Positions 1 to 64,000 of a stretch of DNA of 64,000 bases are shown here, one piece after another; within the stretch, counting starts at the first letter, position 1, and each line of letters begins with the position of its first letter. A program made the translations under genes and the position numbers. The DNA is from Stenotrophomonas nitritireducens (GTDB taxonomy: Bacteria; Pseudomonadota; Gammaproteobacteria; Xanthomonadales; Xanthomonadaceae), in contig NZ_CP016756.1 of the NCBI RefSeq assembly GCF_001700965.1, positions 1,116,001 to 1,180,000 of the forward strand, written 5' to 3'. The notes under the pieces are model-generated. The model searched no databases, had not been told where the DNA came from, and saw only the letters and a program-made list of their open reading frames with translations.

Positions 1-1264
1 CGGCATACAGCGCCGCCGCAGCATCCGGCGCCACCCAGGTACCGAACTTGATGTTGATCAGGTAGGCGATGGCCGGCAGGAAGGCCAGCGCCACCGCGAT
101 GGCATGCTCGCGCTTGGTCTGCTGGAAAGCCTGCACGGTGATGTCCAAGCCTACGAAAACGATGATCGGCGCCAGCACCGCCACCGGCAGCCACTGCACC
201 AGCCCGGCAACCACGCCAAGCATGCCGCCGATGCCGATGAACAGACCGGTCAGCAGCGTGTAACCGGTGCGTGCGCCCAACCGCTTATAGGCCGGCTGGC
301 CGATATACGGCGTGGTCTGTGCCACACCGCCGCAGACGCCAGCCACCAGCGTGGCAATGGCCTCGACCAGCAGGATGTCGCGGGTGCGGTAGTCATCGCC
401 GGCAGCGCGTGCGCTTTCCGCCACATTGATGCCGCCGACGATCATCAGCAGGCCGAACGGCAACAGCAGCGACAGATACGGCACGGTCAGCGGCAGGCCT
501 TCGACAAAGCCCAGCGTAGGCAGCGGCAACGCCACCGCAAAGGAAATCGCCGGCGGCCATTGGAAGCCGGTCAAGGCGCCGGCAGCGCCCAATCCGTAAT
601 ACAGCGCCACGCCCACCAGCAGCGCGAACAGCACGCCCGGCAAGCGCAACGGCACCACACCGCGCGCGACCAGCACGTACAGCAGCACCCCCAACGTGAC
701 CAGGCCGACCAGCGGCTGGCGCATGCTTTCGATCAGCGGCAGGAAGCCCAGCAGGGTCAGCGCCGCGCCGCCGATGGAACCCAGCAGCGCCGCACGCGGC
801 ACGTGGCGGGTGACCGCATCGCCGACGAAGGACAGCACCAGTTTGAGCAGGCCCATCACCACCAGCGAGGCCATGCCCAGCTTCCAGGTGGCCATCGCCG
901 CTGCCTGCGGGTCCATGCCCAGCTGCTTGAAGCCGACGAAGGCCGGGCCCAGCACCAGTAGCGCCATGCCGATGCTGGTCGGTGCGTCCAGGCCCAGCGG
1001 CATCGCGGTGACATCATCGCGGCCGCTGCGTGCAGCCAAGCGCCGCGCCATCACCGTATACATCAGGTTGCCGATCAACACGCCAAAGGCGGTGCCGGGA
1101 AACATGCGCCCAAACACCACCTCGGCCGGAAACTGGAAGATGCCGATCAAGGCCATCGCGATGAAGCCCAGGATCGACAGGTTGTCGACCACCAGACCGA
1201 AGAAGCCATTGAGATCGCCGGCAACGAACCAGCGCGGTTGTGAGGCTGAAGCGGAAGAATTCAT
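1..1264 (-). CDS. Putative NCS2-type (xanthine/uracil-like) permease, partial
   Basis: The gene starts with an ATG at 1264 and runs off the left edge, so at least 421 residues are visible and the C-terminus is missing. The translation begins MNSSASASQPRWFVAGDLNG and is strongly hydrophobic throughout, with about ten or more candidate membrane helices and short charged loops. The layout, with a conserved N-terminal D-N-F-F stretch and a loop rich in Thr and Pro (VTAMPLGLDAPT), resembles bacterial relatives of nucleobase/cation symporter-2 permeases. The substrate cannot be told. The neighbour on the right is on the same strand 64 bp upstream, so the two may be cotranscribed. Membrane transport is secure; the family is likely but not certain. 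Confidence 0.6.
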   Translation of the reverse strand, partial: MNSSASASQPRWFVAGDLNGFFGLVVDNLSILGFIAMALIGIFQFPAEVVFGRMFPGTAFGVLIGNLMYTVMARRLAARSGRDDVTAMPLGLDAPTSIGMALLVLGPAFVGFKQLGMDPQAAAMATWKLGMASLVVMGLLKLVLSFVGDAVTRHVPRAALLGSIGGAALTLLGFLPLIESMRQPLVGLVTLGVLLYVLVARGVVPLRLPGVLFALLVGVALYYGLGAAGALTGFQWPPAISFAVALPLPTLGFVEGLPLTVPYLSLLLPFGLLMIVGGINVAESARAAGDDYRTRDILLVEAIATLVAGVCGGVAQTTPYIGQPAYKRLGARTGYTLLTGLFIGIGGMLGVVAGLVQWLPVAVLAPIIVFVGLDITVQAFQQTKREHAIAVALAFLPAIAYLINIKFGTWVAPDAAAALYA

Positions 1265-1328
1265 GGGGGATATCGTCAGGAAAGCGGGGCGATGGTAACG
1301 CTGGTGCAGAACTTTCAGTTGGAACAAA

Positions 1329-2231
1329 TCATTCGCTTGTCGGCAGTTTCACCCAGCCCAGCACCGGGCCATGGCGGGGATTCTGGTAGCGCAGCTGCAG
1401 CCAGCCATCGGCCTCGTCCAGCAGCTCGACGCGGTCGCCCTTGAGCAGGTAGCGCTTGGTCGAGGTGTCGCCGACCTTGCTGTATAGCGGTAGCTTGTCT
1501 GGTACTACCGAGGCACTGCGACCGGGCATCGGAGCATCTTCCCGCGGCGGGTCGAAGGCGTTCCACAGCGCGGTATCCAGGCGTTTCCCGCTCGCATCCC
1601 AGGTACTCCAGACCACCATCACTTCGTCCTCATCAGGCGCATCCACCGCCAGCACCTGCGACAACGCCCCGGTATCGATGTAGGCGCTGCGCATCGAACG
1701 GTAGAGATAGAGGTTTCCATCCTGGTAACGGTAGAAATCGGTGTACCACATCGGCCCACCGCGGCAGCTGCTGCTCAGGCTGTGCGTGGCAGGATCCGGC
1801 GTGAGCGACCAGAAGCCTTCGCAGCTGGCCGCCGCTCCGGTGGGCGCGGCCAAAGCCTGGAACTCTCCGCTGGCCGGCATATACAGATACACGGCATACG
1901 ATTCATTGACCTGCCCCAGCGTCGCGCTGGAATACAGGTCCTGGTAGCCATCGAAGTTGAAATCGGCATGGCCGAGCCGCGAGCCGCCTTCTTCGTCGGT
2001 CCCGGCCTGCAACAGCTGGCGATGGGATGAGCGATTGGTGCCCACTTCGATCCTGCCATCCCCCTGCAGTCGTGCCTGCGCAGTTACACCGGGGCTGACC
2101 TCGAAACGGATCTCGCCGTTATCGGCCGCCACGGCGTTCGCCGCAAACACCGACAGCCCTGCGATCAGCAGGCCACAGGCGGTACGTCGCGGGCGGGACG
2201 TTGCTTTCACTGGTGTCATCGAGACCGTCAT
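1329..2231 (-). CDS. Exported XAC2610-like protein with SH3-like C-terminus
   Basis: The 300-residue product has a basic N-terminus and a hydrophobic stretch ending AANAVAADN, which reads as a Sec signal peptide. Around residues 85-95 it carries GHADFNFDGYQDL, an aspartate-rich calcium-binding-like motif found in FG-GAP and XAC2610-type repeats. The last 60 residues (YSKVGDTSTKRYLLKGDRVE and following) resemble a bacterial SH3 domain. I infer a periplasmic or surface protein of unknown function. A second in-frame ATG at 2219 is an equally possible start; neither has a clear ribosome binding site. Confidence 0.65.
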   Translation of the reverse strand: MTVSMTPVKATSRPRRTACGLLIAGLSVFAANAVAADNGEIRFEVSPGVTAQARLQGDGRIEVGTNRSSHRQLLQAGTDEEGGSRLGHADFNFDGYQDLYSSATLGQVNESYAVYLYMPASGEFQALAAPTGAAASCEGFWSLTPDPATHSLSSSCRGGPMWYTDFYRYQDGNLYLYRSMRSAYIDTGALSQVLAVDAPDEDEVMVVWSTWDASGKRLDTALWNAFDPPREDAPMPGRSASVVPDKLPLYSKVGDTSTKRYLLKGDRVELLDEADGWLQLRYQNPRHGPVLGWVKLPTSE

Positions 2232-2274
2232 CTGCGTTCGGAAGCTGCGCGCAGCCTAGCCGATACCACGCTGC

Positions 2275-2748
2275 TCAGAACGACACCTCCACCGGCTGCC
2301 GCGACCACAGCACCGACTGGTGCTTGGTGGCCTGCTTCCACGCCAGGCGGATGGCCTCGATGTCGTTGCGGCGCTGCGGGCTGTCTTCATGCAGGATCAC
2401 CAGCACCTTGGTGCGCAGCCGGTTCGGCTCGGGCGCGCCACGGAACAGCCACTGGCCGTAGGCGTCGAACACGGTCAGGCCATCGGGGAAGCGCGGCGTC
2501 ACTTCCTTGTCGAGGAAGGCACGCCACTGCGCCTCGCTGATCACCTCGGTCTGTTCGCGCGCCGACGGGCCGCTCTCCTCACCCACCCCGAAATACAGCT
2601 CGCTGCGCACCCAGCCACCGGCTTCGGCCGGGCGCGCGGCGTCGCCGTGCAACTGCGCACTGGGCGCCGGTTCGGCGGCAGGCGGGACGGCGTGGGCGCT
2701 GGCGGCAACGGCAAACAGCAGGGGCAACAGGACAGCGTGCAACTTCAT
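2275..2748 (-). CDS. DUF3574 family secreted protein
   Basis: The 157-residue product starts at the ATG at 2748, chosen because GGAGG lies 6 bases upstream and a clean signal peptide (MKLHAVLLPLLFAVAASAHA) follows. A longer frame reaches 2823 but has neither. The mature part contains RSELYFGVGE and a Thr/Glu-rich region followed by FPDGLTVFDAYGQW, the pattern of the DUF3574 family, whose function is unknown. The gene is divergent from the TonB-dependent receptor at 2931, and the 182 bp between them must hold both promoters. Confidence 0.7.
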   Translation of the reverse strand: MKLHAVLLPLLFAVAASAHAVPPAAEPAPSAQLHGDAARPAEAGGWVRSELYFGVGEESGPSAREQTEVISEAQWRAFLDKEVTPRFPDGLTVFDAYGQWLFRGAPEPNRLRTKVLVILHEDSPQRRNDIEAIRLAWKQATKHQSVLWSRQPVEVSF

Positions 2749-2930
2749 GGAAAACCTCCGGGCAAGGGCAACACGGTGGCATCCAAGGCACCGCAGGGGA
2801 TATCGCGTTTGGTTATCAACCAATTGCCAGCAGGACTTGCATCGGCAGCGGTGTTAACGCGAAGATAATATATCGCTTCATCCGGATGGATGTAAGTGCA
2901 ACTTTCTCCCCCATCTGTTCCGGAGCTTCC

Positions 2931-5363
<2,433 letters not shown>

Positions 5364-5701
5364 CCTTATGTTTGGTTGGGGATTACTTGCTTGAAAGCTT
5401 GCCCTCACCCCAACCCCTCTCCCGTGAACGGGAGAGGGGCTCGCATCGCTCGCGCTGGTAGTGAATTAGCCCCTCTCCCGCCTGCGGGGTGAAAGGAGCA
5501 GCTTGCGAACCACAGGTTCGCTGCTCCTTGAACGGCCTTGCGCCAGCGCAAGGACCGGGGCGCGGAGCGGGGGTTGGGGTGAGGGCAAGCTCCTTGCTCG
5601 CAGACCCCCCAAAACCCCGAATTCATCCAGCTTTAACAGCGCTAGGCGCTCCTTACGCCTGCCGGCACATTCCAGCCCGGTTCATTCTTGCGGAGGCGTT
5701 T
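5364..5701. other. Intergenic region dominated by a composite REP repeat
   Basis: No gene is supported here. Positions 5401-5586 hold a 186-bp composite repeat (listed separately). The remainder carries the leader of the OmpA-like gene, with GGAGG just before the ATG at 5702. Frames that stay open through the repeat are GC-rich artefacts. Confidence 0.7.
5401..5586. repeat. Composite REP element, copy 1
   Basis: The ends are inverted: GCCCTCACCCCAACCCCTCT on the left and GGGGTTGGGGTGAGGGC on the right. Inside are a palindrome CCCCTCTCCCG..CGGGAGAGGGG, a second partial palindrome near 5470, a TTGCG-ACCA-GGTTCG hairpin and CTTGCGCCAGCGCAAG. The same order of parts occurs at 7070-7254 on the other side of the OmpA-like gene. 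Confidence 0.8.
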
Positions 5702-7033
5702 ATGTTCGAGTCGTTGATACGCGAAGCGGCCACCCGCTTTCACCTCGGCGACAACGCTGGGCGCCTCGTGCGCCAGCTTGTCGATGTCATTTTCGACCCT
5801 GCCACCGGCGGCTTCGCCGGCCTGCAAAAACGTTTTGCCGATGCCGGACTCGACAGCCTGTTTTCTTCATGGATAGGCAGCACGCCCGGTGACAATGTCC
5901 TGCAACCCGATCAATTCAGCGCTGGTTTCGGGCAGAACCTCGCCGGCGGTATTGCCAGCAAACTCGGCATCCCGGCAGCAGCGGTCAACATGGCCGGCGC
6001 CTGGCTGTTGCCCAAGATCATCGGCCAGCTCACCCCCGGCGGCCGCATACCCACCTCACGCCCGGCCGACTACGAGCGTTGGTTCGGCACCACCACACCC
6101 ACTGCCGGCTACAGCGGTGGCAGCACGGTGCCGGCCAAGGCCTCGGGCGGTTTCTGGAAATGGCTGATTCCGCTGATTCTGCTGCTGGCCGCGTTCCTGC
6201 TGTTCCGCAGCTGCAAGAAGGAGGAAGCCGCCGCGCCAGCGCCGATGCAACCGGCCCCCACCGCCCAACCGGCAGCACCGGTGGCCCAGGCAAACCCGCG
6301 CTTCGGGTTCGACAACACGGATGGCAAGATCACGGTCAGCGGTCAGCTCGCCACCGAGGCCGACAAGACCCGCTTGTGGGATGCGCTGAAAGCCAACTTC
6401 GGTGAAGGCAATCTGGCCGGAAACATCAGCGTGGATCCGGCAACCCTGCCAGCAGGGTGGATGGACAAGCTGATCGCGGCACTGCCGGAGCTGAAAGCCA
6501 AAGGCCTGAAGTTCGGCCTGGATGGCGACAAGCTCACCATCGACACCAGCGGCATGGCCGAAGCGGATCGTTTCAGCGTCAGTGACAAGTTGCGCAGCCT
6601 GTTCAGCGGTTTTGAAATCAGCGGCCTGTGGGATCGCGCCGCAGCGGCGATGTCTGGTCTCAAGGCCGGCTTCAGCGGCGATGATCTGGTCAAGGCGCTG
6701 AACCTGATGAACATCTACTTCGACACAGGCTCGGCCACCATCACCCGCGACAGCATGGAAACGCTGACCAGCGCCGCCAATGCGATCAAGCAGGCTCCTG
6801 CCGGCACCAAGATCGAAGTGGGCGGGCATACCGACAACACCGGCAATGCGGAGGCCAACGTCACCCTGAGCCAGCAACGCGCCGATGCGGTGGCAGCCAA
6901 GCTGGCGGAGCTGGGGGTTGCTGCCGATACGCTCAGCGCCAAGGGCTACGGCCAGACCAAGCCGCGTGCCAGCAATGACACCGACGAAGGCCGTGCGCAG
7001 AACCGTCGGATCGAGTTTGCGGTTGGCAAGTGA
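5702..7033 (+). CDS. YidB/DUF937-OmpA fusion envelope protein
   Basis: The 443-residue product starts at MFESLIREAATRFHLGDNAG; GGAGG precedes this ATG, and the longer frame passes through repeat DNA. Residues 1-115 match the YidB/DUF937 type (GQNLAGGIASKLGIPAAAVN). Around 150-171 is one membrane helix (WKWLIPLILLLAAFLLF) followed by a CKKEE stop-transfer and a Pro/Ala linker. Residues 215-325 hold BON/OmpA-like repeats, and 330-443 are a C-terminal OmpA domain with IYFDTGSATI and GGHTDNTGNAEAN, which normally binds peptidoglycan. I infer a protein anchored in the inner membrane that reaches the cell wall. Cellular role unknown. Confidence 0.8.
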   Translation: MFESLIREAATRFHLGDNAGRLVRQLVDVIFDPATGGFAGLQKRFADAGLDSLFSSWIGSTPGDNVLQPDQFSAGFGQNLAGGIASKLGIPAAAVNMAGAWLLPKIIGQLTPGGRIPTSRPADYERWFGTTTPTAGYSGGSTVPAKASGGFWKWLIPLILLLAAFLLFRSCKKEEAAAPAPMQPAPTAQPAAPVAQANPRFGFDNTDGKITVSGQLATEADKTRLWDALKANFGEGNLAGNISVDPATLPAGWMDKLIAALPELKAKGLKFGLDGDKLTIDTSGMAEADRFSVSDKLRSLFSGFEISGLWDRAAAAMSGLKAGFSGDDLVKALNLMNIYFDTGSATITRDSMETLTSAANAIKQAPAGTKIEVGGHTDNTGNAEANVTLSQQRADAVAAKLAELGVAADTLSAKGYGQTKPRASNDTDEGRAQNRRIEFAVGK

Positions 7034-7346
7034 TGTCGTGCATTGGGTGGGTACGCTTGTTTTCAGAGCGCCCTCACCCCAACCCCTCTCCCGCCTGCGG
7101 GAGAGGGGCTAGTGCACCACGAGCGCAAGCAATGCGAGCTCCTCTCCCGTTGCGGGGCGAGAGGGAGCGCTTGCGGACCATTGGTTCGCGCTCACTCGAG
7201 CGCCCTTGCGCCAGCGCAAGGGCCGGGGCGCGGAGCGGGGGTTGGGGTGAGGGCTGCTCTGAAGCACGTACAGCCAAAAACACATACACCCAAACGCTTC
7301 ACACCAAATGACCTTCCTCTAACAAGCCCTGCGGCATAGTGACCGC
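7034..7346. other. Intergenic region with second composite repeat
   Basis: No gene is supported. Most of the space is the 185-bp repeat at 7070-7254. The last 90 bp, with lower G+C (cacatacacccaaacgc), should hold the promoter of the trehalose operon. Confidence 0.65.
7070..7254. repeat. Composite REP element, copy 2
   Basis: Same architecture as the copy at 5401-5586: left end GCCCTCACCCCAACCCCTCT, palindromic CCCGCCTGCGGG core, TTGCGGACCATTGGTTCGCG hairpin, CTTGCGCCAGCGCAAG, right end GGGGTTGGGGTGAGGGC. The two copies lie in the same orientation around the OmpA-like gene. Confidence 0.8.
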
Positions 7347-8093
7347 ATGCTTGATGACCTACAGCGACCGCCGCCTCCGGCGCTGGCAACTGACGACGCA
7401 TTGTTTCTCGACGTTGATGGCACCCTGCTCGCCTTTGCCGACCATCCGGACAAGGTAGCGCCCGACCCGTCCCTGCTCACGCTGCTGGCCAGTGTGCAGC
7501 AACGTCTTGGCGGTGCGCTGGCACTGCTCAGTGGCCGCCCGGTAAGCCAACTGCAGGCGATGTTCGCGCCGCTGCGGTTACCCATGGCCGGGTTGCATGG
7601 CGCGCAGCTGCTGGCCACGGCCGACGCACAATCCACTACTTCCGATGCCGCCGCGTGGTTGCATGCCTTGCATGAGCGGGCAATGCATCTTGCGCATGCG
7701 CATCCCGGCGTGCTGATCGAGAACAAGGGCCAGGCGCTGGCCCTGCACTGGCGCAACGCGCCGGAAGCAGGCGACGCCGTAGTCGAGTTCGCCAACGCGC
7801 AGTTGCCGCAGCTCGCCGGCGTGCGCCTGCAACCGGGTAACCACGTCATCGAGTTCGTCGGCAGCGGCCACGACAAGGGCCGCGCCCTGCAGCAGTTGAT
7901 GCAGAACGCACCTTTCAAAGGCCGCCGCCCGTTGTTCGTAGGCGACGACCTCACCGATGAGCACGGCTTCCGGGCCGCACGCCAACTCGGTGGCATCGGC
8001 GTACTGGTTGGCCAGCGCGAAGACAGCCAGGCCAGCTGTGCGCTGCGCGACATCGGCGCGGTACACGCGTGGCTGCGCGCAGCCATTACCTGA
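7347..8093 (+). CDS. otsB: Trehalose-6-phosphate phosphatase
   Basis: OtsB removes phosphate from trehalose 6-phosphate to give trehalose, the second step of the OtsAB route. The 248-residue product has the HAD-family motifs in order: FLDVDGTLLAF (the nucleophile motif DxDGT), LLSGRP, a KGRALQQL lysine motif and VGDDLTDEHGF with the metal-binding aspartates. Length fits the family. It is the first gene of a compact operon; the GH15 gene starts 52 bp downstream and otsA overlaps that. No strong ribosome binding site is visible before the ATG. Confidence 0.95.
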   Translation: MLDDLQRPPPPALATDDALFLDVDGTLLAFADHPDKVAPDPSLLTLLASVQQRLGGALALLSGRPVSQLQAMFAPLRLPMAGLHGAQLLATADAQSTTSDAAAWLHALHERAMHLAHAHPGVLIENKGQALALHWRNAPEAGDAVVEFANAQLPQLAGVRLQPGNHVIEFVGSGHDKGRALQQLMQNAPFKGRRPLFVGDDLTDEHGFRAARQLGGIGVLVGQREDSQASCALRDIGAVHAWLRAAIT

Positions 8094-8145
8094 CCCGTCC
8101 GGAGGAAACAGCGGCGCCAGTGGCGCCGCGCAACAGGAGAATGCA

Positions 8146-9924
8146 ATGCAAGATGCCACCCTCGACCTAGGTGTAGTTGGCAATGGCAGTTTCGGCGCGC
8201 TTATCGACAAGCAGGCGCGCGTGGTCTGGAGCTGCCTGCCCAGCTTCGATGGCGACCCGGCGTTCTGCGCCCTGCTCGGCCCGATCCAGCACCCAGGCGG
8301 TGACTTCGGCATCGAACTGGAGGACTTCCTCGACAGCGAGCAGTCCTACCTGACCAATACCGCCATCCTGCGCACGGTGCTGCGCGACACCCATGGCGGC
8401 GCAGTGGAGGTCATCGATTTCGCACCGCGCTGGCGCCAGAACGATCGCTTCTATCGCCCGGTGAGCCTGATCCGCCAGGTGACCCCGCTGTCCGGAAACC
8501 CGCGCATCGTCGTGCGTGCGCGGCCGCTGGCCGAATGGGGCGCACGGCAGCCGGAAACCACCTGGGGCAGCAACCACATCCGTTGGCTGCTACCGGATCT
8601 GGTACTGCGCCTGACCACCGACGTGCCGGTGCGCTTCGTCCGCGATGGCCTGCCGTTCGTGCTCAACCACCGCGTGCATCTGGTGATGGGCGTGGATGAA
8701 TCCCTCAACCGCTCGCTCAGCGGTTATGTGCAGGAAGCCATGCAACGCACGCGCGACTACTGGCGCGAATGGGTGCGTTACCTGTCCGTGCCGCTGGAGT
8801 GGCAGGAAGCGGTGATCCGCAGTGCCATCACCCTGAAGCTGTGCCAGTACGAGGACAGCGGCGCGATCATCGCGGCGATGACCACCTCCATTCCGGAGGC
8901 ACCCGGCAGCAGTCGCAACTGGGATTACCGCTACTGCTGGCTGCGCGATGCGGCCTTCGTGGTGCGCGCGCTCAATCGCCTGGGTGCCACCCGCACGATG
9001 GAACAGTTCCTGGGTTACATCTTCAACCTGGCCACCAACGATGGCAGCCTGCAGCCGCTGTACGGCATCGGCTTTGAAGCCAAGCTGGACGAGGACGAAG
9101 TAACCACGCTGTCCGGCTACCGTGGCATGGGCCCGGTGCGACGCGGCAACCTGGCCTGGGTGCAGCGCCAGCACGATGTCTACGGCAGCGTGGTGCTGGC
9201 CTCCACCCAGCTGTTCTTCGACCAGCGCCTGCAGGACCCGGGCGATGCGCATACCTTCGCGCGGCTGGAACCACTGGGCGAACAGGCCTTCGCCCTGCAT
9301 GACGTGCCCGATGCCGGCCTTTGGGAGTTCCGTGGCCGCACGGAGGTACACACCTATACCAGCGCGATGTGCTGGGCTGCCTGTGATCGGCTGTCCAAGA
9401 TCGCAACCCGGTTGAAACTCGATGGCCGGGCCATGTACTGGCGCGAGCGCGCCAACCAGATCCACGCACGCATCATGCGCGAATCCTGGAGTGAACAACT
9501 CGGTCACTTCACCGACACCTTCGGCGGGCACCGGCTCGACGCCTCGTTGTTGCTGCTGGCCGACATCGGCCTCATCGACGCCAACGATGCGCGCTTCGTC
9601 GCCACTGTCGAGGCCATCGGCCGTGACCTGAAGCACGGCAATGCGCTGTACCGCTATGTCGCCCCGGATGACTTCGGCACGCCGGAAACCAGCTTCACTA
9701 TCTGCACCTTCTGGTACATCGATGCGCTGGCCGCGATCGGGCGCATGGATGAAGCGCGGGAGATGTTTGAAATCCTGCTGCAGCAGCGCAACCACCTCGG
9801 CCTGCTGTCCGAGGACCTGACCTTCGACGGGCAGGCCTGGGGCAACTTTCCGCAGACCTACTCGCATGTGGGGCTGGTGATTGCCGCGATGCGCCTGTCG
9901 CGCAGTTGGCAGGAGGCCTCGTGA
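8146..9924 (+). CDS. GH15 family glycoside hydrolase (glucoamylase/trehalase type)
   Basis: The 592-residue product starts at MQDATLDLGVVGNGSFGAL, with AGGAG 6 bases upstream. It shows the GH15 signature NWDYRYCWLRDAAF around 260-275 (general acid region) and the C-terminal SEDLTFDGQAW..NFPQTYSH, where the catalytic base glutamate of the family lies. There is no signal peptide, so it is cytosolic. Family members of this form are annotated as glucan 1,4-alpha-glucosidases, but the mycobacterial GH15 trehalases share the same motif. Its place between otsB and otsA argues for a substrate related to trehalose, which is inference. Confidence 0.9.
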   Translation: MQDATLDLGVVGNGSFGALIDKQARVVWSCLPSFDGDPAFCALLGPIQHPGGDFGIELEDFLDSEQSYLTNTAILRTVLRDTHGGAVEVIDFAPRWRQNDRFYRPVSLIRQVTPLSGNPRIVVRARPLAEWGARQPETTWGSNHIRWLLPDLVLRLTTDVPVRFVRDGLPFVLNHRVHLVMGVDESLNRSLSGYVQEAMQRTRDYWREWVRYLSVPLEWQEAVIRSAITLKLCQYEDSGAIIAAMTTSIPEAPGSSRNWDYRYCWLRDAAFVVRALNRLGATRTMEQFLGYIFNLATNDGSLQPLYGIGFEAKLDEDEVTTLSGYRGMGPVRRGNLAWVQRQHDVYGSVVLASTQLFFDQRLQDPGDAHTFARLEPLGEQAFALHDVPDAGLWEFRGRTEVHTYTSAMCWAACDRLSKIATRLKLDGRAMYWRERANQIHARIMRESWSEQLGHFTDTFGGHRLDASLLLLADIGLIDANDARFVATVEAIGRDLKHGNALYRYVAPDDFGTPETSFTICTFWYIDALAAIGRMDEAREMFEILLQQRNHLGLLSEDLTFDGQAWGNFPQTYSHVGLVIAAMRLSRSWQEAS

Positions 9925-11288
9925 GCCGACTGGTTGTGGTGTCCAACCGGGTGGCACTGCCCGGCGAAACCCGCGCCGGCGGCTTGGCAACCGGCCTGCT
10001 GGCGGCATTGAGCGAGCGCGGCGGGCTGTGGTTCGGCTGGAGCGGGCGCAGCGTGAGCGGCGACAGTGGCACGCTGCACGAGGCACAGGACGGGCCCATC
10101 CGTTACCTGACCATGGATCTGTCCAAGACCGACCTGGACAACTACTACAACGGCTTCGCCAACCGTGCGCTGTGGCCGCTGCTGCATTTCCGCCTGGACC
10201 TGGTCGACTACGACCGGCGCAAACGCGAGGGCTACTGGAAGGTCAACCGCCTGTTCGCCGACACCCTGGCCCCGCTGTTACGCGACGACGACACCGTCTG
10301 GATCCACGACTATCACCTGATCCCGTTGGCGGCGATGCTGCGCGAGCGTGGCGTCGGCTGCCGGATAGGTTTCTTCCTGCATGTGCCGGTGCCTTCGGCC
10401 GACCTGATGCAGGCGCTGCCCGACCACCGGGAGCTGTTTTCGGCACTGTATTCCTACGATCTGCTCGGTTTCCAGACGCGTCGCGACGTGGACCGTTTCC
10501 AGTCCTACGTGCGCCTGTTTGGCGGCGGCCAATTGATCGACAGCGACTGGATCAGTGCACCGGACGGGCACCGCGTACGCACCTCCGCCTTCCCGATCGG
10601 CATCGATACCGAACACATCGCCCGCCAGGCCCGCAGCGCGGCAAGCAACAAGGCCGTGCGCGACCTGCGGCAAAGTCTGCAGCACCGCAAACTGGCCATC
10701 GGCGTGGACCGCCTGGATTATTCCAAAGGCTTGCCCGAGCGCTTCCATGGCTTCGAGCGCTACCTGCAGCGCTACCCTCGCGAAAAAGGCGACATGACCT
10801 TCCTGCAGATCGCTCCTGTCTCGCGTGGCAGCGTCAACGAATACCGCAAGCTGCGCGGCGAACTCGAGCGCCTGGCCGGGCATATCAACGGGGGCCATGC
10901 CGAGGCCGACTGGACCCCCTTGCGCTACGTCAACCAGAACTACGCACACAGCACGCTGACCGGGTTCTACCGGCAGGCTGCAGTGGGGCTGGTAACGCCG
11001 TTGCGCGACGGCATGAACCTGGTGGCCAAGGAATACATTGCTGCGCAGGACCCGGACAATCCCGGCGTGCTGGTGTTGTCGCTGCTGGCCGGCGCCGCCG
11101 ATGAGTTGAAGCAGGCATTGCTGGTCAACCCGCATGATCTGGATGGTGTGGCCGATGCGATCGCAGCGGCCGCCAACATGCCGCTCGGGGAACGCATCGA
11201 GCGCTGGCAGGTGATGATGGAGCACCTGCGGCAATACGATATCCATCGCTGGCGGCGGGATTATCTGCTGGCGTTGGAGGGGAGGTAG
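9921..11288 (+). CDS. otsA: Trehalose-6-phosphate synthase
   Basis: OtsA joins glucose from UDP-glucose to glucose 6-phosphate. I chose the GTG at 9921 because AGGAGG lies four bases upstream and the codon overlaps the TGA of the GH15 gene (GTGA), implying translational coupling; an upstream TTG at 9906 is less likely. The 455-residue protein has the GT20 motifs [35 protein letters not shown] and [14 protein letters not shown], the last two being the nucleotide-sugar and phosphate-binding parts of the active site. It closes the operon; a REP pair follows immediately. Confidence 0.96.
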
Positions 11289-11291
11289 AGC

Positions 11292-11416
11292 ACCCTCTCC
11301 CCAACCCCTCTCCCGCAAGGGGAGAGGGGCTAAATCTGCAGTTGCTATTTATGCAGGAACTCGCAATGCACCGAGCCCCTCTCCCCTTGCGGGAGAGGGG
11401 TTGGGGAGAGGGGAGG
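11292..11416. repeat. Inverted REP pair downstream of otsA
   Basis: Two copies of the CCCCTCTCCCG palindrome face each other, 125 bp in all: ACCCTCTCCCCAACCCCTC on the left and GGGGTTGGGGAGAGGGG on the right. This is a variant of the other REP copies, CTCTCCCC replacing CTCACCCC. It sits between the convergent ends of otsA and the DCC-family gene and could act as a transcription end or mRNA stabiliser. Confidence 0.75.
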
Positions 11417-11447
11417 CTTCTAACAAGCAAACCCCAAACCACCCCAC

Positions 11448-11849
11448 TCAATCCAAAAACCGCCCGCGCTGCTCCGCCGTCGGCAGAAAACAGCTGTCAT
11501 GCCGCCCGAACCAGCGGTAACGGTTCCGCGCCAGCCAGCGATAGGCCGGATCCCGCAGCGCTCCCGGCAGCACCCGTGCAAGCCCCGCCAGGCGCCACAC
11601 CCCACCGAGCCCCGTCAGCACCCGCACAATCGCATCCGTGTCGGTATAGGCCACACCCTCGGCCACCAGCAGGAACGACAACGGGTCATCCGGGTCCAGC
11701 CCATGCGCCGCCAACAGCGCACGCCCCTGCCCGCCCTGCATCGCGGCGAAGCGGTAGCGCCCTACCCGATCAAAGCGCAACAGAAACCGCACCCAACGGC
11801 TGCACAGCGCGCAGACGCCATCAAACACGATCACCGCTGGCTCAGCCAT
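11448..11849 (-). CDS. DCC-family (DUF393) thiol-disulfide oxidoreductase-like protein
   Basis: The 133-residue protein carries the family hallmark FDGVCALCSRW with Cys13 and Cys16 near the N-terminus, followed by RFAAMQGGQGR and a C-terminal YRWFGRHDSCF. DCC proteins are predicted thioredoxin-fold redox proteins of unknown partner. It overlaps the DUF4166 gene by 8 bases and is the last gene of a four-gene minus-strand cassette starting with rluD. Confidence 0.85.
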   Translation of the reverse strand: MAEPAVIVFDGVCALCSRWVRFLLRFDRVGRYRFAAMQGGQGRALLAAHGLDPDDPLSFLLVAEGVAYTDTDAIVRVLTGLGGVWRLAGLARVLPGALRDPAYRWLARNRYRWFGRHDSCFLPTAEQRGRFLD

Positions 11850-12393
11850 GCGCCGGCTCCGGCAGCAGCCAGCCTTCGTAACGAATCAGCCGACCGATCA
11901 ACGGCATCGACACGTCCACCAGAAATTCATAGCGGCCGGCATGTTCGCGCTCCCGGCAGTGCACCTGCGCGAACCAGCGCGCCGGCAACGGCAACACCCC
12001 AAACGCCCAGGCACGCTCCGCCCGCCACAGGATCTGCCCGCCCTCTTCGCGCAGGCCAAAGCGGAAACGCAGCGCGCCCAGTTGCTCGAACAGGCGCCCG
12101 TTGCGTTGCCACAGCCGCGACGCCATGCGTGCAGCACCGAACTGCCGGTTCCAGCGCTCGCCGCCCGCATCAGTGACGAACTCCACCGTCACCGGCACGC
12201 TTGAGCTCGGCGGCAGCCGCGCCAACCAGGCGCAGGGCGCTACCAGCCAATGGTTGCCGCGCAGCACTTCGCCCTGCCCGCTCCAACGTTGCCGCAGCGG
12301 GATCGAGTGCAACGCCCGGACCTGCGGGGCCAACTGTTCGAACGCGGCGCCAAGCACCTGCGCGAACAGCGGCGTGTTCAAGGCGCCATCCAC
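11842..12393 (-). CDS. DUF4166 domain protein
   Basis: The 183-residue protein looks like the DUF4166 family: LFAQVLGAAFEQLAPQVRALH at the N-terminus, then GRGEVLRG-like (SGQGEVLRGNHW) and W-N-R-Q-F segments typical of that domain. No signal peptide or membrane segment is seen. It overlaps pgeF by 16 bases and the DCC gene by 8. In other bacteria DUF4166 is found fused or adjacent to redox-type or saccharopine-dehydrogenase-like proteins, which fits the DCC neighbour. Function unknown. Confidence 0.75.
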   Translation of the reverse strand: MDGALNTPLFAQVLGAAFEQLAPQVRALHSIPLRQRWSGQGEVLRGNHWLVAPCAWLARLPPSSSVPVTVEFVTDAGGERWNRQFGAARMASRLWQRNGRLFEQLGALRFRFGLREEGGQILWRAERAWAFGVLPLPARWFAQVHCREREHAGRYEFLVDVSMPLIGRLIRYEGWLLPEPAHG

Positions 12394-13157
12394 ACCAGGG
12401 TGGCAATGCGCCCGCTGCGGCGATCACGCCGGTGCGAGAACCAGCGCTGCGGATCGGCCATGGTGCACAGGTCGCCGCCGTGGATTGCCGCCGGCTGCAT
12501 GCCAGCTGCCACCAGCCGCTGCCGGGCCAGCCCAGGCAGATCCACCTTCCAGTGACCGGGCCGGGTGGCGACGAAATGCTGCTCAGCGGCGCTGGAATGC
12601 GCCAGGAAGGCCTCGCGTACGTCTACGCCGACCTCGTACAGGGCCGGACCGGCCGCAGGGCCTATCCACGCTACCAGCGCCTCAGCGGGCGTGTGCATGG
12701 CAGCCAGCGTATTTTCCAGCATGCCGCGCGCGAGCCCGCCCCAGCCCGCATGTGCTGCGGCCACCTCGCTGCCGTCACGGGCAGCGAACACCACCGGCAG
12801 GCAATCGGCGGTGAGGATGGCCAGCACCACCCCCGGCACCGAGGTCACGGCCGCATCGGCGGTCAGCTCAGCCTCAAGCCCGTGGGCCTGCGGCGGCGCA
12901 TCGAAGCGTACGACGTCGCTGCTGTGCACCTGGCGCAGCCAATGCGCGGCCGAAGGCAGGTTTGCCAGCCGCTGCAGTTCATCGCGGTTGCGCTGCACCT
13001 GGGCCGGATCGTCGCCATCGGCGGCGGTGCGGTTGCCCAGATTGAAACTGTCAAACGGGGGCTGCGAGCCGCCGGCGCCGTAGCGCAGGGTGGTGAAGGC
13101 CTGCACCCTTGGGGGCGCAGGCCAGTCGGCCAGCCACAGCGGACCCGCCTGCGCCAT
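12378..13157 (-). CDS. pgeF: Peptidoglycan editing factor / purine nucleoside phosphorylase (YfiH family)
   Basis: The 259-residue protein belongs to the Cu-oxidase_4/YfiH family. Seen motifs are LRQVHSSDV (first metal histidine), ILTADCLPVVF (TADC cysteine motif) and AAHAGWGGLARG (HAGWRG-type motif), plus the C-terminal GGDLCTM. Family members cleave purine nucleosides and correct misincorporated residues in cell-wall precursors. The ATG overlaps the stop of rluD (TAATG), an arrangement widely conserved in proteobacteria, so it is translated from the rluD message. Confidence 0.93.
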   Translation of the reverse strand: MAQAGPLWLADWPAPPRVQAFTTLRYGAGGSQPPFDSFNLGNRTAADGDDPAQVQRNRDELQRLANLPSAAHWLRQVHSSDVVRFDAPPQAHGLEAELTADAAVTSVPGVVLAILTADCLPVVFAARDGSEVAAAHAGWGGLARGMLENTLAAMHTPAEALVAWIGPAAGPALYEVGVDVREAFLAHSSAAEQHFVATRPGHWKVDLPGLARQRLVAAGMQPAAIHGGDLCTMADPQRWFSHRRDRRSGRIATLVWMAP

Positions 13158-14146
13158 TACCAGCGGCCTCGTTCGCGCTCGGCGAAGGCCTTGGAGTCTT
13201 CACGCAGCGCCTTCATCAGCGCCAGCAGATCAGCCGGCACCGGCGCGGTGTTGCTGATGGTCTCGCCGGTGATCGGGTGCTGGAATTCCAGCGTTTCGGC
13301 GTGCAGCGCCTGGCGCTTGAAACCGCGCAACGCGGCGACCAGCTCATCGGTGGCGCCCTTGGGCAGCTTCAGCGAACCGCCGTACAGCGGATCCCCGACG
13401 ATGGCGTGCTTCAGGTGCGCCATGTGCACGCGGATCTGGTGGGTACGGCCGGTTTCCAGGCGGCACTCCAGCGCGGTATGGGCGCGGAAACGCTCGCGCA
13501 GGCGGTAATGGGTGACCGCCTCCTTGCCGTCCTCGCGCACGCCCATCTTCAGGCGGTCGCGCGCATGGCGGTCGATCGGGGCGTCAGCCGTGCCACCGGC
13601 AACCAGCGCGCCCACCACCACGGCCAGGTACTGGCGGTGCACTTCACGTGCGGACAGCTGCTCGACCAGTGCGGTCTGCGCCTGCACCGTACGTGCCACC
13701 ACCATCACCCCGCTGGTGTCCTTGTCCAGCCGGTGGACCACGCCGGCGCGCGGCACCTTGGCAATCTCCGGATCACGGAACAACAGCGCGTTGAGCAGGG
13801 TGCCGCTGGGGTTGCCGGCGCCCGGATGGACCACCAGGCCGGCCGGCTTGTCGATCACGAAAACGTGCTCGTCCTCGTACAGGACCGACAGCGGGATGTC
13901 CTCCGGCAGGGCGTGGACTTCAACTTCCAGCACCGCATTAAGGGTGGCGATCTCGCCGCCACGGACCGGGTCGCGGGGCCGTACCGGCTCGCCATCGAGC
14001 AGAACTGCGCCGGATTTGATCCATTCGGTCAGGCGTGAGCGGGAGAATTCGGGGAACAATTCGGCCAGGACCGCGTCGAAGCGACGACCGGCGGCGGAAT
14101 CGGGAACCTGCGCGTGGCGCGGGCTGGAAGAGGTGTTCTCGGACAT
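13157..14146 (-). CDS. rluD: 23S rRNA pseudouridine synthase D
   Basis: RluD makes pseudouridines 1911, 1915 and 1917 in helix 69 of 23S rRNA. The 329-residue product begins [10 protein letters not shown]; a longer in-frame start at 14191 would run into the bamD promoter region. An S4 RNA-binding domain ([20 protein letters not shown]) is followed by the catalytic domain with [15 protein letters not shown], which holds the catalytic aspartate, and [14 protein letters not shown]. It is divergent from bamD, an order common in gammaproteobacteria, and heads the rluD-pgeF-DUF4166-DCC cassette. Confidence 0.96.
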
Positions 14147-14263
14147 GGGCAAAGACCGGCTAAAGACGAAATTATGGGGTCCAAACGACAACAGTCAGTC
14201 GCAGGACAGGCCACTAGGCTATCATCGCCCCTTCGTATTCCTGCCGCGTCCTGCCCTGAACCC
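14147..14263. promoter_or_regulatory. Divergent rluD/bamD promoter region
   Basis: The 117 bp between the two starts must hold both promoters. A TATCAT-like -10 box lies at about 14219-14224 reading towards bamD. No convincing -35 or operator was seen. Confidence 0.4.
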
Positions 14264-15148
14264 ATGATCCGACGCTCCTCGCTGCTGTCCGCGCCCGTCC
14301 GCCTCACCGCCCTGTTGCTGGTTTTGGTCTTCGTCGCCACTGGCTGCCACCGCGGCGCCAAGAAGGACGCCGACGAAGGCGCGCCGGTCGAACAACTGTT
14401 CGAAAAGAGCCACAAGCTGATGGAGGGCGGCAACTGGTCCGGCGCCGAAACCAGCTTCAAGCGCCTGATCGCGCAGTACCCGTATGGCCCGTACACCGAG
14501 CAGGCGATGATCGAAAGCGCCTATGCCCAGTACAAGGCTGGCAAGAACGATGACGCGGTGTCGAGCATCGACCGCTTCATCCGCACCTATCCGACCCATC
14601 GCAACATCGCGTACCTGTACTACCTGCGCGGCCTGGCCAACGGCAACCGCGATACGGTTTTCCTGCGCCGCGTATGGTCGCTGGACCCGAGCCGCCGCGA
14701 TCTGTCCACCCCGCGCCAGGCCTATGCCGATTTCAATATCGTCACCGAGCGCTACCCGAACAGCCGCTACGCCGCCGATGCGCGCCAGCGCATGATCGAA
14801 CTGCGCGACATCTTCGCCCAGCACGAGCTGGACGATGCGCTGTACTACGCCCGCCGTGGCGCCTGGGTGTCCGTGGTGGGCCGCGCCAACTACCTGCTGG
14901 AAACCTACCCGCAGAGTGCCTTCCAGTACGACGCCGTGGCGCTGCTGGGCGAGGCCTATACCCATCTGGGCAACAAGACCCTGGCCGACGACGCCCGCCG
15001 CGTGCTGCAGCTGAACCAGCCGGAACACCCGTGGCTGGCCGGCAACTGGCCGAAGTACCCGTGGATGATCCGCAAGCTCAACCCGTTCGCCGGCGAGCGT
15101 TCGGTGGCCACCGGCCAGAGCAACGCCACGATGAACCGCAGCAAGTAA
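14264..15148 (+). CDS. bamD: Outer membrane assembly lipoprotein BamD
   Basis: BamD is the essential lipoprotein of the BAM complex that folds beta-barrel proteins into the outer membrane. The 294-residue product starts at MIRRSSLLSAPVRL; a lipobox ending ATGC places the lipidated cysteine at residue 28. TPR-like repeats follow (EQLFEKSHKLMEGGNW, SRYAADARQRM, YPQSAFQYDAVALLGEAY), and the length fits the family. Transcription should stop at the hairpin at 15176-15203. Confidence 0.95.
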   Translation: MIRRSSLLSAPVRLTALLLVLVFVATGCHRGAKKDADEGAPVEQLFEKSHKLMEGGNWSGAETSFKRLIAQYPYGPYTEQAMIESAYAQYKAGKNDDAVSSIDRFIRTYPTHRNIAYLYYLRGLANGNRDTVFLRRVWSLDPSRRDLSTPRQAYADFNIVTERYPNSRYAADARQRMIELRDIFAQHELDDALYYARRGAWVSVVGRANYLLETYPQSAFQYDAVALLGEAYTHLGNKTLADDARRVLQLNQPEHPWLAGNWPKYPWMIRKLNPFAGERSVATGQSNATMNRSK

Positions 15149-15175
15149 GCCGCTGCGGTATAGGTGGTGATCAGC

Positions 15176-15203
15176 AAGGGGCCTTCGGGCCCCTTTCTGT
15201 TTT
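15176..15203 (+). terminator. bamD terminator
   Basis: Stem AAGGGGCC with a TTCG-type loop pairs with GGCCCCTT, followed by TCTGTTTT. Confidence 0.8.
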
Positions 15204-15317
15204 CCGGCTCCGGGCTGCCCTTTTTGCGCTGCCCGGGGCGGCACGGTTGTGGCGCCGGGCCACCGCCGGCGCAGCCGTTACCTCCGCTGCGCAGGAACCT
15301 GGGACGCGGGGTGGCGA

Positions 15318-15400
15318 TACAAAAATGCCACTGACGGAGCAGTGGCAAGGCAGAGAGTTGAACGGGTGTTTTCTTGTGGCCCCATCTTGCGCCCACGCCG
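15318..15400 (-). ncRNA. Candidate small RNA with own terminator
   Basis: On the minus strand a perfect 8-bp stem TGCCACTG/CAGTGGCA with a 6-base loop is followed by TTTTTG (15318-15347), a strong intrinsic terminator about 170 bp beyond the terminator of nadE. An AT-rich TTTATTACA element at 15401-15409 could be a -10 box, giving a transcript of roughly 75-85 nt with a C-rich single-stranded part. No good -35 box is seen. The terminator is clear; the RNA is inference. Confidence 0.4.
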
Positions 15401-15510
15401 TGTAATAAATTTGTGCAGAATCGTGAGCCGGGTTAGCCCAGCTGTCGGTGTGCCACCCGCCGCACAGGCACAGGCCCGGTTGATGCCGGCCTGAGGGCCT
15501 GAATGCCAGG

Positions 15511-15537
15511 AAAGAAGAAGGGGCCTTGCGGCCCCTT
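15511..15537 (-). terminator. nadE terminator
   Basis: Stem AAGGGGCC/GGCCCCTT with a GCAA-type loop, followed on the minus strand by CTTCTTT, 31 bp after the nadE stop codon. Confidence 0.8.
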
Positions 15538-15567
15538 CCTGTCCTCCCACCACCGGCGCGATCCCCT

Positions 15568-17205
15568 TCAGCTGCGATAGCCGTTGGTGATCGGATAGCG
15601 CCGCTCGCGGCCAAATGCGCGCCGCGACACCTTGGGCCCCGGCGCCGCCTGGTGCCGCTTCCACTCACTGATGCGTACCAGCTTCAGCACCCGGTCCACT
15701 ATTTCCGGGGCATAACCGGCGCCAACGATATCCTCGCGCGACTGCTCCTGATCGATGTAGCGGTACAGGATGCCGTCCAGCACGTCGTAGGCAGGCAGCG
15801 AGTCCTGGTCGGTCTGGTTGTCACGCAGCTCGGCCGAAGGCGCGCGCGCGATCACCGCCGGCGGAATCACCGGCGCCCCACCCACCGTATTGCGCCACTT
15901 GGACAGGCCATAGACCTCCGTCTTGTACAGGTCCTTCAACGGCGCATAGCCGCCGCACATGTCCCCGTAGATGGTGGCGTAGCCCACCGCATACTCGCTC
16001 TTGTTGCCGGTGGTCAGCAACAGCCCGCCGAACTTGTTGCTCAGCGCCATCAGGATCACACCACGGCTGCGCGACTGCAGGTTCTCCTCGGTGACATCAG
16101 CCGCCTGGCCTTCGAACATGGCCGACAGCGACTGCATCAGACCCTGGAAGGCAGGCTCGATCGGCACCGTTTCAAGCTTCACGCCCAGCGCGCGGCATTG
16201 CTCCACCGCCAGGTCGTTGGACAGATCAGCGGTGTAGCGCGAGGGCATGCTGACCGCGGTGACGTTGTCCGCGCCCAGCGCATCCACCGCCATCGCCAAT
16301 ACCAATGCCGAATCGATACCGCCGGACAGCCCCAGCCATACCTTGCTGAAGCCGTTCTTGCGGCAATAGTCCTGGATACCGCGGGTCACCGCGCGCCAGG
16401 CCAGTGCGTCCATGCTCTCATCGCCATCGTCGATCCAATGCAGCGGCATGAAGCTGCGCGCGGCGACGTTGTACTCGACCACCAGCATCTCTTCGCTGAA
16501 GGCCACCGCGGCCGGGTGCACCGTGCCATCGCCATCGGCCACCACCGACGCACCGTCAAACACCACCGCATCCTGGCCACCGACGGTATTGACGTAGGCG
16601 ATGGCAACCCCGGTATCGCGGCTGCGCTCGGCCAGCAGCGCATCGCGCTGCGCGTGCTTGCCGCGTTCGTACGGCGATGCGTTGGGCACCAGCACCAGCT
16701 CGGCACCGGCCTTGGCGGTAGCCGCCAGCGGCTCCGGGAACCAGAGGTCCTCGCAGATCACCAGGCCCAGCTGCACGCCATTGACCTCGAATACGCAATT
16801 GCCGCCGTCCGGGTCCACGTCAAAGTAGCGACGCTCATCGAACACCGCGTAATTGGGCAGCTCGCGCTTGCGGTAGGTCTGGGCCACTGCGCCCTCGCGC
16901 AGCACGCTGGCAGCGTTGTAGACCACCGCCCCGGCGCTCTGCGGCCAGCCGACCACGGCGACGATGCCCTGCGCTTCGGCCGCAACCCGCGCCAGCGCCT
17001 GCTCGCAACTGCGGAGGAAACCCGGCCGCATCAGCAGGTCTTCCGGCGGATAGCCGCTGATGGCCAGTTCCGGAAACAGCACCACCTCGGCGCCGTATTC
17101 GTCACGCGCCTCGTGCATCAACTCGATGATGCGGCTGGCGTTGCCGTCCACGTCCCCGACCGGAAAATCGAACTGGGCCAGGGCGATGCGTAGCGATTGG
17201 GACAT
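15568..17205 (-). CDS. nadE: Glutamine-dependent NAD+ synthetase
   Basis: NadE amidates nicotinate adenine dinucleotide to NAD+ using ammonia from glutamine. The 545-residue, two-domain form is seen: an N-terminal nitrilase-type amidase with Glu in VLFPELAISGYP, Lys in YRKRELPNY and Cys in VICEDLWF, and a C-terminal synthetase with the ATP-binding LGLSGGIDSALVLAM and TTGNKSEYAVGY. The length is normal for the glutamine-using form. The start lies one base after the stop of the DUF559 gene (AGAAGG upstream), so the two are probably cotranscribed. Confidence 0.96.
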   Translation of the reverse strand: MSQSLRIALAQFDFPVGDVDGNASRIIELMHEARDEYGAEVVLFPELAISGYPPEDLLMRPGFLRSCEQALARVAAEAQGIVAVVGWPQSAGAVVYNAASVLREGAVAQTYRKRELPNYAVFDERRYFDVDPDGGNCVFEVNGVQLGLVICEDLWFPEPLAATAKAGAELVLVPNASPYERGKHAQRDALLAERSRDTGVAIAYVNTVGGQDAVVFDGASVVADGDGTVHPAAVAFSEEMLVVEYNVAARSFMPLHWIDDGDESMDALAWRAVTRGIQDYCRKNGFSKVWLGLSGGIDSALVLAMAVDALGADNVTAVSMPSRYTADLSNDLAVEQCRALGVKLETVPIEPAFQGLMQSLSAMFEGQAADVTEENLQSRSRGVILMALSNKFGGLLLTTGNKSEYAVGYATIYGDMCGGYAPLKDLYKTEVYGLSKWRNTVGGAPVIPPAVIARAPSAELRDNQTDQDSLPAYDVLDGILYRYIDQEQSREDIVGAGYAPEIVDRVLKLVRISEWKRHQAAPGPKVSRRAFGRERRYPITNGYRS

Positions 17206-17206
17206 A

Positions 17207-17587
17207 TCAACAACCTTCTGCTTGGCCCCGCACCCTGCGGGGGCTTGGTGTTACGCCCACCGCGCGCAGGATGCTTTCGCAGACCGCAGCCGTGTGGCTC
17301 AGGGCCTCATTATTCCAGAAGCGCAGCACACGGTAGCCGTTGCGGTGCAGGAAGGCTTCACGGCGCAGGTCATTGGGGTCGGTGGCGTGCTGGCTGCCGT
17401 CCAGTTCAATCACCAGCTTGTGCGCCAGACAGGCGAAATCCACGACATAGGGGCCGATGGGGTGTTGGCGGCGGAACTTGAATCCGACCAGGTGACGGCT
17501 CCTGAGGAAGTACCAGATCCGCCGCTCGGCTTCTGTCATGCGGCGGCGCAGGGCACGGGCACAGCCGGTTTTGCTGCCTTCACGCAT
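17207..17587 (-). CDS. DUF559 (Vsr-like) endonuclease-domain protein
   Basis: The 126-residue product starts at MREGSKTGCARALRRRM; GGAGG stands 6 bases before this ATG. The middle (GPYVVDFACLAHKLVIELDG, then SQH) shows the D-x(n)-E-L-D-G-x-Q-H core of the DUF559 family, a PD-(D/E)xK nuclease fold related to very-short-patch repair endonucleases; RRQHPIGPYVVDF is also typical. It ends right before nadE. The substrate is unknown. Upstream begins the large inverted-repeat element. Confidence 0.85.
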   Translation of the reverse strand: MREGSKTGCARALRRRMTEAERRIWYFLRSRHLVGFKFRRQHPIGPYVVDFACLAHKLVIELDGSQHATDPNDLRREAFLHRNGYRVLRFWNNEALSHTAAVCESILRAVGVTPSPRRVRGQAEGC

Positions 17588-17720
17588 GGGAGCCTCCTTG
17601 TCAGGAGACGATCGCCTGCAGCAGCCGCAGTTGGAATCGGGGAAGCAGGCGGATTGGATATCCATTTCTCTGCTTTCCGGGGCGGGGTAGCTTGGATGGC
17701 GGAGACAGAAGCAAATGCAA

Positions 17721-18357
17721 AAGCTTGCCCTCACCCCTACCCCTCTCCCGCAAGCGGGAGAGGGGAAATCAACTGCAACAGCGAGGAGCAAAGCCACAGC
17801 CACAGCCACAGCCAAAGTCCCAAAGCCCAAAGCCAAAGCCCAAGTCCAAAGTCCAAAGTCCAAAGCCCATGGCCCAAAGCCCAAAGCATCAAACTAGGGC
17901 ACGCACAAAATTTCGAGTTGGGAATATCAATCAACGAGGGTTAGCGTTTTCTTTAGTTTTTGCCGCTAGCTTTGCTTTTGAGGTGACTCCGGTCTTTGGC
18001 CTTTGCCTCGCCTTTGCTTTTTGCTGTGGCTGTGGCTGGGGCTTTGGGCTTTGGGCTTTGGGCTTTGGGCTTTGGGCTTTGGGCTTTGGACTTTGGACTT
18101 GGGCTTTGGCTTTGGGCTCTGGCTCTGGCTTTGGCTTTGGCTTTGGCTTTGGCTTTGGGCTTTGGGCTTTGGGCTTTGGGCTTTGGGCTTTGGACTTTGG
18201 ACTTTGGACTTTGGACTTGGGCTTTGGATTTGGCCTTGGCTATGGCTATGGCTATGGCTATGGCTCTGGCTGTGGCCTTGGGGCCGTTGTCTCGGCCTTG
18301 GGCCTTTGCTGTCCCCTCTCCCGCCTGCGGGAGAGGGGTAGGGGTGAGGGCAAGCTT
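17721..18357. repeat. Large inverted-repeat element with tandem heptamer arms
   Basis: Two 45-bp REP copies bound the element in opposite orientation: AAGCTTGCCCTCACCCCTAC begins the left one at 17721 and the exact inverse ends the right one at 18357; they differ at one loop base. Inside the left arm (about 17793-17887) are CAAAGCC-type units and CAGCCA units. Inside the right arm (about 18020-18285) are many GGGCTTT and GGACTTT heptamers mixed with GGCTTT, GGCTAT and GGCTCT hexamers. The arms are therefore inverted relative to each other, around a unique core of about 130 bp. Confidence 0.85.
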
Positions 18358-18414
18358 CTGCTTCGGCCTTGGCTTTGCCTTCAGCATTCGCTCCCGCTCT
18401 TCCCCCCGTCCCCC

Positions 18415-18445
18415 AACAAAAAAGGCCACCCGAAGGTGGCCTTTC
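18415..18445 (-). terminator. sucCD terminator
   Basis: Minus-strand stem GGCCACC/GGGTGGCC with a TTC loop followed by TTTTTTG, 22 bp after the sucD stop. Confidence 0.9.
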
Positions 18446-18466
18446 TCAAATCACGAAAGCGCAGTC

Positions 18467-19342
18467 TTACTTGACCAGCTTCGCAATTGCAGCGCCCAGG
18501 TCGCCCGGCGAGCGGACGGTGACAACGCCAGCAGCTTCCATCGCCGCGAACTTGCCTTCCGCCGTGCCCTTGCCGCCCGATGCAATCGCACCGGCGTGGC
18601 CCATGCGCTTGCCGGCCGGAGCCGAGGCGCCGGCGATGAAGCCAACAACCGGCTTCTTCACGAACTGCTTGATGTACTCGGCACCGGCTTCTTCAGCGTC
18701 GCCGCCGATTTCGCCAACCATGATGATACCTTCGGTCTGCGGGTCTTCGTTGAACAGCTTCAGGCAGTCGACGAAGTTCAGGCCGTTGATCGGGTCACCA
18801 CCGATGCCGATGCAGGTGGACTGGCCCAGGCCGACTTCCGTGGTCTGCTTGACCGCTTCATAGGTCAGGGTGCCCGAACGCGACACGATGCCGATCTTGC
18901 CCGGCATGTGGATGTGGCCCGGCATGATGCCGATCTTGCACTCACCCGGGGTGATGACGCCCGGGCAGTTCGGCCCGATCAGCACGGTGTCCGGATGCGA
19001 ACGGGTCAGCACGTTCTTGACGCGCAGCATGTCCAGCACCGGGATGCCTTCGGTGATGCAGACGATGACCTTGATGCCGGCAGCAGCGGCTTCCAGGATC
19101 GCGTCGGCCGCGTACGGCGGCGGCACGTAGATCACCGAGGCATTGGCGCCGGTGTTCTGCACGGCATCAGCCACGGTGTTGAACACCGGCAGGTCGATGT
19201 GGGTGGTGCCACCCTTGCCCGGGGTCACGCCGCCAACAACCTGGGTGCCGTACTCGATCATCTGAGTGGCGTGGAAGGTGCCCTGCTGGCCGGTAAAGCC
19301 CTGCACGATCACCTTGGTGTTCTTGTTAATCAAAACAGACAT
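18467..19342 (-). CDS. sucD: Succinyl-CoA ligase, alpha subunit
   Basis: SucD forms the phosphohistidine intermediate and binds CoA in the TCA-cycle step succinyl-CoA to succinate. The 291-residue product has the CoA-binding fold ([20 protein letters not shown]), [20 protein letters not shown] and the catalytic histidine in [24 protein letters not shown] precedes the ATG. It is 21 bp downstream of sucC and shares its transcript. Confidence 0.97.
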
Positions 19343-19363
19343 TGGATTTCCTTCGGTGTCGGA

Positions 19364-20533
19364 TCAGGCGGCGTTCTTGACAGCTTCAACGATCTTCTTG
19401 GCGCCGTCGTTGATGTTGTCAGCCGGGATGATGGCCATGCCGCTGTCACGCAGCAGCTGCTTGCCTTCTTCCACGTTGGTGCCTTCCAGGCGCACCACGA
19501 CCGGAACCTTGACGCCCACTTCCTTCACGGCGGCGATGATGCCTTCGGCAATCATGTCGCAGCGGACGATGCCGCCGAAGATGTTGACGAAGATGCCTTC
19601 GACCTTGTCCGAGGACAGGATCAGCTTGAAGGCTTCGATGACGCGCTGCTTGTTGGCACCGCCGCCCACGTCCAGGAAGTTCGCCGGCTCGCCGCCGTTG
19701 AGCTTGATGACGTCCATGGTGGCCATGGCCAGGCCTGCGCCGTTGACCATGCAGCCGATGTTGCCGTCCATGGTGACGTAGTTGATGTCCAGCTCCGAAG
19801 CGATCACTTCGGTCGGATCTTCCTGGGTCTTGTCGCGCATGGCGACCAGCGCCTTCTGGCGGAACGCGGCGTTGTCGTCGCTGTCGAACTTGCCGTCCAG
19901 CGCGTACAGGTTGCCGTCGTCGAGGATGGCCAGCGGGTTGATTTCAACCAGCGCCAGGTCCTTTTCGTTGAACAGGCGGTACAGGTTGACCATGATGCTG
20001 GCGAACTGGCCAGCCTGCTTGGCGGTCAGGCCCAGCTTGAAGCCGAAATCGCGGCCGTGGTAACCCTGCACGCCTTCAACGAAGTCGACGTTGAGCGAGT
20101 GGATCAGCTCCGGGGTTTCAGCAGCAACCTGCTCGATCTCCACGCCGCCTTCCGAAGAAGCGATGTAGGTGATGGTCTTGGTGCCACGGTCAACCAGCAC
20201 CGACAGATACAGCTCCTTGACGATCTCACCGGCGGTGGTCACCAGCACCAGGTTGACCGGCAGCTCGACGCCGGCGGTCTGGTAGGTGGCCATCTTGGTG
20301 CCGAGCATCTTGGCCGCAGCGGCCTTGACGTCGTCGGTGGTCTTGCAGAACTTGACGCCGCCAGCCTTGCCGCGGCCGCCAGCGTGGATCTGCGCCTTGA
20401 CCATCCAGGGGCCTTGTCCAAGCGACTGAGCGGCTGCTACAGCCTCGTCCGGGGTCGCAGCGACCTTGCCGGCCGGGACCGGGATGCCGTATTCGGCAAG
20501 CAGTTGTTTTGACTGGTACTCGTGAAAATTCAT
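19364..20533 (-). CDS. sucC: Succinyl-CoA ligase, beta subunit
   Basis: SucC carries the ATP-grasp domain and nucleotide specificity of succinyl-CoA synthetase. The 389-residue product begins [18 protein letters not shown], contains [14 protein letters not shown], the EINPLAI metal-binding segment and [12 protein letters not shown], and has the usual length. First gene of sucCD; it is divergent from pilS, with 257 bp between. Confidence 0.97.
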
Positions 20534-20790
20534 GCGTCACCGTGGGAATAGGAACGACCGCACGCAAGCCCACAGGGCCGAAAATGGCCAACTTGCAGGG
20601 CGGGCGGGCCCAACATTGTCGCCGACGGCGGCCCGGCACGCAAAGAAGTCTGTACAAAACGCCAAGAACGGCACGTCTTTACCAGCTAATTCAGCAACTT
20701 GCCGATGATTGCCGGGCAGCCGCCGGAGCCACCCGCAGCGTGCCCGGCGCACCTATACTGGCGTGATTAGGTTTGGATAGGAGATCCGGC

Positions 20791-22416
20791 TTGGCCCCCA
20801 GTCCGTCGATCATCGACCGCATCGAATCCATCCCAACGCGCGAGTTGTACTTTTTTGCGTTGTACCGGGTGCTGGTTGCCGCCCTGCTCAGCGCACTGGT
20901 GTTCGGGCCGTTGACCTCGATGGTGGGCGAGGCGCACCAGCCGCGGCTGGCGCAATCGGTCTCCATCGCCTACCTGCTGGTATCGGCAGCCCTGCTGATC
21001 TGGGGCCGCAATGAGCGCTGGCTGCAGCGCATCGTATTCGGCAGCGTGGTTATCGACATCATCGCCGCCACCCTGCTCAGCCATGCCCTGCCCGGCGCCA
21101 GCGCCGGCATCTCGATGTCGCTGCTGTTCAACATCGCCGCGGCCGGCCTGCTGCTGCCGCTGTCGCCCGCCCTGCTGCTTGCGCTGCTGGCCTGCGCGGC
21201 CAGCATTGCCGAATACGTCTGGCAGATGGTGGAGGGCAGCCAGAACACCCGCACCCTGGCCGAACTGGCAATGTTCGTCACCAGCTACCTGGCGCTGACC
21301 TTCATTGCCTACCAGATCGGCAGCCGCACCCGCCGCACCCAGCAGCTGGCCGATCGCCGTGGCGTGGAAGTGGCCAACCTGTTCGAAGTGAACGAGCTGA
21401 TCATCCGCCGCATGCGTACCGGCGTGCTGGTGGTGGATGCCACTGGCCACATCACCCTGGCCAACGAGGCGGCCACCGCCCTGCTCGGCGACATGGAAGG
21501 CGCGCTGGCGGTCGACCGGGTGGCACTCAGCATCGCCTCCCCCGAACTGGCGCGGCGCCTGCAACGCTGGCGCAATGGCTGGCACGAAGACGAGCCACCG
21601 CTGCAGCTTGCTCCCGAGCAGGCCGAAGTACTGCCACGCTTCGCCCGCCTGCTGGCCGACAGCGACATGTCGCTGATCTTCCTGGATGACACCACGGTGG
21701 TGTCGCGCCGGGCCGAATCGCTGACGCTGTCCACCCTGGGCCGGTTCTCGGCGAGCCTGGCCCACGAAATCCGCAATCCGCTGGCGGCGATCAACTACGC
21801 CACCCAGCTGCTGGAGGAATCCGAGGACCTGGGTGAAGCGGACCGGCGCCTGCTGCAGATCATCCACCAGCAGTGCCAGCGCACCAACGGCATTGTCGAA
21901 AGCGTGCTGGCGCTGGCCCGGCGCGAACGCGCAAACCCGGAGAACCTCGACCTGGCCGCCTTCGTGCGGCGTTTCGTGCTTGAGTACCGGCAGACCCTGT
22001 CGCTTGAGAACGACAGCCTGGAAGCGGTGATCCGCGAGCCGTCGGTAGTGGCGATGATGGACCCCCGGCATCTGCACCAGGTACTGACGGCGCTGGTCCA
22101 CAACGCCCTCAAATATGGCCGCATGGCCGACGAGCCAGCACGCATCCGCATCCGGGTCGCCTCGGCCGGGCGCAATGCGGTGATCGACGTGATGGACCGC
22201 GGCCCCGGCATCCCCGATGCCATCGCCAGCCAGCTGTTCCGGCCGTTCTACACCACCTCCGAACACGGCACCGGGCTGGGCCTGTATATCGCCCGCGAAC
22301 TTTGCCGGGCCAACCAGGCCCAGCTGGACTACGTGTCCATTCCCGCTGGCGGCGCCTGCTTCCGGCTGACCCTGAGCACGCCGAAAACAGCGTTTACCCG
22401 CAGCGAACGCCAATGA
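20791..22416 (+). CDS. pilS: Type IV pilus sensor kinase PilS
   Basis: PilS is the membrane kinase that sets PilR activity and so pilA expression. I choose the TTG at 20791, seven bases after AGGAG; a TTG at 20773 is in frame but lacks a site. The 541-residue protein has six membrane helices in the first 180 residues (the first is [20 protein letters not shown]), a PAS-like middle ([18 protein letters not shown]), then the kinase core with [38 protein letters not shown] and [13 protein letters not shown]. pilR follows 58 bp downstream. Confidence 0.93.
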
Positions 22417-22474
22417 TCCATTTTTCGATGCAATCGTTTGTAGACATGCCTCTACCTCGGCTATCGTTCCATTC

Positions 22475-23878
22475 ATGAACGCAACACACAGCGCCCTGAT
22501 CGTCGACGACGAACGCGACATCCGCGAATTACTGGTCCTCACCCTCGGCCGGATGGGCCTGCGGATAAGCACCGCCGCCAACCTCGCCGAGGCGCGGGAA
22601 CTGCTCGCAAGCAACCATTTCGACCTGTGCCTGACCGACATGCGCCTGCCTGACGGCAATGGCATCGAGCTGGTGACCGAGATCACCCGCGACCATCCGG
22701 CAACCCCGGTGGCGATGATCACCGCCTTCGGCAGCATGGACCTGGCGGTGGAGGCCCTGAAGGCCGGCGCCTTCGACTTCGTCAGCAAGCCGGTGGACAT
22801 CAATGTGCTGCGCGGCCTGGTCCGCCACGCCATCGAACTGAACAACGCCGCCCGTCCCAGCACCCCACCGCCGCCGGAAAACGCCACCCGCCTGCTCGGC
22901 AGCTCGCCGGCAATGGATGAGTTGCGCGCCACCATCGGCAAGGTCGCGCGCAGCCAGGCACCGGTCTACATCCTGGGGGAATCGGGCGTCGGCAAGGAAC
23001 TGGTTGCCCGTACCATCCACGACCAGGGCGCACGCGCGGCCGGCCCATTCATTCCGGTCAACTGCGGCGCCATTCCGGGCGAACTGATGGAAAGCGAGTT
23101 CTTCGGCCATCGCAAGGGCAGCTTCACCGGTGCCCACGCCGACAAGCCCGGCCTGTTCCAGGCGGCCAGTGGCGGCACCCTGTTTCTGGATGAAGTGGCT
23201 GAGCTGCCACTGCAGATGCAGGTCAAGCTGCTGCGGGCCATCCAGGAAAAATCGGTCCGCCCGGTAGGCGCGGCCACCGAAGTCACCGTGGATGTACGCA
23301 TACTCTCGGCCACCCATAAAGACCTGGGCACGCTGGTGCAGGACGGGCGATTCCGCCATGACCTGTACTACCGCATCAACGTGATCGAACTGCGGGTACC
23401 GCCATTGCGCGAACGCCGCAGCGACCTGCCGCAACTGGCCGGCACCATCCTGCAGCGGCTGGCGCAATCGCAGGGCCAGAAGCCACCGCACCTAGCCGGT
23501 TCAGCATTGGAAGCGCTGGATGCCTATTCCTTTCCCGGCAACGTCCGCGAACTGGAAAACATCCTCGAGCGCTCGCTGGCACTGGCCGATGGCGACCGCA
23601 TCGACGCCAACGACCTGCGCCTGCCGCAACCGCAGAGCGCGTTGCAACGTGCTGCTGCCGAAGGCGCTGCGACAGGCGCTGTTGCCGTCGTCCAGGAAGC
23701 CGTTGTCGACATCGACCCAGCCAACGCCGCCCTGCCCTCCTATATCGAGCAGATGGAGCGCACGGTCATCCAGAAGGCGCTGGAAGAGAACCGCTGGAAC
23801 AAGACCAAGACCGCAGCCCAACTGGGCATCACCTTCCGCGCCCTGCGCTACAAGCTGAAAAAGCTAGGCATGGAGTAA
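22475..23878 (+). CDS. pilR: Sigma-54-dependent response regulator PilR
   Basis: PilR activates the sigma-54 promoter of the pilin gene. The 467-residue protein has a receiver domain (Asp11/Asp12, phosphorylated Asp55 in [15 protein letters not shown]), an AAA+ domain with Walker A GESGVGKE, the sigma-54 contact loop GSFTGA, Walker [10 protein letters not shown] and an arginine-rich [13 protein letters not shown], and a Fis-type helix-turn-helix at the end ([20 protein letters not shown]). A matching sigma-54 promoter stands before pilA at 27177-27192. Confidence 0.95.
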
Positions 23879-24117
23879 GCAAGCGGCGGGAACTGGGGTA
23901 GAGCCGAGCCATGCTCGGCACCACCGTTCTAGCCCCCTCTCCCGTTTACGGGAGAGGGGTTGGGGTGAGGGCGCTTTTCGCGGGTAAAGCCACTTGCCGA
24001 GCATGGCTCGGCACTACCGCTTCAGCCCCTCTCCCGTTTACGGGAGAGGGGTTGGGGTGAGGGCGACTTTCGCAGGTAAAGCCTTTGCCGAGCATGGCTC
24101 GGCACTACGGGTGAGGC
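23879..24117. repeat. REP-SMAG tandem cluster between pilR and pilB
   Basis: A lone SMAG copy at 23898-23920 is followed by two near-identical ~90-bp units, each a REP palindrome (23933-23972 and 24025-24064) plus a SMAG copy in reverse orientation (23995-24017 and 24086-24108). The cluster fills the whole space between the convergent pilR and pilB. Confidence 0.85.
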
Positions 24118-25848
24118 TTAGTCCTTGGTCACGCGGTTGATTTCAGCCAGGCTGGTGGTGCCCTGCGCCGCTTTGATCAGCGCTGACTGGCGCAGGTCAT
24201 TGATGCCGATCTTCTGCGCAGCATCGGCAATATCCATCGCATTGCCGCCCTGCAGCACAATCGCAGCGATATCGTCGGTCATCGGCATCACCTGATAGAT
24301 ACCGGTACGGCCCTTGTAGCCTTCCGTGCATTCATCACAGCCCACCGGTTCAAACAGATTGATGCCCTTGGCAATCTGCTCGGCGGTATAGCCTTCGGCC
24401 AGCAATGCATTCTCCGGCAACTGGGTCGGACGCTTGCAGTTCGAGCACAGGCGTCGCGCCAGACGCTGGGCGATCACCAGGGTCACCGACGAGGTGATGT
24501 TGTACGGTGCGATACCCATGTTCATCAGACGCGCAATGGTCTGCGGCGCATCGTTGGTATGCAGCGTGGACAGCACCATGTGACCGGTCTGCGCAGCCTT
24601 GATCGCGATTTCCGCGGTCTCCAGGTCACGGATTTCGCCGACCATGATGATGTCCGGATCCTGTCGCAGGAACGAACGCAGCGCCGCTGCAAAGGTCATG
24701 CCGCGCTTGTTGTTCTGCTGCACCTGGTTCACGCCTGGCAGGCGGATTTCCACCGGGTCCTCGGCGGTAGAGATATTGCGGGTCTCGTCATTGAGGATGC
24801 CCAGCGCGGTATAGAGCGACACCGTCTTACCCGAACCAGTCGGCCCGGTTACCAACACCATGCCGTAAGGCTTGTGGATAGCATCCAGGAACAGCTTCTG
24901 CTGGTCCGGCTCATAGCCCAGCTTGTCGATACCCAACTTGGCCGCGCTGGCGTCAAGAATACGCAACACGATCTTTTCGCCGAACAGGGTCGGCAAGGTA
25001 CTGACACGGAAGTCGATCTGCTTGCTCTTGGACAGATTAAGCTTGATGCGACCATCCTGTGGCACGCGCTTTTCCGCGATATCCAGCTGCGCCATCACCT
25101 TCAGGCGTGCAGCGATACGCTGGTTCAGCTTCACCGGCGCCTTGGCGACGCTCTTGAGCAGGCCATCGATACGGAAGCGCACCCGGTAGTCATCTTCGTA
25201 GGGCTCGAAGTGGATATCCGAAGCACCCTTGCGGATGGCATCGACCAAGGCTTTGTTGACGAACTTCACGACCGGGGTGTCATCGCCTTTGGCATCCACA
25301 CCGGTGTCGCCACCGCCACCCATGTCCTCGTCACCGGCGGCGATGTCTAGATCGCCCATGCCGTCGTCATCTCCGCCGAGGCTATCGCCCAGCGAATCAT
25401 TGCTGGCCAGCCACAGGTCCAGGGTGCGGCGGATCTGCTCCTCATCAACCAGGATCGGCTCAACCACCAGGTTGGTCTGGAACTTGATCTCATCCAGTTG
25501 CTGGGTCGGGTTGCTGGTGCCCACGAACAGCTTGCCGCCACGCTTGAACAGCGGCAGCACCTGATGCCGGCGCAGCAATTCCTCGCTGACCAGCTTCATC
25601 GCGCCCTGGTTGGCATCGAACACCGACACATCCATCAAAGGCATGCCGAATTCCATGGCGTTGGCAGCGGCCATATGAGCGGCGCTCACCAGCTTCTTGT
25701 CGGCCAGCCACTGTGCCAACGGCACCTTGGCGTCGGCAGCCTGGCTCATCGCGGTGCGGGCAACGGCTTCCTCCAGCGCTCCATCCTGGACCAGACGCCG
25801 AGCAATGCCGGTAATACCCACTAGGTTGGCGGATGTCAGTGTGTTCAT
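24118..25848 (-). CDS. pilB: Type IV pilus extension ATPase PilB
   Basis: PilB is the hexameric motor that powers pilin polymerisation at the inner membrane. The 576-residue protein has an N-terminal GSPII_E domain, a linker, then the ATPase with Walker A GPTGSGKT, the Asp box (RISTAEDPVE-like), Walker B DIIMVGEIRD, the His box GHMVLSTLHTND and a four-cysteine zinc site (CSNCKRP, CDECTEG). The linker around residues 165-200 is unusually acidic and glycine-rich. AAGGGGAA precedes the ATG. It lies apart from pilC, on the other side of pilA and on the opposite strand. Confidence 0.97.
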   Translation of the reverse strand: MNTLTSANLVGITGIARRLVQDGALEEAVARTAMSQAADAKVPLAQWLADKKLVSAAHMAAANAMEFGMPLMDVSVFDANQGAMKLVSEELLRRHQVLPLFKRGGKLFVGTSNPTQQLDEIKFQTNLVVEPILVDEEQIRRTLDLWLASNDSLGDSLGGDDDGMGDLDIAAGDEDMGGGGDTGVDAKGDDTPVVKFVNKALVDAIRKGASDIHFEPYEDDYRVRFRIDGLLKSVAKAPVKLNQRIAARLKVMAQLDIAEKRVPQDGRIKLNLSKSKQIDFRVSTLPTLFGEKIVLRILDASAAKLGIDKLGYEPDQQKLFLDAIHKPYGMVLVTGPTGSGKTVSLYTALGILNDETRNISTAEDPVEIRLPGVNQVQQNNKRGMTFAAALRSFLRQDPDIIMVGEIRDLETAEIAIKAAQTGHMVLSTLHTNDAPQTIARLMNMGIAPYNITSSVTLVIAQRLARRLCSNCKRPTQLPENALLAEGYTAEQIAKGINLFEPVGCDECTEGYKGRTGIYQVMPMTDDIAAIVLQGGNAMDIADAAQKIGINDLRQSALIKAAQGTTSLAEINRVTKD

Positions 25849-26682
25849 CGGGATTCCCCTTCAATCAGACCGAAAAGATACCGCATCCCGTCGCCAGAGC
25901 GGCCATCAGACTGCCAGGACTACTCCCTCCCGCCTTCGACCCGCCGCGGCACGAAAGCGCTGCTCGGGGCCATCCCCTGCAGCTTTACAACAACTCGCGG
26001 CGCAGTCCCGCCGTCGAATGCGGCGACAGCACGTCCGACGCAAGGCTCGATGACCAGCCCCACGCCGCATTCAAGATTCCCCTAACCCCAATTCGGACGC
26101 GAATGGAATCACGGATTGTTGATTCCTGTTCCAGGAGTGCGAGGTGCGATGCTTCCGGCAAGAGGCCTGGCAACACCGCAGTACTCCATTATCCTGCAGC
26201 GTGCGACCCTAGGCAGCTTTCTGATGCCACGCCAAGCCCATTCCCTGCCATGCCTCGGAACTACGCCGCCGCACAACGAATGATTGCAGCCGACAAAGCA
26301 CCCGCGAACCCCGCAATCCAGATACTGCGCCGATACCCACAATATCCCCTGGTATCACACGATGGTTTTCATCGTTGGCGTTGCCAAGGATCAGGTGGAT
26401 CCATATCAACGCGCTCCGACTCAGTCTGGAGATGGAAATGGCCCAGCTCCCCAGCATGCTGCCAACGCCTCGGCGACACCGGCTGATAGAGCACGAACCC
26501 AGCCCAATGATGTGCTGCATTGGCGAATGCCAGGCCAGTCTATAGGCCAATAGCTAATGGCATTTCTGGACCCAAGGCCAGTTTTACCCGTGGCCCATTT
26601 ACACAAAACAAGGGCGCGCCCTGAAGAAACCCCAAAAGAAAAGGCCCTTCTCAGGGCCTTTTCTCCGAATCCCCATTACAAA
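25849..26682. other. 834-bp gap between pilB and pilA, no gene supported
   Basis: The stretch contains the pilB leader at its left end and the pilA terminator at its right end. Base composition is less GC-rich than in pilB: 29 of 60 bases are G or C at 26341-26400, against 37 of 60 at 24121-24180. Short frames of 60-110 codons exist on the minus strand in three phases between 26109 and 26606, none with a ribosome binding site or family motif I recognise. It may be a decayed pilin-accessory gene or a horizontally gained fragment. Confidence 0.5.
26634..26663 (-). terminator. pilA terminator
   Basis: Minus-strand stem AAAGGCCCT/AGGGCCTTTT with a short loop, followed by CTTTT, about 20 bp after the pilA stop. 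Confidence 0.85.
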
Positions 26683-27096
26683 TCAGGTGCAGCCGCCCGG
26701 GCGGTGCTTGGCAACCAAGCCAGTACCACCCGTTACGGTGCAAGCCCACGCGCCGGTAGCAGGTGTACGGGTCAACGTCACCACTGCACCGGTAACGATG
26801 TCGTTACCAAGCACGGTGCAGCTAAGAACAGTGGCGCTGGCACCATAGGCACTGCAACGCGGAGTCGGGGCGGTCTGCAAGCCCAGGTCCTGCGGGGTTG
26901 CCGGGACATACGCGCCATTTTCCTGCAGCGCCACTTCCAATGCCGTCTTGGCTGGATTGATTTCTGCCAGAGCAGCAGCCAGCTGCGACTTGGCAACATA
27001 ATCACGGTACATCGGCAGCGCAATGGCGGCCAAAATGGCGATGATCGCAACCACGATCATCAGTTCGATCAGCGTGAAACCCTGCTGCTTCTTCAT
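26683..27096 (-). CDS. pilA: Type IV major pilin PilA
   Basis: The 137-residue product is the pilus subunit. It starts at MKKQQG, followed by the prepilin signature with cleavage after Gly6 and mature N-terminus [20 protein letters not shown], including Glu5. The globular part has two cysteine pairs (CSAYG, LSCTV and WACTV, GGCT), the last forming the C-terminal D-loop. A longer frame to 27483 is not real: AGGGGA precedes the internal ATG and a sigma-54 promoter lies between. The gene is cotranscribed with nothing downstream; PilD would process it. Confidence 0.96.
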
Positions 27097-27176
27097 GGAT
27101 ACATCCCCTAGAGGTATTGGATTGAGTGAACAAGGATGAGCGCATATACCTGCCCACCCCATGCGGGGTATTACAA

Positions 27177-27192
27177 AGCAGGTTGCGTGCCA
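27177..27192 (-). promoter_or_regulatory. Sigma-54 promoter of pilA
   Basis: On the minus strand TGGCACGCAACCTGCT fits the -24/-12 consensus: GG and GC are separated by exactly ten bases. It lies about 80 bases upstream of the pilA start, which leaves a leader of about 70 nt, and its activator PilR is encoded in this window. Confidence 0.85.
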
Positions 27193-27351
27193 GTTTTCAG
27201 GCACACCCTCAGCTCCCCGGCGCCAATGATGGCAGCAAGCGCAAAGATTGGAAGCCCCTTGTAGAAGTAGTGCGATCTGGCCCTCAATGTGACGTAGTAC
27301 GTCAGGTTGTGACAACAAGCGAAGCCATGTGGCAACGCCCCCCGGCACCAT

Positions 27352-27366
27352 CCCCCCCCCCCCCCC
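27352..27366. repeat. C15 homopolymer
   Basis: Fifteen consecutive C on the plus strand, between divergent pilA and pilC. Runs of this length slip during replication in other bacteria. It is outside any gene, so an effect would be on promoter spacing, not reading frame. Confidence 0.85.
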
Positions 27367-27632
27367 GGCAAGAAACTTGTCGGAAAGGCATCCGCCAGAC
27401 CGAGCCCCCTTCCGCAAACCAGTGATACCCCTGTCGTGCCGGGGCGACGCCCACAAGCGGCAGTGCCGGGAAGGCTCCAACAAGGCAGGTACTCCGGTCT
27501 ATATGTGAAGACGCCAGGGCTAGGGCGTGACGGGATTCGCCTATTTCTGCAGATGGGATGCTGGGACGCGCCAATGCGGATACCATGCGGAGGTCGCCGG
27601 CCCGGGGAGGGCTGGCTGGGGAGCCCAGAGAT

Positions 27633-28889
27633 ATGTCCGTCACCCGTAGCGCCATCAAGAACCAGCCGGTTGCCCGCGGCACCAGCCAGATGTTGCCGTT
27701 TGTCTGGGAGGGAACCGACAAGCGTGGCATCAAGATGAAAGGCGAGCAACAGGCCAAGAGTTCCAACCTGCTGCGTGCCGAACTGCGCCGACAGGGGATC
27801 AACCCCACGGTGGTCAAGCCCAAGCCCAAGCCTCTGTTCGGCGCCGCTGGCTCGAAGATATCGGCCAAGGAAATCGCCTTCTTCAGTCGCCAGATGGCGA
27901 CGATGATGAAGTCCGGCGTGCCTATCGTCGGCTCGCTGGAGATCATCGGCGAGGGCCACAAAAACGCTCGCATGAAAAAGATGGTGGGTGATATCCGCAC
28001 CGACATCGAAGGTGGCTCCTCGCTGCACGAGGCCATCAGCAAGCACCCTGTGCAGTTTGACGAGCTATACCGCAACCTGGTGAGGGCCGGCGAAGGCGCA
28101 GGTGTACTTGAAACCGTGCTGGACACGGTTGCCAACTACAAAGAGAACATCGAAACCCTCAAGGGCAAGATCAAGAAAGCCCTGTTCTATCCCGCCGCAG
28201 TGGTAGCCGTTGCACTGATTGTCAGCTCGGTACTACTGGTGTGGGTGGTACCGCAGTTTGAAGAAGTCTTCAAGAGCTTCGGCGCCGACCTGCCTGCTTT
28301 CACTCAGTTGATTGTCGCTGCGTCACGATTCATGGTGTCCTGGTGGTGGATCATATTGCTGGCACTGGTTGGATCGATAGTTGGCTTTCTTTATGCCTAT
28401 AAGCGCTCCCCGGCCATGCAGCACACGATGGACAAGCTGATCCTGAAGGTGCCTGTCATCGGCCAGATCATGCATAACAGCGCGATCGCGCGCTTCGCGC
28501 GCACGACTGGCGTGACCTTCAAGGCCGGCGTCCCCTTGGTCGAAGCGCTCGGCATCGTTGCTGGCGCCACCGGCAACAGCGTCTACGAAAAAGCGGTTCT
28601 GCGCATGCGCGACGACGTCGCCGTCGGCTACCCGGTCAACATGGCGATGAAACAGGTCAACCTGTTTCCGCACATGGTCATCCAGATGACTGCAATCGGT
28701 GAAGAAGCCGGCGCGCTGGATGCGATGCTGTTCAAGGTTGCCGAGTACTACGAGCAGGAAGTGAACAACGCGGTCGACGCGCTGAGCAGCCTGTTGGAAC
28801 CGATGATCATGGTATTCATCGGTACCATCGTCGGCGGCATGGTCATCGGCATGTACCTGCCCATCTTCAAACTGGCATCTGTGGTTTAA
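27633..28889 (+). CDS. pilC: Type IV pilus inner-membrane platform protein PilC
   Basis: PilC is the platform on which PilB turns. The 418-residue product starts at MSVTRSAIKNQP, with GGGGAG nine bases upstream; that length is standard, while the longer frame to 27558 is not. Two GspF domains are seen, each followed by a membrane segment (KKALFYPAAVVAVALIVSSV, WWWIILLALVGSIVGFLY, and the C-terminal MIMVFIGTIVGGMVIGMYLP). It contains FSRQMATMMKSGVPIV typical of the family. pilD follows after 3 bp. Confidence 0.96.
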   Translation: MSVTRSAIKNQPVARGTSQMLPFVWEGTDKRGIKMKGEQQAKSSNLLRAELRRQGINPTVVKPKPKPLFGAAGSKISAKEIAFFSRQMATMMKSGVPIVGSLEIIGEGHKNARMKKMVGDIRTDIEGGSSLHEAISKHPVQFDELYRNLVRAGEGAGVLETVLDTVANYKENIETLKGKIKKALFYPAAVVAVALIVSSVLLVWVVPQFEEVFKSFGADLPAFTQLIVAASRFMVSWWWIILLALVGSIVGFLYAYKRSPAMQHTMDKLILKVPVIGQIMHNSAIARFARTTGVTFKAGVPLVEALGIVAGATGNSVYEKAVLRMRDDVAVGYPVNMAMKQVNLFPHMVIQMTAIGEEAGALDAMLFKVAEYYEQEVNNAVDALSSLLEPMIMVFIGTIVGGMVIGMYLPIFKLASVV

Positions 28890-28892
28890 CAC

Positions 28893-29759
28893 ATGGCATT
28901 TCTCGACCAGCATCCCGGTCTCGGCTATCCCGCCGCGGCCGGACTGGGACTGCTGATCGGCAGCTTCCTCAACGTGGTGATCCTGCGCTTGCCCAAGCGC
29001 ATGGAGTGGCAGTGGAAGCGCGATGCGCGCGAAATCCTCGAAGAGCCCGATATCTATGAGCCGCCGCCGCCGGGCATCGTGGTGGAGCCTTCGCACTGCC
29101 CGCACTGCAAGCACAAGCTGAGCTGGTACGAGAACATTCCGCTGTTCAGCTGGCTGTTCCTGCGTGGCAAGTGCCGCCATTGCCAAGCTTCGATCTCCAT
29201 CCAGTACCCAATCGTGGAACTGGTCACCAGCCTGATGGTGCTGGCCAGCGTCTGGCAATTCGGCTTCGGCTGGCAGGGCTTTGGCGCCATCGTGCTGAGC
29301 TGCTTCCTGGTTGCGCTGTCCGGCATCGACCTGCGCACCCAGCTGCTGCCCGACCAGCTCACCCTGCCACTGATGTGGCTGGGCCTGATAGGCAGCATGG
29401 ACAATCTCTACATGCCGGCCAAGCCGGCGCTGATTGGTGCCGCCGTCGGCTACCTGTCGCTATGGACGGTGTGGTGGCTGTTCAAGCAGATCACCGGCAA
29501 GGAAGGCATGGGCCACGGCGACTTCAAGTTGCTGGCCGCGTTGGGTGCTTGGTGCGGACTGAAGGGCATCCTGCCGATCATCCTGCTGTCCTCCCTGGTC
29601 GGCGCCATCATCGGCTCGATCTGGCTGTACTCGCGCGGGCGCGACCGCGCCACGCCGATTCCATTCGGTCCGTACCTGGCTATCGCCGGCTGGCTGGTCT
29701 TCATGTGGGGCGACCAGATGATAGGCGGCTACATGCGATTGGCAGGGCTACAGCAATAA
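28893..29759 (+). CDS. pilD: Prepilin peptidase/N-methyltransferase PilD
   Basis: PilD cuts the leader from PilA and other prepilins and methylates the new N-terminus. The 288-residue multi-pass protein has the two CxxC zinc pairs in the cytosolic loop (CPHCKHK, CRHC) and the two catalytic aspartates in GIDLRTQLLPDQLT and GMGHGDFKLLAALGAW. In the family it also serves type II secretion. It closes the pilC-pilD operon; an intrinsic terminator follows directly. Confidence 0.96.
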   Translation: MAFLDQHPGLGYPAAAGLGLLIGSFLNVVILRLPKRMEWQWKRDAREILEEPDIYEPPPPGIVVEPSHCPHCKHKLSWYENIPLFSWLFLRGKCRHCQASISIQYPIVELVTSLMVLASVWQFGFGWQGFGAIVLSCFLVALSGIDLRTQLLPDQLTLPLMWLGLIGSMDNLYMPAKPALIGAAVGYLSLWTVWWLFKQITGKEGMGHGDFKLLAALGAWCGLKGILPIILLSSLVGAIIGSIWLYSRGRDRATPIPFGPYLAIAGWLVFMWGDQMIGGYMRLAGLQQ

Positions 29760-29772
29760 ACCATCACCAGCG

Positions 29773-29803
29773 ACAATGGCCCTTCGAGGGCCATTGTTGT
29801 TTT
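29773..29803 (+). terminator. Terminator between pilD and coaE
   Basis: Stem CAATGGCCC/GGGCCATTG with loop TTCGA and a following TTGTTTT. The T tract ends one base before the GGAG of coaE. Confidence 0.8.
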
Positions 29804-29814
29804 GGAGTCATTGC

Positions 29815-30432
29815 ATGAGCAATTTCATCGTCGGACTGACCGGCGGCATCGCCTCGGGCAAGAGTGAAGTCAGCCGGCGTTTCGAGGCCTTGGGCATTAC
29901 CGTGGCCGATGCGGATATCGCAGCGCGCGAGGTTGTCGCGATTGGCAGCCCCGGTCTTGCGGCGATTGCCGAACTGTTCGGCGCCGAGGTTCTGCAACCC
30001 GATGGCAGCCTTGACCGAGCCTATTTGCGCCAGCGTGTATTCGCCAATCCCGATGAACGCCGCGCACTGGAAGCGATCACCCATCCGGCCATCCGTGCCA
30101 GGGTGCGTGGCATCTGCGAAGCCGCGAACAGCCCTTATGCGATCGCCGCGATTCCTCTGCTTACCGAAGCGGGTGGCCGCCCGACCTATCCCTGGTTGAA
30201 CCGGATTCTGGTGGTGGATACACCGGAACAGGTGCAGCACGCGCGTCTGCTCAGCCGCGACAACATCGATGCGGCATTGGCCGAACGCATGATCCAGGCG
30301 CAGGCCAGCCGCGCGCAGCGCTTGGCGCTGGCTGATGATGTGATCGTCAATGACGGCCATACGGATGCGTTGCAGCTGCATGTCGAATTACTGGATGCGC
30401 GCTATCGGGAGCTGGCAGGGGCGGCGGCCTGA
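29815..30432 (+). CDS. coaE: Dephospho-CoA kinase
   Basis: CoaE adds the 3'-phosphate in the last step of coenzyme A synthesis. The 205-residue product starts at MSNFIVGLTGGIASGKS, with GGAG eight bases upstream. P-loop GGIASGKS, substrate-binding DADIAAREVV and the lid segment RDNIDAALAERMIQAQ are seen. It follows pilD, as in many proteobacteria, but with a terminator between. Confidence 0.96.
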   Translation: MSNFIVGLTGGIASGKSEVSRRFEALGITVADADIAAREVVAIGSPGLAAIAELFGAEVLQPDGSLDRAYLRQRVFANPDERRALEAITHPAIRARVRGICEAANSPYAIAAIPLLTEAGGRPTYPWLNRILVVDTPEQVQHARLLSRDNIDAALAERMIQAQASRAQRLALADDVIVNDGHTDALQLHVELLDARYRELAGAAA

Positions 30433-30460
30433 CTGCTATTTTGATCGCAGCGCAGAGAGC

Positions 30461-30500
30461 GCCCTCACCCCAACCCCTCTCCCGATGGCGGGAGAGGGGC
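30461..30500 (+). repeat. Single REP copy downstream of coaE
   Basis: GCCCTCACCCCAACCCCTCT followed by the inverse half GGGAGAGGGGC, between convergent coaE and colS. The rest of the 162-bp gap shows nothing else. Confidence 0.75.
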
Positions 30501-30594
30501 TAAAGGCAGGCGATCCGGCGCCATTTGACCCACGCGGCCACTTGGGCATCCATCATCCAGTCCAAGCGGGCCGGTCGAAGCGCTTGATTGCAAC

Positions 30595-31935
30595 TCAAGG
30601 CTGCTCAGGCGCAAATGTCAGCGTCGCAACCACACCACGCTCCTTGCCCGGCCGGATGTCCACCTGCCAGCCGTATAGCGCGCACAGTCGACTGACGATC
30701 GACAAACCGATTCCCCCGCCCTGCGACTGGCCAGCGTGGGTGCCGCGATAGCCGCGCTGGAACAGGCTGGCAGCATCTTTCTCGCTCAGCCCCGGGCCGT
30801 TGTCGATCACTTCCACCGCATTTGCACCCACCCGCACCAGCACCCGACCTTCCTGCGAATACTTCACCGCATTTCCGATCAGGTTGCCCAGCGCCACCGA
30901 CAGCGCTGACTCAGGCGCATCGATCACCAGCTCGCGCGATCCTTCCAGCACCAGTTCCAAGGGTTTGCCACCGAGCTGGGCGCGATGCGATTCAAGCAGC
31001 TGCTCGGCAACCCGGGCGACATTGCTGCTGCCCTGCGCGCGCTCATTGCGGGACAGCAACAACAACGAGCCGATCAAGTCACTGCACTGTTGTTCGGCGC
31101 GCTGTATGCGTTGCAGACGCTGCAACACTTTTTCATCCAGATTGGGGCGCGTCAGCAATAGTTCGGTAGCACCGCGGATCACCGCCAGCGGCGTGCGCAG
31201 CTCATGGCTGACGTCGGCATTGAACTCGCGGTCACGCTGGACCACTTCGGTCAGGCGCTCGGAATAATCATCCAGCGCCTCGGCCAACTGGCCAACCTCG
31301 TCGTCCGGGAAACGCGGCGCCAAGGGCTCGGGGTGCTTGGCACCACCACGGTAGGCACGCAGCCGGGATGCCAGGTCCGATACCGGCCGCATCACCCGCG
31401 AAGCGGACCACCAGCCCAATACCCAGGACAGCAGGCTGAAGATGATTACCGACAGGAACAGCGCGCGATTGAGTTGCTGCTCACCACGAAGCGCCTGGCC
31501 CATGTCATAAGCAATGAAAAACCAGGCATCCGGTGTTTTACGAACACCTACCTTGTAGGAGAAAGGTTTGCCTTCGGCATCCTCGCCGTTGATGGTGTGA
31601 ATGCCGTCCTGCAGCCCCTCCCATTCGGGATAGTCACGACGCAGACCGTCGAGCTTGTCTGGCCGGAACAGGAAGGCCCGCATCTGCTGCACCGGCGCAA
31701 CCACATCGGTACCGCCACTGCGCATATAGCTCTGCCAGGAAGCGTCGAGGTTGCGATTCATCACATCCTCAACCAGCTGGTTTTCCACGCGCATCCGCGC
31801 CCAATTGGTGGCAAAGGCGAACAGCGTGGTCAGGCAGAAACCCAACAACACGAAGGAAAGGATGATGCGGCTGCGCAGGCGCCGACGATAGCGTCCGCGC
31901 CGGCGCACGACCTCAGGCAGTACTGTTTCAGGCAT
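30595..31935 (-). CDS. colS: Sensor histidine kinase ColS/VgrS-like
   Basis: The 446-residue product starts at MPETVLPEVVRRRGRYRR, 8 bases inside the end of the regulator gene. Two membrane helices (about residues 24-42 and 153-175) flank a periplasmic domain of some 110 residues that holds an ExxE pattern in GEDAEGK, the kind of site through which ColS/VgrS sensors bind ferric iron or zinc. HAMP, then DVSHELRTPLAVIRGATELL, NLIGNAVKYS, DNGPGLS and GGGIGLSIV complete the kinase. The name rests on gene pairing, position beside the pil locus as in Xanthomonas, and the ExxE motif. Confidence 0.8.
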   Translation of the reverse strand: MPETVLPEVVRRRGRYRRRLRSRIILSFVLLGFCLTTLFAFATNWARMRVENQLVEDVMNRNLDASWQSYMRSGGTDVVAPVQQMRAFLFRPDKLDGLRRDYPEWEGLQDGIHTINGEDAEGKPFSYKVGVRKTPDAWFFIAYDMGQALRGEQQLNRALFLSVIIFSLLSWVLGWWSASRVMRPVSDLASRLRAYRGGAKHPEPLAPRFPDDEVGQLAEALDDYSERLTEVVQRDREFNADVSHELRTPLAVIRGATELLLTRPNLDEKVLQRLQRIQRAEQQCSDLIGSLLLLSRNERAQGSSNVARVAEQLLESHRAQLGGKPLELVLEGSRELVIDAPESALSVALGNLIGNAVKYSQEGRVLVRVGANAVEVIDNGPGLSEKDAASLFQRGYRGTHAGQSQGGGIGLSIVSRLCALYGWQVDIRPGKERGVVATLTFAPEQP

Positions 31936-32605
31936 CGGGTGCGGAGATACGGTAACCAATGCCGTGACGGGTCTGGATCATCGGCACTTCAAACGGCTTG
32001 TCCACCACCGCACGCAGGCCATGGATATGCACGCGCAGCGAGTCCGAATCTGGCAGTTCCTCGCCCCAGACGCGGGTTTCCAGCTCCTGCCGGGTAACGA
32101 CTGCTGGCGACGCTTCCATCAGTGCCTGCAGGATCTTCAACGCGGTCGGATTGAGCTGCAGCAGCTTGCCCTGGCGGCGTACTTCCAGCGTATCCAGGTT
32201 GTACTCCAGGTCACCCACTTCCAGAACACGGGTATGTGCACCCTTGCCACGCCGTGACAATGCATTGAGCCGCACTTCCACTTCCTGCAGCGCGAACGGC
32301 TTGATCAGGTAGTCATCAGCACCGGAATCAAAACCGGCCAGCTTGTTGTCCAGCGAATCACGGGCAGTGAGCATCAGCACCGGCGTCTGCTTGCGCGCAT
32401 CGTTGCGCAGCTTGCGACAGACTTCGATGCCATCCATGCCCGGCAGGTTCAGATCCAGCACGATCGCATCGAACTCATGCACCACCGCCAGATGCAGGCC
32501 GGTCACGCCATCAGCGGCGAAATCGACCGTATGCCCGCGATCCTCAAGGTAGTCACCAAGATTGGCGGCAATGTCACTGTTGTCTTCGATTACAAGAATG
32601 CGCAC
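31928..32605 (-). CDS. colR: OmpR-family response regulator ColR/VgrR-like
   Basis: The 225-residue protein starts at a GTG (VRILVIEDNSD). The receiver has Asp8, Asp51 in IVLDLNLPGMDG, Thr in LTARD and Lys in IKPFA; the C-terminal winged helix carries RVWGEELPDSDSLRVHIHGL and RHGIGYRIS. The frame continues upstream to 32653 without a better start. It overlaps the kinase gene by 8 bases. In Xanthomonas this pair controls iron homeostasis and surface properties. Confidence 0.85.
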   Translation of the reverse strand: MRILVIEDNSDIAANLGDYLEDRGHTVDFAADGVTGLHLAVVHEFDAIVLDLNLPGMDGIEVCRKLRNDARKQTPVLMLTARDSLDNKLAGFDSGADDYLIKPFALQEVEVRLNALSRRGKGAHTRVLEVGDLEYNLDTLEVRRQGKLLQLNPTALKILQALMEASPAVVTRQELETRVWGEELPDSDSLRVHIHGLRAVVDKPFEVPMIQTRHGIGYRISAPDA

Positions 32606-32967
32606 GTGTGCGATTACCTTCGTTTTATAGGAATAACAGGCGAGAGGCGCCAATGTATGCGCGGAATTACAGCATAGTTCGCGTTAACGTCCTGCGTCTT
32701 ATCCACTCGAACATACACCTGACGCGGCCAATCAATTGTCCAAAGTGCTGCTTCGTGCGCCGCCTCCATGTCATTTTCAGCACTCTAACCCCAGCTCCCG
32801 CACTCAACAATACTCGCCAAAAACAAGGCCCTGACGAAAACCGCCAGGGCCTTAAAAGATTCCCGATCACCGGACCCACTGAGGAGGGCTGGGCACAGTG
32901 GAAACAGGCTAGGGCCAGCCGGATTAAAGGCTTGTTAAAACCATGCAAACAAATTGATGACCGGACC
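32606..32967. other. rimK-colR intergenic region
   Basis: 362 bp between two minus-strand genes. It holds the rimK terminator (32818-32853) and, further along, the colR promoter region with an AT-rich segment (TTATTCCTATAAAACG on the minus strand) close to the GTG start. No gene is supported. Confidence 0.6.
32818..32853 (-). terminator. rimK terminator
   Basis: Minus-strand stem AAGGCCCTGG/CAGGGCCTT with a ten-base loop, then GTTTTTGG. Confidence 0.85.
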
Positions 32968-33843
32968 TCAACGCTTGAGGCTGGTCACGTATTCGATCAT
33001 GCGCCCGGCAATATCGTCCCCGGACACCCCCTCGATGCCCTCCAGCCCGGGGGTCGAATTGACCTCCAGCACCAGCGGTCCCCGCTTGGAGCGGATGAGG
33101 TCGACGCCGGCTATCCCCAGCCCCAGCGCCTTGGCCGAGCGTATCGCCACCTGCTGCTCGGCCTTGCTGCACTGCACCCGTTCGGCAACGCCACCGGCGT
33201 GAAGATTGGAACGGAAGTCGCCATCCTGGGCCTGCCGGCGCATGGTCGCAACCACCTGGTCGCCCACCACCAGGCAGCGCAGGTCCGCACCCTGGGCCTC
33301 GGCAATGAACTCCTGCACCAGGAAGTTGGCGTACAGCCCGCGTAGGGCCTCGACAGTGCCCTTGGACGCGCTGAGCTTTTCGGTAAGGATCACCCCCCTG
33401 CCCTGGGTGCCTTCGCTGAGCTTCACCACATGCGGCGGCGGCCCAAGCATCGACAGCAGGTCGTCGGTATCGTCCGGGTTGTCGCCGAACACCGTCACCG
33501 GCATGTCGATCCCCTTGGCGGCGAGCAGCTGGTGGGCACGCAGTTTGTCGCGCGCGCGCAGGATCGCATCGGAAGGATTGGGGGTGCGCGCGCCCATCAT
33601 CTCGAACTGCCGCAGCACCGCCGTGCCATAGCGGGTGATGGATGCACCGATCCGCGGTATCACCACATCCACACCGGTCAACGCCTTGCCCTTGTAATGC
33701 ATGCCAAAACCGCTGGAGGTGATGCGCATATAGCAGCGCAGCGGATCGAGTATGCGCACCGTGTGGCCACGCGAACGGGCGGCTTCGACCAGGCGGCGGG
33801 TCGAGTACAGCTTGGTGTTACGGGAAAGAATGGCCAGTTTCAT
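32968..33843 (-). CDS. rimK: ATP-grasp ligase RimK
   Basis: RimK adds glutamates to the C-terminus of ribosomal protein S6. The 291-residue product begins [20 protein letters not shown] and shows the ATP-grasp features [27 protein letters not shown] and the metal-binding [14 protein letters not shown]. Length is that of RimK and not of the larger LysX relatives. It is a single gene with its own terminator. Confidence 0.93.
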
Positions 33844-33987
33844 CGCGGCGGGAGTGGTCGGTAGGCGCGCAGCATATCGCGGCGTTACCGGTTCCGGATG
33901 ATCTGAATCAGGGAGTTTGGCGCCGGTCTTCAGCGGCCGGTTGGCAGGCCTGAGGCCGCTCTGATCATTGCAACAAACCGCCAGGCG

Positions 33988-34061
33988 TGGAGCGGGCGAA
34001 GGGAATCGAACCCTCGTCAGTAGCTTGGGAAGCTACAGCTCTACCATTGAGCTACGCCCGC
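33988..34061 (-). tRNA. tRNA-Gly(CCC)
   Basis: The minus strand folds as a cloverleaf: acceptor GCGGGCG pairs with CGCCCGC, D arm GCTCAATGGTAGAGC, anticodon stem GTAGC/GCTAC around loop TTCCCAA (anticodon CCC), T arm GAGGGTTCGATTCCCTTC, discriminator T and encoded CCA. The 74 nt include the CCA end. Confidence 0.96.
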
Positions 34062-34224
34062 GTTGGCGAGCGTGAAGTCTATGCGCCGCGCTGGGACAAA
34101 GCAACGCCCGCAACTGCCGGTTTCCACCCCACCGAAGCCGGCGTGGGCACGTGTTCCGGTGGCGATGGCGGCCCGCGCAACCGGCCGTCCTGCAGGCGCC
34201 CCAGTGGTTCCCCTGCCCCACAAA

Positions 34225-34262
34225 CAAAAAAAGAGGCGATGCCGCCAATGCGGCACCGCCTC
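34225..34262 (-). terminator. Autotransporter esterase terminator
   Basis: Minus-strand stem GAGGCGGTGCCGC/GCGGCATCGCCTC followed by TTTTTTTG, 39 bp after the esterase stop. Confidence 0.88.
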
Positions 34263-34300
34263 CCACACACAACACCGTAATCAATTGCGACTAAGGCGCC

Positions 34301-36121
34301 TTAGAAGCTGCCGCCGAAACTGGCGAACACGGTGGCATCACGTGCTGACTTCTGCATCGTGGTGGTGCTCAGGCCGATATTGCTGTTCAGGCCCCACAGC
34401 GTGAGGCGCGCACCGAGCACGGCGGTGGCGTAGTTGCGGTCGAACTCCAGCCCCGGCACCTTGTACATCCCCGCGCCGGACATGGTCTGCAACCAGGCGC
34501 TGGCCTGCTTGCCGTCCTCGAACTCGTGGTCATAGGTCACCTGCACGTACGGCTGCACAGTGCCGCCGTCAAAGCGTGCCTGCCAGCCGATACGGCCCAC
34601 GGTCGAATCCAGGTCCTGGTCGCCATAGCCGAACGCGGTGGCGCTGGCATTGCTCTCGACATAGCCGTCCAGCTTCACCTTCTGCCAGATCACCGCCGCT
34701 ACCGGGCCGTGACGGAAGCCACCGGCATGGCCGAACTCGTAACCAGCGTTGATGGCGGCGGTCAGGTTGCTGCCGTCCGGCGAGCCCTTGTGCTCACGGG
34801 TAGCCGGGCCGAGCTGCACCTTGCGGGTCACGTCATAGCCCAACCAGCTGTAGCTCACCTGGCCGTTGACCCAGGCGCGCTCGCCATACCAGCCAGCGAA
34901 CAGGCCCAGGGTGGTGTCATCCTGGGTGAAGTCACCCTTGCTGTTGCCGAAGTCGGCATCCATGCGGCCGTAGCCGGCAAAGCCGCCGAGGACCAGGCCG
35001 TCGCGCGTCCAATCCACACCGAACAGGCCGGCCGGCGCCATGCCGTCGTACAGGTCGGCATGCGCATAGCGCTGCATGTCACCGCGCAGGTTGCCCCACC
35101 AGCTCAGGCCATCCGCTGGACGTGAACCCACGTGCGCACCCACCTGATCGGCGCGGGCGCGGCCGGTGGTCTGGGCCGAATGGGTCAGCACCTGCTGCAG
35201 GCGCGGGGCTTCCAGTACCGAGATCGCGTACTGGCCGAGGATCTGGTGGGCAGCAGTGGTCGGGTGCACACCATCGGCGAACACATAGGTGTTGTTGGCA
35301 TTCGGCGCGGCCAGGCTCAGCGGCGAGCAGGTGACCGACGAGGCCGAGGTGCAGGCCATGTTGCTGACATTGGTGAAGCCATAGGTGCCGGGATTGGCGA
35401 CGATTTCCTGCAGGATGGTGAAGGTATCCACCGGAATCACCTGCAGCCCGGCCTGCTTCAGACCACCAAACAGAGCGTCGTTGTAAGCCTTGGCCAGCGC
35501 GGTGCCCTGCGCCATGCCCATCGCGCCGCCGGCGCGCGAAGCCGGGGTCAAACCGATATCAGGCAGGTTCGGCACCATCACGTACTCGGCACCGGCCGCC
35601 TTCAGCGCACCTACGATGCCAACCTGGTCGGCCACTGCGGCCCCGATGATGGCCTGCGCCTGCGCCGGCGCCTTCTGCACCGCGAACAAATCGTTGGCAC
35701 CGCCCCACACCGTATACAGCGCGTTGGCATCGGCCTTGCCGCCATTGGCAGCCAGGTAGGTCGTCATCTGCGTCTTCATCGAAGGCGTCGCGCCCAGCGC
35801 GCCCACCTCGTCCACGCCCACGCGAGCACCACCGACCGCATAGTTGTCACCGGTCTGGCCGTTGCCGTTGGGGCTGGCATTGGTACCGTACTGGTCGGCC
35901 ACGTAGTCCGCCCACACCCAGCCCGGGTTGGTGGTGAAACGGCCAACAAGCGAGGCATTCGGGTCCAACTTCACCAGCACCGGCCGGAAATAACCGGTAT
36001 CGGTCAGGCTGTCACCGAAGAACACCGTCTTGGAATACGGCGACTGCGCCAAGGCCGGCACTGCGGCCAGGGCGATGGCCACGGCCACGGCAGCGCGCAG
36101 CGGGCGAAGGGATAGGGACAT
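34301..36121 (-). CDS. GDSL-type autotransporter esterase (EstA-like)
   Basis: The 606-residue product starts at MSLSLRPLRAAVAVAI, with AGGAG seven bases before, and has a signal peptide ending AVPALAQ. A passenger of the SGNH/GDSL family follows: nucleophile Ser38 in FFGDSLTDTG, the glycine/asparagine oxyanion residues in VWGGANDL, and Asp/His in DGVHPTTAAH. From about residue 345 comes an autotransporter beta-barrel (WWGNLRGDMQRYAH onward) ending FASFGGSF with terminal phenylalanine. It should be a surface-attached lipase/esterase, as with EstA of Pseudomonas. It is divergent from thiS. Confidence 0.92.
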   Translation of the reverse strand: MSLSLRPLRAAVAVAIALAAVPALAQSPYSKTVFFGDSLTDTGYFRPVLVKLDPNASLVGRFTTNPGWVWADYVADQYGTNASPNGNGQTGDNYAVGGARVGVDEVGALGATPSMKTQMTTYLAANGGKADANALYTVWGGANDLFAVQKAPAQAQAIIGAAVADQVGIVGALKAAGAEYVMVPNLPDIGLTPASRAGGAMGMAQGTALAKAYNDALFGGLKQAGLQVIPVDTFTILQEIVANPGTYGFTNVSNMACTSASSVTCSPLSLAAPNANNTYVFADGVHPTTAAHQILGQYAISVLEAPRLQQVLTHSAQTTGRARADQVGAHVGSRPADGLSWWGNLRGDMQRYAHADLYDGMAPAGLFGVDWTRDGLVLGGFAGYGRMDADFGNSKGDFTQDDTTLGLFAGWYGERAWVNGQVSYSWLGYDVTRKVQLGPATREHKGSPDGSNLTAAINAGYEFGHAGGFRHGPVAAVIWQKVKLDGYVESNASATAFGYGDQDLDSTVGRIGWQARFDGGTVQPYVQVTYDHEFEDGKQASAWLQTMSGAGMYKVPGLEFDRNYATAVLGARLTLWGLNSNIGLSTTTMQKSARDATVFASFGGSF

Positions 36122-36265
36122 GTTCAACTCCTGAGTGGGAAAGCCGGCGGACATACGCCGCCGCACGTTGTTATGTTTTCATTACTGCGTAAGACGCACA
36201 CGCTGCGCTGCCGCAAACTGTGCCCAAAGCTAGGCTTTTGCGGCGTCGCTGGCGAAAATGGCAGC

Positions 36266-36466
36266 ATGAACATCCATCTGAATGGCGAACTCCGCCAAAT
36301 TGAACCCGCCCTGTCATTGATCGAACTGCTGGCCGCCGAAGGCTTGGCCGAACGCCGGGTGGCGGTTGAGGTCAACGGTGAGATCGTGCCGCGCAGCCAG
36401 CATGCGACCCACCCACTGCAGGACGGTGACGTGGTTGAAATCGTGCATGCGCTGGGTGGTGGCTGA
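36266..36466 (+). CDS. thiS: Sulfur carrier protein ThiS
   Basis: The 66-residue protein ends HALGGG; the C-terminal Gly-Gly is adenylated and thiocarboxylated to give sulfur for the thiazole of thiamine. It starts MNIHLNGELRQIEPALSL, a ubiquitin-fold N-terminus, and has VAVEVNGEIVPR typical of ThiS. thiG follows after a 300-bp repeat-filled gap. No TPP riboswitch is seen upstream. Confidence 0.93.
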   Translation: MNIHLNGELRQIEPALSLIELLAAEGLAERRVAVEVNGEIVPRSQHATHPLQDGDVVEIVHALGGG

Positions 36467-36766
36467 GGGCTGCCGGTAGTGCCGAGCCATGCTCGGCAGG
36501 GGCCTTTCACGCGATGTGTGTAGTGCTTGTGGGAGTGGCGTAAGCCGCGAAGCTGGCAGCGCTGGAAGCTCCCCTCCTCTTCGCTGCATGAAAGGCAGGG
36601 AGCGGCGGCTTCCCTGTTGGTTTCACCTGTAGAGCGCAGCCATGCTGTGCTGGAGCATTGCCGGTAAGGCCCCTGCCGAGCATGGCTCGGCACTACACGG
36701 TGACGCTGAGCTTCTGCCGAGCATCGCTCGGCACTACAGATCGGCGGGATGGGTGATAATTCGGGC
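36467..36766. repeat. thiS-thiG spacer filled with SMAG and REP repeats
   Basis: SMAG copies lie at 36477-36499 (forward), 36674-36696 and 36715-36737 (both reverse). A GTGGGAGTGGCGTAAGCCGCG REP of another class lies at 36530-36556. No gene or promoter is recognised in the rest. Confidence 0.8.
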
Positions 36767-37561
36767 ATGAATGCACATGTCCCCACCGACTCGCTGGTCA
36801 TCGCCGGCAAGACCTATTCCTCCCGGCTGCTGACCGGTACCGGCAAGTTCAAGGATCTGGAAGAAACCCGCCTGGCCACCGAGGCCGCTGGCGCCCAGAT
36901 CGTCACCGTGGCCATCCGCCGCACCAATATCGGCCAGAACCCCGGCGAGCCCAACCTGCTCGACGTGCTGCCGCCGGACCGTTACGCCATCCTGCCCAAT
37001 ACCGCCGGCTGCTACACCGCCGAGGATGCCGTGCGTACCTGCCGCCTGGCCCGTGAGCTGCTCGATGGCCACAACCTGACCAAACTCGAAGTGCTGGGCG
37101 ACCAGAAAACCCTCTACCCCGACGTGATGGCCACGCTCAAGGCCGCCGAACAGCTGGTCAAGGATGGCTTCGACGTCATGGTCTACACCTCCGACGACCC
37201 GATCCTTGCCAAGCGCCTGGAAGAAATCGGCTGCGCTGCGGTGATGCCGCTGGCCGCGCCGATTGGCTCGGGCCTGGGCATCCAGAACAAGTACAACCTG
37301 ATCGAGATCATCGAGAACGCCAAGGTGCCGATCATTGTCGATGCCGGCGTCGGCACCGCCTCCGACGCGGCCATCGCGATGGAGCTGGGCTGCGACGGCG
37401 TGCTGATGAACACCGCCATTGCCGGTGCCCGCAATCCGGTCCTGATGGCCAGCGCCATGCGCAAGGCGGTGGAAGCCGGCCGCGAGGCCTTCCTGGCCGG
37501 GCGCATCCCACGCAAGCGCTACGCCAGCGCCTCCTCCCCGGTAGATGGGCTGATCGGCTGA
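36767..37561 (+). CDS. thiG: Thiazole synthase ThiG
   Basis: ThiG builds the thiazole phosphate from deoxyxylulose phosphate, dehydroglycine and the ThiS thiocarboxylate. The 264-residue protein starts [17 protein letters not shown]; another ATG 18 bases upstream is possible. Seen are [25 protein letters not shown] with the Schiff-base lysine region, [13 protein letters not shown] and [15 protein letters not shown] (phosphate-binding). Its TGA overlaps the ATG of trmB by one base. Confidence 0.96.
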
Positions 37562-38313
37562 TGACCAATCCTTTTGACAGCGCAGGCTCCAAGGCACCGC
37601 CCAAGCCCTTCACCGTGACCGAAGGCCGCCGCGAGATTCGCAGCTTCGTATTGCGCCAGGGCCGCTTCACCCCGGCCCAGCAGCGCGCGTTCGACGAACG
37701 CTGGCCGCGCTTCGGCATCGACTTCAACGGCGAGCCACGCGACCTGGACGCCACCTTTGGCCGCAACGCGCCCAAGGTGCTGGAGATTGGCTTCGGCAAC
37801 GGCGCCGCCCTGCGCTACGCCGCGCAGTTCGACACCAGCAAGGACTACATCGGCATCGAGGTGCATGCACCGGGCGTTGGCCGCCTGCTCAATGCGCTGG
37901 CCGATGACAACGCCGACAACGTCAAGCTCTACCACCACGATGCGGTCGAGGTGCTGGAGAAGGAAATCGCCGACGGCGCGCTGGATGAAATCCGCATCTA
38001 CTTCCCCGATCCCTGGCACAAGAAGCGCCACAACAAGCGCCGCCTGGTGCAGCCGGCATTTGCCGAACTGCTGGTGCGCAAGCTGCGCCCGGGCGGTCGC
38101 CTGCACTGCGCCACCGACTGGGAGGATTACGCCGAACAGATGTGGGAAGTGCTGGATGCGACGGCCGGGCTGGTCAACCGTGCCGGCCCGCGTGGCGCGG
38201 TACCGCGTCCGGACTGGCGCCCGCAGACCCACTTCGAGACCCGCGGCCAGAAGCTCGGCCATGGCGTGTGGGATTTGTTGTACGACAAGCCAAACGCAAG
38301 CGACGCTGGCTGA
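37561..38313 (+). CDS. trmB: tRNA (guanine-N7)-methyltransferase
   Basis: TrmB methylates G46 of tRNAs. The 250-residue protein has the SAM-binding motif [12 protein letters not shown], then [16 protein letters not shown] and the signature [18 protein letters not shown] with the conserved Asp and basic patch. A leader of about 25 residues precedes the common core. The gene is translationally coupled to thiG. Confidence 0.96.
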
Positions 38314-38437
38314 GGACCGAGGGCGTGATGACAGCTGCAAGCAGCAAACCGCTGGATCCCTGCGCTGACCATGCAGCGTTGCTGGCATGCTGCGCTGGCA
38401 TCCCGTCCCTGCCCTTCTTTTCCAGGCCGCTGCACTG

Positions 38438-40285
38438 ATGGATACCGCGCTGACGCTCACCACCGATATGAAGCTCGTGCTCGGGCTGGTGGGCTTCACG
38501 ATGGCGATGTTCCTGTTCGAGCGCATCCGCGCCGACGTGGTGGCCCTGGTGGTGATGGTGGTGCTGGGCGTCACCGGCCTGATCGCACCGGAAGAAATCT
38601 TCGGCGGTTTCTCCGGTAACGCGGTGATGAGCATCATCGCCACCACCATTCTTGGCGCCGGCCTGGACCGCACCGGCGCCTTGAACCGGCTCGCGGGCTG
38701 GTTGTTGCGGCGCTCCCATGGGCTGGAACAACGGCTGTTGCTGTTGACCACCGCCACCGCGGGCTTGAACTCCTCGTTCATGCAGAACCCATCGGTGATG
38801 GCCTTGTACCTGCCGGTGGCCTCGCGCCTGGCTTCACGCACCGCACTCACCCTGAAGCGCCAGCTGCTGCCGATCTCGGCGGCAATCGTGATGGGTGGCG
38901 CGCTGACCATGGTCGGCAACTCGCCGCTGATCCTGCTCAACGATTTGTTGATGTCGGCCAACAACAACCTGCCCTCAGGCACCGCCACCATCGAGCCACT
39001 GCGCATGTTCGCGCCGTTGCCGATCGGTGTCGCGCTGCTGATCGCCTCGCTGGCCTACTTCCGTTTTTACGGCAGCCGCAAGCTCAAGGAAGAAGAGCGC
39101 GAAACCGACGATGGCCAGGCACCGGCACGTACCGAGAGCTATTTCGCCAAGTCCTATGGCATCGAAGGCGACGTCTTCGAACTGCTTGTTACCGCCGAAA
39201 GCCCGCTGGTTGGCATGACCGTCGGCGAAGCCGAGAACCTGTTCGACGCGCCGCTGCTGCTGGCGCTGAAAACCGGCGATGACACCCGTCTGTCGCCACC
39301 GGCGGACATGCGCATCTGGGTGGGCAGCGTGATCGGCGCCATGGGCCCGCGCCAACAGGTGTCGGACTTCGCGCAGAACCAGTTCCTGCGCATGTCCTCA
39401 CGGCTCAAGCAGCTGGGCGACCTGTTCAACCCCGCCCGCGCCGGTATTTCCGAGGCGGTTGTGCCGCCGACCTCGAAGGTAATCGGCAAGACCGCCGGCG
39501 AGCTGCGCCTGCGCAAGGAACGTGGCATCAGCCTGCTGGCGATCAACCGCGACAAGCAGGTGATCCGCGAGGACGTGCGCAACACGCCGCTGCGTGCCGG
39601 CGACATGCTGGTCTTCCACAGCATCTGGCAGGACCTTGCCGCGGCGGCGGAAACCCGTGACTTCGTGGTGGTCACCGACTACCCGAAGGGCGAGCAGCGC
39701 CCGCACAAGTTCAAGATCGCGATGGCCATCTTCGCCATCACCATCATCATCGCCCTCACCTCGCACCTGCCGGTGGCGCTGACCCTGCTGACCGGCGTGG
39801 CCGGCATGCTGTTGACCGGCGTACTGCGCATGGACGAGGCCTACGCCGCGATCAACTGGAAGACCATCTTCATGATGGCCGGGCTGATTCCGCTGGGCTG
39901 GGCCATGGACAGCAGCGGCGCAGCGGCCTGGATCGCCGGCCACACCATCGACAAACTGCCTACCGGCATTCCGGTCTGGGTACTGGAAATCGCATTGGCG
40001 CTGCTGACCACCGCGTTCTCGCTGGTGATCAGCCATGTCGGCGCCACCATCGTGATGGTGCCCATCGCCGTCAATCTTGCGCTCGCCGCAGGCGGCAACC
40101 CCACCGCGTTCGCGCTGATCGTGGCCTTGTCGGCATCGAACAATCTGATGACCGCCTCCAACCCGGTCATCTCGATGGCAATGGGCCCGGCCAAATACAC
40201 GCCGCGCGAGATGTGGCGCGTCGGCGGCCCGCTGTCGCTGCTTTACACCGTGATTGTGGTAATCATGATCAACATCATGTTCTGA
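38438..40285 (+). CDS. SLC13-type transporter with RCK-C domains
   Basis: The 615-residue protein starts at MDTALTLTTDMKLVL; MKLVLGLVG at 38468 is an alternative and neither has a clear ribosome binding site. Hydrophobic N- and C-terminal halves with the SLC13 features GNAVMSIIATTILGAGL, MQNPSVMALYLPVA and SNNLMTASNPVISMAMGPA flank a soluble middle of about 200 residues containing two TrkA-C/RCK-C-like repeats (ELLVTAESPLVGMTVGEAE and VIGKTAGELRLRKERGISLL). Such proteins move sulfate, arsenite or carboxylates; the substrate is not evident. Confidence 0.85.
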   Translation: MDTALTLTTDMKLVLGLVGFTMAMFLFERIRADVVALVVMVVLGVTGLIAPEEIFGGFSGNAVMSIIATTILGAGLDRTGALNRLAGWLLRRSHGLEQRLLLLTTATAGLNSSFMQNPSVMALYLPVASRLASRTALTLKRQLLPISAAIVMGGALTMVGNSPLILLNDLLMSANNNLPSGTATIEPLRMFAPLPIGVALLIASLAYFRFYGSRKLKEEERETDDGQAPARTESYFAKSYGIEGDVFELLVTAESPLVGMTVGEAENLFDAPLLLALKTGDDTRLSPPADMRIWVGSVIGAMGPRQQVSDFAQNQFLRMSSRLKQLGDLFNPARAGISEAVVPPTSKVIGKTAGELRLRKERGISLLAINRDKQVIREDVRNTPLRAGDMLVFHSIWQDLAAAAETRDFVVVTDYPKGEQRPHKFKIAMAIFAITIIIALTSHLPVALTLLTGVAGMLLTGVLRMDEAYAAINWKTIFMMAGLIPLGWAMDSSGAAAWIAGHTIDKLPTGIPVWVLEIALALLTTAFSLVISHVGATIVMVPIAVNLALAAGGNPTAFALIVALSASNNLMTASNPVISMAMGPAKYTPREMWRVGGPLSLLYTVIVVIMINIMF

Positions 40286-40327
40286 CACACCAGGCAGCAG
40301 CCGCGCTCAAACGGAGAGGAGATCGCG

Positions 40328-41080
40328 ATGAAACGGATGACATTGGCGACACTGGGTTTTCTGGGCATGTTCAGCGCTGGCGCCGAGCCGCGCACACCGC
40401 CGCAGGCGAACTGCGTAGATGCACGCCAGATTGGTGGAGCGGAGGGCATCAGCGCGGACACCGTGGCCTTGCGACTGAAGGACGGAAAGCGCTTCCGGGT
40501 CGAATTCGCACAGGGCTGCCCTGCTCCAGAAAACAAGTTGTCGGTACGCGGCAGCCGTGATGGCTGGCTATGCGCCGCGCCGGGCGAAAGCCTGGTCATC
40601 GGTGAGACGCAATGCCCGATCAGCACGATTACGCCCTTGGACGCGCGCGGCTATGCCGATCTGCTGCGCCAACGTGACCGGCAACAACTGGCCACCCTGG
40701 AAACGCTGCAGGTCGAAGCCGCAGGCCCGTCACCCTCACGCGGTTTTCGTGGGACAGCGGATTACTGCGTCAGCGTCGATGCAGTACGCAGCTGGAGCGA
40801 AACCCCGCAGGGAATCACCGTAGAAGTCTCACCCAAGCGTGCCGCGGGCAATCGTTTCTATCGCCTTGAAGTCGCCAGCGGCTGCCCGGCACTGGCCAAC
40901 GCGCAGTCCATGGCCTTGGTATCCGGCATGGGTATCGGCATGGTCTGCGGCCATCCCGGTGATCGGATGGCCCTGGTACGACCCGAGCGCGAGCTGGTCC
41001 GGCCCGGCGATCCGGCAAACGTCAGTGGCCGTTATGAATGCCAGATCAGTCGCGTCTATCCGGTGCAGGACACCCGCTGA
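40328..41080 (+). CDS. Exported protein with duplicated DUF6491-like domain
   Basis: The 250-residue product has a short signal-like N-terminus (MKRMTLATLGFLGMFSAGAE) and AGGAG before the ATG. Two copies of one domain follow: CVDARQIGG..FRVEFAQGCPAP..GWLCAAPGE..CPISTITPL, and CVSVDAVRS..YRLEVASGCPAL..GMVCGHPGD..CQISRVYPV. Cysteines fall at matching positions and probably form disulfides in the periplasm. The pattern resembles the DUF6491 family, whose function is unknown. Confidence 0.6.
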   Translation: MKRMTLATLGFLGMFSAGAEPRTPPQANCVDARQIGGAEGISADTVALRLKDGKRFRVEFAQGCPAPENKLSVRGSRDGWLCAAPGESLVIGETQCPISTITPLDARGYADLLRQRDRQQLATLETLQVEAAGPSPSRGFRGTADYCVSVDAVRSWSETPQGITVEVSPKRAAGNRFYRLEVASGCPALANAQSMALVSGMGIGMVCGHPGDRMALVRPERELVRPGDPANVSGRYECQISRVYPVQDTR

Positions 41081-41098
41081 GCGCTTGGCCGGCGCAAC

Positions 41099-41446
41099 TC
41101 AGCCGAGCAGCACCTTGCCGTCGTGCACCCGTACCGGCACCGCACGCAGCCCGTCGCCCTTGCACGGGCCGGCCACGCAGGTGCCGCCCTGCAGCTCGAA
41201 CGAGGCCCCGTGCACCGCGCATACCAGATGCCCTTCGCGGCTCTTCAGGAACTGGCCCGGCGCCCAGTCCAGCGCACGTCCGGCATGCGGGCAGACGTTC
41301 AACCACGCCCGCACCTGCTCGCCGTCGCGGTACAACACCAGCGTCTCGGCGTCGCCATCAATCACCCCCACCACCGCGTGAAAGCCCTGGTCGGGCACCG
41401 CGGCCAGCAGGCAGAGTTCGGTTTCGGGAGCGATGGCGTTGGACAT
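41099..41446 (-). CDS. Rieske [2Fe-2S] ferredoxin
   Basis: The 115-residue protein starts at MSNAIAPETEL and has the complete Rieske site: Cys52 and His54 in CPHAGRALDW and Cys76 and His79 in CAVHGASFEL, as in ferredoxins of aromatic dioxygenases and of NirD type. No oxygenase gene is nearby, so its electron partner is unknown. It is convergent with the DUF6491-like gene, 18 bp away. Confidence 0.88.
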   Translation of the reverse strand: MSNAIAPETELCLLAAVPDQGFHAVVGVIDGDAETLVLYRDGEQVRAWLNVCPHAGRALDWAPGQFLKSREGHLVCAVHGASFELQGGTCVAGPCKGDGLRAVPVRVHDGKVLLG

Positions 41447-41621
41447 TTGGAACACCGGGACAGGAAAGCGCCTTATTGTCGCATGGGCGACCATTGCGAG
41501 CGCCGAACCTGACTCACACCCTCTTCACACACCCTATTCAGTTAGCAATTAACGACAACTTCACGCAACAGGCCTGCTCGCCCCTGATACTCCACCCCAG
41601 ACTCATCGTCATCCAACTTTC

Positions 41622-41903
41622 ATGACTATCCGTTACGTCCAATTCGCCAAGCTGCGCAACCTGTTCGAGCCGCGCAAACCACGCAACCCGCTGGTGCGCA
41701 TCGCCTTGGGCCTGCTGGGTGTCGCCATTCTTGCGGTGCTGGTGGTTGGCGGTGTTTTCATTGGCGCAGCGATGATCCTGGGCGGCATTGCCTGGAAACT
41801 GCTGGCCTCGCGCAAGGCGCGTGCCGTACCCAAGGCCGACCCGACCGTGGTTGATGCCGAATACCGCGTCGTGCGCAAAGCCGCGCTGCCGCACGCCCGC
41901 TAA
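41622..41903 (+). CDS. Small hypothetical membrane protein
   Basis: A 93-residue frame starting MTIRYVQFAKLRNLFEPRK, with a basic N-terminus, a hydrophobic span of about 37 residues (ALGLLGVAILAVLVVGGVFI and on, likely two helices) and a charged tail ending AALPHAR. No family is recognised. No ribosome binding site is visible, but the membrane layout and positive-inside bias look real. SMAG repeats follow. Confidence 0.55.
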   Translation: MTIRYVQFAKLRNLFEPRKPRNPLVRIALGLLGVAILAVLVVGGVFIGAAMILGGIAWKLLASRKARAVPKADPTVVDAEYRVVRKAALPHAR

Positions 41904-42210
41904 GCCACCTGCAAGGACAGAAGCGTCCTGATGTAGTGCCGAGCCATGCTCGGCAGAGGCCTTCCCGGTATAGCCCGTAGTGCCGAGCCATGCTCGGCAG
42001 CAGCCTCACCGGTGCCCGCCCAGGTTGTGGGAGCGGCGTCAGCCGCGAAGCCGGTGCTATCGAAACCACAGGCATGCCCGCAATCTGGCTGACCACCGGC
42101 TTCGCGGCTTGCGCCGCTCCTACACAAGCCCGCCCGGCGCAGCCTGCCAGCGCTCCACAGAACGCACCCGCGTCCGCTAGACTTTTGCGTCGTTTCACCT
42201 GGACGCAAAC
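41904..42210. repeat. Intergenic SMAG copies and REP pair
   Basis: Two forward SMAG copies (41933-41955, 41977-41999) are followed by a 100-bp inverted pair of the GTGGGAGCGGCGT class (42026-42125; the right half reads GGCTTGCGCCGCTCCTACAC). The final 85 bp are the leader of the FAH-family gene. Confidence 0.8.
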
Positions 42211-42912
42211 ATGACTGATCTGATCCCCGCCCTGCCCCAGCCCCGCATCCCGGTCGCCGGTGGCGGCACGTTCCCGGTGCATCGCATTTACTGCGTAGGC
42301 CGCAATTTTGCCGACCACGCCCGCGAAATGGGCGCGGCCGTGCCAGCTGCAAGCGAACGCGGCCAGCCTATGTTCTTCATGAAGCCGGCCGACGCCATCG
42401 TGGTCGGCGATGCACCGGTGCCGTATCCGACTGCCACTTCCGACCTGCACCACGAGGTGGAATTGGTCGTCGCCCTGGGCAAGGACGCACCTGCCGGTGT
42501 GCTTGCCGCCGACCAGGCGATGGCCTTGGTGCTGGCCTATGGCGTGGGCCTGGACCTGACCCGCCGCGATCTGCAGGCCGCCGCCAAGGCCAAGGGCGGT
42601 CCTTGGGATATCGCCAAGGGCTTTGACCACTCCGCGCCGGTCAGCAGTCTGGTACTGGCCTCGGAAGTCCCCGACCTGGCATCGCTGGAACTGTCGCTGG
42701 AGATCAATGGCCAGCTGCGCCAGAAGTCCACCTTGGACCAGATGATCTGGAGTGTTCCCGACATCCTGCACGAGCTGTCCAAGTTGTATGCCTTGCGCGC
42801 CGGCGACCTGATCTTCATGGGCACTCCTGCCGGCGTGGCCGCACTGCAACCGGGCGACCGCTTCAGCGCCCGCTTGGGAAAAATCGCACAACGCGATGGG
42901 TTGATCGCCTGA
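42211..42912 (+). CDS. Fumarylacetoacetate hydrolase family protein
   Basis: The 233-residue protein is of the single-domain FAH type that hydrolyses or decarboxylates diketo acids such as fumarylpyruvate. Seen are YCVGRNFADHAREMG, FFMKPADAIV, the metal-binding HHEVELVVALG, GLDLTRRDLQ, KGFDHSAPV and IFMGTPAGVAAL. No catabolic cluster surrounds it, so the exact substrate is unknown; acylpyruvase or oxaloacetate decarboxylase activity are options. Confidence 0.9.
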   Translation: MTDLIPALPQPRIPVAGGGTFPVHRIYCVGRNFADHAREMGAAVPAASERGQPMFFMKPADAIVVGDAPVPYPTATSDLHHEVELVVALGKDAPAGVLAADQAMALVLAYGVGLDLTRRDLQAAAKAKGGPWDIAKGFDHSAPVSSLVLASEVPDLASLELSLEINGQLRQKSTLDQMIWSVPDILHELSKLYALRAGDLIFMGTPAGVAALQPGDRFSARLGKIAQRDGLIA

Positions 42913-42970
42913 TGACATGCAGTGGAGTACGCTGCGCCAGCTCCCTTTCATGCACAGCTAGGACAAACAC

Positions 42971-43387
42971 ATGGGAATGATCAGCGAATTCAAGGAATTT
43001 GCGATGCGCGGCAATGTCATCGACCTGGCGGTCGGTGTGGTCATTGGCGGCGCGTTCGGCAAAATCGTGACCTCCCTGGTAGACAAGGTGATCATGCCGC
43101 CGATCGGCATGCTGATCGGCAACGTGGATTTCTCCAACCTCGCCTGGACCTTGGCGCCCGCCAAGATCGGTGCCGATGGCAAGGAAATCCCGGCCGTGGT
43201 GTTGGGCTATGGTGACTTCATCAATACCCTGATCCAGTTCATCATCGTCGCCTTCGCGATCTTCATGCTGGTCAAGGTGGTCAACCGCCTGTCACGCAAG
43301 AAGGAAGAAGCGCCCGCCGCACCGCCCGAGCCGAGCGAAGAAGTGCTGCTGCTGCGGCAGATCCGCGACAGCCTCAACAAGCAGTAA
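42971..43387 (+). CDS. mscL: Large-conductance mechanosensitive channel
   Basis: MscL is the emergency valve opened by membrane tension on hypo-osmotic shock. The 138-residue protein has the family N-terminus ([20 protein letters not shown]), the glycine-rich pore helix [19 protein letters not shown], a second helix [20 protein letters not shown] and a charged C-terminal helix. A terminator follows. Confidence 0.97.
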
Positions 43388-43408
43388 GCGCTCGCGGCTT
43401 GCCTGCTC

Positions 43409-43438
43409 AACGGCCGGGCCGTCGCCCGGCCGTTGTCG
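43409..43438 (+). terminator. mscL terminator
   Basis: Stem AACGGCCGGGC/GCCCGGCCGTT with a short loop, then TGTCGTTTG. It sits between convergent genes and may serve both. Confidence 0.75.
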
Positions 43439-43448
43439 TTTGCGCCGC

Positions 43449-44429
43449 CTAGAACGACACCGTCATCGATGCCTGCGGGCTGACGTAGGTTGCACTGTTG
43501 CGGCCGCCTGGCAGCGAGGCCTGCACGCCGACCAGAAAGCCGACATGGTCGCTGACGTTGTATTCCAGCGCCGGCGCGATGCTGAAGCTGCGGCTTGATC
43601 CATCGTGGCGCTGGATGTGCCCGCGCCGCCCCTCACCATCCAGCACGGTGCCATCCAGCACAGCGCCTGATTGGCGGCTCGCGCTCAGGTCCAGGGCGAG
43701 CGCCCAGTGCAGATTGACGCTGTATTCCAATCCCAAGGCCGCACTGAGCGCAACGCCCGGGCTCAGATGCCCGCGAAAGCTGCGGTCGGTGTCATAAACA
43801 CTGCGGCCATGCACCGAAACATCGCGCGGTGACGGGCTCCAACGGGCCTGCCAACGCCAGCGCAGCGGCCGCCCATTCGGCAGCCAGTGATGGTTCTGCC
43901 CCAGCACCGACACGTGGCTGCGCCAGGCGCCTTCGCCCTGGCCGTTGAGCAGGTTTCCTCCCAGCCCGTCATAGCGTCCCGTGGGCAGGGATTGACCAAG
44001 CATCACCGCAACGGCCGGCCTGCTGTTCAGCGCATCGCCTTCGCGCAGCAGATAGCGCAGGCGCAGCGTGCTGTCTGCCAGACGGAAGCCATCACTGTGC
44101 TTCCCGCCCTGCGTGGTCCTGGCACTGTCCAGCACCAGCTCACCGGTCAAGCGATTGGTGATGCCGGCGCTCAGCAGCACACTGAGCAACGAGGTATCAA
44201 CCGATTCGTCCAACGCATGTCGATCACCCTTGCCGTCATAGCGACCGGTGGTATGCGTCTGGATCCAATACGGCTGGGCAAAGAAGCTTCCCTGCGGCAG
44301 GGTCGATGGCGAAGGCGTCAGCAAAGGTCCGGTGAAGCGCACATCGTCCAGCGAATGTGCCTGTAGCCCTGCCGCTGGTGCCAACACCGCCACCAACAAC
44401 GTCCCTGCAGCCCTGTTTCGCAATGTCAT
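43449..44429 (-). CDS. Outer-membrane channel-like protein (phenol MetA pathway type)
   Basis: The 326-residue product starts at MTLRNRAAGTLLVAV, with AGGA about 11 bases before; a start at 44447 is also possible. A signal peptide ends around AAGLQAHS. The mature protein is rich in alternating polar and aromatic residues, with short amphipathic strands and a C-terminal SPQASMTVSF, and contains GQSLPTGRYDGLGGN, as in the family once named after phenol-degradation MetA. I infer a beta-barrel in the outer membrane. Substrate unknown. Confidence 0.65.
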   Translation of the reverse strand: MTLRNRAAGTLLVAVLAPAAGLQAHSLDDVRFTGPLLTPSPSTLPQGSFFAQPYWIQTHTTGRYDGKGDRHALDESVDTSLLSVLLSAGITNRLTGELVLDSARTTQGGKHSDGFRLADSTLRLRYLLREGDALNSRPAVAVMLGQSLPTGRYDGLGGNLLNGQGEGAWRSHVSVLGQNHHWLPNGRPLRWRWQARWSPSPRDVSVHGRSVYDTDRSFRGHLSPGVALSAALGLEYSVNLHWALALDLSASRQSGAVLDGTVLDGEGRRGHIQRHDGSSRSFSIAPALEYNVSDHVGFLVGVQASLPGGRNSATYVSPQASMTVSF

Positions 44430-44680
44430 TACAACGTCCTGGTTCATCCACCCCATCGGTGGAAAACTCAGGCTCGCCGCGGCGCGACATCAGGAACACA
44501 GGAAAACTCCTGTTTACCCCGTAGCCGTTTTCGCCTCACCCTCGGCCTAACCGATGCATCTGGACGATGCCATGGGTGAAATCCCCTGCGTCCATCCAGC
44601 ATTTCCCCCATACCAACTGGCACATTCCCCTAGCGCGGCTCACTGTTACTCTGACGCTTCAATCCACCGTGGAACCGAAC

Positions 44681-46102
44681 ATGCGCCGCCGTGCCCTTGC
44701 TCTTGCCATCGTGCTGCTCTGCACTTCCGCTACAGCCGCCGCTGCCCCCACCCATATTTCCGACCTGGCATTGGCCAAGGCCGCCGAGCTGCGCGCGCAG
44801 GCGCTGGCCGACAACACCGGCTGGCAGGTGGTCGAGTCGCTGACCACCGAGGTCGGCCCGCGCATGGCCGGCAGCGAGGCCGATGCACGCGCGGTGGAAT
44901 GGGCCAAGGCCAAGTTCAAGGCACTGGGCTTCGACAAGGTATGGACCGAGCCGGTGACGTTCCCGAAGTGGGAGCGCCGCAGCGAGCACGCTTCGGTTGT
45001 CGGCACGCACCCGCAGCCGCTGACCATCACCGCACTGGGCGGCAGCCCGGCGGGCACGGTTGAGGCCGAGGTGGTGCGTTTTGAGGGCCTGGATGCACTG
45101 AAGGCTGCACCGGAAGGTTCGCTGGCCGGCAAGATCGCCTATGTCGACTTCACCATGACCCGCAAGCGTGATGGTGCCGATTACGGCATCGGCGGCACGG
45201 TGCGCAGCCGCGGCCCGTCCGAGGCGATCCGCAAGGGCGCCATCGGCTACATCATGCGCTCGGCCGGCACCGACTCGCACCGCATGCCGCATACCGGCAT
45301 CACCCGTTTTGACGACGGCCTGACGCCGGTGCCGGCGGCGGCGCTGTCCGGCCCGGATGCTGACCAGCTCAACCGTCTGGTAGCGCGGGGCCCCACCCGC
45401 ATCCGCATCTCGCTGGATTGCGGCTGGGACGGCAGCTATACCTCGCAGAACGTGATCGGCGAAATCACCGGCCGCAGCCTGCCCAAGGAAGTGGTGGTGA
45501 TCGGCGGCCACCTCGATTCCTGGGATCTGGGCACCGGTGCCATCGATGACGGCGCCGGCGTTGGCATCACCATGGCTGCCGGCCACCTGATCGGCCAGCT
45601 CAAGCAGGCGCCCAAGCGCACCATCCGCGTCATCGCCTTCGCCAATGAAGAGCAGGGCCTGCATGGCGGCAAGGCCTATGCCGCCGCGCGCGTGGCGGCT
45701 GGCGAGATCGTGCAGCAGCACATCGCGGCCGAAAGCGATTTTGGTGCCGGCCGCATCTACGCCTTCAACACCGGTTCGGGCAATCCGGCTGAATCCCGCG
45801 AGGCGACCCGCCAGATCGGCGAGGCGCTGGCACCGCTGGGCATTGAGTACCGCGCCAATGAAGGCGGTCCCGGCCCCGATGTGGGCCCGCTGGCCGCCAA
45901 GGGCGGTGCCTGGGCATGGCTGGCGCAGGACGGAACCGACTATTTCGATCTGCACCACACCCCGGACGACACCTTGGACAAGATCGATCCCAAGGCGCTG
46001 GCGCAGAACGTGGCCGCCTACACGGTATTCGCCTATCTGGCCGCAGAGTCGGACGGCAGCTTCGGCAGCGAAGCCAAGGATGTGGTGCCGCCGAGGGAGT
46101 AG
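44681..46102 (+). CDS. M28 family zinc aminopeptidase, exported
   Basis: The 473-residue product starts at MRRRALALAIVLLCTSATAA, a Sec signal peptide. After a PA domain region (about 120-250) comes the M28 catalytic domain: Zn ligands His and Asp in IGGHLDSWDLGTGAIDDGAG, the catalytic Glu pair in FANEEQGLHGG, Asp in AESDFGAG and His in DLHHTPDDTLDKID. It probably acts in the periplasm or outside the cell on peptides. A strong terminator follows. Confidence 0.92.
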   Translation: MRRRALALAIVLLCTSATAAAAPTHISDLALAKAAELRAQALADNTGWQVVESLTTEVGPRMAGSEADARAVEWAKAKFKALGFDKVWTEPVTFPKWERRSEHASVVGTHPQPLTITALGGSPAGTVEAEVVRFEGLDALKAAPEGSLAGKIAYVDFTMTRKRDGADYGIGGTVRSRGPSEAIRKGAIGYIMRSAGTDSHRMPHTGITRFDDGLTPVPAAALSGPDADQLNRLVARGPTRIRISLDCGWDGSYTSQNVIGEITGRSLPKEVVVIGGHLDSWDLGTGAIDDGAGVGITMAAGHLIGQLKQAPKRTIRVIAFANEEQGLHGGKAYAAARVAAGEIVQQHIAAESDFGAGRIYAFNTGSGNPAESREATRQIGEALAPLGIEYRANEGGPGPDVGPLAAKGGAWAWLAQDGTDYFDLHHTPDDTLDKIDPKALAQNVAAYTVFAYLAAESDGSFGSEAKDVVPPRE

Positions 46103-46120
46103 TTCCCTGGGGTATGCAAC

Positions 46121-46157
46121 AACAAAGGCGCCGCAAGGCGCCTTTGTTGTTTTTGAT
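46121..46157 (+). terminator. M28 peptidase gene terminator
   Basis: Stem AACAAAGGCGCC/GGCGCCTTTGTT with a GCAA loop, followed by GTTTTTG. A degenerate copy of the same stem recurs at 46271-46293 between SMAG repeats. Confidence 0.9.
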
Positions 46158-46367
46158 TTCCTGTAGTGCCGAGCCATGCTCGGCAGGAGCTTCACCGGTA
46201 AGGCCTCTGCCGAGCATGGCTCGGCACTACATTCGGTGCTGTTGGTGCTCTTGGGTGCTGTGCAAACAGCAAAGGCGCCATAAGGCGCCTTTGTTCTGTA
46301 GTGCCGAGCCATGCTCGGCAGGAGCTTCACCGGTAGAGCCTCTGCCGAGCATGGCTCGGCACTACAT
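46158..46367. repeat. Duplicated terminator stem and SMAG pairs
   Basis: SMAG copies lie at 46163-46185 (forward), 46208-46230 (reverse), 46298-46320 (forward) and 46343-46365 (reverse). The stem AAAGGCGCC/GGCGCCTTTG at 46271-46293 copies the terminator at 46121. Together they form two direct copies of a roughly 100-bp unit, terminator stem + SMAG + inverted SMAG + ATTCGGTGCT. Confidence 0.88.
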
Positions 46368-46374
46368 TCGGTGC

Positions 46375-47211
46375 TTAACGCTGCTTGCGGCTGCTCCAGC
46401 TGGCCAGGAATACGGCCGTGGCGGAAGCCACGTTGAGACTTTCCACAGCGCCGCTGCCGGGAATCGACAGGCGCAGGTCGCAGCTCTGCGCGAAGTCACG
46501 GTCCATGCCTTCGCTTTCGGCACCCATCACGTAGACCATGCGGTCCGGCAGCTCGGTGGTGAACACGTCCTGGCCGTCGGCAACCAGCGTCGCAGCCAGG
46601 CCAAAACCGGCGTCACGCAGCTGTACAACGGCTTGCGGCAAGGCCGGCAGGCGTACCAGCGGCACCGATTCGGCGCCGCCTTCGGCAACGCGTGCGGCAG
46701 CGCCGGACAAGGCCAGCGTCGAGTCGGCCGGCAACAGGATCGCGGCAACACCGAAGTGCGCTGCCGAGCGCAGGATCGCGCCGAAATTGTGCGGGTTGCC
46801 TACGCCGTCCAGCCACAAGGCCAGCGCCGGGCCGTCCTGCAACGAGGCCAGCCAGGTCGCCAGCGGCAGCGGCTCCTGCTTCTGCACATCGGCCACCAGG
46901 CCTTCGTGGTGGGTGGTGGCGGCCAGCTTGTTGAGGTCGCCATCGCCAACAACGCGGTAACCCACACGGTTGGCCACGCACCACTTCAGCACCGGCTGCA
47001 GGCGCGGAATCATGTCTTCGGCCAGGTACAGCTTGCGCAGCGCCTGCGGGCGTTTGGCAAACATCGCCTGCACGGCGTTGACGCCGTACAGACGCATTTC
47101 ATCACCGCCGCGTACCGGTACACCATCGCCCTCACGCGCGGCTGACGGCGCAGCCGGGGTTGCGCGGGGTGGCCGCGAAGAAGGGCGACGGTTGTTCCAG
47201 GGATTACTCAC
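46375..47211 (-). CDS. TrmH/SpoU family RNA 2'-O-methyltransferase
   Basis: The 278-residue product has a basic, Pro/Arg-rich extension of about 35 residues, an L30e-like substrate domain (LYGVNAVQAMFAKRPQALRK) and the knotted SPOUT domain with motif 1 NPHNFGAILRSAAHFG, motif 2 VMGAESEGM and motif 3 LSIPGSGAVESLNVASATAV. Closest in style to YfiF or RlmB; the modified RNA cannot be decided. Confidence 0.9.
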   Translation of the reverse strand: MSNPWNNRRPSSRPPRATPAAPSAAREGDGVPVRGGDEMRLYGVNAVQAMFAKRPQALRKLYLAEDMIPRLQPVLKWCVANRVGYRVVGDGDLNKLAATTHHEGLVADVQKQEPLPLATWLASLQDGPALALWLDGVGNPHNFGAILRSAAHFGVAAILLPADSTLALSGAAARVAEGGAESVPLVRLPALPQAVVQLRDAGFGLAATLVADGQDVFTTELPDRMVYVMGAESEGMDRDFAQSCDLRLSIPGSGAVESLNVASATAVFLASWSSRKQR

Positions 47212-47226
47212 AGCGGTTCCTTTGAA

Positions 47227-48729
47227 TTACTTATTTCTACGCCAGAAATCGGCATTTTTGATGCCCAGCGCATCGGGGTCGAAGACCGGGTCCAGGCCCA
47301 GCTTCTTCTGCCGCTCATAGTCGGTCAGTGCAAGCATGGCAGGCTTTTGCAGGATAAGGATGGCGACCACGTTCAGCCAGGCCATCAAGCCCACCCCGAT
47401 ATCACCCAGCGCCCAGGCCATTTTCGCATTGTGGTAGGCACCAAACACCACCATGCCCATGATGCCCAGGCGCAGCACCAGCATTGCCGCCGGATGCGTG
47501 CGATTGCTGCCGGCCAGGTAGGTCAGGTTGGTTTCGGCCATGTAGTAGTACGCCATGATCGTGGTGAAGGCGAAGAAGAACAGCGCCAGCGCCACAAAAC
47601 CTGCACCCCAGCCCGGCATCACCGACTCCACCGCCGCCTGGGTGAACAGCGCACCCTCGGAGGGCTGCACGCCTGGCACACCGGTAACGATGGCCTCCAG
47701 TTTGGTCACGCCACCTTCGGTCACTTCACGGAAGACGTTGTACATGCCGGTGGACAGCAGCAGGAACGCGGTCGAGGTGCACACCAGCATGGTGTCGAAA
47801 TAAATCGCGAACGCCTGCACATAACCTTGCTTGGCCGGGTGCGAGACCTCGGCCGCAGCGGCGGCGTGCGGGCCGGTGCCCTGGCCGGCTTCGTTGGCGT
47901 AGATGCCGCGCTTGACGCCCCAGGCGATGGCCTGGCCGATGATGCCGCCGAACGCCGCATGCGCACCGAAGGCACTGGAGAAGATGTCCGCGAACATCGT
48001 CGGCACCTTGCTAGCGTTAAGCATCATCACCACGATCGCCATCAGGATGAAGCCCAGCGCCATGAACGGCACGATCACTTCGGCGAAGCTGGCAATGCGC
48101 TTGACGCCGCCGAAAATGATGACGCCCAGCAGCACCGCAACGGTCAGGCCGATCCACAGCTTCATGCTGGCAGCGCCGCCCACCGATGCGCAGGCATCGG
48201 CGCCGGTGCACAGCACGTTGACCGCGCTGTCGGCGATGGCATTGGCCTGCACGCCCGGCAACAGGAAGCCGGCGGCGATGACGGTGGCCACGGCGAAAAC
48301 GGCCGCGTACCACTTCAGGCCCATGGCCTTTTCAATGTAGTAGGCCGGGCCACCGCGGTAGCGGCCTTCGGCGTCCTTGGTCTTGTAGATCTGCGCCAGC
48401 GTCGATTCCACATAGGACGTGGCAGCGCCGAGGAAGCCCATCACCCACATCCAGAAAATGGCACCGGGGCCACCATAGGCGATGGCTGTGGCCACGCCGG
48501 CGATGTTGCCGATACCCATGCGCCCGGCCATCGACATGGCCAGCGCCTGGAAGGAGGACACGCCGGCGTCGGACTTCTCGCCACGTACGGTGAGCCGGCA
48601 CATCTCGGCGAAGCCGCGGATCTGCATGAAGCGGGTGCGTACGCTGAACCACAGGCCCGCGCCCAGACACATGAAGATGAGCGCGTTGCTCCAGATGATG
48701 CCGTTGATCGATTCGACGATGGATTCCAC
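47227..48729 (-). CDS. Alanine/glycine:cation symporter (AGCS family)
   Basis: The 500-residue multi-pass protein has the AGCS signatures SSFQALAMSMAGRMGIGNIAGV near residues 59-80 and GVKRGIYANEAGQGTGPHAA near 265-285. It imports alanine or glycine with sodium. N-terminal ATG at 48729; it ends 15 bp before the methyltransferase gene, with which it may be cotranscribed. Confidence 0.95.
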   Translation of the reverse strand: MESIVESINGIIWSNALIFMCLGAGLWFSVRTRFMQIRGFAEMCRLTVRGEKSDAGVSSFQALAMSMAGRMGIGNIAGVATAIAYGGPGAIFWMWVMGFLGAATSYVESTLAQIYKTKDAEGRYRGGPAYYIEKAMGLKWYAAVFAVATVIAAGFLLPGVQANAIADSAVNVLCTGADACASVGGAASMKLWIGLTVAVLLGVIIFGGVKRIASFAEVIVPFMALGFILMAIVVMMLNASKVPTMFADIFSSAFGAHAAFGGIIGQAIAWGVKRGIYANEAGQGTGPHAAAAAEVSHPAKQGYVQAFAIYFDTMLVCTSTAFLLLSTGMYNVFREVTEGGVTKLEAIVTGVPGVQPSEGALFTQAAVESVMPGWGAGFVALALFFFAFTTIMAYYYMAETNLTYLAGSNRTHPAAMLVLRLGIMGMVVFGAYHNAKMAWALGDIGVGLMAWLNVVAILILQKPAMLALTDYERQKKLGLDPVFDPDALGIKNADFWRRNK

Positions 48730-48819
48730 GTAATTCCCCGGAAAGCTGAAAGGTAGCCAAAGCCCGGAACCCCGGGGCTGGCCGATTTTTCCACGATTAG
48801 GCCCGGTTGTGCAGGGCCA

Positions 48820-49356
48820 TTACGCCGATTGCAGCCAAGTCCTGATATGGGCGAAGCAGCGCATGTCGTGCAGCTGCCCGTCCTTGAACACCGACTGGCG
48901 CTCGGTGCCCTCCTCGACGAATCCATTCTTCAACAGTACCCGCGCCGAGGCCGGGTTGCCGGCCATCACCTGTGCGGACAGCCGCGCCAGCTCCAGCGTA
49001 TCCATCACCCACGGTACATAGGCACCAACCACGGCAGTCATGATGCCTTGGCCCCAATGGCGCTGGCCCAGCCAATACCCCAGCGAGGCGCCATAGCGGC
49101 GCTCGGCCTGGCCCTGGGCGACACCGATGCCGCCACCGGCGTGGCCGTCGATGACCAGCGCAAACACCGGCGCGCGCAGGTCCAGCACCTGTCCGCCCAG
49201 GAACGCCTCGCCATCGGCGCGGGTATACGGGAACGGAAAGCGCGTGCTGAGCCCGCGCGAGACCGCCGCGTCGTTGGCGTGCTCGACCAGCGCGTCCAGG
49301 TCCCCGGCCTGCCAGGGACGCAGCTGGACGCGACCATCGAGCAGTGGCTCACGCAT
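48820..49356 (-). CDS. GNAT family acetyltransferase (RimJ/RimL type)
   Basis: The 178-residue product starts at MREPLLDGRVQLRPWQAGD and overlaps the RND transporter gene by 8 bases; a GTG at 49362 is also possible. The acetyl-CoA core is seen in GYWLGQRHWGQGIMTAVV (Q/RxxGxG/A variant), followed by ARLSAQVMAGNPASARVLLKNGF. Such enzymes acetylate protein N-termini, amino sugars or drugs. Its overlap with an efflux gene suggests coexpression; the substrate is unknown. Confidence 0.88.
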   Translation of the reverse strand: MREPLLDGRVQLRPWQAGDLDALVEHANDAAVSRGLSTRFPFPYTRADGEAFLGGQVLDLRAPVFALVIDGHAGGGIGVAQGQAERRYGASLGYWLGQRHWGQGIMTAVVGAYVPWVMDTLELARLSAQVMAGNPASARVLLKNGFVEEGTERQSVFKDGQLHDMRCFAHIRTWLQSA

Positions 49357-52300
49357 GCCCACCCACCGACGGGGTATCGGCTTCCAGCCGGTTCAATTCA
49401 TTGGCCACGGTTTCCGGCGACTGCGTGTACGGCGCCAGCAGCGCATAGAACGCCGGCACCACGAACAGCGACAGGAAGGTAGATACGCTGACCCCGAAGA
49501 TCACCACGATGCCGATGGTGGCGCGGCTGGCCGAACCAGGGCCGCCGGCCACGACCAGCGGAATCGCGCCCACCACGGTGGCGATCGACGTCATCAGGAT
49601 CGGGCGCAGCCGCACCATCGACGACTCGACAATGGCCTGGTGCACGCTGCGGCCTTCGTCGCGCAGCTGGTTGGCGAACTCGACGATCAGGATGCCGTTC
49701 TTGGCCGCAAGGCCGACCAGCATGACGATGCCGATCTGGCTGAACAGATTGAGCGTGCCACCACTGAGGTACAGGCCGACGAATGCGCCCAGCACGCCCA
49801 ACGGCACGGTCAGCATGATCACCAGCGGATGGATGAAGCTTTCAAACTGCGCGGCCAACACCAGGTAGACCACCAGCAAGGCCATGGCGAAGGTCAGCAG
49901 CACCGCGCTACCTGCGCTCTGGTACTCCCGCGACTCGCCCTTCCATTCAATCTGCGCGTACTCGGGCAGTTCCTCGGCCGCGACCTGCTTGGCCCAGGCA
50001 ATGGCTTCACCCAGCGTGTGGCCGGGGGCGACATTGGCACTGATGGTGATCGAGCGCAGCCGGTTGAAGCGATTGAGGCTGCCGGCTTCGGCAACTTCGC
50101 TGAGCGTGACCAGATTGGACAGCGGCACCAGTTCGCCCGACCGCGCACGCACCTGGATTGCCGACAGGTCGGCCGGCGAGGCACGACCTTCGCGCCCGGC
50201 CTGCACCAGCACGTCGTATTCCTCGCCGTTGTCGACGAAGGTGGTGACGCGGCGCGAGCCCATCATGGTTTCCAGCGCGCGGCCGATGTCGGTAACCGAG
50301 ATGCCCAGGTCGGCCGCACGCTGGCGGTCGATGTTGACCCGCATCTGCGGCCGGGTTTCCTTGTAATCCGAATCCGCGCCGACCAGCCCGGGATAGGCTT
50401 CCATGCGCTGCAGCAGGCGATCGCGCCACTGGGCGATCTCGGCATATTCCGGGCCACCAAGCACGATCTGGAACGGCTGCCCCATGCTGCGCACCAGGCC
50501 GCCACCCACCATGGTACGCACGCGTACGCCGCTGAGGTCATTCAACTCTTTCTGCAGTTCGTTGGCGACATCGCTGGTGGCCTCGCTGCGATCGCGCCAC
50601 GGCTGCAGGAACACACTGATACGGCCGGTATGCATTTCCTCGCTGTTGCCCCAGCCACCAGGCACACGCGGATTGGCGCGGACGATGGGCTCTTCAGCGC
50701 CGACGAAACGCGAGACGATCTTCTCGACCTGCTGCACCTGTTCCACGGTGTAGTCGAAGCCAGCGCCTTCCGGGCCGTCGATCATGATCTGGAACGAGCC
50801 GCGGTCTTCGGCCGGGGCAAGCTCGGAGGGAATCAGCTTGAACAGGCCCCAGCTGGCGCCGAGCGCGCCCAGCATCACCAGGCCGAACACCCAGCTGCGT
50901 TGCACGTGGCGATCCAGCACCCGACCGTAGGCGGCCGACAGCCGCTCCAGCTGACGATTGATGAACCCATGCAGGCGGCTCACCTTCTGCTCGCTATGCG
51001 GTTTGAGCAACTTGGAGGCCATCATCGGCGTCAGCGTCAAGGCGACGAAGGCCGACAAGGCCACTGCTGCCGCCAAGGCCACCGCCAGCTCGCGGAACAA
51101 ACGGCCGGTATTGCCTTCCAGGAAACCCACCGGCAGGAACACCGCCACCAGCACCGCAGTCGTCGCGATAACCGCGAACGCCACCTGGGCGGTACCGCGG
51201 CGTGCCGCCACCAAGGGTGGTTCACCCAGATCGATGCGGCGTTGCACGTTCTCGACCACGACGATGGCGTCATCCACCACCAGGCCAATACACAGCACCA
51301 GCGCCAGCAAGGTGAACAGGTTGATCGAGAAGCCGAAAGCGAACAGCGCGATGAAGGCGGCCACCAGACACACCGGCACAGTCACCGCAGGAATCAAGGC
51401 CGCGCGCAGGCTGCCCAGGAACAGCCAGATCACCACCAGCACCAGCAGCATCGCTTCAACCAGCGTGGCGTAAACCCGTTCCACCGCCGCCTCGATGAAG
51501 GTGGTGTTGTCGAAGGCGACGAAGATCTGCGTGCCCTTGGGCAAGGTCTGCGCGACGCGCTCGGCTTCGGCGCGGGTATCGCGTGCCACATCCAGCGCGT
51601 TGGCGGTGGAGGTCTTGACGATGCCCAGGCCGATGCCCGGCTCGCCATTGCTGCGGTAATAGGCGCGGCGCTCGGACGAGGCCAGTTCAACCTTGGCCAC
51701 ATCGCCCAGCCGCACCACGTAACCATCGGCGCCCTTGCCCAGCGGGATGCTGGCGAAATCCGCCGGCGCCACATAACTGCGCTCCACGCGCAGGGTGAAA
51801 TCGCGGTCGGTCGACTCGATGCGGCCGGCCGGCAACTCCACGTTCTCGTTGCGCAGCGCGGTTTCCACCTCGGTGACGGTCAAGCCGCGCGCGGCCAGCT
51901 GGTCGCGGTCCAGCCACACCCGCATGGCATAGCGCTGGCGGCCACCAATACGCACCTGGGCCACGCCGTCGATGCTGGAAAAACGGTCCACCACATAACG
52001 ATCGGCGTAGTCGCTGAGCTCCAGCGTGTCCATCGTCGAGGAGGTCATGTTGAACCAGATGATCGGGTCGGCATCGCTCTCGACCTTGGCGATTTCCGGT
52101 GGCCGTGCCTCCTCGGGCATGCGGTCGGCAACGCGGCTGACCGCATCGCGCACGTCGTTGGCGGCCGCTTCGATATCACGGTTGGCGTTGAACTCGATGC
52201 TGACCGAGGCGCGGCCATTGGTGCTGCGGGCGTTGATGGTATCGATACCTTCGATACCGGCCAGCGCGTCTTCCAGCACCTGGGTGACGCGGCTTTCGAT

Positions 52301-52474
52301 CACCGCCGCCGAGGCACCGGTGTAATCCACCGACACCGAGACGATGGGCGGATCAATCGCCGGCAGCTCGCGCAGGGTGAGACGGTTGAACGACATCACG
52401 CCCAGCACCAGCAGCAACAGGCTCATCACCACGGCCAGCACCGGCCGCTTGATCGAAAGATCGGACAGCTTCAT
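49349..52474 (-). CDS. RND efflux inner-membrane transporter (AcrB/MexF type)
   Basis: The 1041-residue protein is a HAE1-type proton antiporter. It has the usual twelve membrane helices, the cytosolic start MKLSDLSIKRPVLAVVMSLL, TM4 with GLVVDDAIVVVENVQRR (proton-relay aspartates), the large periplasmic loops and a repeat of the TM signature in the second half (LGAFVGLYLSGGTLNLFSQI, AKNGILIVEFANQLR). It lacks an adjacent outer-membrane factor and regulator; TolC-like proteins elsewhere could complete the pump. The ATG overlaps the adaptor stop by four bases. Which Stenotrophomonas pump it matches I cannot say. Confidence 0.95.
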   Translation of the reverse strand: MKLSDLSIKRPVLAVVMSLLLLVLGVMSFNRLTLRELPAIDPPIVSVSVDYTGASAAVIESRVTQVLEDALAGIEGIDTINARSTNGRASVSIEFNANRDIEAAANDVRDAVSRVADRMPEEARPPEIAKVESDADPIIWFNMTSSTMDTLELSDYADRYVVDRFSSIDGVAQVRIGGRQRYAMRVWLDRDQLAARGLTVTEVETALRNENVELPAGRIESTDRDFTLRVERSYVAPADFASIPLGKGADGYVVRLGDVAKVELASSERRAYYRSNGEPGIGLGIVKTSTANALDVARDTRAEAERVAQTLPKGTQIFVAFDNTTFIEAAVERVYATLVEAMLLVLVVIWLFLGSLRAALIPAVTVPVCLVAAFIALFAFGFSINLFTLLALVLCIGLVVDDAIVVVENVQRRIDLGEPPLVAARRGTAQVAFAVIATTAVLVAVFLPVGFLEGNTGRLFRELAVALAAAVALSAFVALTLTPMMASKLLKPHSEQKVSRLHGFINRQLERLSAAYGRVLDRHVQRSWVFGLVMLGALGASWGLFKLIPSELAPAEDRGSFQIMIDGPEGAGFDYTVEQVQQVEKIVSRFVGAEEPIVRANPRVPGGWGNSEEMHTGRISVFLQPWRDRSEATSDVANELQKELNDLSGVRVRTMVGGGLVRSMGQPFQIVLGGPEYAEIAQWRDRLLQRMEAYPGLVGADSDYKETRPQMRVNIDRQRAADLGISVTDIGRALETMMGSRRVTTFVDNGEEYDVLVQAGREGRASPADLSAIQVRARSGELVPLSNLVTLSEVAEAGSLNRFNRLRSITISANVAPGHTLGEAIAWAKQVAAEELPEYAQIEWKGESREYQSAGSAVLLTFAMALLVVYLVLAAQFESFIHPLVIMLTVPLGVLGAFVGLYLSGGTLNLFSQIGIVMLVGLAAKNGILIVEFANQLRDEGRSVHQAIVESSMVRLRPILMTSIATVVGAIPLVVAGGPGSASRATIGIVVIFGVSVSTFLSLFVVPAFYALLAPYTQSPETVANELNRLEADTPSVGGHA

Positions 52475-53571
52475 CCGGCGCTCGCCTTGTTGGCCGCCGT
52501 GCTTGCCTGCGCCGGCGCCGCCGTCTTGGCAGACTTGTCATCCTGGATGCGGATACCGGGCCGCAGCTTGCCGGTGCCGTCAACCACGATGCGCTCACCG
52601 GCCTTCAGGCCTTCGATGATCTCCACCACGCCCGCACGGCGGGTGCCGGTTTTGACATCGGCGCGCTCGACGCTGTCGTCGGCCTTGACCCGGAATACGT
52701 AGGAATCGCGGCCCACCTGGACCACGGCGATCTCCGGTATCACCAGCGCGCTGCGCTCGGGGCGATACAGGCGCACATCCAGCAACATGCCCGGGCGCAG
52801 CGCGTGGTCGGCGTTGTCGAAATCGGCGCGCACGGTGATCGCGCGGCTGCCCGGATCGACGCGGGCATCGATGGTGCTCACTTCGCCTTCAAAGCTGCGC
52901 CCCGGGTAGGCAATGCTGCTGCCGCTGACCTTGTCGCCATTCTGCAGCGAGGACAGCTGCGCCTCGGGCACCTGGAAATCGACATGCATGCGCGAGATGT
53001 CATCCAGCGTGGCGATGGCGGTGGTCGGGGTGACCAGCGAGCCCGGGCTGACCTGGCGGATACCCAATACGCCTGCGAATGGCGCACGCACTTGGCGATC
53101 GGTGATATCCACGCGCATCTGCTGCACGCGGGCTTCGGCAGCGTCACGGATCGACTGCTGGGTATCCAGGGTGGAATGCGCCACCAGCTGCTGTGCAGCC
53201 AGTTCACGCTGGCGCTTGTATAGCCGGTCCGCCTCGGAGAAGGTGGCCTGGGCCTGGGCCAGCGCGGCCTGCTGGGCCTGGCCGCGCAGGGTCACCAGCG
53301 GCGCACCGGCGGCCACCTGCTGGCCGCTTTCGAAGTGCACCTTGTCGATGATTTCGCTGACCTTGGCGGTGACAATGATCGATTCGCGCGCCTTGGCGGT
53401 GCCGTTGGCCTGCAGCGAATCGCTCCAGGGCGCGGCTTCGACAATCTGCGTGGTGACCAGCACCGCGCCGGCAGCTTGCCGGGGCGCCTCGGCGTTCTTG
53501 CGGTTGCATCCGGCCAGCGCCAGCGCCAAGACAGTGCCACCGACAATGGTGGCGGCAAATCGCGCGAACAT
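52471..53571 (-). CDS. RND efflux periplasmic adaptor lipoprotein
   Basis: The 366-residue protein starts at MFARFAATIVGGTVLALALA with a lipobox ending LAGC, lipidated Cys22. It contains the split lipoyl domain (VSEIIDKVHFESGQQVAAGAPL, then DRQVRAPFAGVLGIRQVSPG), an alpha-hairpin between them rich in Ala/Gln, a beta-barrel domain and the membrane-proximal region. MGL at 53580 is an alternative start. It couples the RND transporter to an outer-membrane channel. First gene of the operon. Confidence 0.92.
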   Translation of the reverse strand: MFARFAATIVGGTVLALALAGCNRKNAEAPRQAAGAVLVTTQIVEAAPWSDSLQANGTAKARESIIVTAKVSEIIDKVHFESGQQVAAGAPLVTLRGQAQQAALAQAQATFSEADRLYKRQRELAAQQLVAHSTLDTQQSIRDAAEARVQQMRVDITDRQVRAPFAGVLGIRQVSPGSLVTPTTAIATLDDISRMHVDFQVPEAQLSSLQNGDKVSGSSIAYPGRSFEGEVSTIDARVDPGSRAITVRADFDNADHALRPGMLLDVRLYRPERSALVIPEIAVVQVGRDSYVFRVKADDSVERADVKTGTRRAGVVEIIEGLKAGERIVVDGTGKLRPGIRIQDDKSAKTAAPAQASTAANKASAG

Positions 53572-53949
53572 ACACAGTCCCATCTGATACACGATCAAGC
53601 AGTCTAGCGGTGCCAGATGACGCCCGGATGTGCCGTTAGGGGGGTGTGCCCTTCACAGGATTGCCGGTTTTTTGCAGCGGCGGCGGTAGTGCCGAGCGAT
53701 GCTCGGCAAGGGCATGCACCACTGATGTGAAAAGCTCCCCTCCCCCAAACCGTCGGACCCGAGGGCGCAGCCTTCGGTCGTTCATCGGGCCGCGCGCCAT
53801 TGGCGCGCAAGCAGACCATCTTCACCCCCGCCGCCTTCGGCGCAAGGGAGGAGCGAAGCTACGGTTGCAGATGAATCCGGGGCTTATGGTGCTGTGGTTT
53901 CGCGGCTTACGCCGCTCCTACAACCCCACAACCAAACCCCGGTGACAAA
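53572..53949. other. Intergenic region with SMAG and REP copies
   Basis: 378 bp between the RND adaptor start and the end of cysNC. A SMAG copy with one changed base lies at 53686-53708, and half of a REP of the GTAGGAGCGGCGT class at 53898-53923 (CGCGGCTTACGCCGCTCCTA). Between them is GC-rich sequence without a gene. The promoter of the efflux operon should lie in the first 100 bp. Confidence 0.65.
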
Positions 53950-55827
53950 TCAGCGCAGCGCCTGCAAAACCTGCTCCACCATCTCCGGCACGCTGTTGGT
54001 GTCGGCGCGCAGATGCAGCTCCGGGGCTTCCGGGGCTTCATACGGCGAATCGATGCCGGTGAAATTGGGAATCTGCCCGGCACGGGCCTTGCGGTACAGC
54101 CCCTTCACATCGCGCGCTTCGGCAACAGCCAGCGGCACATCGACGAAGACTTCAATGAATTCGCCTTCGTCGAAGCGTTCACGCGCCATCTGCCGCTCGG
54201 CGCGGAAGGGCGAGATGAAGCTGACCAGCACCACCAGCCCGGCATCGGCCATCAGACGCGCCACCTCGGCCACGCGGCGGATGTTTTCCACCCGGTCCTC
54301 GTCGGTGAAGCCCAGGTCACGGTTCAAGCCGTGGCGGACGTTGTCACCATCCAGCAGGAAGGTATGCACGCCCTGCGCATGCAGACGCTTCTCGACCTGG
54401 TTGGCGACGGTGGACTTGCCCGCGCCCGACAAGCCGGTGAACCACAGCACCTTGGGTTGCTGGCCCTTGATCCGCGCGCGCGCAGCCTTGTCCACGTCCA
54501 GATGCTGCCAATGCACGTTGCCAGCGCGACGCAGGGCGAAATCCAGCGTGCCGGCGGCGACGGTGGCATTGGTCTGGCGGTCGATCAGGATGAAGCCGCC
54601 CAAGGCGCGGTTCTGCGCATACGGGGCAAACGCCACCGGCTCGTCCAGCGACAGGTTGCAGTAGCCCACCTCATTCAGCTCGAGGCGTTTGGCCGCCAAC
54701 CGCTCCTGCGTGTTCACATCGACGCGGTGCTTGATCTCGCTGATGTTGGCAGCCACGGTGCGACTGCCAATCTGCAGCCAGTACGGCCGGCCCGGCAGCA
54801 GCGCGGCATCGTCCATCCACAGCACATGGGCGGCGAACTGATCGGCCACTTCCGGCGGGTCACCGGCTGCAGCGATCACATCGCCACGGCTGACATCGAC
54901 TTCATCTTCCAGGGTCAGCGTCACTGCCTGCCCGGTCGAGGCCACGGCCAGCGGGCCATCCGGCCCCAGCACCTGCTTGACCGTGGAGCGGCGCGCCGAT
55001 GGCAGCACAACCACTTCATCACCCACGCGCACCTGGCCGGCGGCAATGGTGCCCGCGAAACCGCGGAAATCCTGATTCGGTCGATTGACCCACTGCACCG
55101 GCAGGCGCAGCCCGCTGGCGGCATCGTGCGCAGTCAGTTCGACCGTATCCAGATGCTCGATCAGGCTGGGGCCTGCATACCAGGGCATCGCCGACGAGCG
55201 CGTCGACAGGTTCTGCCCTTCCAGCGCCGACAACGGAATCGCCTGCACATTGGCGATACCCAACTGCTTCGCCAGCGCCTGGTAGTCGGCAACGATGCGC
55301 TCGAATACGGCCTGGTCGTAATCGACCAGATCCATCTTGTTCACCGCCAGCACGACCTGGCCGATGCCGAGCAGCGAAATGATGTAGCTGTGGCGACGCG
55401 TCTGGGTCAGCAGGCCCTTGCGCGCATCCACCAGCACCACCGCCACATCGGCCGTGGAAGCACCGGTGGCCATGTTGCGGGTGTACTGCTCGTGCCCGGG
55501 GCAGTCGGCAACGATGTATTTGCGGCGGTCAGTATCGAAGTACCGGTAGGCAACATCGATGGTGATGCCCTGCTCGCGCTCGGCCGCCAGCCCGTCCAGC
55601 AGCAGCGCGTAATCGATGCGCTCGCCCTGGGTGCCGTGGCGGCGGCTGTCCGCTTCCAACGCCGACAACTGGTCGTCGAACAGGCGCTTGCTTTCGTACA
55701 GCAGGCGTCCGATCAGAGTGCTCTTGCCATCGTCAACGCTGCCGCAGGTGATGAAGCGCAGCAGCGGCTTGGTTTCGTGGGTTTTTAGGTAGGCAGCGAT
55801 GTCGGAAGAAGTGGTCACGGCGCTCAT
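53950..55827 (-). CDS. cysNC: Bifunctional ATP sulfurylase GTPase subunit / APS kinase
   Basis: The 625-residue fusion of CysN and CysC first helps CysD make adenosine 5'-phosphosulfate, then phosphorylates it to PAPS. The N-terminal GTPase has [16 protein letters not shown], the G3 motif [17 protein letters not shown] and NKMDLV. Around residue 452 starts the APS kinase with [20 protein letters not shown] and the [16 protein letters not shown] segment. The ATG overlaps the cysD stop by one base (TGATG). Confidence 0.96.
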
Positions 55828-56738
55828 CAGAAATACCCCTCCAACTTCTTCTTCTCCATCGAGGCGGACTGGTCGTGGTCGATCAAACGGCCCTGCCGCT
55901 CGGAGCTGGTGGATACCAGCATCTCGGCGATGATCTTCTCAAGGCTGTCCGCTTCGGATTCAATCGCACCGGTCAGCGGATAGCAGCCCAGCGTGCGGAA
56001 GCGCACCTTGCGCAGCTGCGGCACCTCGCCTGGATGCAGCGGCAGGCGCTCATCGTCGACCATGATCAGGCTGCCGTCGCGCTCGACGACCGGCCGCTCG
56101 GCGGCGAGGTATAACGGCACCACCGGGATCTTCTCGCGGTAGATATAGAGCCAGATATCCAGCTCGGTCCAATTGGACAACGGGAACACGCGCACGCTTT
56201 CGCCCTGATGGATGCGCGCGTTGTACAGGTTCCACAATTCGGGGCGCTGGTTCTTCGGGTCCCAGCGGTGGCGATCGTTGCGGAACGAGAACACCCGCTC
56301 CTTGGCGCGCGACTTTTCCTCGTCGCGGCGCGCACCGCCGATAGCGGCATCGAACTTCCACTTGTCCAATGCCTGCTTCAGGCCCTGGGTCTTCATCACG
56401 TCGGTGTGGACGCTGGGGCCGTGGCTGATCGGGCCGATATTGCGGGCAACACCGTCCGGATTGATATGCACCCGCAGCTCGGTGCCGGTCTCGGCAACGC
56501 GGCGATCACGGAAGGCGATCATCTCGCCAAACTTCCAGCGCGTATCCACATGCAACAGCGGGATCGGCGGAACGCCCGGCGCGAACGCCTTCAGCAGCAG
56601 GTGCAGCAGCACCGAGCTGTCCTTGCCCACCGAGTACATCAGCACCGGGTTGTCAAAGGCGGCGGCAACTTCACGCAGGATATGGATGCTTTCCGCTTCC
56701 AGGCGGTCGAGGTGTGACAGGGGTGCAGTGACGGTCAT
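55827..56738 (-). CDS. cysD: Sulfate adenylyltransferase subunit 2
   Basis: CysD is the adenylyltransferase of ATP sulfurylase. The 303-residue product begins [20 protein letters not shown], preferred to the much longer frame because upstream residues are low-complexity and normal CysD proteins start here. The PP-loop ATP-binding motif is [14 protein letters not shown], with [13 protein letters not shown] and the C-terminal [19 protein letters not shown]. It is the first gene of cysD-cysNC. Confidence 0.96.
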
Positions 56739-56938
56739 TGCGTGCCGGAATAAGGAGGCGGGGCCCGAGGGCAAGGGTAGCAGCGAAGCCGGACGGGACT
56801 CCGGACTGTCCGCCGAGTGTGGCCGGCCCCCTGCACGGGTTGAAATAAACGCAAGGCATGTAGCGATAACCGCTGCTCCTTTCCGCTGATGGCGCGCTGT
56901 ACCTAGCATCGGTCATCCCTAGCCAGACCGGAACGGAA
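56739..56938. promoter_or_regulatory. Divergent cysD/cysJ control region
   Basis: The 200 bp separate the two halves of the sulfate-assimilation cluster and must contain both promoters. Around 56840-56875 is an AT-richer stretch (TTGAAATAAACGC and GCGATAACC), the kind of sequence bound by CysB, but the CysB consensus is too loose to assign a site. Confidence 0.4.
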
Positions 56939-58774
56939 ATGACCGCCGCCGCCACCGTGCCACCCAGCCCCTTGCCTGAAGACCGCAAGGTCCTGCTGAC
57001 GCGACTGGTAGACGGTCTGGACGGGAACAGCCTGTGGTGGCTGTCCGGCTTCGCGGCCGGGTTGGCGCAGGGAAACCCTCCCCCCTCCCTTGCCGTCATC
57101 CCCGGTGGCCAAGCCGCACAGCCAGCGCAGACCCGTTTGACCGTGGTCTACGGCAGCCAGACCGGCAACGCCCGCCGCGCCGCCGAGCAGTTGGCCGCAG
57201 AGGCCGAAACCGCCGGCCTGCCGGTGCGGGTAATCCGCGCCGATGCCTACGGTACCCGCGAACTGGCCAACGAGCGCCTGCTGTATATCGTGATCAGCAC
57301 CCAGGGCGAGGGCGATCCCCCGGACGACGCCATCGGCCTGGTCGAATTCATCGCCGGCAAGCGCGCCCCCAAGCTGCCGGAGCTGAAGTACGCCGTGCTC
57401 GGCCTGGGTGATTCCAGCTACGCGGAGTTCTGCGGCATCGCCCGCAAGCTGGACACCCGCCTGGCCGAACTTGGCGCCACCCGCCTGCAGCCGGTGGGTG
57501 AGGCCGACCTGGATATCGACACCGTGGTGGCGCCGTGGCGTGCGCAGGCGCTCACCAATGCCCGCAGTGTGATCGGCGAAACCGTCACCGCCGTGCCCAG
57601 CAATGTCACCCCACTTCGGCACGCGGGCGCCTGGACGGCGCAGCACCCGTTCAGCGCCGAACTGCTGTCGCGGCAGGTCATCAGCGGCCGCGACTTCAAG
57701 GGGCCGGCCTATGCGCGCTACGGCAATGCCGCCAAATCCGTGCAACACCTTGAGCTGTCGCTGGAAGGCAGCGGCCTGCATTACGAGCCCGGCGATGCAC
57801 TCGGCATCGTGCACCGCAACCCGGCCGAGCTGGTCGAAGCCGTTCTGGATGTCACCGGCCTCGATGGCGCGCTGCAGGTTGAACACGACGGCCACCAGCG
57901 CTCCCTGACCCAGTGGCTGGGCGAACACCGTGAACTGACCCGGATCTCACGCCCGCTGCTGGCTGCAGTGGCCGAGCGCAGCGCGCATCCGGAGCTTGCA
58001 CAGCTGCTGGACCCGGCACGCAAGGCCGACCTGGCCCAGGTATTCGACAACCACCAGCTGGTTGATGTGCTGCGCCGCTGGCCGGCCGAATGGAATGCCC
58101 AGGCCCTGCTCGGCACCCTGCGCCCCGCCGCGCAGCGCCTGTACTCCATCGCTTCCAGCCGCAAGCGGGTGGGCGAAGAAGTGCACCTCACCGTGGACGA
58201 GCTGCGTTACCACGCCCATGGCAGCGAGCACGTCGGCGCGGCCAGTGGCTTCCTGACGGCACTGGAAGAAGGCACGCAGGTACCGGTCTACGTCGAGGCC
58301 AACGAGCGTTTCCGGGTGCCGGGCGACAACAGCCGCGACATCATCATGATCGGCCCGGGCACCGGCGTGGCACCGTTCCGCGGTTTCGTGCAGGAACGTG
58401 CAGAGACCGGCGCGACCGGCCGCAACTGGCTGTTCTTCGGCGCCCGCCATTTCAACACCGATTTCCTCTACCAGACCGAATGGCAGGAGGCGCTGCGGCG
58501 CAAGGAACTGCATCGCCTGGACCTGGCGTTCTCACGCGACCAGGCCGACAAGATCTACGTGCAGCAGCGCCTGCGTACGCGCGGCCGCGACCTGTACGAC
58601 TGGCTGCAGAACGGCGCGCACCTGTACGTGTGCGGTGCCATCGCCATGGGCAAGGATGTGCATGCAACCTTGCTGGATGTACTGCGCGAACACGGCGGGC
58701 TGGACGAAGACGATGCCCGCGACTATCTGACTCGGCTGCACACGGAGGGGCGCTATGCACGGGATGTGTATTGA
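56939..58774 (+). CDS. cysJ: Sulfite reductase flavoprotein, alpha component
   Basis: CysJ passes electrons from NADPH through FAD and FMN to CysI. The 611-residue protein has an N-terminal flavodoxin domain (TVVYGSQTGNARRAAEQLA, STQGEGDPPDDAI, LGDSSYAEFC) and an FAD/NADPH domain with RLYSIASSRK, MIGPGTGVAPFRGFVQER and the C-terminal ending EGRYARDVY. GGA precedes the ATG. The gene is followed by a 90-bp spacer with REP halves and by cysI. Confidence 0.96.
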   Translation: MTAAATVPPSPLPEDRKVLLTRLVDGLDGNSLWWLSGFAAGLAQGNPPPSLAVIPGGQAAQPAQTRLTVVYGSQTGNARRAAEQLAAEAETAGLPVRVIRADAYGTRELANERLLYIVISTQGEGDPPDDAIGLVEFIAGKRAPKLPELKYAVLGLGDSSYAEFCGIARKLDTRLAELGATRLQPVGEADLDIDTVVAPWRAQALTNARSVIGETVTAVPSNVTPLRHAGAWTAQHPFSAELLSRQVISGRDFKGPAYARYGNAAKSVQHLELSLEGSGLHYEPGDALGIVHRNPAELVEAVLDVTGLDGALQVEHDGHQRSLTQWLGEHRELTRISRPLLAAVAERSAHPELAQLLDPARKADLAQVFDNHQLVDVLRRWPAEWNAQALLGTLRPAAQRLYSIASSRKRVGEEVHLTVDELRYHAHGSEHVGAASGFLTALEEGTQVPVYVEANERFRVPGDNSRDIIMIGPGTGVAPFRGFVQERAETGATGRNWLFFGARHFNTDFLYQTEWQEALRRKELHRLDLAFSRDQADKIYVQQRLRTRGRDLYDWLQNGAHLYVCGAIAMGKDVHATLLDVLREHGGLDEDDARDYLTRLHTEGRYARDVY

Positions 58775-58864
58775 GTGTTGTCGGCCTGCGCCTGCGGGCT
58801 GATACCGCAGTGGCTTCGCGGCGTATGCCGCCCCTGCAACCTCCGACTTCAGATAGCGAACGCA

Positions 58865-60571
58865 ATGAGCACCCACTCCGTTGAAAACATCAAGGCCGAC
58901 AGCAACCGCCTGCGCGGCTCCCTGCTGGAAAGCCTGGCCGATCCCGTCACCGGCGCCCTGCGCGAAGACGACCAGACCCTGATCAAGTACCACGGCAGCT
59001 ACCAGCAGGATGACCGTGACGTGCGCGACGAGCGCCGCCGGCAGAAGCTCGAACCGGCCTACCAGTTCATGATCCGCACCCGCACCCCCGGCGGCGTGAT
59101 CAGCCCGCAGCAGTGGCTCAAGCTCGATGCCATCGCCACCCGCTTCGGCAACCATTCGCTGCGCATCACCACCCGCCAGGCCTTCCAGTTCCACGGCGTG
59201 ATCAAGCGCGAACTGAAGGCGACGATGCAGGCCATCAATGCCGCCCTGATCGATACCCTGGCCGCCTGCGGCGACGTCAACCGCAACGTGCTGGTGGCCG
59301 CCAACCCGTTGCTGTCCAGCGCGCACGCCACGCTTTACGCCGATGCCGCGCGCACCTCCGAGCACCTGCTCCCCAATACCCGCGCCTACTACGAAATCTG
59401 GCTGGACGAGGAGCGCGTGGCCGGCAGCGGTGCCGAAGAAGAGCCTATCTACGGCGAGCGCTACCTGCCGCGCAAGTTCAAGATCGGCTTTGCGTTGCCG
59501 CCGCTCAACGACGTGGACGTCTACGCCAATGACCTGGGTTTCATCGGCGTGCTCGATGCTGCCGGCGAACTGCTCGGCTACGACGTCACCCTCGGCGGCG
59601 GCATGGGCGCCACCCATGGCGATGCCGAAACCTATCCGCGCATCGCCAACAGTGTCGGTTTCATCCCACGTGACGCGCTGCTCGATGTGGCCACCGCGGT
59701 GGTCACCACCCAGCGCGACCTGGGCAATCGCGACGTGCGCAAGCGCGCCCGCTTCAAGTACACCATCGACGACCACGGCCTGGATACCGTGGTTGCCGAG
59801 ATCGAACGCCGCGCCGGCATCCGCTTCGCGCCCGCACGCGCGGCCGCCTTTGCCCATAACGGCGACCGCTACGGCTGGGTCGAAGGCGACGATGGCCGCT
59901 GGCACCTGACCCTGTCACTGCAGGCCGGCCGCATCGCCGACGTCGCCGGCGCCCCGCACCTCACCGCCCTGCGTGAAATCGCCCGTATTCTCGACGGCGA
60001 GTTCCGCATGACCGGCAACCAGAACCTGGTGATCGCCGGCGTGGCGGCCGCACAACGTGCGCAGATAGATGCCATCGTGCAAAGCGCCGGCCTGGACGCG
60101 GGCAACCGCGCGCCGACCGCACTGGCGCGCGCGGCCATGGCCTGCGTGGCGCTGCCCACCTGCGGCCTGGCCATGGCCGAAGCCGAGCGCTACCTGCCCG
60201 AATTCAGCGCCAAGCTGCAGCCGCTGCTGGAGCAGCACGGCCTGGCCGAAGCGCCGATCCTGCTGCGCATTTCCGGCTGCCCGAATGGCTGCTCGCGCCC
60301 CTATCTGGGCGAGATCGCCCTGGTCGGCAAGGCACCTAGCCGTTACAACCTGATGCTTGGCGCCGACCATCGCGGCCAGCGCTTGAACACGCTGTACCGC
60401 GAAAACATCAGCGAGCCGGACATCCTGGCCGCGCTGGAGCCGCTGTTCGCCCGTTACGCCGGCGAACGCGATGCCGACGAAGGCTTCGGCGACTTCCTGC
60501 ACCGCAGCGGCATCGTTGCCCTGCCGCCCTACCCCACCCACCGCCAGATTTCCGTGGAACTGCAAGCATGA
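58865..60571 (+). CDS. cysI: Sulfite reductase hemoprotein, beta component
   Basis: CysI reduces sulfite to sulfide at a coupled siroheme/[4Fe-4S] centre. The 568-residue product starts [18 protein letters not shown]. The two cysteine pairs of the cluster are seen in [20 protein letters not shown] and [17 protein letters not shown], and the siroheme-binding arginines in [20 protein letters not shown]. Its stop overlaps the ATG of cysH (ATGA). Confidence 0.97.
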
Positions 60572-61299
60572 GCGCCCTGCCCAAGACATCGAACACCGCC
60601 CCGGTAGCCTTGCCGGAGGACCTGGGCCCGCTCAATACGCTGCTCGACGCCATGGACGCGCAGCAGCGTGTGGCATGGGCGCTGCAAAACGCGCCTGGCG
60701 CGCATGTGTTGTCGTCGAGCTTTGGCGCACAGTCGGCGGTGACCCTGCACCTGCTCAGCAGCCAGCGCCCGGACATTCCGGTGATCCTGATCGATACCGG
60801 CTATCTGTTCCCGGAAACCTATCGCTTCGCCGACGAGCTGACCGACCGGCTCAAGCTCAACCTCAAGGTCTACCGCCCGCAGGTCAGCCGCGCGTGGATG
60901 GAGGCGCGCCATGGCCGTCTGTGGGAACAGGGCGTGGTCGGCATCGAGCAGTACAACAACCTGCGCAAGGTCGAGCCGATGAAGCGTGCGTTGGACGACC
61001 TGCAGGTAGGCACCTGGTTCACCGGCCTGCGCCGCAGCCAGTCCGCCAGCCGCGCCAATACGCCGGTGCTGCAACGCCGTGGCGAGCGCTACAAGGTCAA
61101 CCCGATTGCCGACTGGAACGATCGCGATGTGTGGAACTACCTGCAGCAGCACCAGCTGCCCTATCACCCGCTGTGGGAACAGGGTTACGTATCGATCGGT
61201 GACTTCCACACCACCCGCCGCTGGGAGCCGGGCATGCGCGAGGAAGACACCCGCTTCTTCGGCCTGAAGCGCGAGTGCGGCCTGCACGAAGAGATCTGA
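60568..61299 (+). CDS. cysH: Phosphoadenylylsulfate reductase
   Basis: CysH reduces PAPS to sulfite with thioredoxin. The 243-residue protein has the PP-loop-like [39 protein letters not shown] and the catalytic cysteine Cys237 in ECGLHE. The lack of extra CC...CxxC motifs marks the PAPS-specific type without an iron-sulfur cluster, matching the APS kinase fused to CysN. Overlap with cysI implies coupling. Confidence 0.96.
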
Positions 61300-61315
61300 G
61301 CCAGCGCGGGCCTGT

Positions 61316-61410
61316 GTAGGAGCGGCGTGAGCCGCGAAGCTGACCATCCAGATCGAACTGCACGCACGACCGGATGCAGCAAGGGCTTCGCGGCTCACGC
61401 CGCTCCCACA
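61316..61410. repeat. Inverted REP pair after cysH (REPIN-like)
   Basis: Left half GTAGGAGCGGCGTGAGCCGC, right half GCGGCTCACGCCGCTCCCAC, 95 bp in all. The same class as 42026-42125. It lies between convergent cysH and the copper receptor gene. Confidence 0.8.
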
Positions 61411-61462
61411 GCAGCATTGCGGCAATCTCGACGCCCGCCTCACCGAGGCGGGCGTCGTTGTC

Positions 61463-63523
61463 TCAATACCGGTAATCCAGCTTCAACCAGAACGAACGCC
61501 CCGGCTCATTGATGCGGACCGGATCGGCAGGAAAACCAAAATCCGCACTGCCGGCCAGATTCAGATGCTCGGCATAGGCGCGATCAAACAGATTGTCCAC
61601 GCCCACGCTGGCGCGCAGCCCATCATTGATCCGGTACGCGCCATTGAGTGACAAGGTGGCAAAGCCCGCACTCGGGCCCAGATCACGCGCCACCACATTG
61701 CCTTCATCCAGCGCGACCCGGTTCTGCCGCGTAACCGCGCGCATCAAGGCTCCCGCCGACCAGCGCGCCTGTTCGTACGAAGCAGACAAGCGCGCTTCCA
61801 ACGGCGGGATCTGCGGCAGCGGGCGATTCTCGCTGCGGTTCTCACCCCAGGCGTAAGCCAGCGTGCTGCCCAGCTTCCATGCCTGCGCCGGACGCCATTC
61901 CAGGCCGGCTTCGGCCCCGGCAATGCGTGCATCAACATTACGCGCCTGCGTGCTGCTGCCCATCATGCCGCCGCTGCGGTACTGGAACAGGATGTAGTCC
62001 TGCAGCCGCCCGGCATACGCCGATACCCAGGCATCGAGCTTTTCACCGCGAAACTGCAGACCCAGATCGAGCTGGGTGGTTTTCTCCGGCTTGACCCCGG
62101 TAAAGGCATTGACGCTACCCGCCGGGCCCGCATTGGCCGAGAACAATTCCCAGTAGTCGGGCATGCGTTCGCTGTGACCGACACCGGCATACCACGTCCA
62201 TGCCTGGCCATGATCCCGCTCGTAGCGCAGGAAGCCGCTGCCAAGATTCTCCTTGCGCTTCTGCCCGGCGATGGGATTGGGCATGTTCATCATGCCGGTG
62301 GTGGCGCGCCTGTCCTTGGCCTGCGCCTTGTCCACACGCAGACCGCCGATCCAACGCTGCGCGGTGCCTTCACCCAGGGTCAGCTCGCTGAAAAGCCCCT
62401 GGCTGCTGAAGTCGGCATCACGCTTCCACGGCGATTGCCGCCAGGTATTGCGTCCCATGCCGTTACGGCTGCGGTGGCGGCTGTCCTGCGCATCCACACC
62501 GGCAACGATGGCCACATCCTGCCAACGCCACTCGCTGCTGACGCGGCCGCCAGTGGTACGCCGCTCCACGTTCGACGCCATCGGCATCGGCATGCTGCTG
62601 GCCGGGTTGGGCGTGCGCAGCGTGTAGTTGTCCATCAGGTGATCGGCGTTGTTGTAGTACAGATTGGCCTGCAGCTTGTCCCACGCACCGGGCAGGTTGT
62701 CGCGTTCGAAACGCAGCCCATAGCTGTCACGCTTGAACGCGGCACCATCCATGCCACGGCCGGCATAACGGGCGATGGCGTCGCCGCGGCCGGCGCTGAG
62801 CTCAACCACCGTATCCGCGTCCGGCGTCCAGCCAATGGCGGCATCGGCATTCCACTTGCGCCAGCGCGAGGGCACCACATCGCCATTGCCATCGCGGTAG
62901 TCGTCGGACTCGGAGCGGTTGCCATTGACCCGCACATAGCCAGGCGTGCTGCCGAAGCTGGCATCCAGCATCTGATCGTTGCGGTTGTTGGAGCCGCCCA
63001 GCGCACTGGCTTTCAGCTCCATGCCGGGGCTGTCGAAACGCGGTTTCTCGCGCTCGAAACGTACCGTACCGGCAGACGCACCTGGCCCCCAACGTACGCT
63101 CTGCGGGCCCTTGATGATGGTCAGGCGGTCATAGGTTTCCGGTGCGATATACGACAGCGGATTATCCATCCGCGACGGGCAGGCGCCGATCAGGTTGCCA
63201 TCGTTGCTGAGAATGTTCAGCCGTGACCCGGACAGGCCGCGCAGCACCGGATCGCCATTGGTGCCACCGTTGCGTATGGCCGAGAAGCCGGGCACGGTTT
63301 TCAGGTAATCGGCGCCATCACTGGCCGGCACCGGTTGCCGCGGCAGACGCGGATCGGTCACCCATTGCAGCGGCGAGGACGGGGCTGCGGCGGTGACCAC
63401 CAGGGTATCCAGAGTTCTGGTCAGATCACGCTCGGCAGCTTGCGCCAGCTGAGGAAACAACGCGATACAGACACAGACAGACAGGCATGCCGGTGCACCC
63501 GGCATACGGGAAAGGGATTTCAT
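61463..63523 (-). CDS. TonB-dependent copper receptor (OprC-like)
   Basis: The 686-residue product starts at MKSLSRMPGAPACLSV, with GGAGA seven bases upstream; the longer frame has no signal sequence. After a signal peptide ending LAQA comes DTLVVTAAAP (TonB-box-like), then a plug with GGTNGDPVLRGLSGSRLNIL, GACPSRMDNPLSYI and KGPQSVRWGPGASAGTVRF. The barrel contains Met-rich loops (ASSMPMPMASN, TTGMMNMPNP) and ends FWLKLDYRY. The CPSRMDNP segment and the Met loops match the OprC/NosA-type copper receptors. The DUF2946 gene lies 67 bp upstream on the same strand. Confidence 0.9.
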   Translation of the reverse strand: MKSLSRMPGAPACLSVCVCIALFPQLAQAAERDLTRTLDTLVVTAAAPSSPLQWVTDPRLPRQPVPASDGADYLKTVPGFSAIRNGGTNGDPVLRGLSGSRLNILSNDGNLIGACPSRMDNPLSYIAPETYDRLTIIKGPQSVRWGPGASAGTVRFEREKPRFDSPGMELKASALGGSNNRNDQMLDASFGSTPGYVRVNGNRSESDDYRDGNGDVVPSRWRKWNADAAIGWTPDADTVVELSAGRGDAIARYAGRGMDGAAFKRDSYGLRFERDNLPGAWDKLQANLYYNNADHLMDNYTLRTPNPASSMPMPMASNVERRTTGGRVSSEWRWQDVAIVAGVDAQDSRHRSRNGMGRNTWRQSPWKRDADFSSQGLFSELTLGEGTAQRWIGGLRVDKAQAKDRRATTGMMNMPNPIAGQKRKENLGSGFLRYERDHGQAWTWYAGVGHSERMPDYWELFSANAGPAGSVNAFTGVKPEKTTQLDLGLQFRGEKLDAWVSAYAGRLQDYILFQYRSGGMMGSSTQARNVDARIAGAEAGLEWRPAQAWKLGSTLAYAWGENRSENRPLPQIPPLEARLSASYEQARWSAGALMRAVTRQNRVALDEGNVVARDLGPSAGFATLSLNGAYRINDGLRASVGVDNLFDRAYAEHLNLAGSADFGFPADPVRINEPGRSFWLKLDYRY

Positions 63524-63590
63524 GCAGTTCTCCAATACGACACGACCACGCGCTGCCCAAGGCTGCGCGCGGCAAACAGGAAAGGTGGCG

Positions 63591-64000
63591 TTAGCTGGAG
63601 AGCGCCGGCGGACCGCGCGGCGGATGCGCTGGCCAGCGCAGGCTGGCAGCGTGATGGGTTTTACGCGGTGATTGTGGGGCAAGCCGATACAGCAGCGGTG
63701 CCAGCACCAGCATCACCGCCAGCCATGGCAATAGACGCGAGGCCATGCTGCAGTAATCGCAGGCCTCGCAGTGGGCGGCATGTGGATCGGCCGGTGCAGG
63801 TGCTGGCTTTTCGCCTGCCGCTACTGCCTCATGCCCTGCGTGCGGCATGTGTTGCATGTCGTGATGCTCCGCATGCCCGTCCGCAGGCATCTGCATCGCG
63901 ATTTCATGCACCGCATGATCCATGCCCTGGATTGGCAGCTGCTGCGATTGCAACCAGCGACTGACCACCGGTGCCACTGCCATCAACAGGGCAGCGGCAA
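63591..64000 (-). CDS. DUF2946-like His-rich protein, 5' end outside the window
   Basis: The frame stays open to the right edge, so the N-terminus is probably missing; about 136 residues are visible. The visible start is hydrophobic (AALLMAVAPVVSRWL), then comes a loop with many His and Met (HAEHHDMQHMPHAGHEA), a CEACDYC cysteine cluster, a membrane helix (LLPWLAVMLVLAPLLYRLAP) and a basic tail. This fits DUF2946, a family often found with copper receptors; metal handling is inferred. Confidence 0.75.
   Translation of the reverse strand, partial: AAALLMAVAPVVSRWLQSQQLPIQGMDHAVHEIAMQMPADGHAEHHDMQHMPHAGHEAVAAGEKPAPAPADPHAAHCEACDYCSMASRLLPWLAVMLVLAPLLYRLAPQSPRKTHHAASLRWPAHPPRGPPALSS

Follow-up and report, generated by a model that had tools for sequence, protein, structure and literature searches.

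Past the end of sucD on the chromosome of Stenotrophomonas nitritireducens, two inverted copies of a short palindromic sequence enclose two tandem arrays of 6/7-bp units that run in opposite directions. Is this structure the product of a dedicated element, or did each end give rise to its own array? The question touches on triplex- and hairpin-driven repeat expansion, a long-standing problem that has mostly been pursued in human disease repeats, and the pattern at this locus may offer a natural system in which to study repeat growth caused by unusual DNA structures. Unless stated otherwise, positions refer to the window, the whole 64,000-nucleotide stretch of DNA that was analysed (contig NZ_CP016756.1, 1,116,001 to 1,180,000).

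Anatomy of the locus

An inverted-repeat search places the two arms at 17717-17772 and 18306-18361 (56 nt, 93% complementary). An earlier, sequence-only reading of this DNA had described the outer 45 bp as inverted copies that differ once, in the loop, and the two 45-bp core copies do differ at a single loop base (GCTTGC vs GCCTGC). Its description of opposed arrays, with CAAAGCC units on the left and GGCTTT, GGGCTTT and GGACTTT units on the right, agrees with the output of TRF, and the locus lies where it was said to lie, between sucD and the DUF559-nadE pair, with all three genes on the minus strand. From left to right, the features are as follows.

15568-17205, minus strand: nadE (gene context)
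17207-17587, minus strand: DUF559 gene (Pfam PF04480, 2e-39), adjoining the motif pair
17728-17765, minus strand: left potential triplex motif (TM), with third strand at 17728-17737 and hairpin at 17740-17765 (10-bp stem, loop GCAAGC), from the sequence and the inverted repeat; this TM copy is the one at genome position 1133728
17789-17887, minus strand: left array of CAAAGCC, CCAAAGC and CACAGC units (TRF)
17888-18018, no strand assigned: core between both arrays, GCTTT-rich at its right end, with no TRF row
18019-18284, plus strand: right array of GGGCTTT, GGACTTT, GGCTTT and GGCTAT units (TRF and repeat search)
18313-18350, plus strand: right potential TM, with hairpin at 18313-18338 (loop GCCTGC) and third strand GGGGTGAGGG at 18341-18350, from the sequence
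18351-18380, plus strand: flank of the right TM on its tail side, containing GCTT-like seeds, from the sequence and the tail consensus of 58 + 45 TM copies; genomes G018 and G055 have tail-side arrays at this place
18416-18446, minus strand: hairpin and T-run directly past sucD, a probable sucD terminator (by eye)
18467-19342, minus strand: sucD (gene context)

The left array is GGCTTT on the minus strand, the same strand as the left TM, and stands about 25 bp off that motif's stem side. The right array is likewise separated from the stem side of its motif, the right TM, by about 30 bp, and it holds a 111-bp higher-order repeat (2.4 copies by TRF). Folded as a single DNA strand, 17717-18361 reaches -206 kcal/mol, compared with -116 (sd 6) for 20 shuffles (z -14.6). 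The one large hairpin that the sequence-only reading envisaged is thus possible, but it is a consequence of two inverted TMs with arrays of fixed polarity: because each array holds the polarity of its own TM and the TMs are inverted, the arrays oppose each other and the entire region is able to form a fold-back.

A minus-strand open frame (17953-18429, 158 codons, Lys/Ala-rich) crosses array and TM, and reads LTPTPLPQAGEG over the latter. We considered a protein encoded by the array and rejected it; the frame has no Pfam match and is probably spurious, and long frames in pure AAAGCC/GGCTTT arrays mean little because such arrays are without a stop in any frame. The hairpin and T-run at 18416-18446 are absent from the two sites given by a terminator scan. 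A plasmid search matched five records, in every one of them through the TM ends alone. Elsewhere in the window, at 23903-24108, TRF finds a 92-bp tandem unit composed of a TM and a GTAG-type palindrome (2.2 copies, 90% matches) without a short array.

Both ends match a potential triplex motif

Each end consists of a 10-bp hairpin (CCCCTCTCCC, a 6-nt loop, GGGAGAGGGG), then 2 nt, then a third strand, GGGGTGAGGG, that is approximately the mirror image of the G-arm. The search definition of the TM, or PIT, motif (Holder et al. 2015, PMC4666352) takes stems of 6-15 and loops of 1-6. The parts that it describes are present at both ends: a C-rich arm, a loop and a G-rich arm, followed by a mirror third strand behind a short second loop, here of 2 nt. 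Judged by their sequence, both ends are potential triplex motifs and not canonical REPs. The E. coli consensus TMECO (CCCTCNCCC-N3-6-GGGNGAGGG-N3-GGGNGAGGG; PMC4666352) has N3 between the G-arm GGGNGAGGG and the third strand GGGNGAGGG, whereas here there are 4 nt, one base beyond that spacer, because the 10-bp stem is one pair longer; we thus filed the motif as a length variant and not as TMECO. Triplex formation by an E. coli TM is known from in vitro work, where the structure was stable; Holder et al. report no triplex signal from duplex DNA or in vivo, and TM loci are described as unusually variable in E. coli (PMC4666352).

The stretches of the chromosome that we sampled hold 103 TM copies, 58 of type 1 and 45 of type 2. 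In type-2 TMs a small hairpin separates the arm from the third strand, and their second loop of at least 8 nt places them outside the search definition of PMC4666352. The triad rule (G.G, A.A, A.T) is obeyed at 571 of 580 type-1 positions and 396 of 405 type-2 positions, and triad agreement falls to 0.87-0.88 when third strands are exchanged between the two types. Within a type, arm and third strand show matched changes (GGGAGAAGGG with GGGATGAGGG in three copies, and GGGGGAAGG with GGATGGGGG in three copies), which are few and, since TM copies are related, are not independent events; some single copies show unmatched changes in the arm or the third strand.

Calling the ends a REP derivative, as the sequence-only reading did, is apt only in a loose sense; the triplex motif fits instead. 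The common TTGGGG copies have no GT[A/G]G head, the GTAG within GGGGTAGGGG at this locus being the loop that joins arm and third strand, and we found no link to a Y1 transposase (see below).

The motif pair persists while the arrays turn over

The sequence beside sucD was compared in 50 genomes from the genus, our own among them (the best 30 of 88 matches and 20 chosen from the other 58). Eight of the 50 carry the inverted TM pair, with 547 (G000), 364 (G087), 231 (G055), 94 (G018), 259 (G076), 54 (G071), 85 (G010) and 352 bp (G075) between the stems. The locus is thus a variable tandem array (VNTR), whose length differs among orthologous loci from 54 to 547 bp in eight species. The units vary as well: GGCTTC is found in G010, GGCTTA together with GGCTTT in G076, and TTTGCC/TTTGCT in G075, while the tail-side arrays in G018 and G055 are of GGCTTTC or GGTTTT. 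By eye, DUF559-like sequence stands beside the TM pair in all eight pair-bearing genomes (in G075 judged from its start only). The pair is missing in the other 42 genomes, among which no clean empty site is readable; the nadE-sucD distance is 180-248 bp in the 20 that were measured (24 were compared), which leaves no room for DUF559 in those 20.

Spacers and units thus differ among the eight while every one of them has the pair: the pair has been retained in part of the genus, and the arrays have turned over. The earlier suggestion that the locus is expanding agrees with this variation in spacer length and array content among the eight orthologous loci, and with the occurrence of similar arrays at many other places. 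The outcome that the same reading had named as fatal to it, an array found only here and of invariant length, did not occur in this comparison between species.

The lasting presence of the TM pair past sucD would fit a role specific to the pair. One explanation of the whole locus is a selected function, in which the structure serves as an insulator, a terminator, an mRNA 3' end or a topology site and the arrays are kept as its modulators. The retention of the pair at the same site in eight species points in this direction, as do a triad rule that is largely kept in the genome and a strand that folds strongly. However, array content is strongly different between species, an Rfam scan of the locus gave nothing near any family's gathering score, and an earlier assay of the PIT motif detected neither promoter nor terminator activity (reported in PMC4666352). 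Retention of the TM could, moreover, stem from a function of the TM alone. We therefore judge this explanation unlikely.

Arrays adjoin the motif on a fixed strand across the chromosome

As the sequence-only reading had noted, copies elsewhere in the window are without arrays: those at 5419, 7088, 11310, 11381, 23939, 24031 and 30479 have no adjoining array row. Outside the window, many genome copies of the same hairpin do adjoin arrays. A search for GGCTTT-type units in triplicate, run with three variants of the unit, gave 51, 59 and 303 matches, overlaps included, against 0, 0 and 3 for the reversed-pattern controls. We defined arrays by a period of 5-16 and a TRF score of at least 60, and counted them as near a TM when they lay within 60 bp of its hairpin. 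The sampled stretches, which total less than 1 Mb and some of which were picked for holding arrays, contain 50 distinct arrays, and by this measure 41 of them are near a TM. The GGCTTT strand is co-oriented with the TM in 37 of the 38 arrays for which both orientations are defined, the sole mis-oriented array being that of L219; 30 arrays lie on the stem side of their TM and 7 on the tail side.

An even sample of the genome together with the window (41 stretches, 864 kb) has 18 of 24 arrays near a TM, compared with a random mean of 0.36 and a maximum of 4 in 2000 draws. Since the window was chosen for the finding, we also left it out, and the even sample alone (800 kb) gave 16 of 22 arrays against a random mean of 0.28 and a maximum of 4. 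Among the six even-sample arrays away from a TM, one is at 116 bp, one is at 345 bp and three are without a TM within 700 bp; the sixth (L216) adjoins, by eye, a TM-like variant outside the search pattern. At L026 (2325-2442; genome position 2395724), a 13-bp CAGCAAGCAACAA array lies about 340 bp off a TM and has the same sense as a nearby AAAGCCA array.

Arrays are specific to this motif among the palindromes of the 864 kb. An array lies within 60 bp of 16 of 69 TM hairpins, compared with none of 170 GTRG palindromes (Fisher, 6e-10) and 5 of 144 other hairpins with a stem of at least 9 (Fisher, 2e-5). When the window is left out, the counts are 14 of 58 TM hairpins and none of 153 GTRG palindromes (p 4e-9). 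The array rates at GTRG palindromes and other hairpins indicate that hairpins as such do not account for the arrays. The combination of a TM with a same-strand array thus recurs through the sampled genome.

An alternative is that G-quadruplexes, and not triplexes, drive the instability. By eye, type-1 TMs, which have four G-runs, and the GGGCTTT runs of the right array at our locus match the G-quadruplex pattern, and the GGGNATC heptamers of Xanthomonas have been studied as G-quadruplex repeats (PMC4692102). But type-2 TMs (GGGAGAAGG..GGATGAGGG) are without G-runs and yet keep the triad rule; they also have array-like flanks (11 of 45 on the stem side and 6 of 45 on the tail side), and many arrays are made of GGCTTT or GGCTTTT units with two Gs only. 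A G-quadruplex origin is, in our judgement, distinctly unlikely.

Another possibility is that TM pair and array form a REPIN- or MITE-like unit that moves whole, the array being a carried tail. The dispersal of the TM fits such a unit, with 189 matches at up to 3 mismatches, often inverted (a reversed-pattern control for this search, with 72 + 95 matches, is uninformative because the TM is nearly mirror-symmetric). So does the position of arrays at a fixed end of each repeat family in relatives, TM2 excepted. Six genomes were searched for Y1 transposases and five of them hold ten loci, none with a TM hairpin in the flanks covered, which reached up to 1.5 kb on each side and less at two contig ends; GTAGTGCCGAGC palindromes lie near three of the ten Y1_Tnp loci. 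The RAYT-type transposase linkage that the sequence-only reading had suggested looking for was accordingly not found across the six genomes. No target duplication was seen, the 42 pair-less genomes show no clean empty site (with the short nadE-sucD distances given above), and 53 of 69 TM hairpins lack an array within that 60-bp distance. The claim that the element is mobile is thus not supported, and we hold a carried-tail unit to be quite improbable. The proposed class of elements with REP ends and GGGCTTT between them gives way to individual TMs with an array apiece. Finally, ordinary microsatellites that share intergenic space with the repeats by chance, as intergenic DNA tolerates both, have almost no prospect of explaining the pattern, for they are contradicted by the controls (16 of 22 arrays against 0.28 expected, 0 of 153 GTRG palindromes, 37 of 38 co-oriented).

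Arrays tend to oppose the replication fork

The dnaA gene is at 2,283,946, where GC skew switches sign. Relative to the fork, GGCTTT is opposed in 33 of 46 arrays (p 0.0045), or in 25 of 33 loci when only the longest array per locus is taken (p 0.0046). TMs with arrays are opposed to the fork in 26 cases and run with it in 10, compared with 26 and 47 for TMs without arrays (p 0.0005), in statistics where paired TMs are not mutually independent. The even sample alone shows the same trend, which is not significant there (8/6 vs 15/29, p 0.21). In G055, all three TM-adjacent arrays are opposed to the fork. This bias is contrary to most of the chromosome's own G and T skew. The tail-side arrays are opposed in 7 of 7 cases, as is the majority. 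We rejected a slippage geometry in which the polymerase stalls before the structure, because it predicts the opposite fork orientation for tail-side arrays and all seven are opposed.

Proposed mechanism

The comparisons above establish the anatomy of the locus, an inverted pair of potential TMs with stems inward, and the association of arrays with TMs, its specificity, the polarity and the array turnover; slippage is inferred from them. We consider it probable that each TM nucleated its own 6/7-bp satellite on the triplex-motif strand through strand-polarised replication slippage at the TM edges. The TM strand would fold when it is single-stranded in replication, and the polymerase may stall or restart beside the folded TM. 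Nascent ends could then slip onto nearby GCTTT-like seeds, one of which is in the TM tail (in the consensus, GAGGG is followed by roughly CAG.TTT). Further rounds of slippage, together with mutation of units and renewed amplification nearby, might in turn yield the GGACTTT and GGCTAT blocks and the 111-bp repeat. The scheme presumably involves a triplex in vivo and a seed on the stem side of the TM, where little conserved seed is seen.

If this reading holds, the opposed arrays are explained without a dedicated element, and the TM/PIT motif, so far tied to general variability, gains a specific directional signature. One chromosome would then provide dozens of natural replicates with internal controls, since a given TM is found both beside an array and without one, loci lie in either orientation to the fork, TMs come in two types, and numerous other palindromes have no array. 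The arrays could also be used as typing markers.

Array loci in relatives and beyond the family

With one mismatch allowed, 75 of the genus's 91 genomes contain three copies of TTTGGC, which are abundant in four of them (G000, G055, G076 and G087, with 152-192 matches). Of 395 genomes sampled from the family, 119 contain three copies of TTTGGC as well, and 34 of those 119 belong to the same genus. We examined 60 array loci from 60 other genomes. A structured repeat lies within 160 bp of the array in 41, all 41 of them co-oriented, and 19 are unassigned. Among the 41 loci, the families E1 (11 loci), E2 (11), E3 (14) and TM3 (3) each have the array at one fixed end, counts for which the E1-E3 and TM3 patterns were defined after inspecting the loci and in which several loci are mutually orthologous; TM2 is at 2 loci, with one array on each side. 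Stems of at least 8 are present in the array flanks at 49 of the 60 loci, compared with 27 of 60 control windows. An Rfam search gave no match in 13 array loci of other genomes. E1 (GAGCCGTAAAGCGAGCC..), E2 (CCCGNAGGGCGGC..ATGGATG) and E3 (..GGGTTTACGGCG..) are three large structured intergenic families (L149-L178, L267-L288).

E1-E3 are not TMs and yet adjoin arrays, so the triplex is not the sole nucleator. In G055, three of seven sampled arrays are near a TM. Outside the family, a 50-kb part of a Cupriavidus replicon holds two TMs, one of them with an 11-bp array at a distance of 12 bp, while short arrays accompany none of three TMs in 20 kb of a Mitsuaria plasmid and none of four TMs at two loci of E. 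coli K-12. The Cupriavidus replicon also shows, at 25577-25750 of L339, an inverted TM pair, the 11-bp array being GCTTGATCGCT. The TM is thus neither sufficient, as in E. coli, nor always required, as the other structured repeats in relatives demonstrate; something besides the TM, either a seed or a factor of the lineage, must therefore contribute.

More tentatively, we suggest that several unrelated structured repeats, namely the TM in its three types and three further families of large stem-loops, may be fixed-polarity nucleators of one shared GGCTTT-type satellite within this bacterial family, acting via a replication process that is specific to one strand and starts from a common seed. 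This broader idea, which we put forward as a possibility that falls short of even likelihood, would make the arrays the bacterial equivalent of repeat expansion driven by DNA structure, at work at dozens of loci in a few species.

Relation to known repeats

TM sequences and the variability linked to them were already known (PMC4666352). The motif here shares with them the C-rich arm, short loop, G-rich arm and mirror third strand, as well as a dispersed, intergenic distribution, at times in inverted pairs, and a tie to local variability. In contrast to the satellites found here, the changes described in the passages of PMC4666352 that were compared are deletions and small changes and not polarised satellites, and Stenotrophomonas and Xanthomonas do not occur in its main text. 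Among the open-access papers listed by a literature search, we saw no account of polarised satellites beside TMs.

REP and RAYT biology is likewise known in Stenotrophomonas (PMC2817692, PMC3686654, PMC3733652, PMC2613905). REP, REPIN and BIME sequences with RAYT (Nunvar 2010, PMC2817692) are, like the TM, short intergenic palindromes of high copy number that form inverted pairs. The TM differs in its missing GT[A/G]G head and in the absence of TM hairpins from the flanks covered at the 10 Y1 loci, and the GTRG palindromes of the same genome differ from it in having no array within 60 bp (0 of 170).

The third known system is the heptameric G-rich SSRs of Xanthomonas, GGGNATC (Rehm et al. 2015, PMC4692102), which share with our arrays an intergenic heptamer, the same bacterial family and a length that varies between species, but have a different unit; the main text of that paper has no occurrence of Stenotrophomonas. 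We collected 17 distinct GGGAATC contexts from 10 family genomes, of which 12 are without a stem of at least 8 within 120 bp and one (L312) is near a type-2 TM. At about 1460-1640 of L265, from another genus, GGGAATC/GGGACTC-like heptamers run straight into a GGCTTT array, and these joined arrays indicate that the heptamer SSR class and the GGCTTT class can meet.
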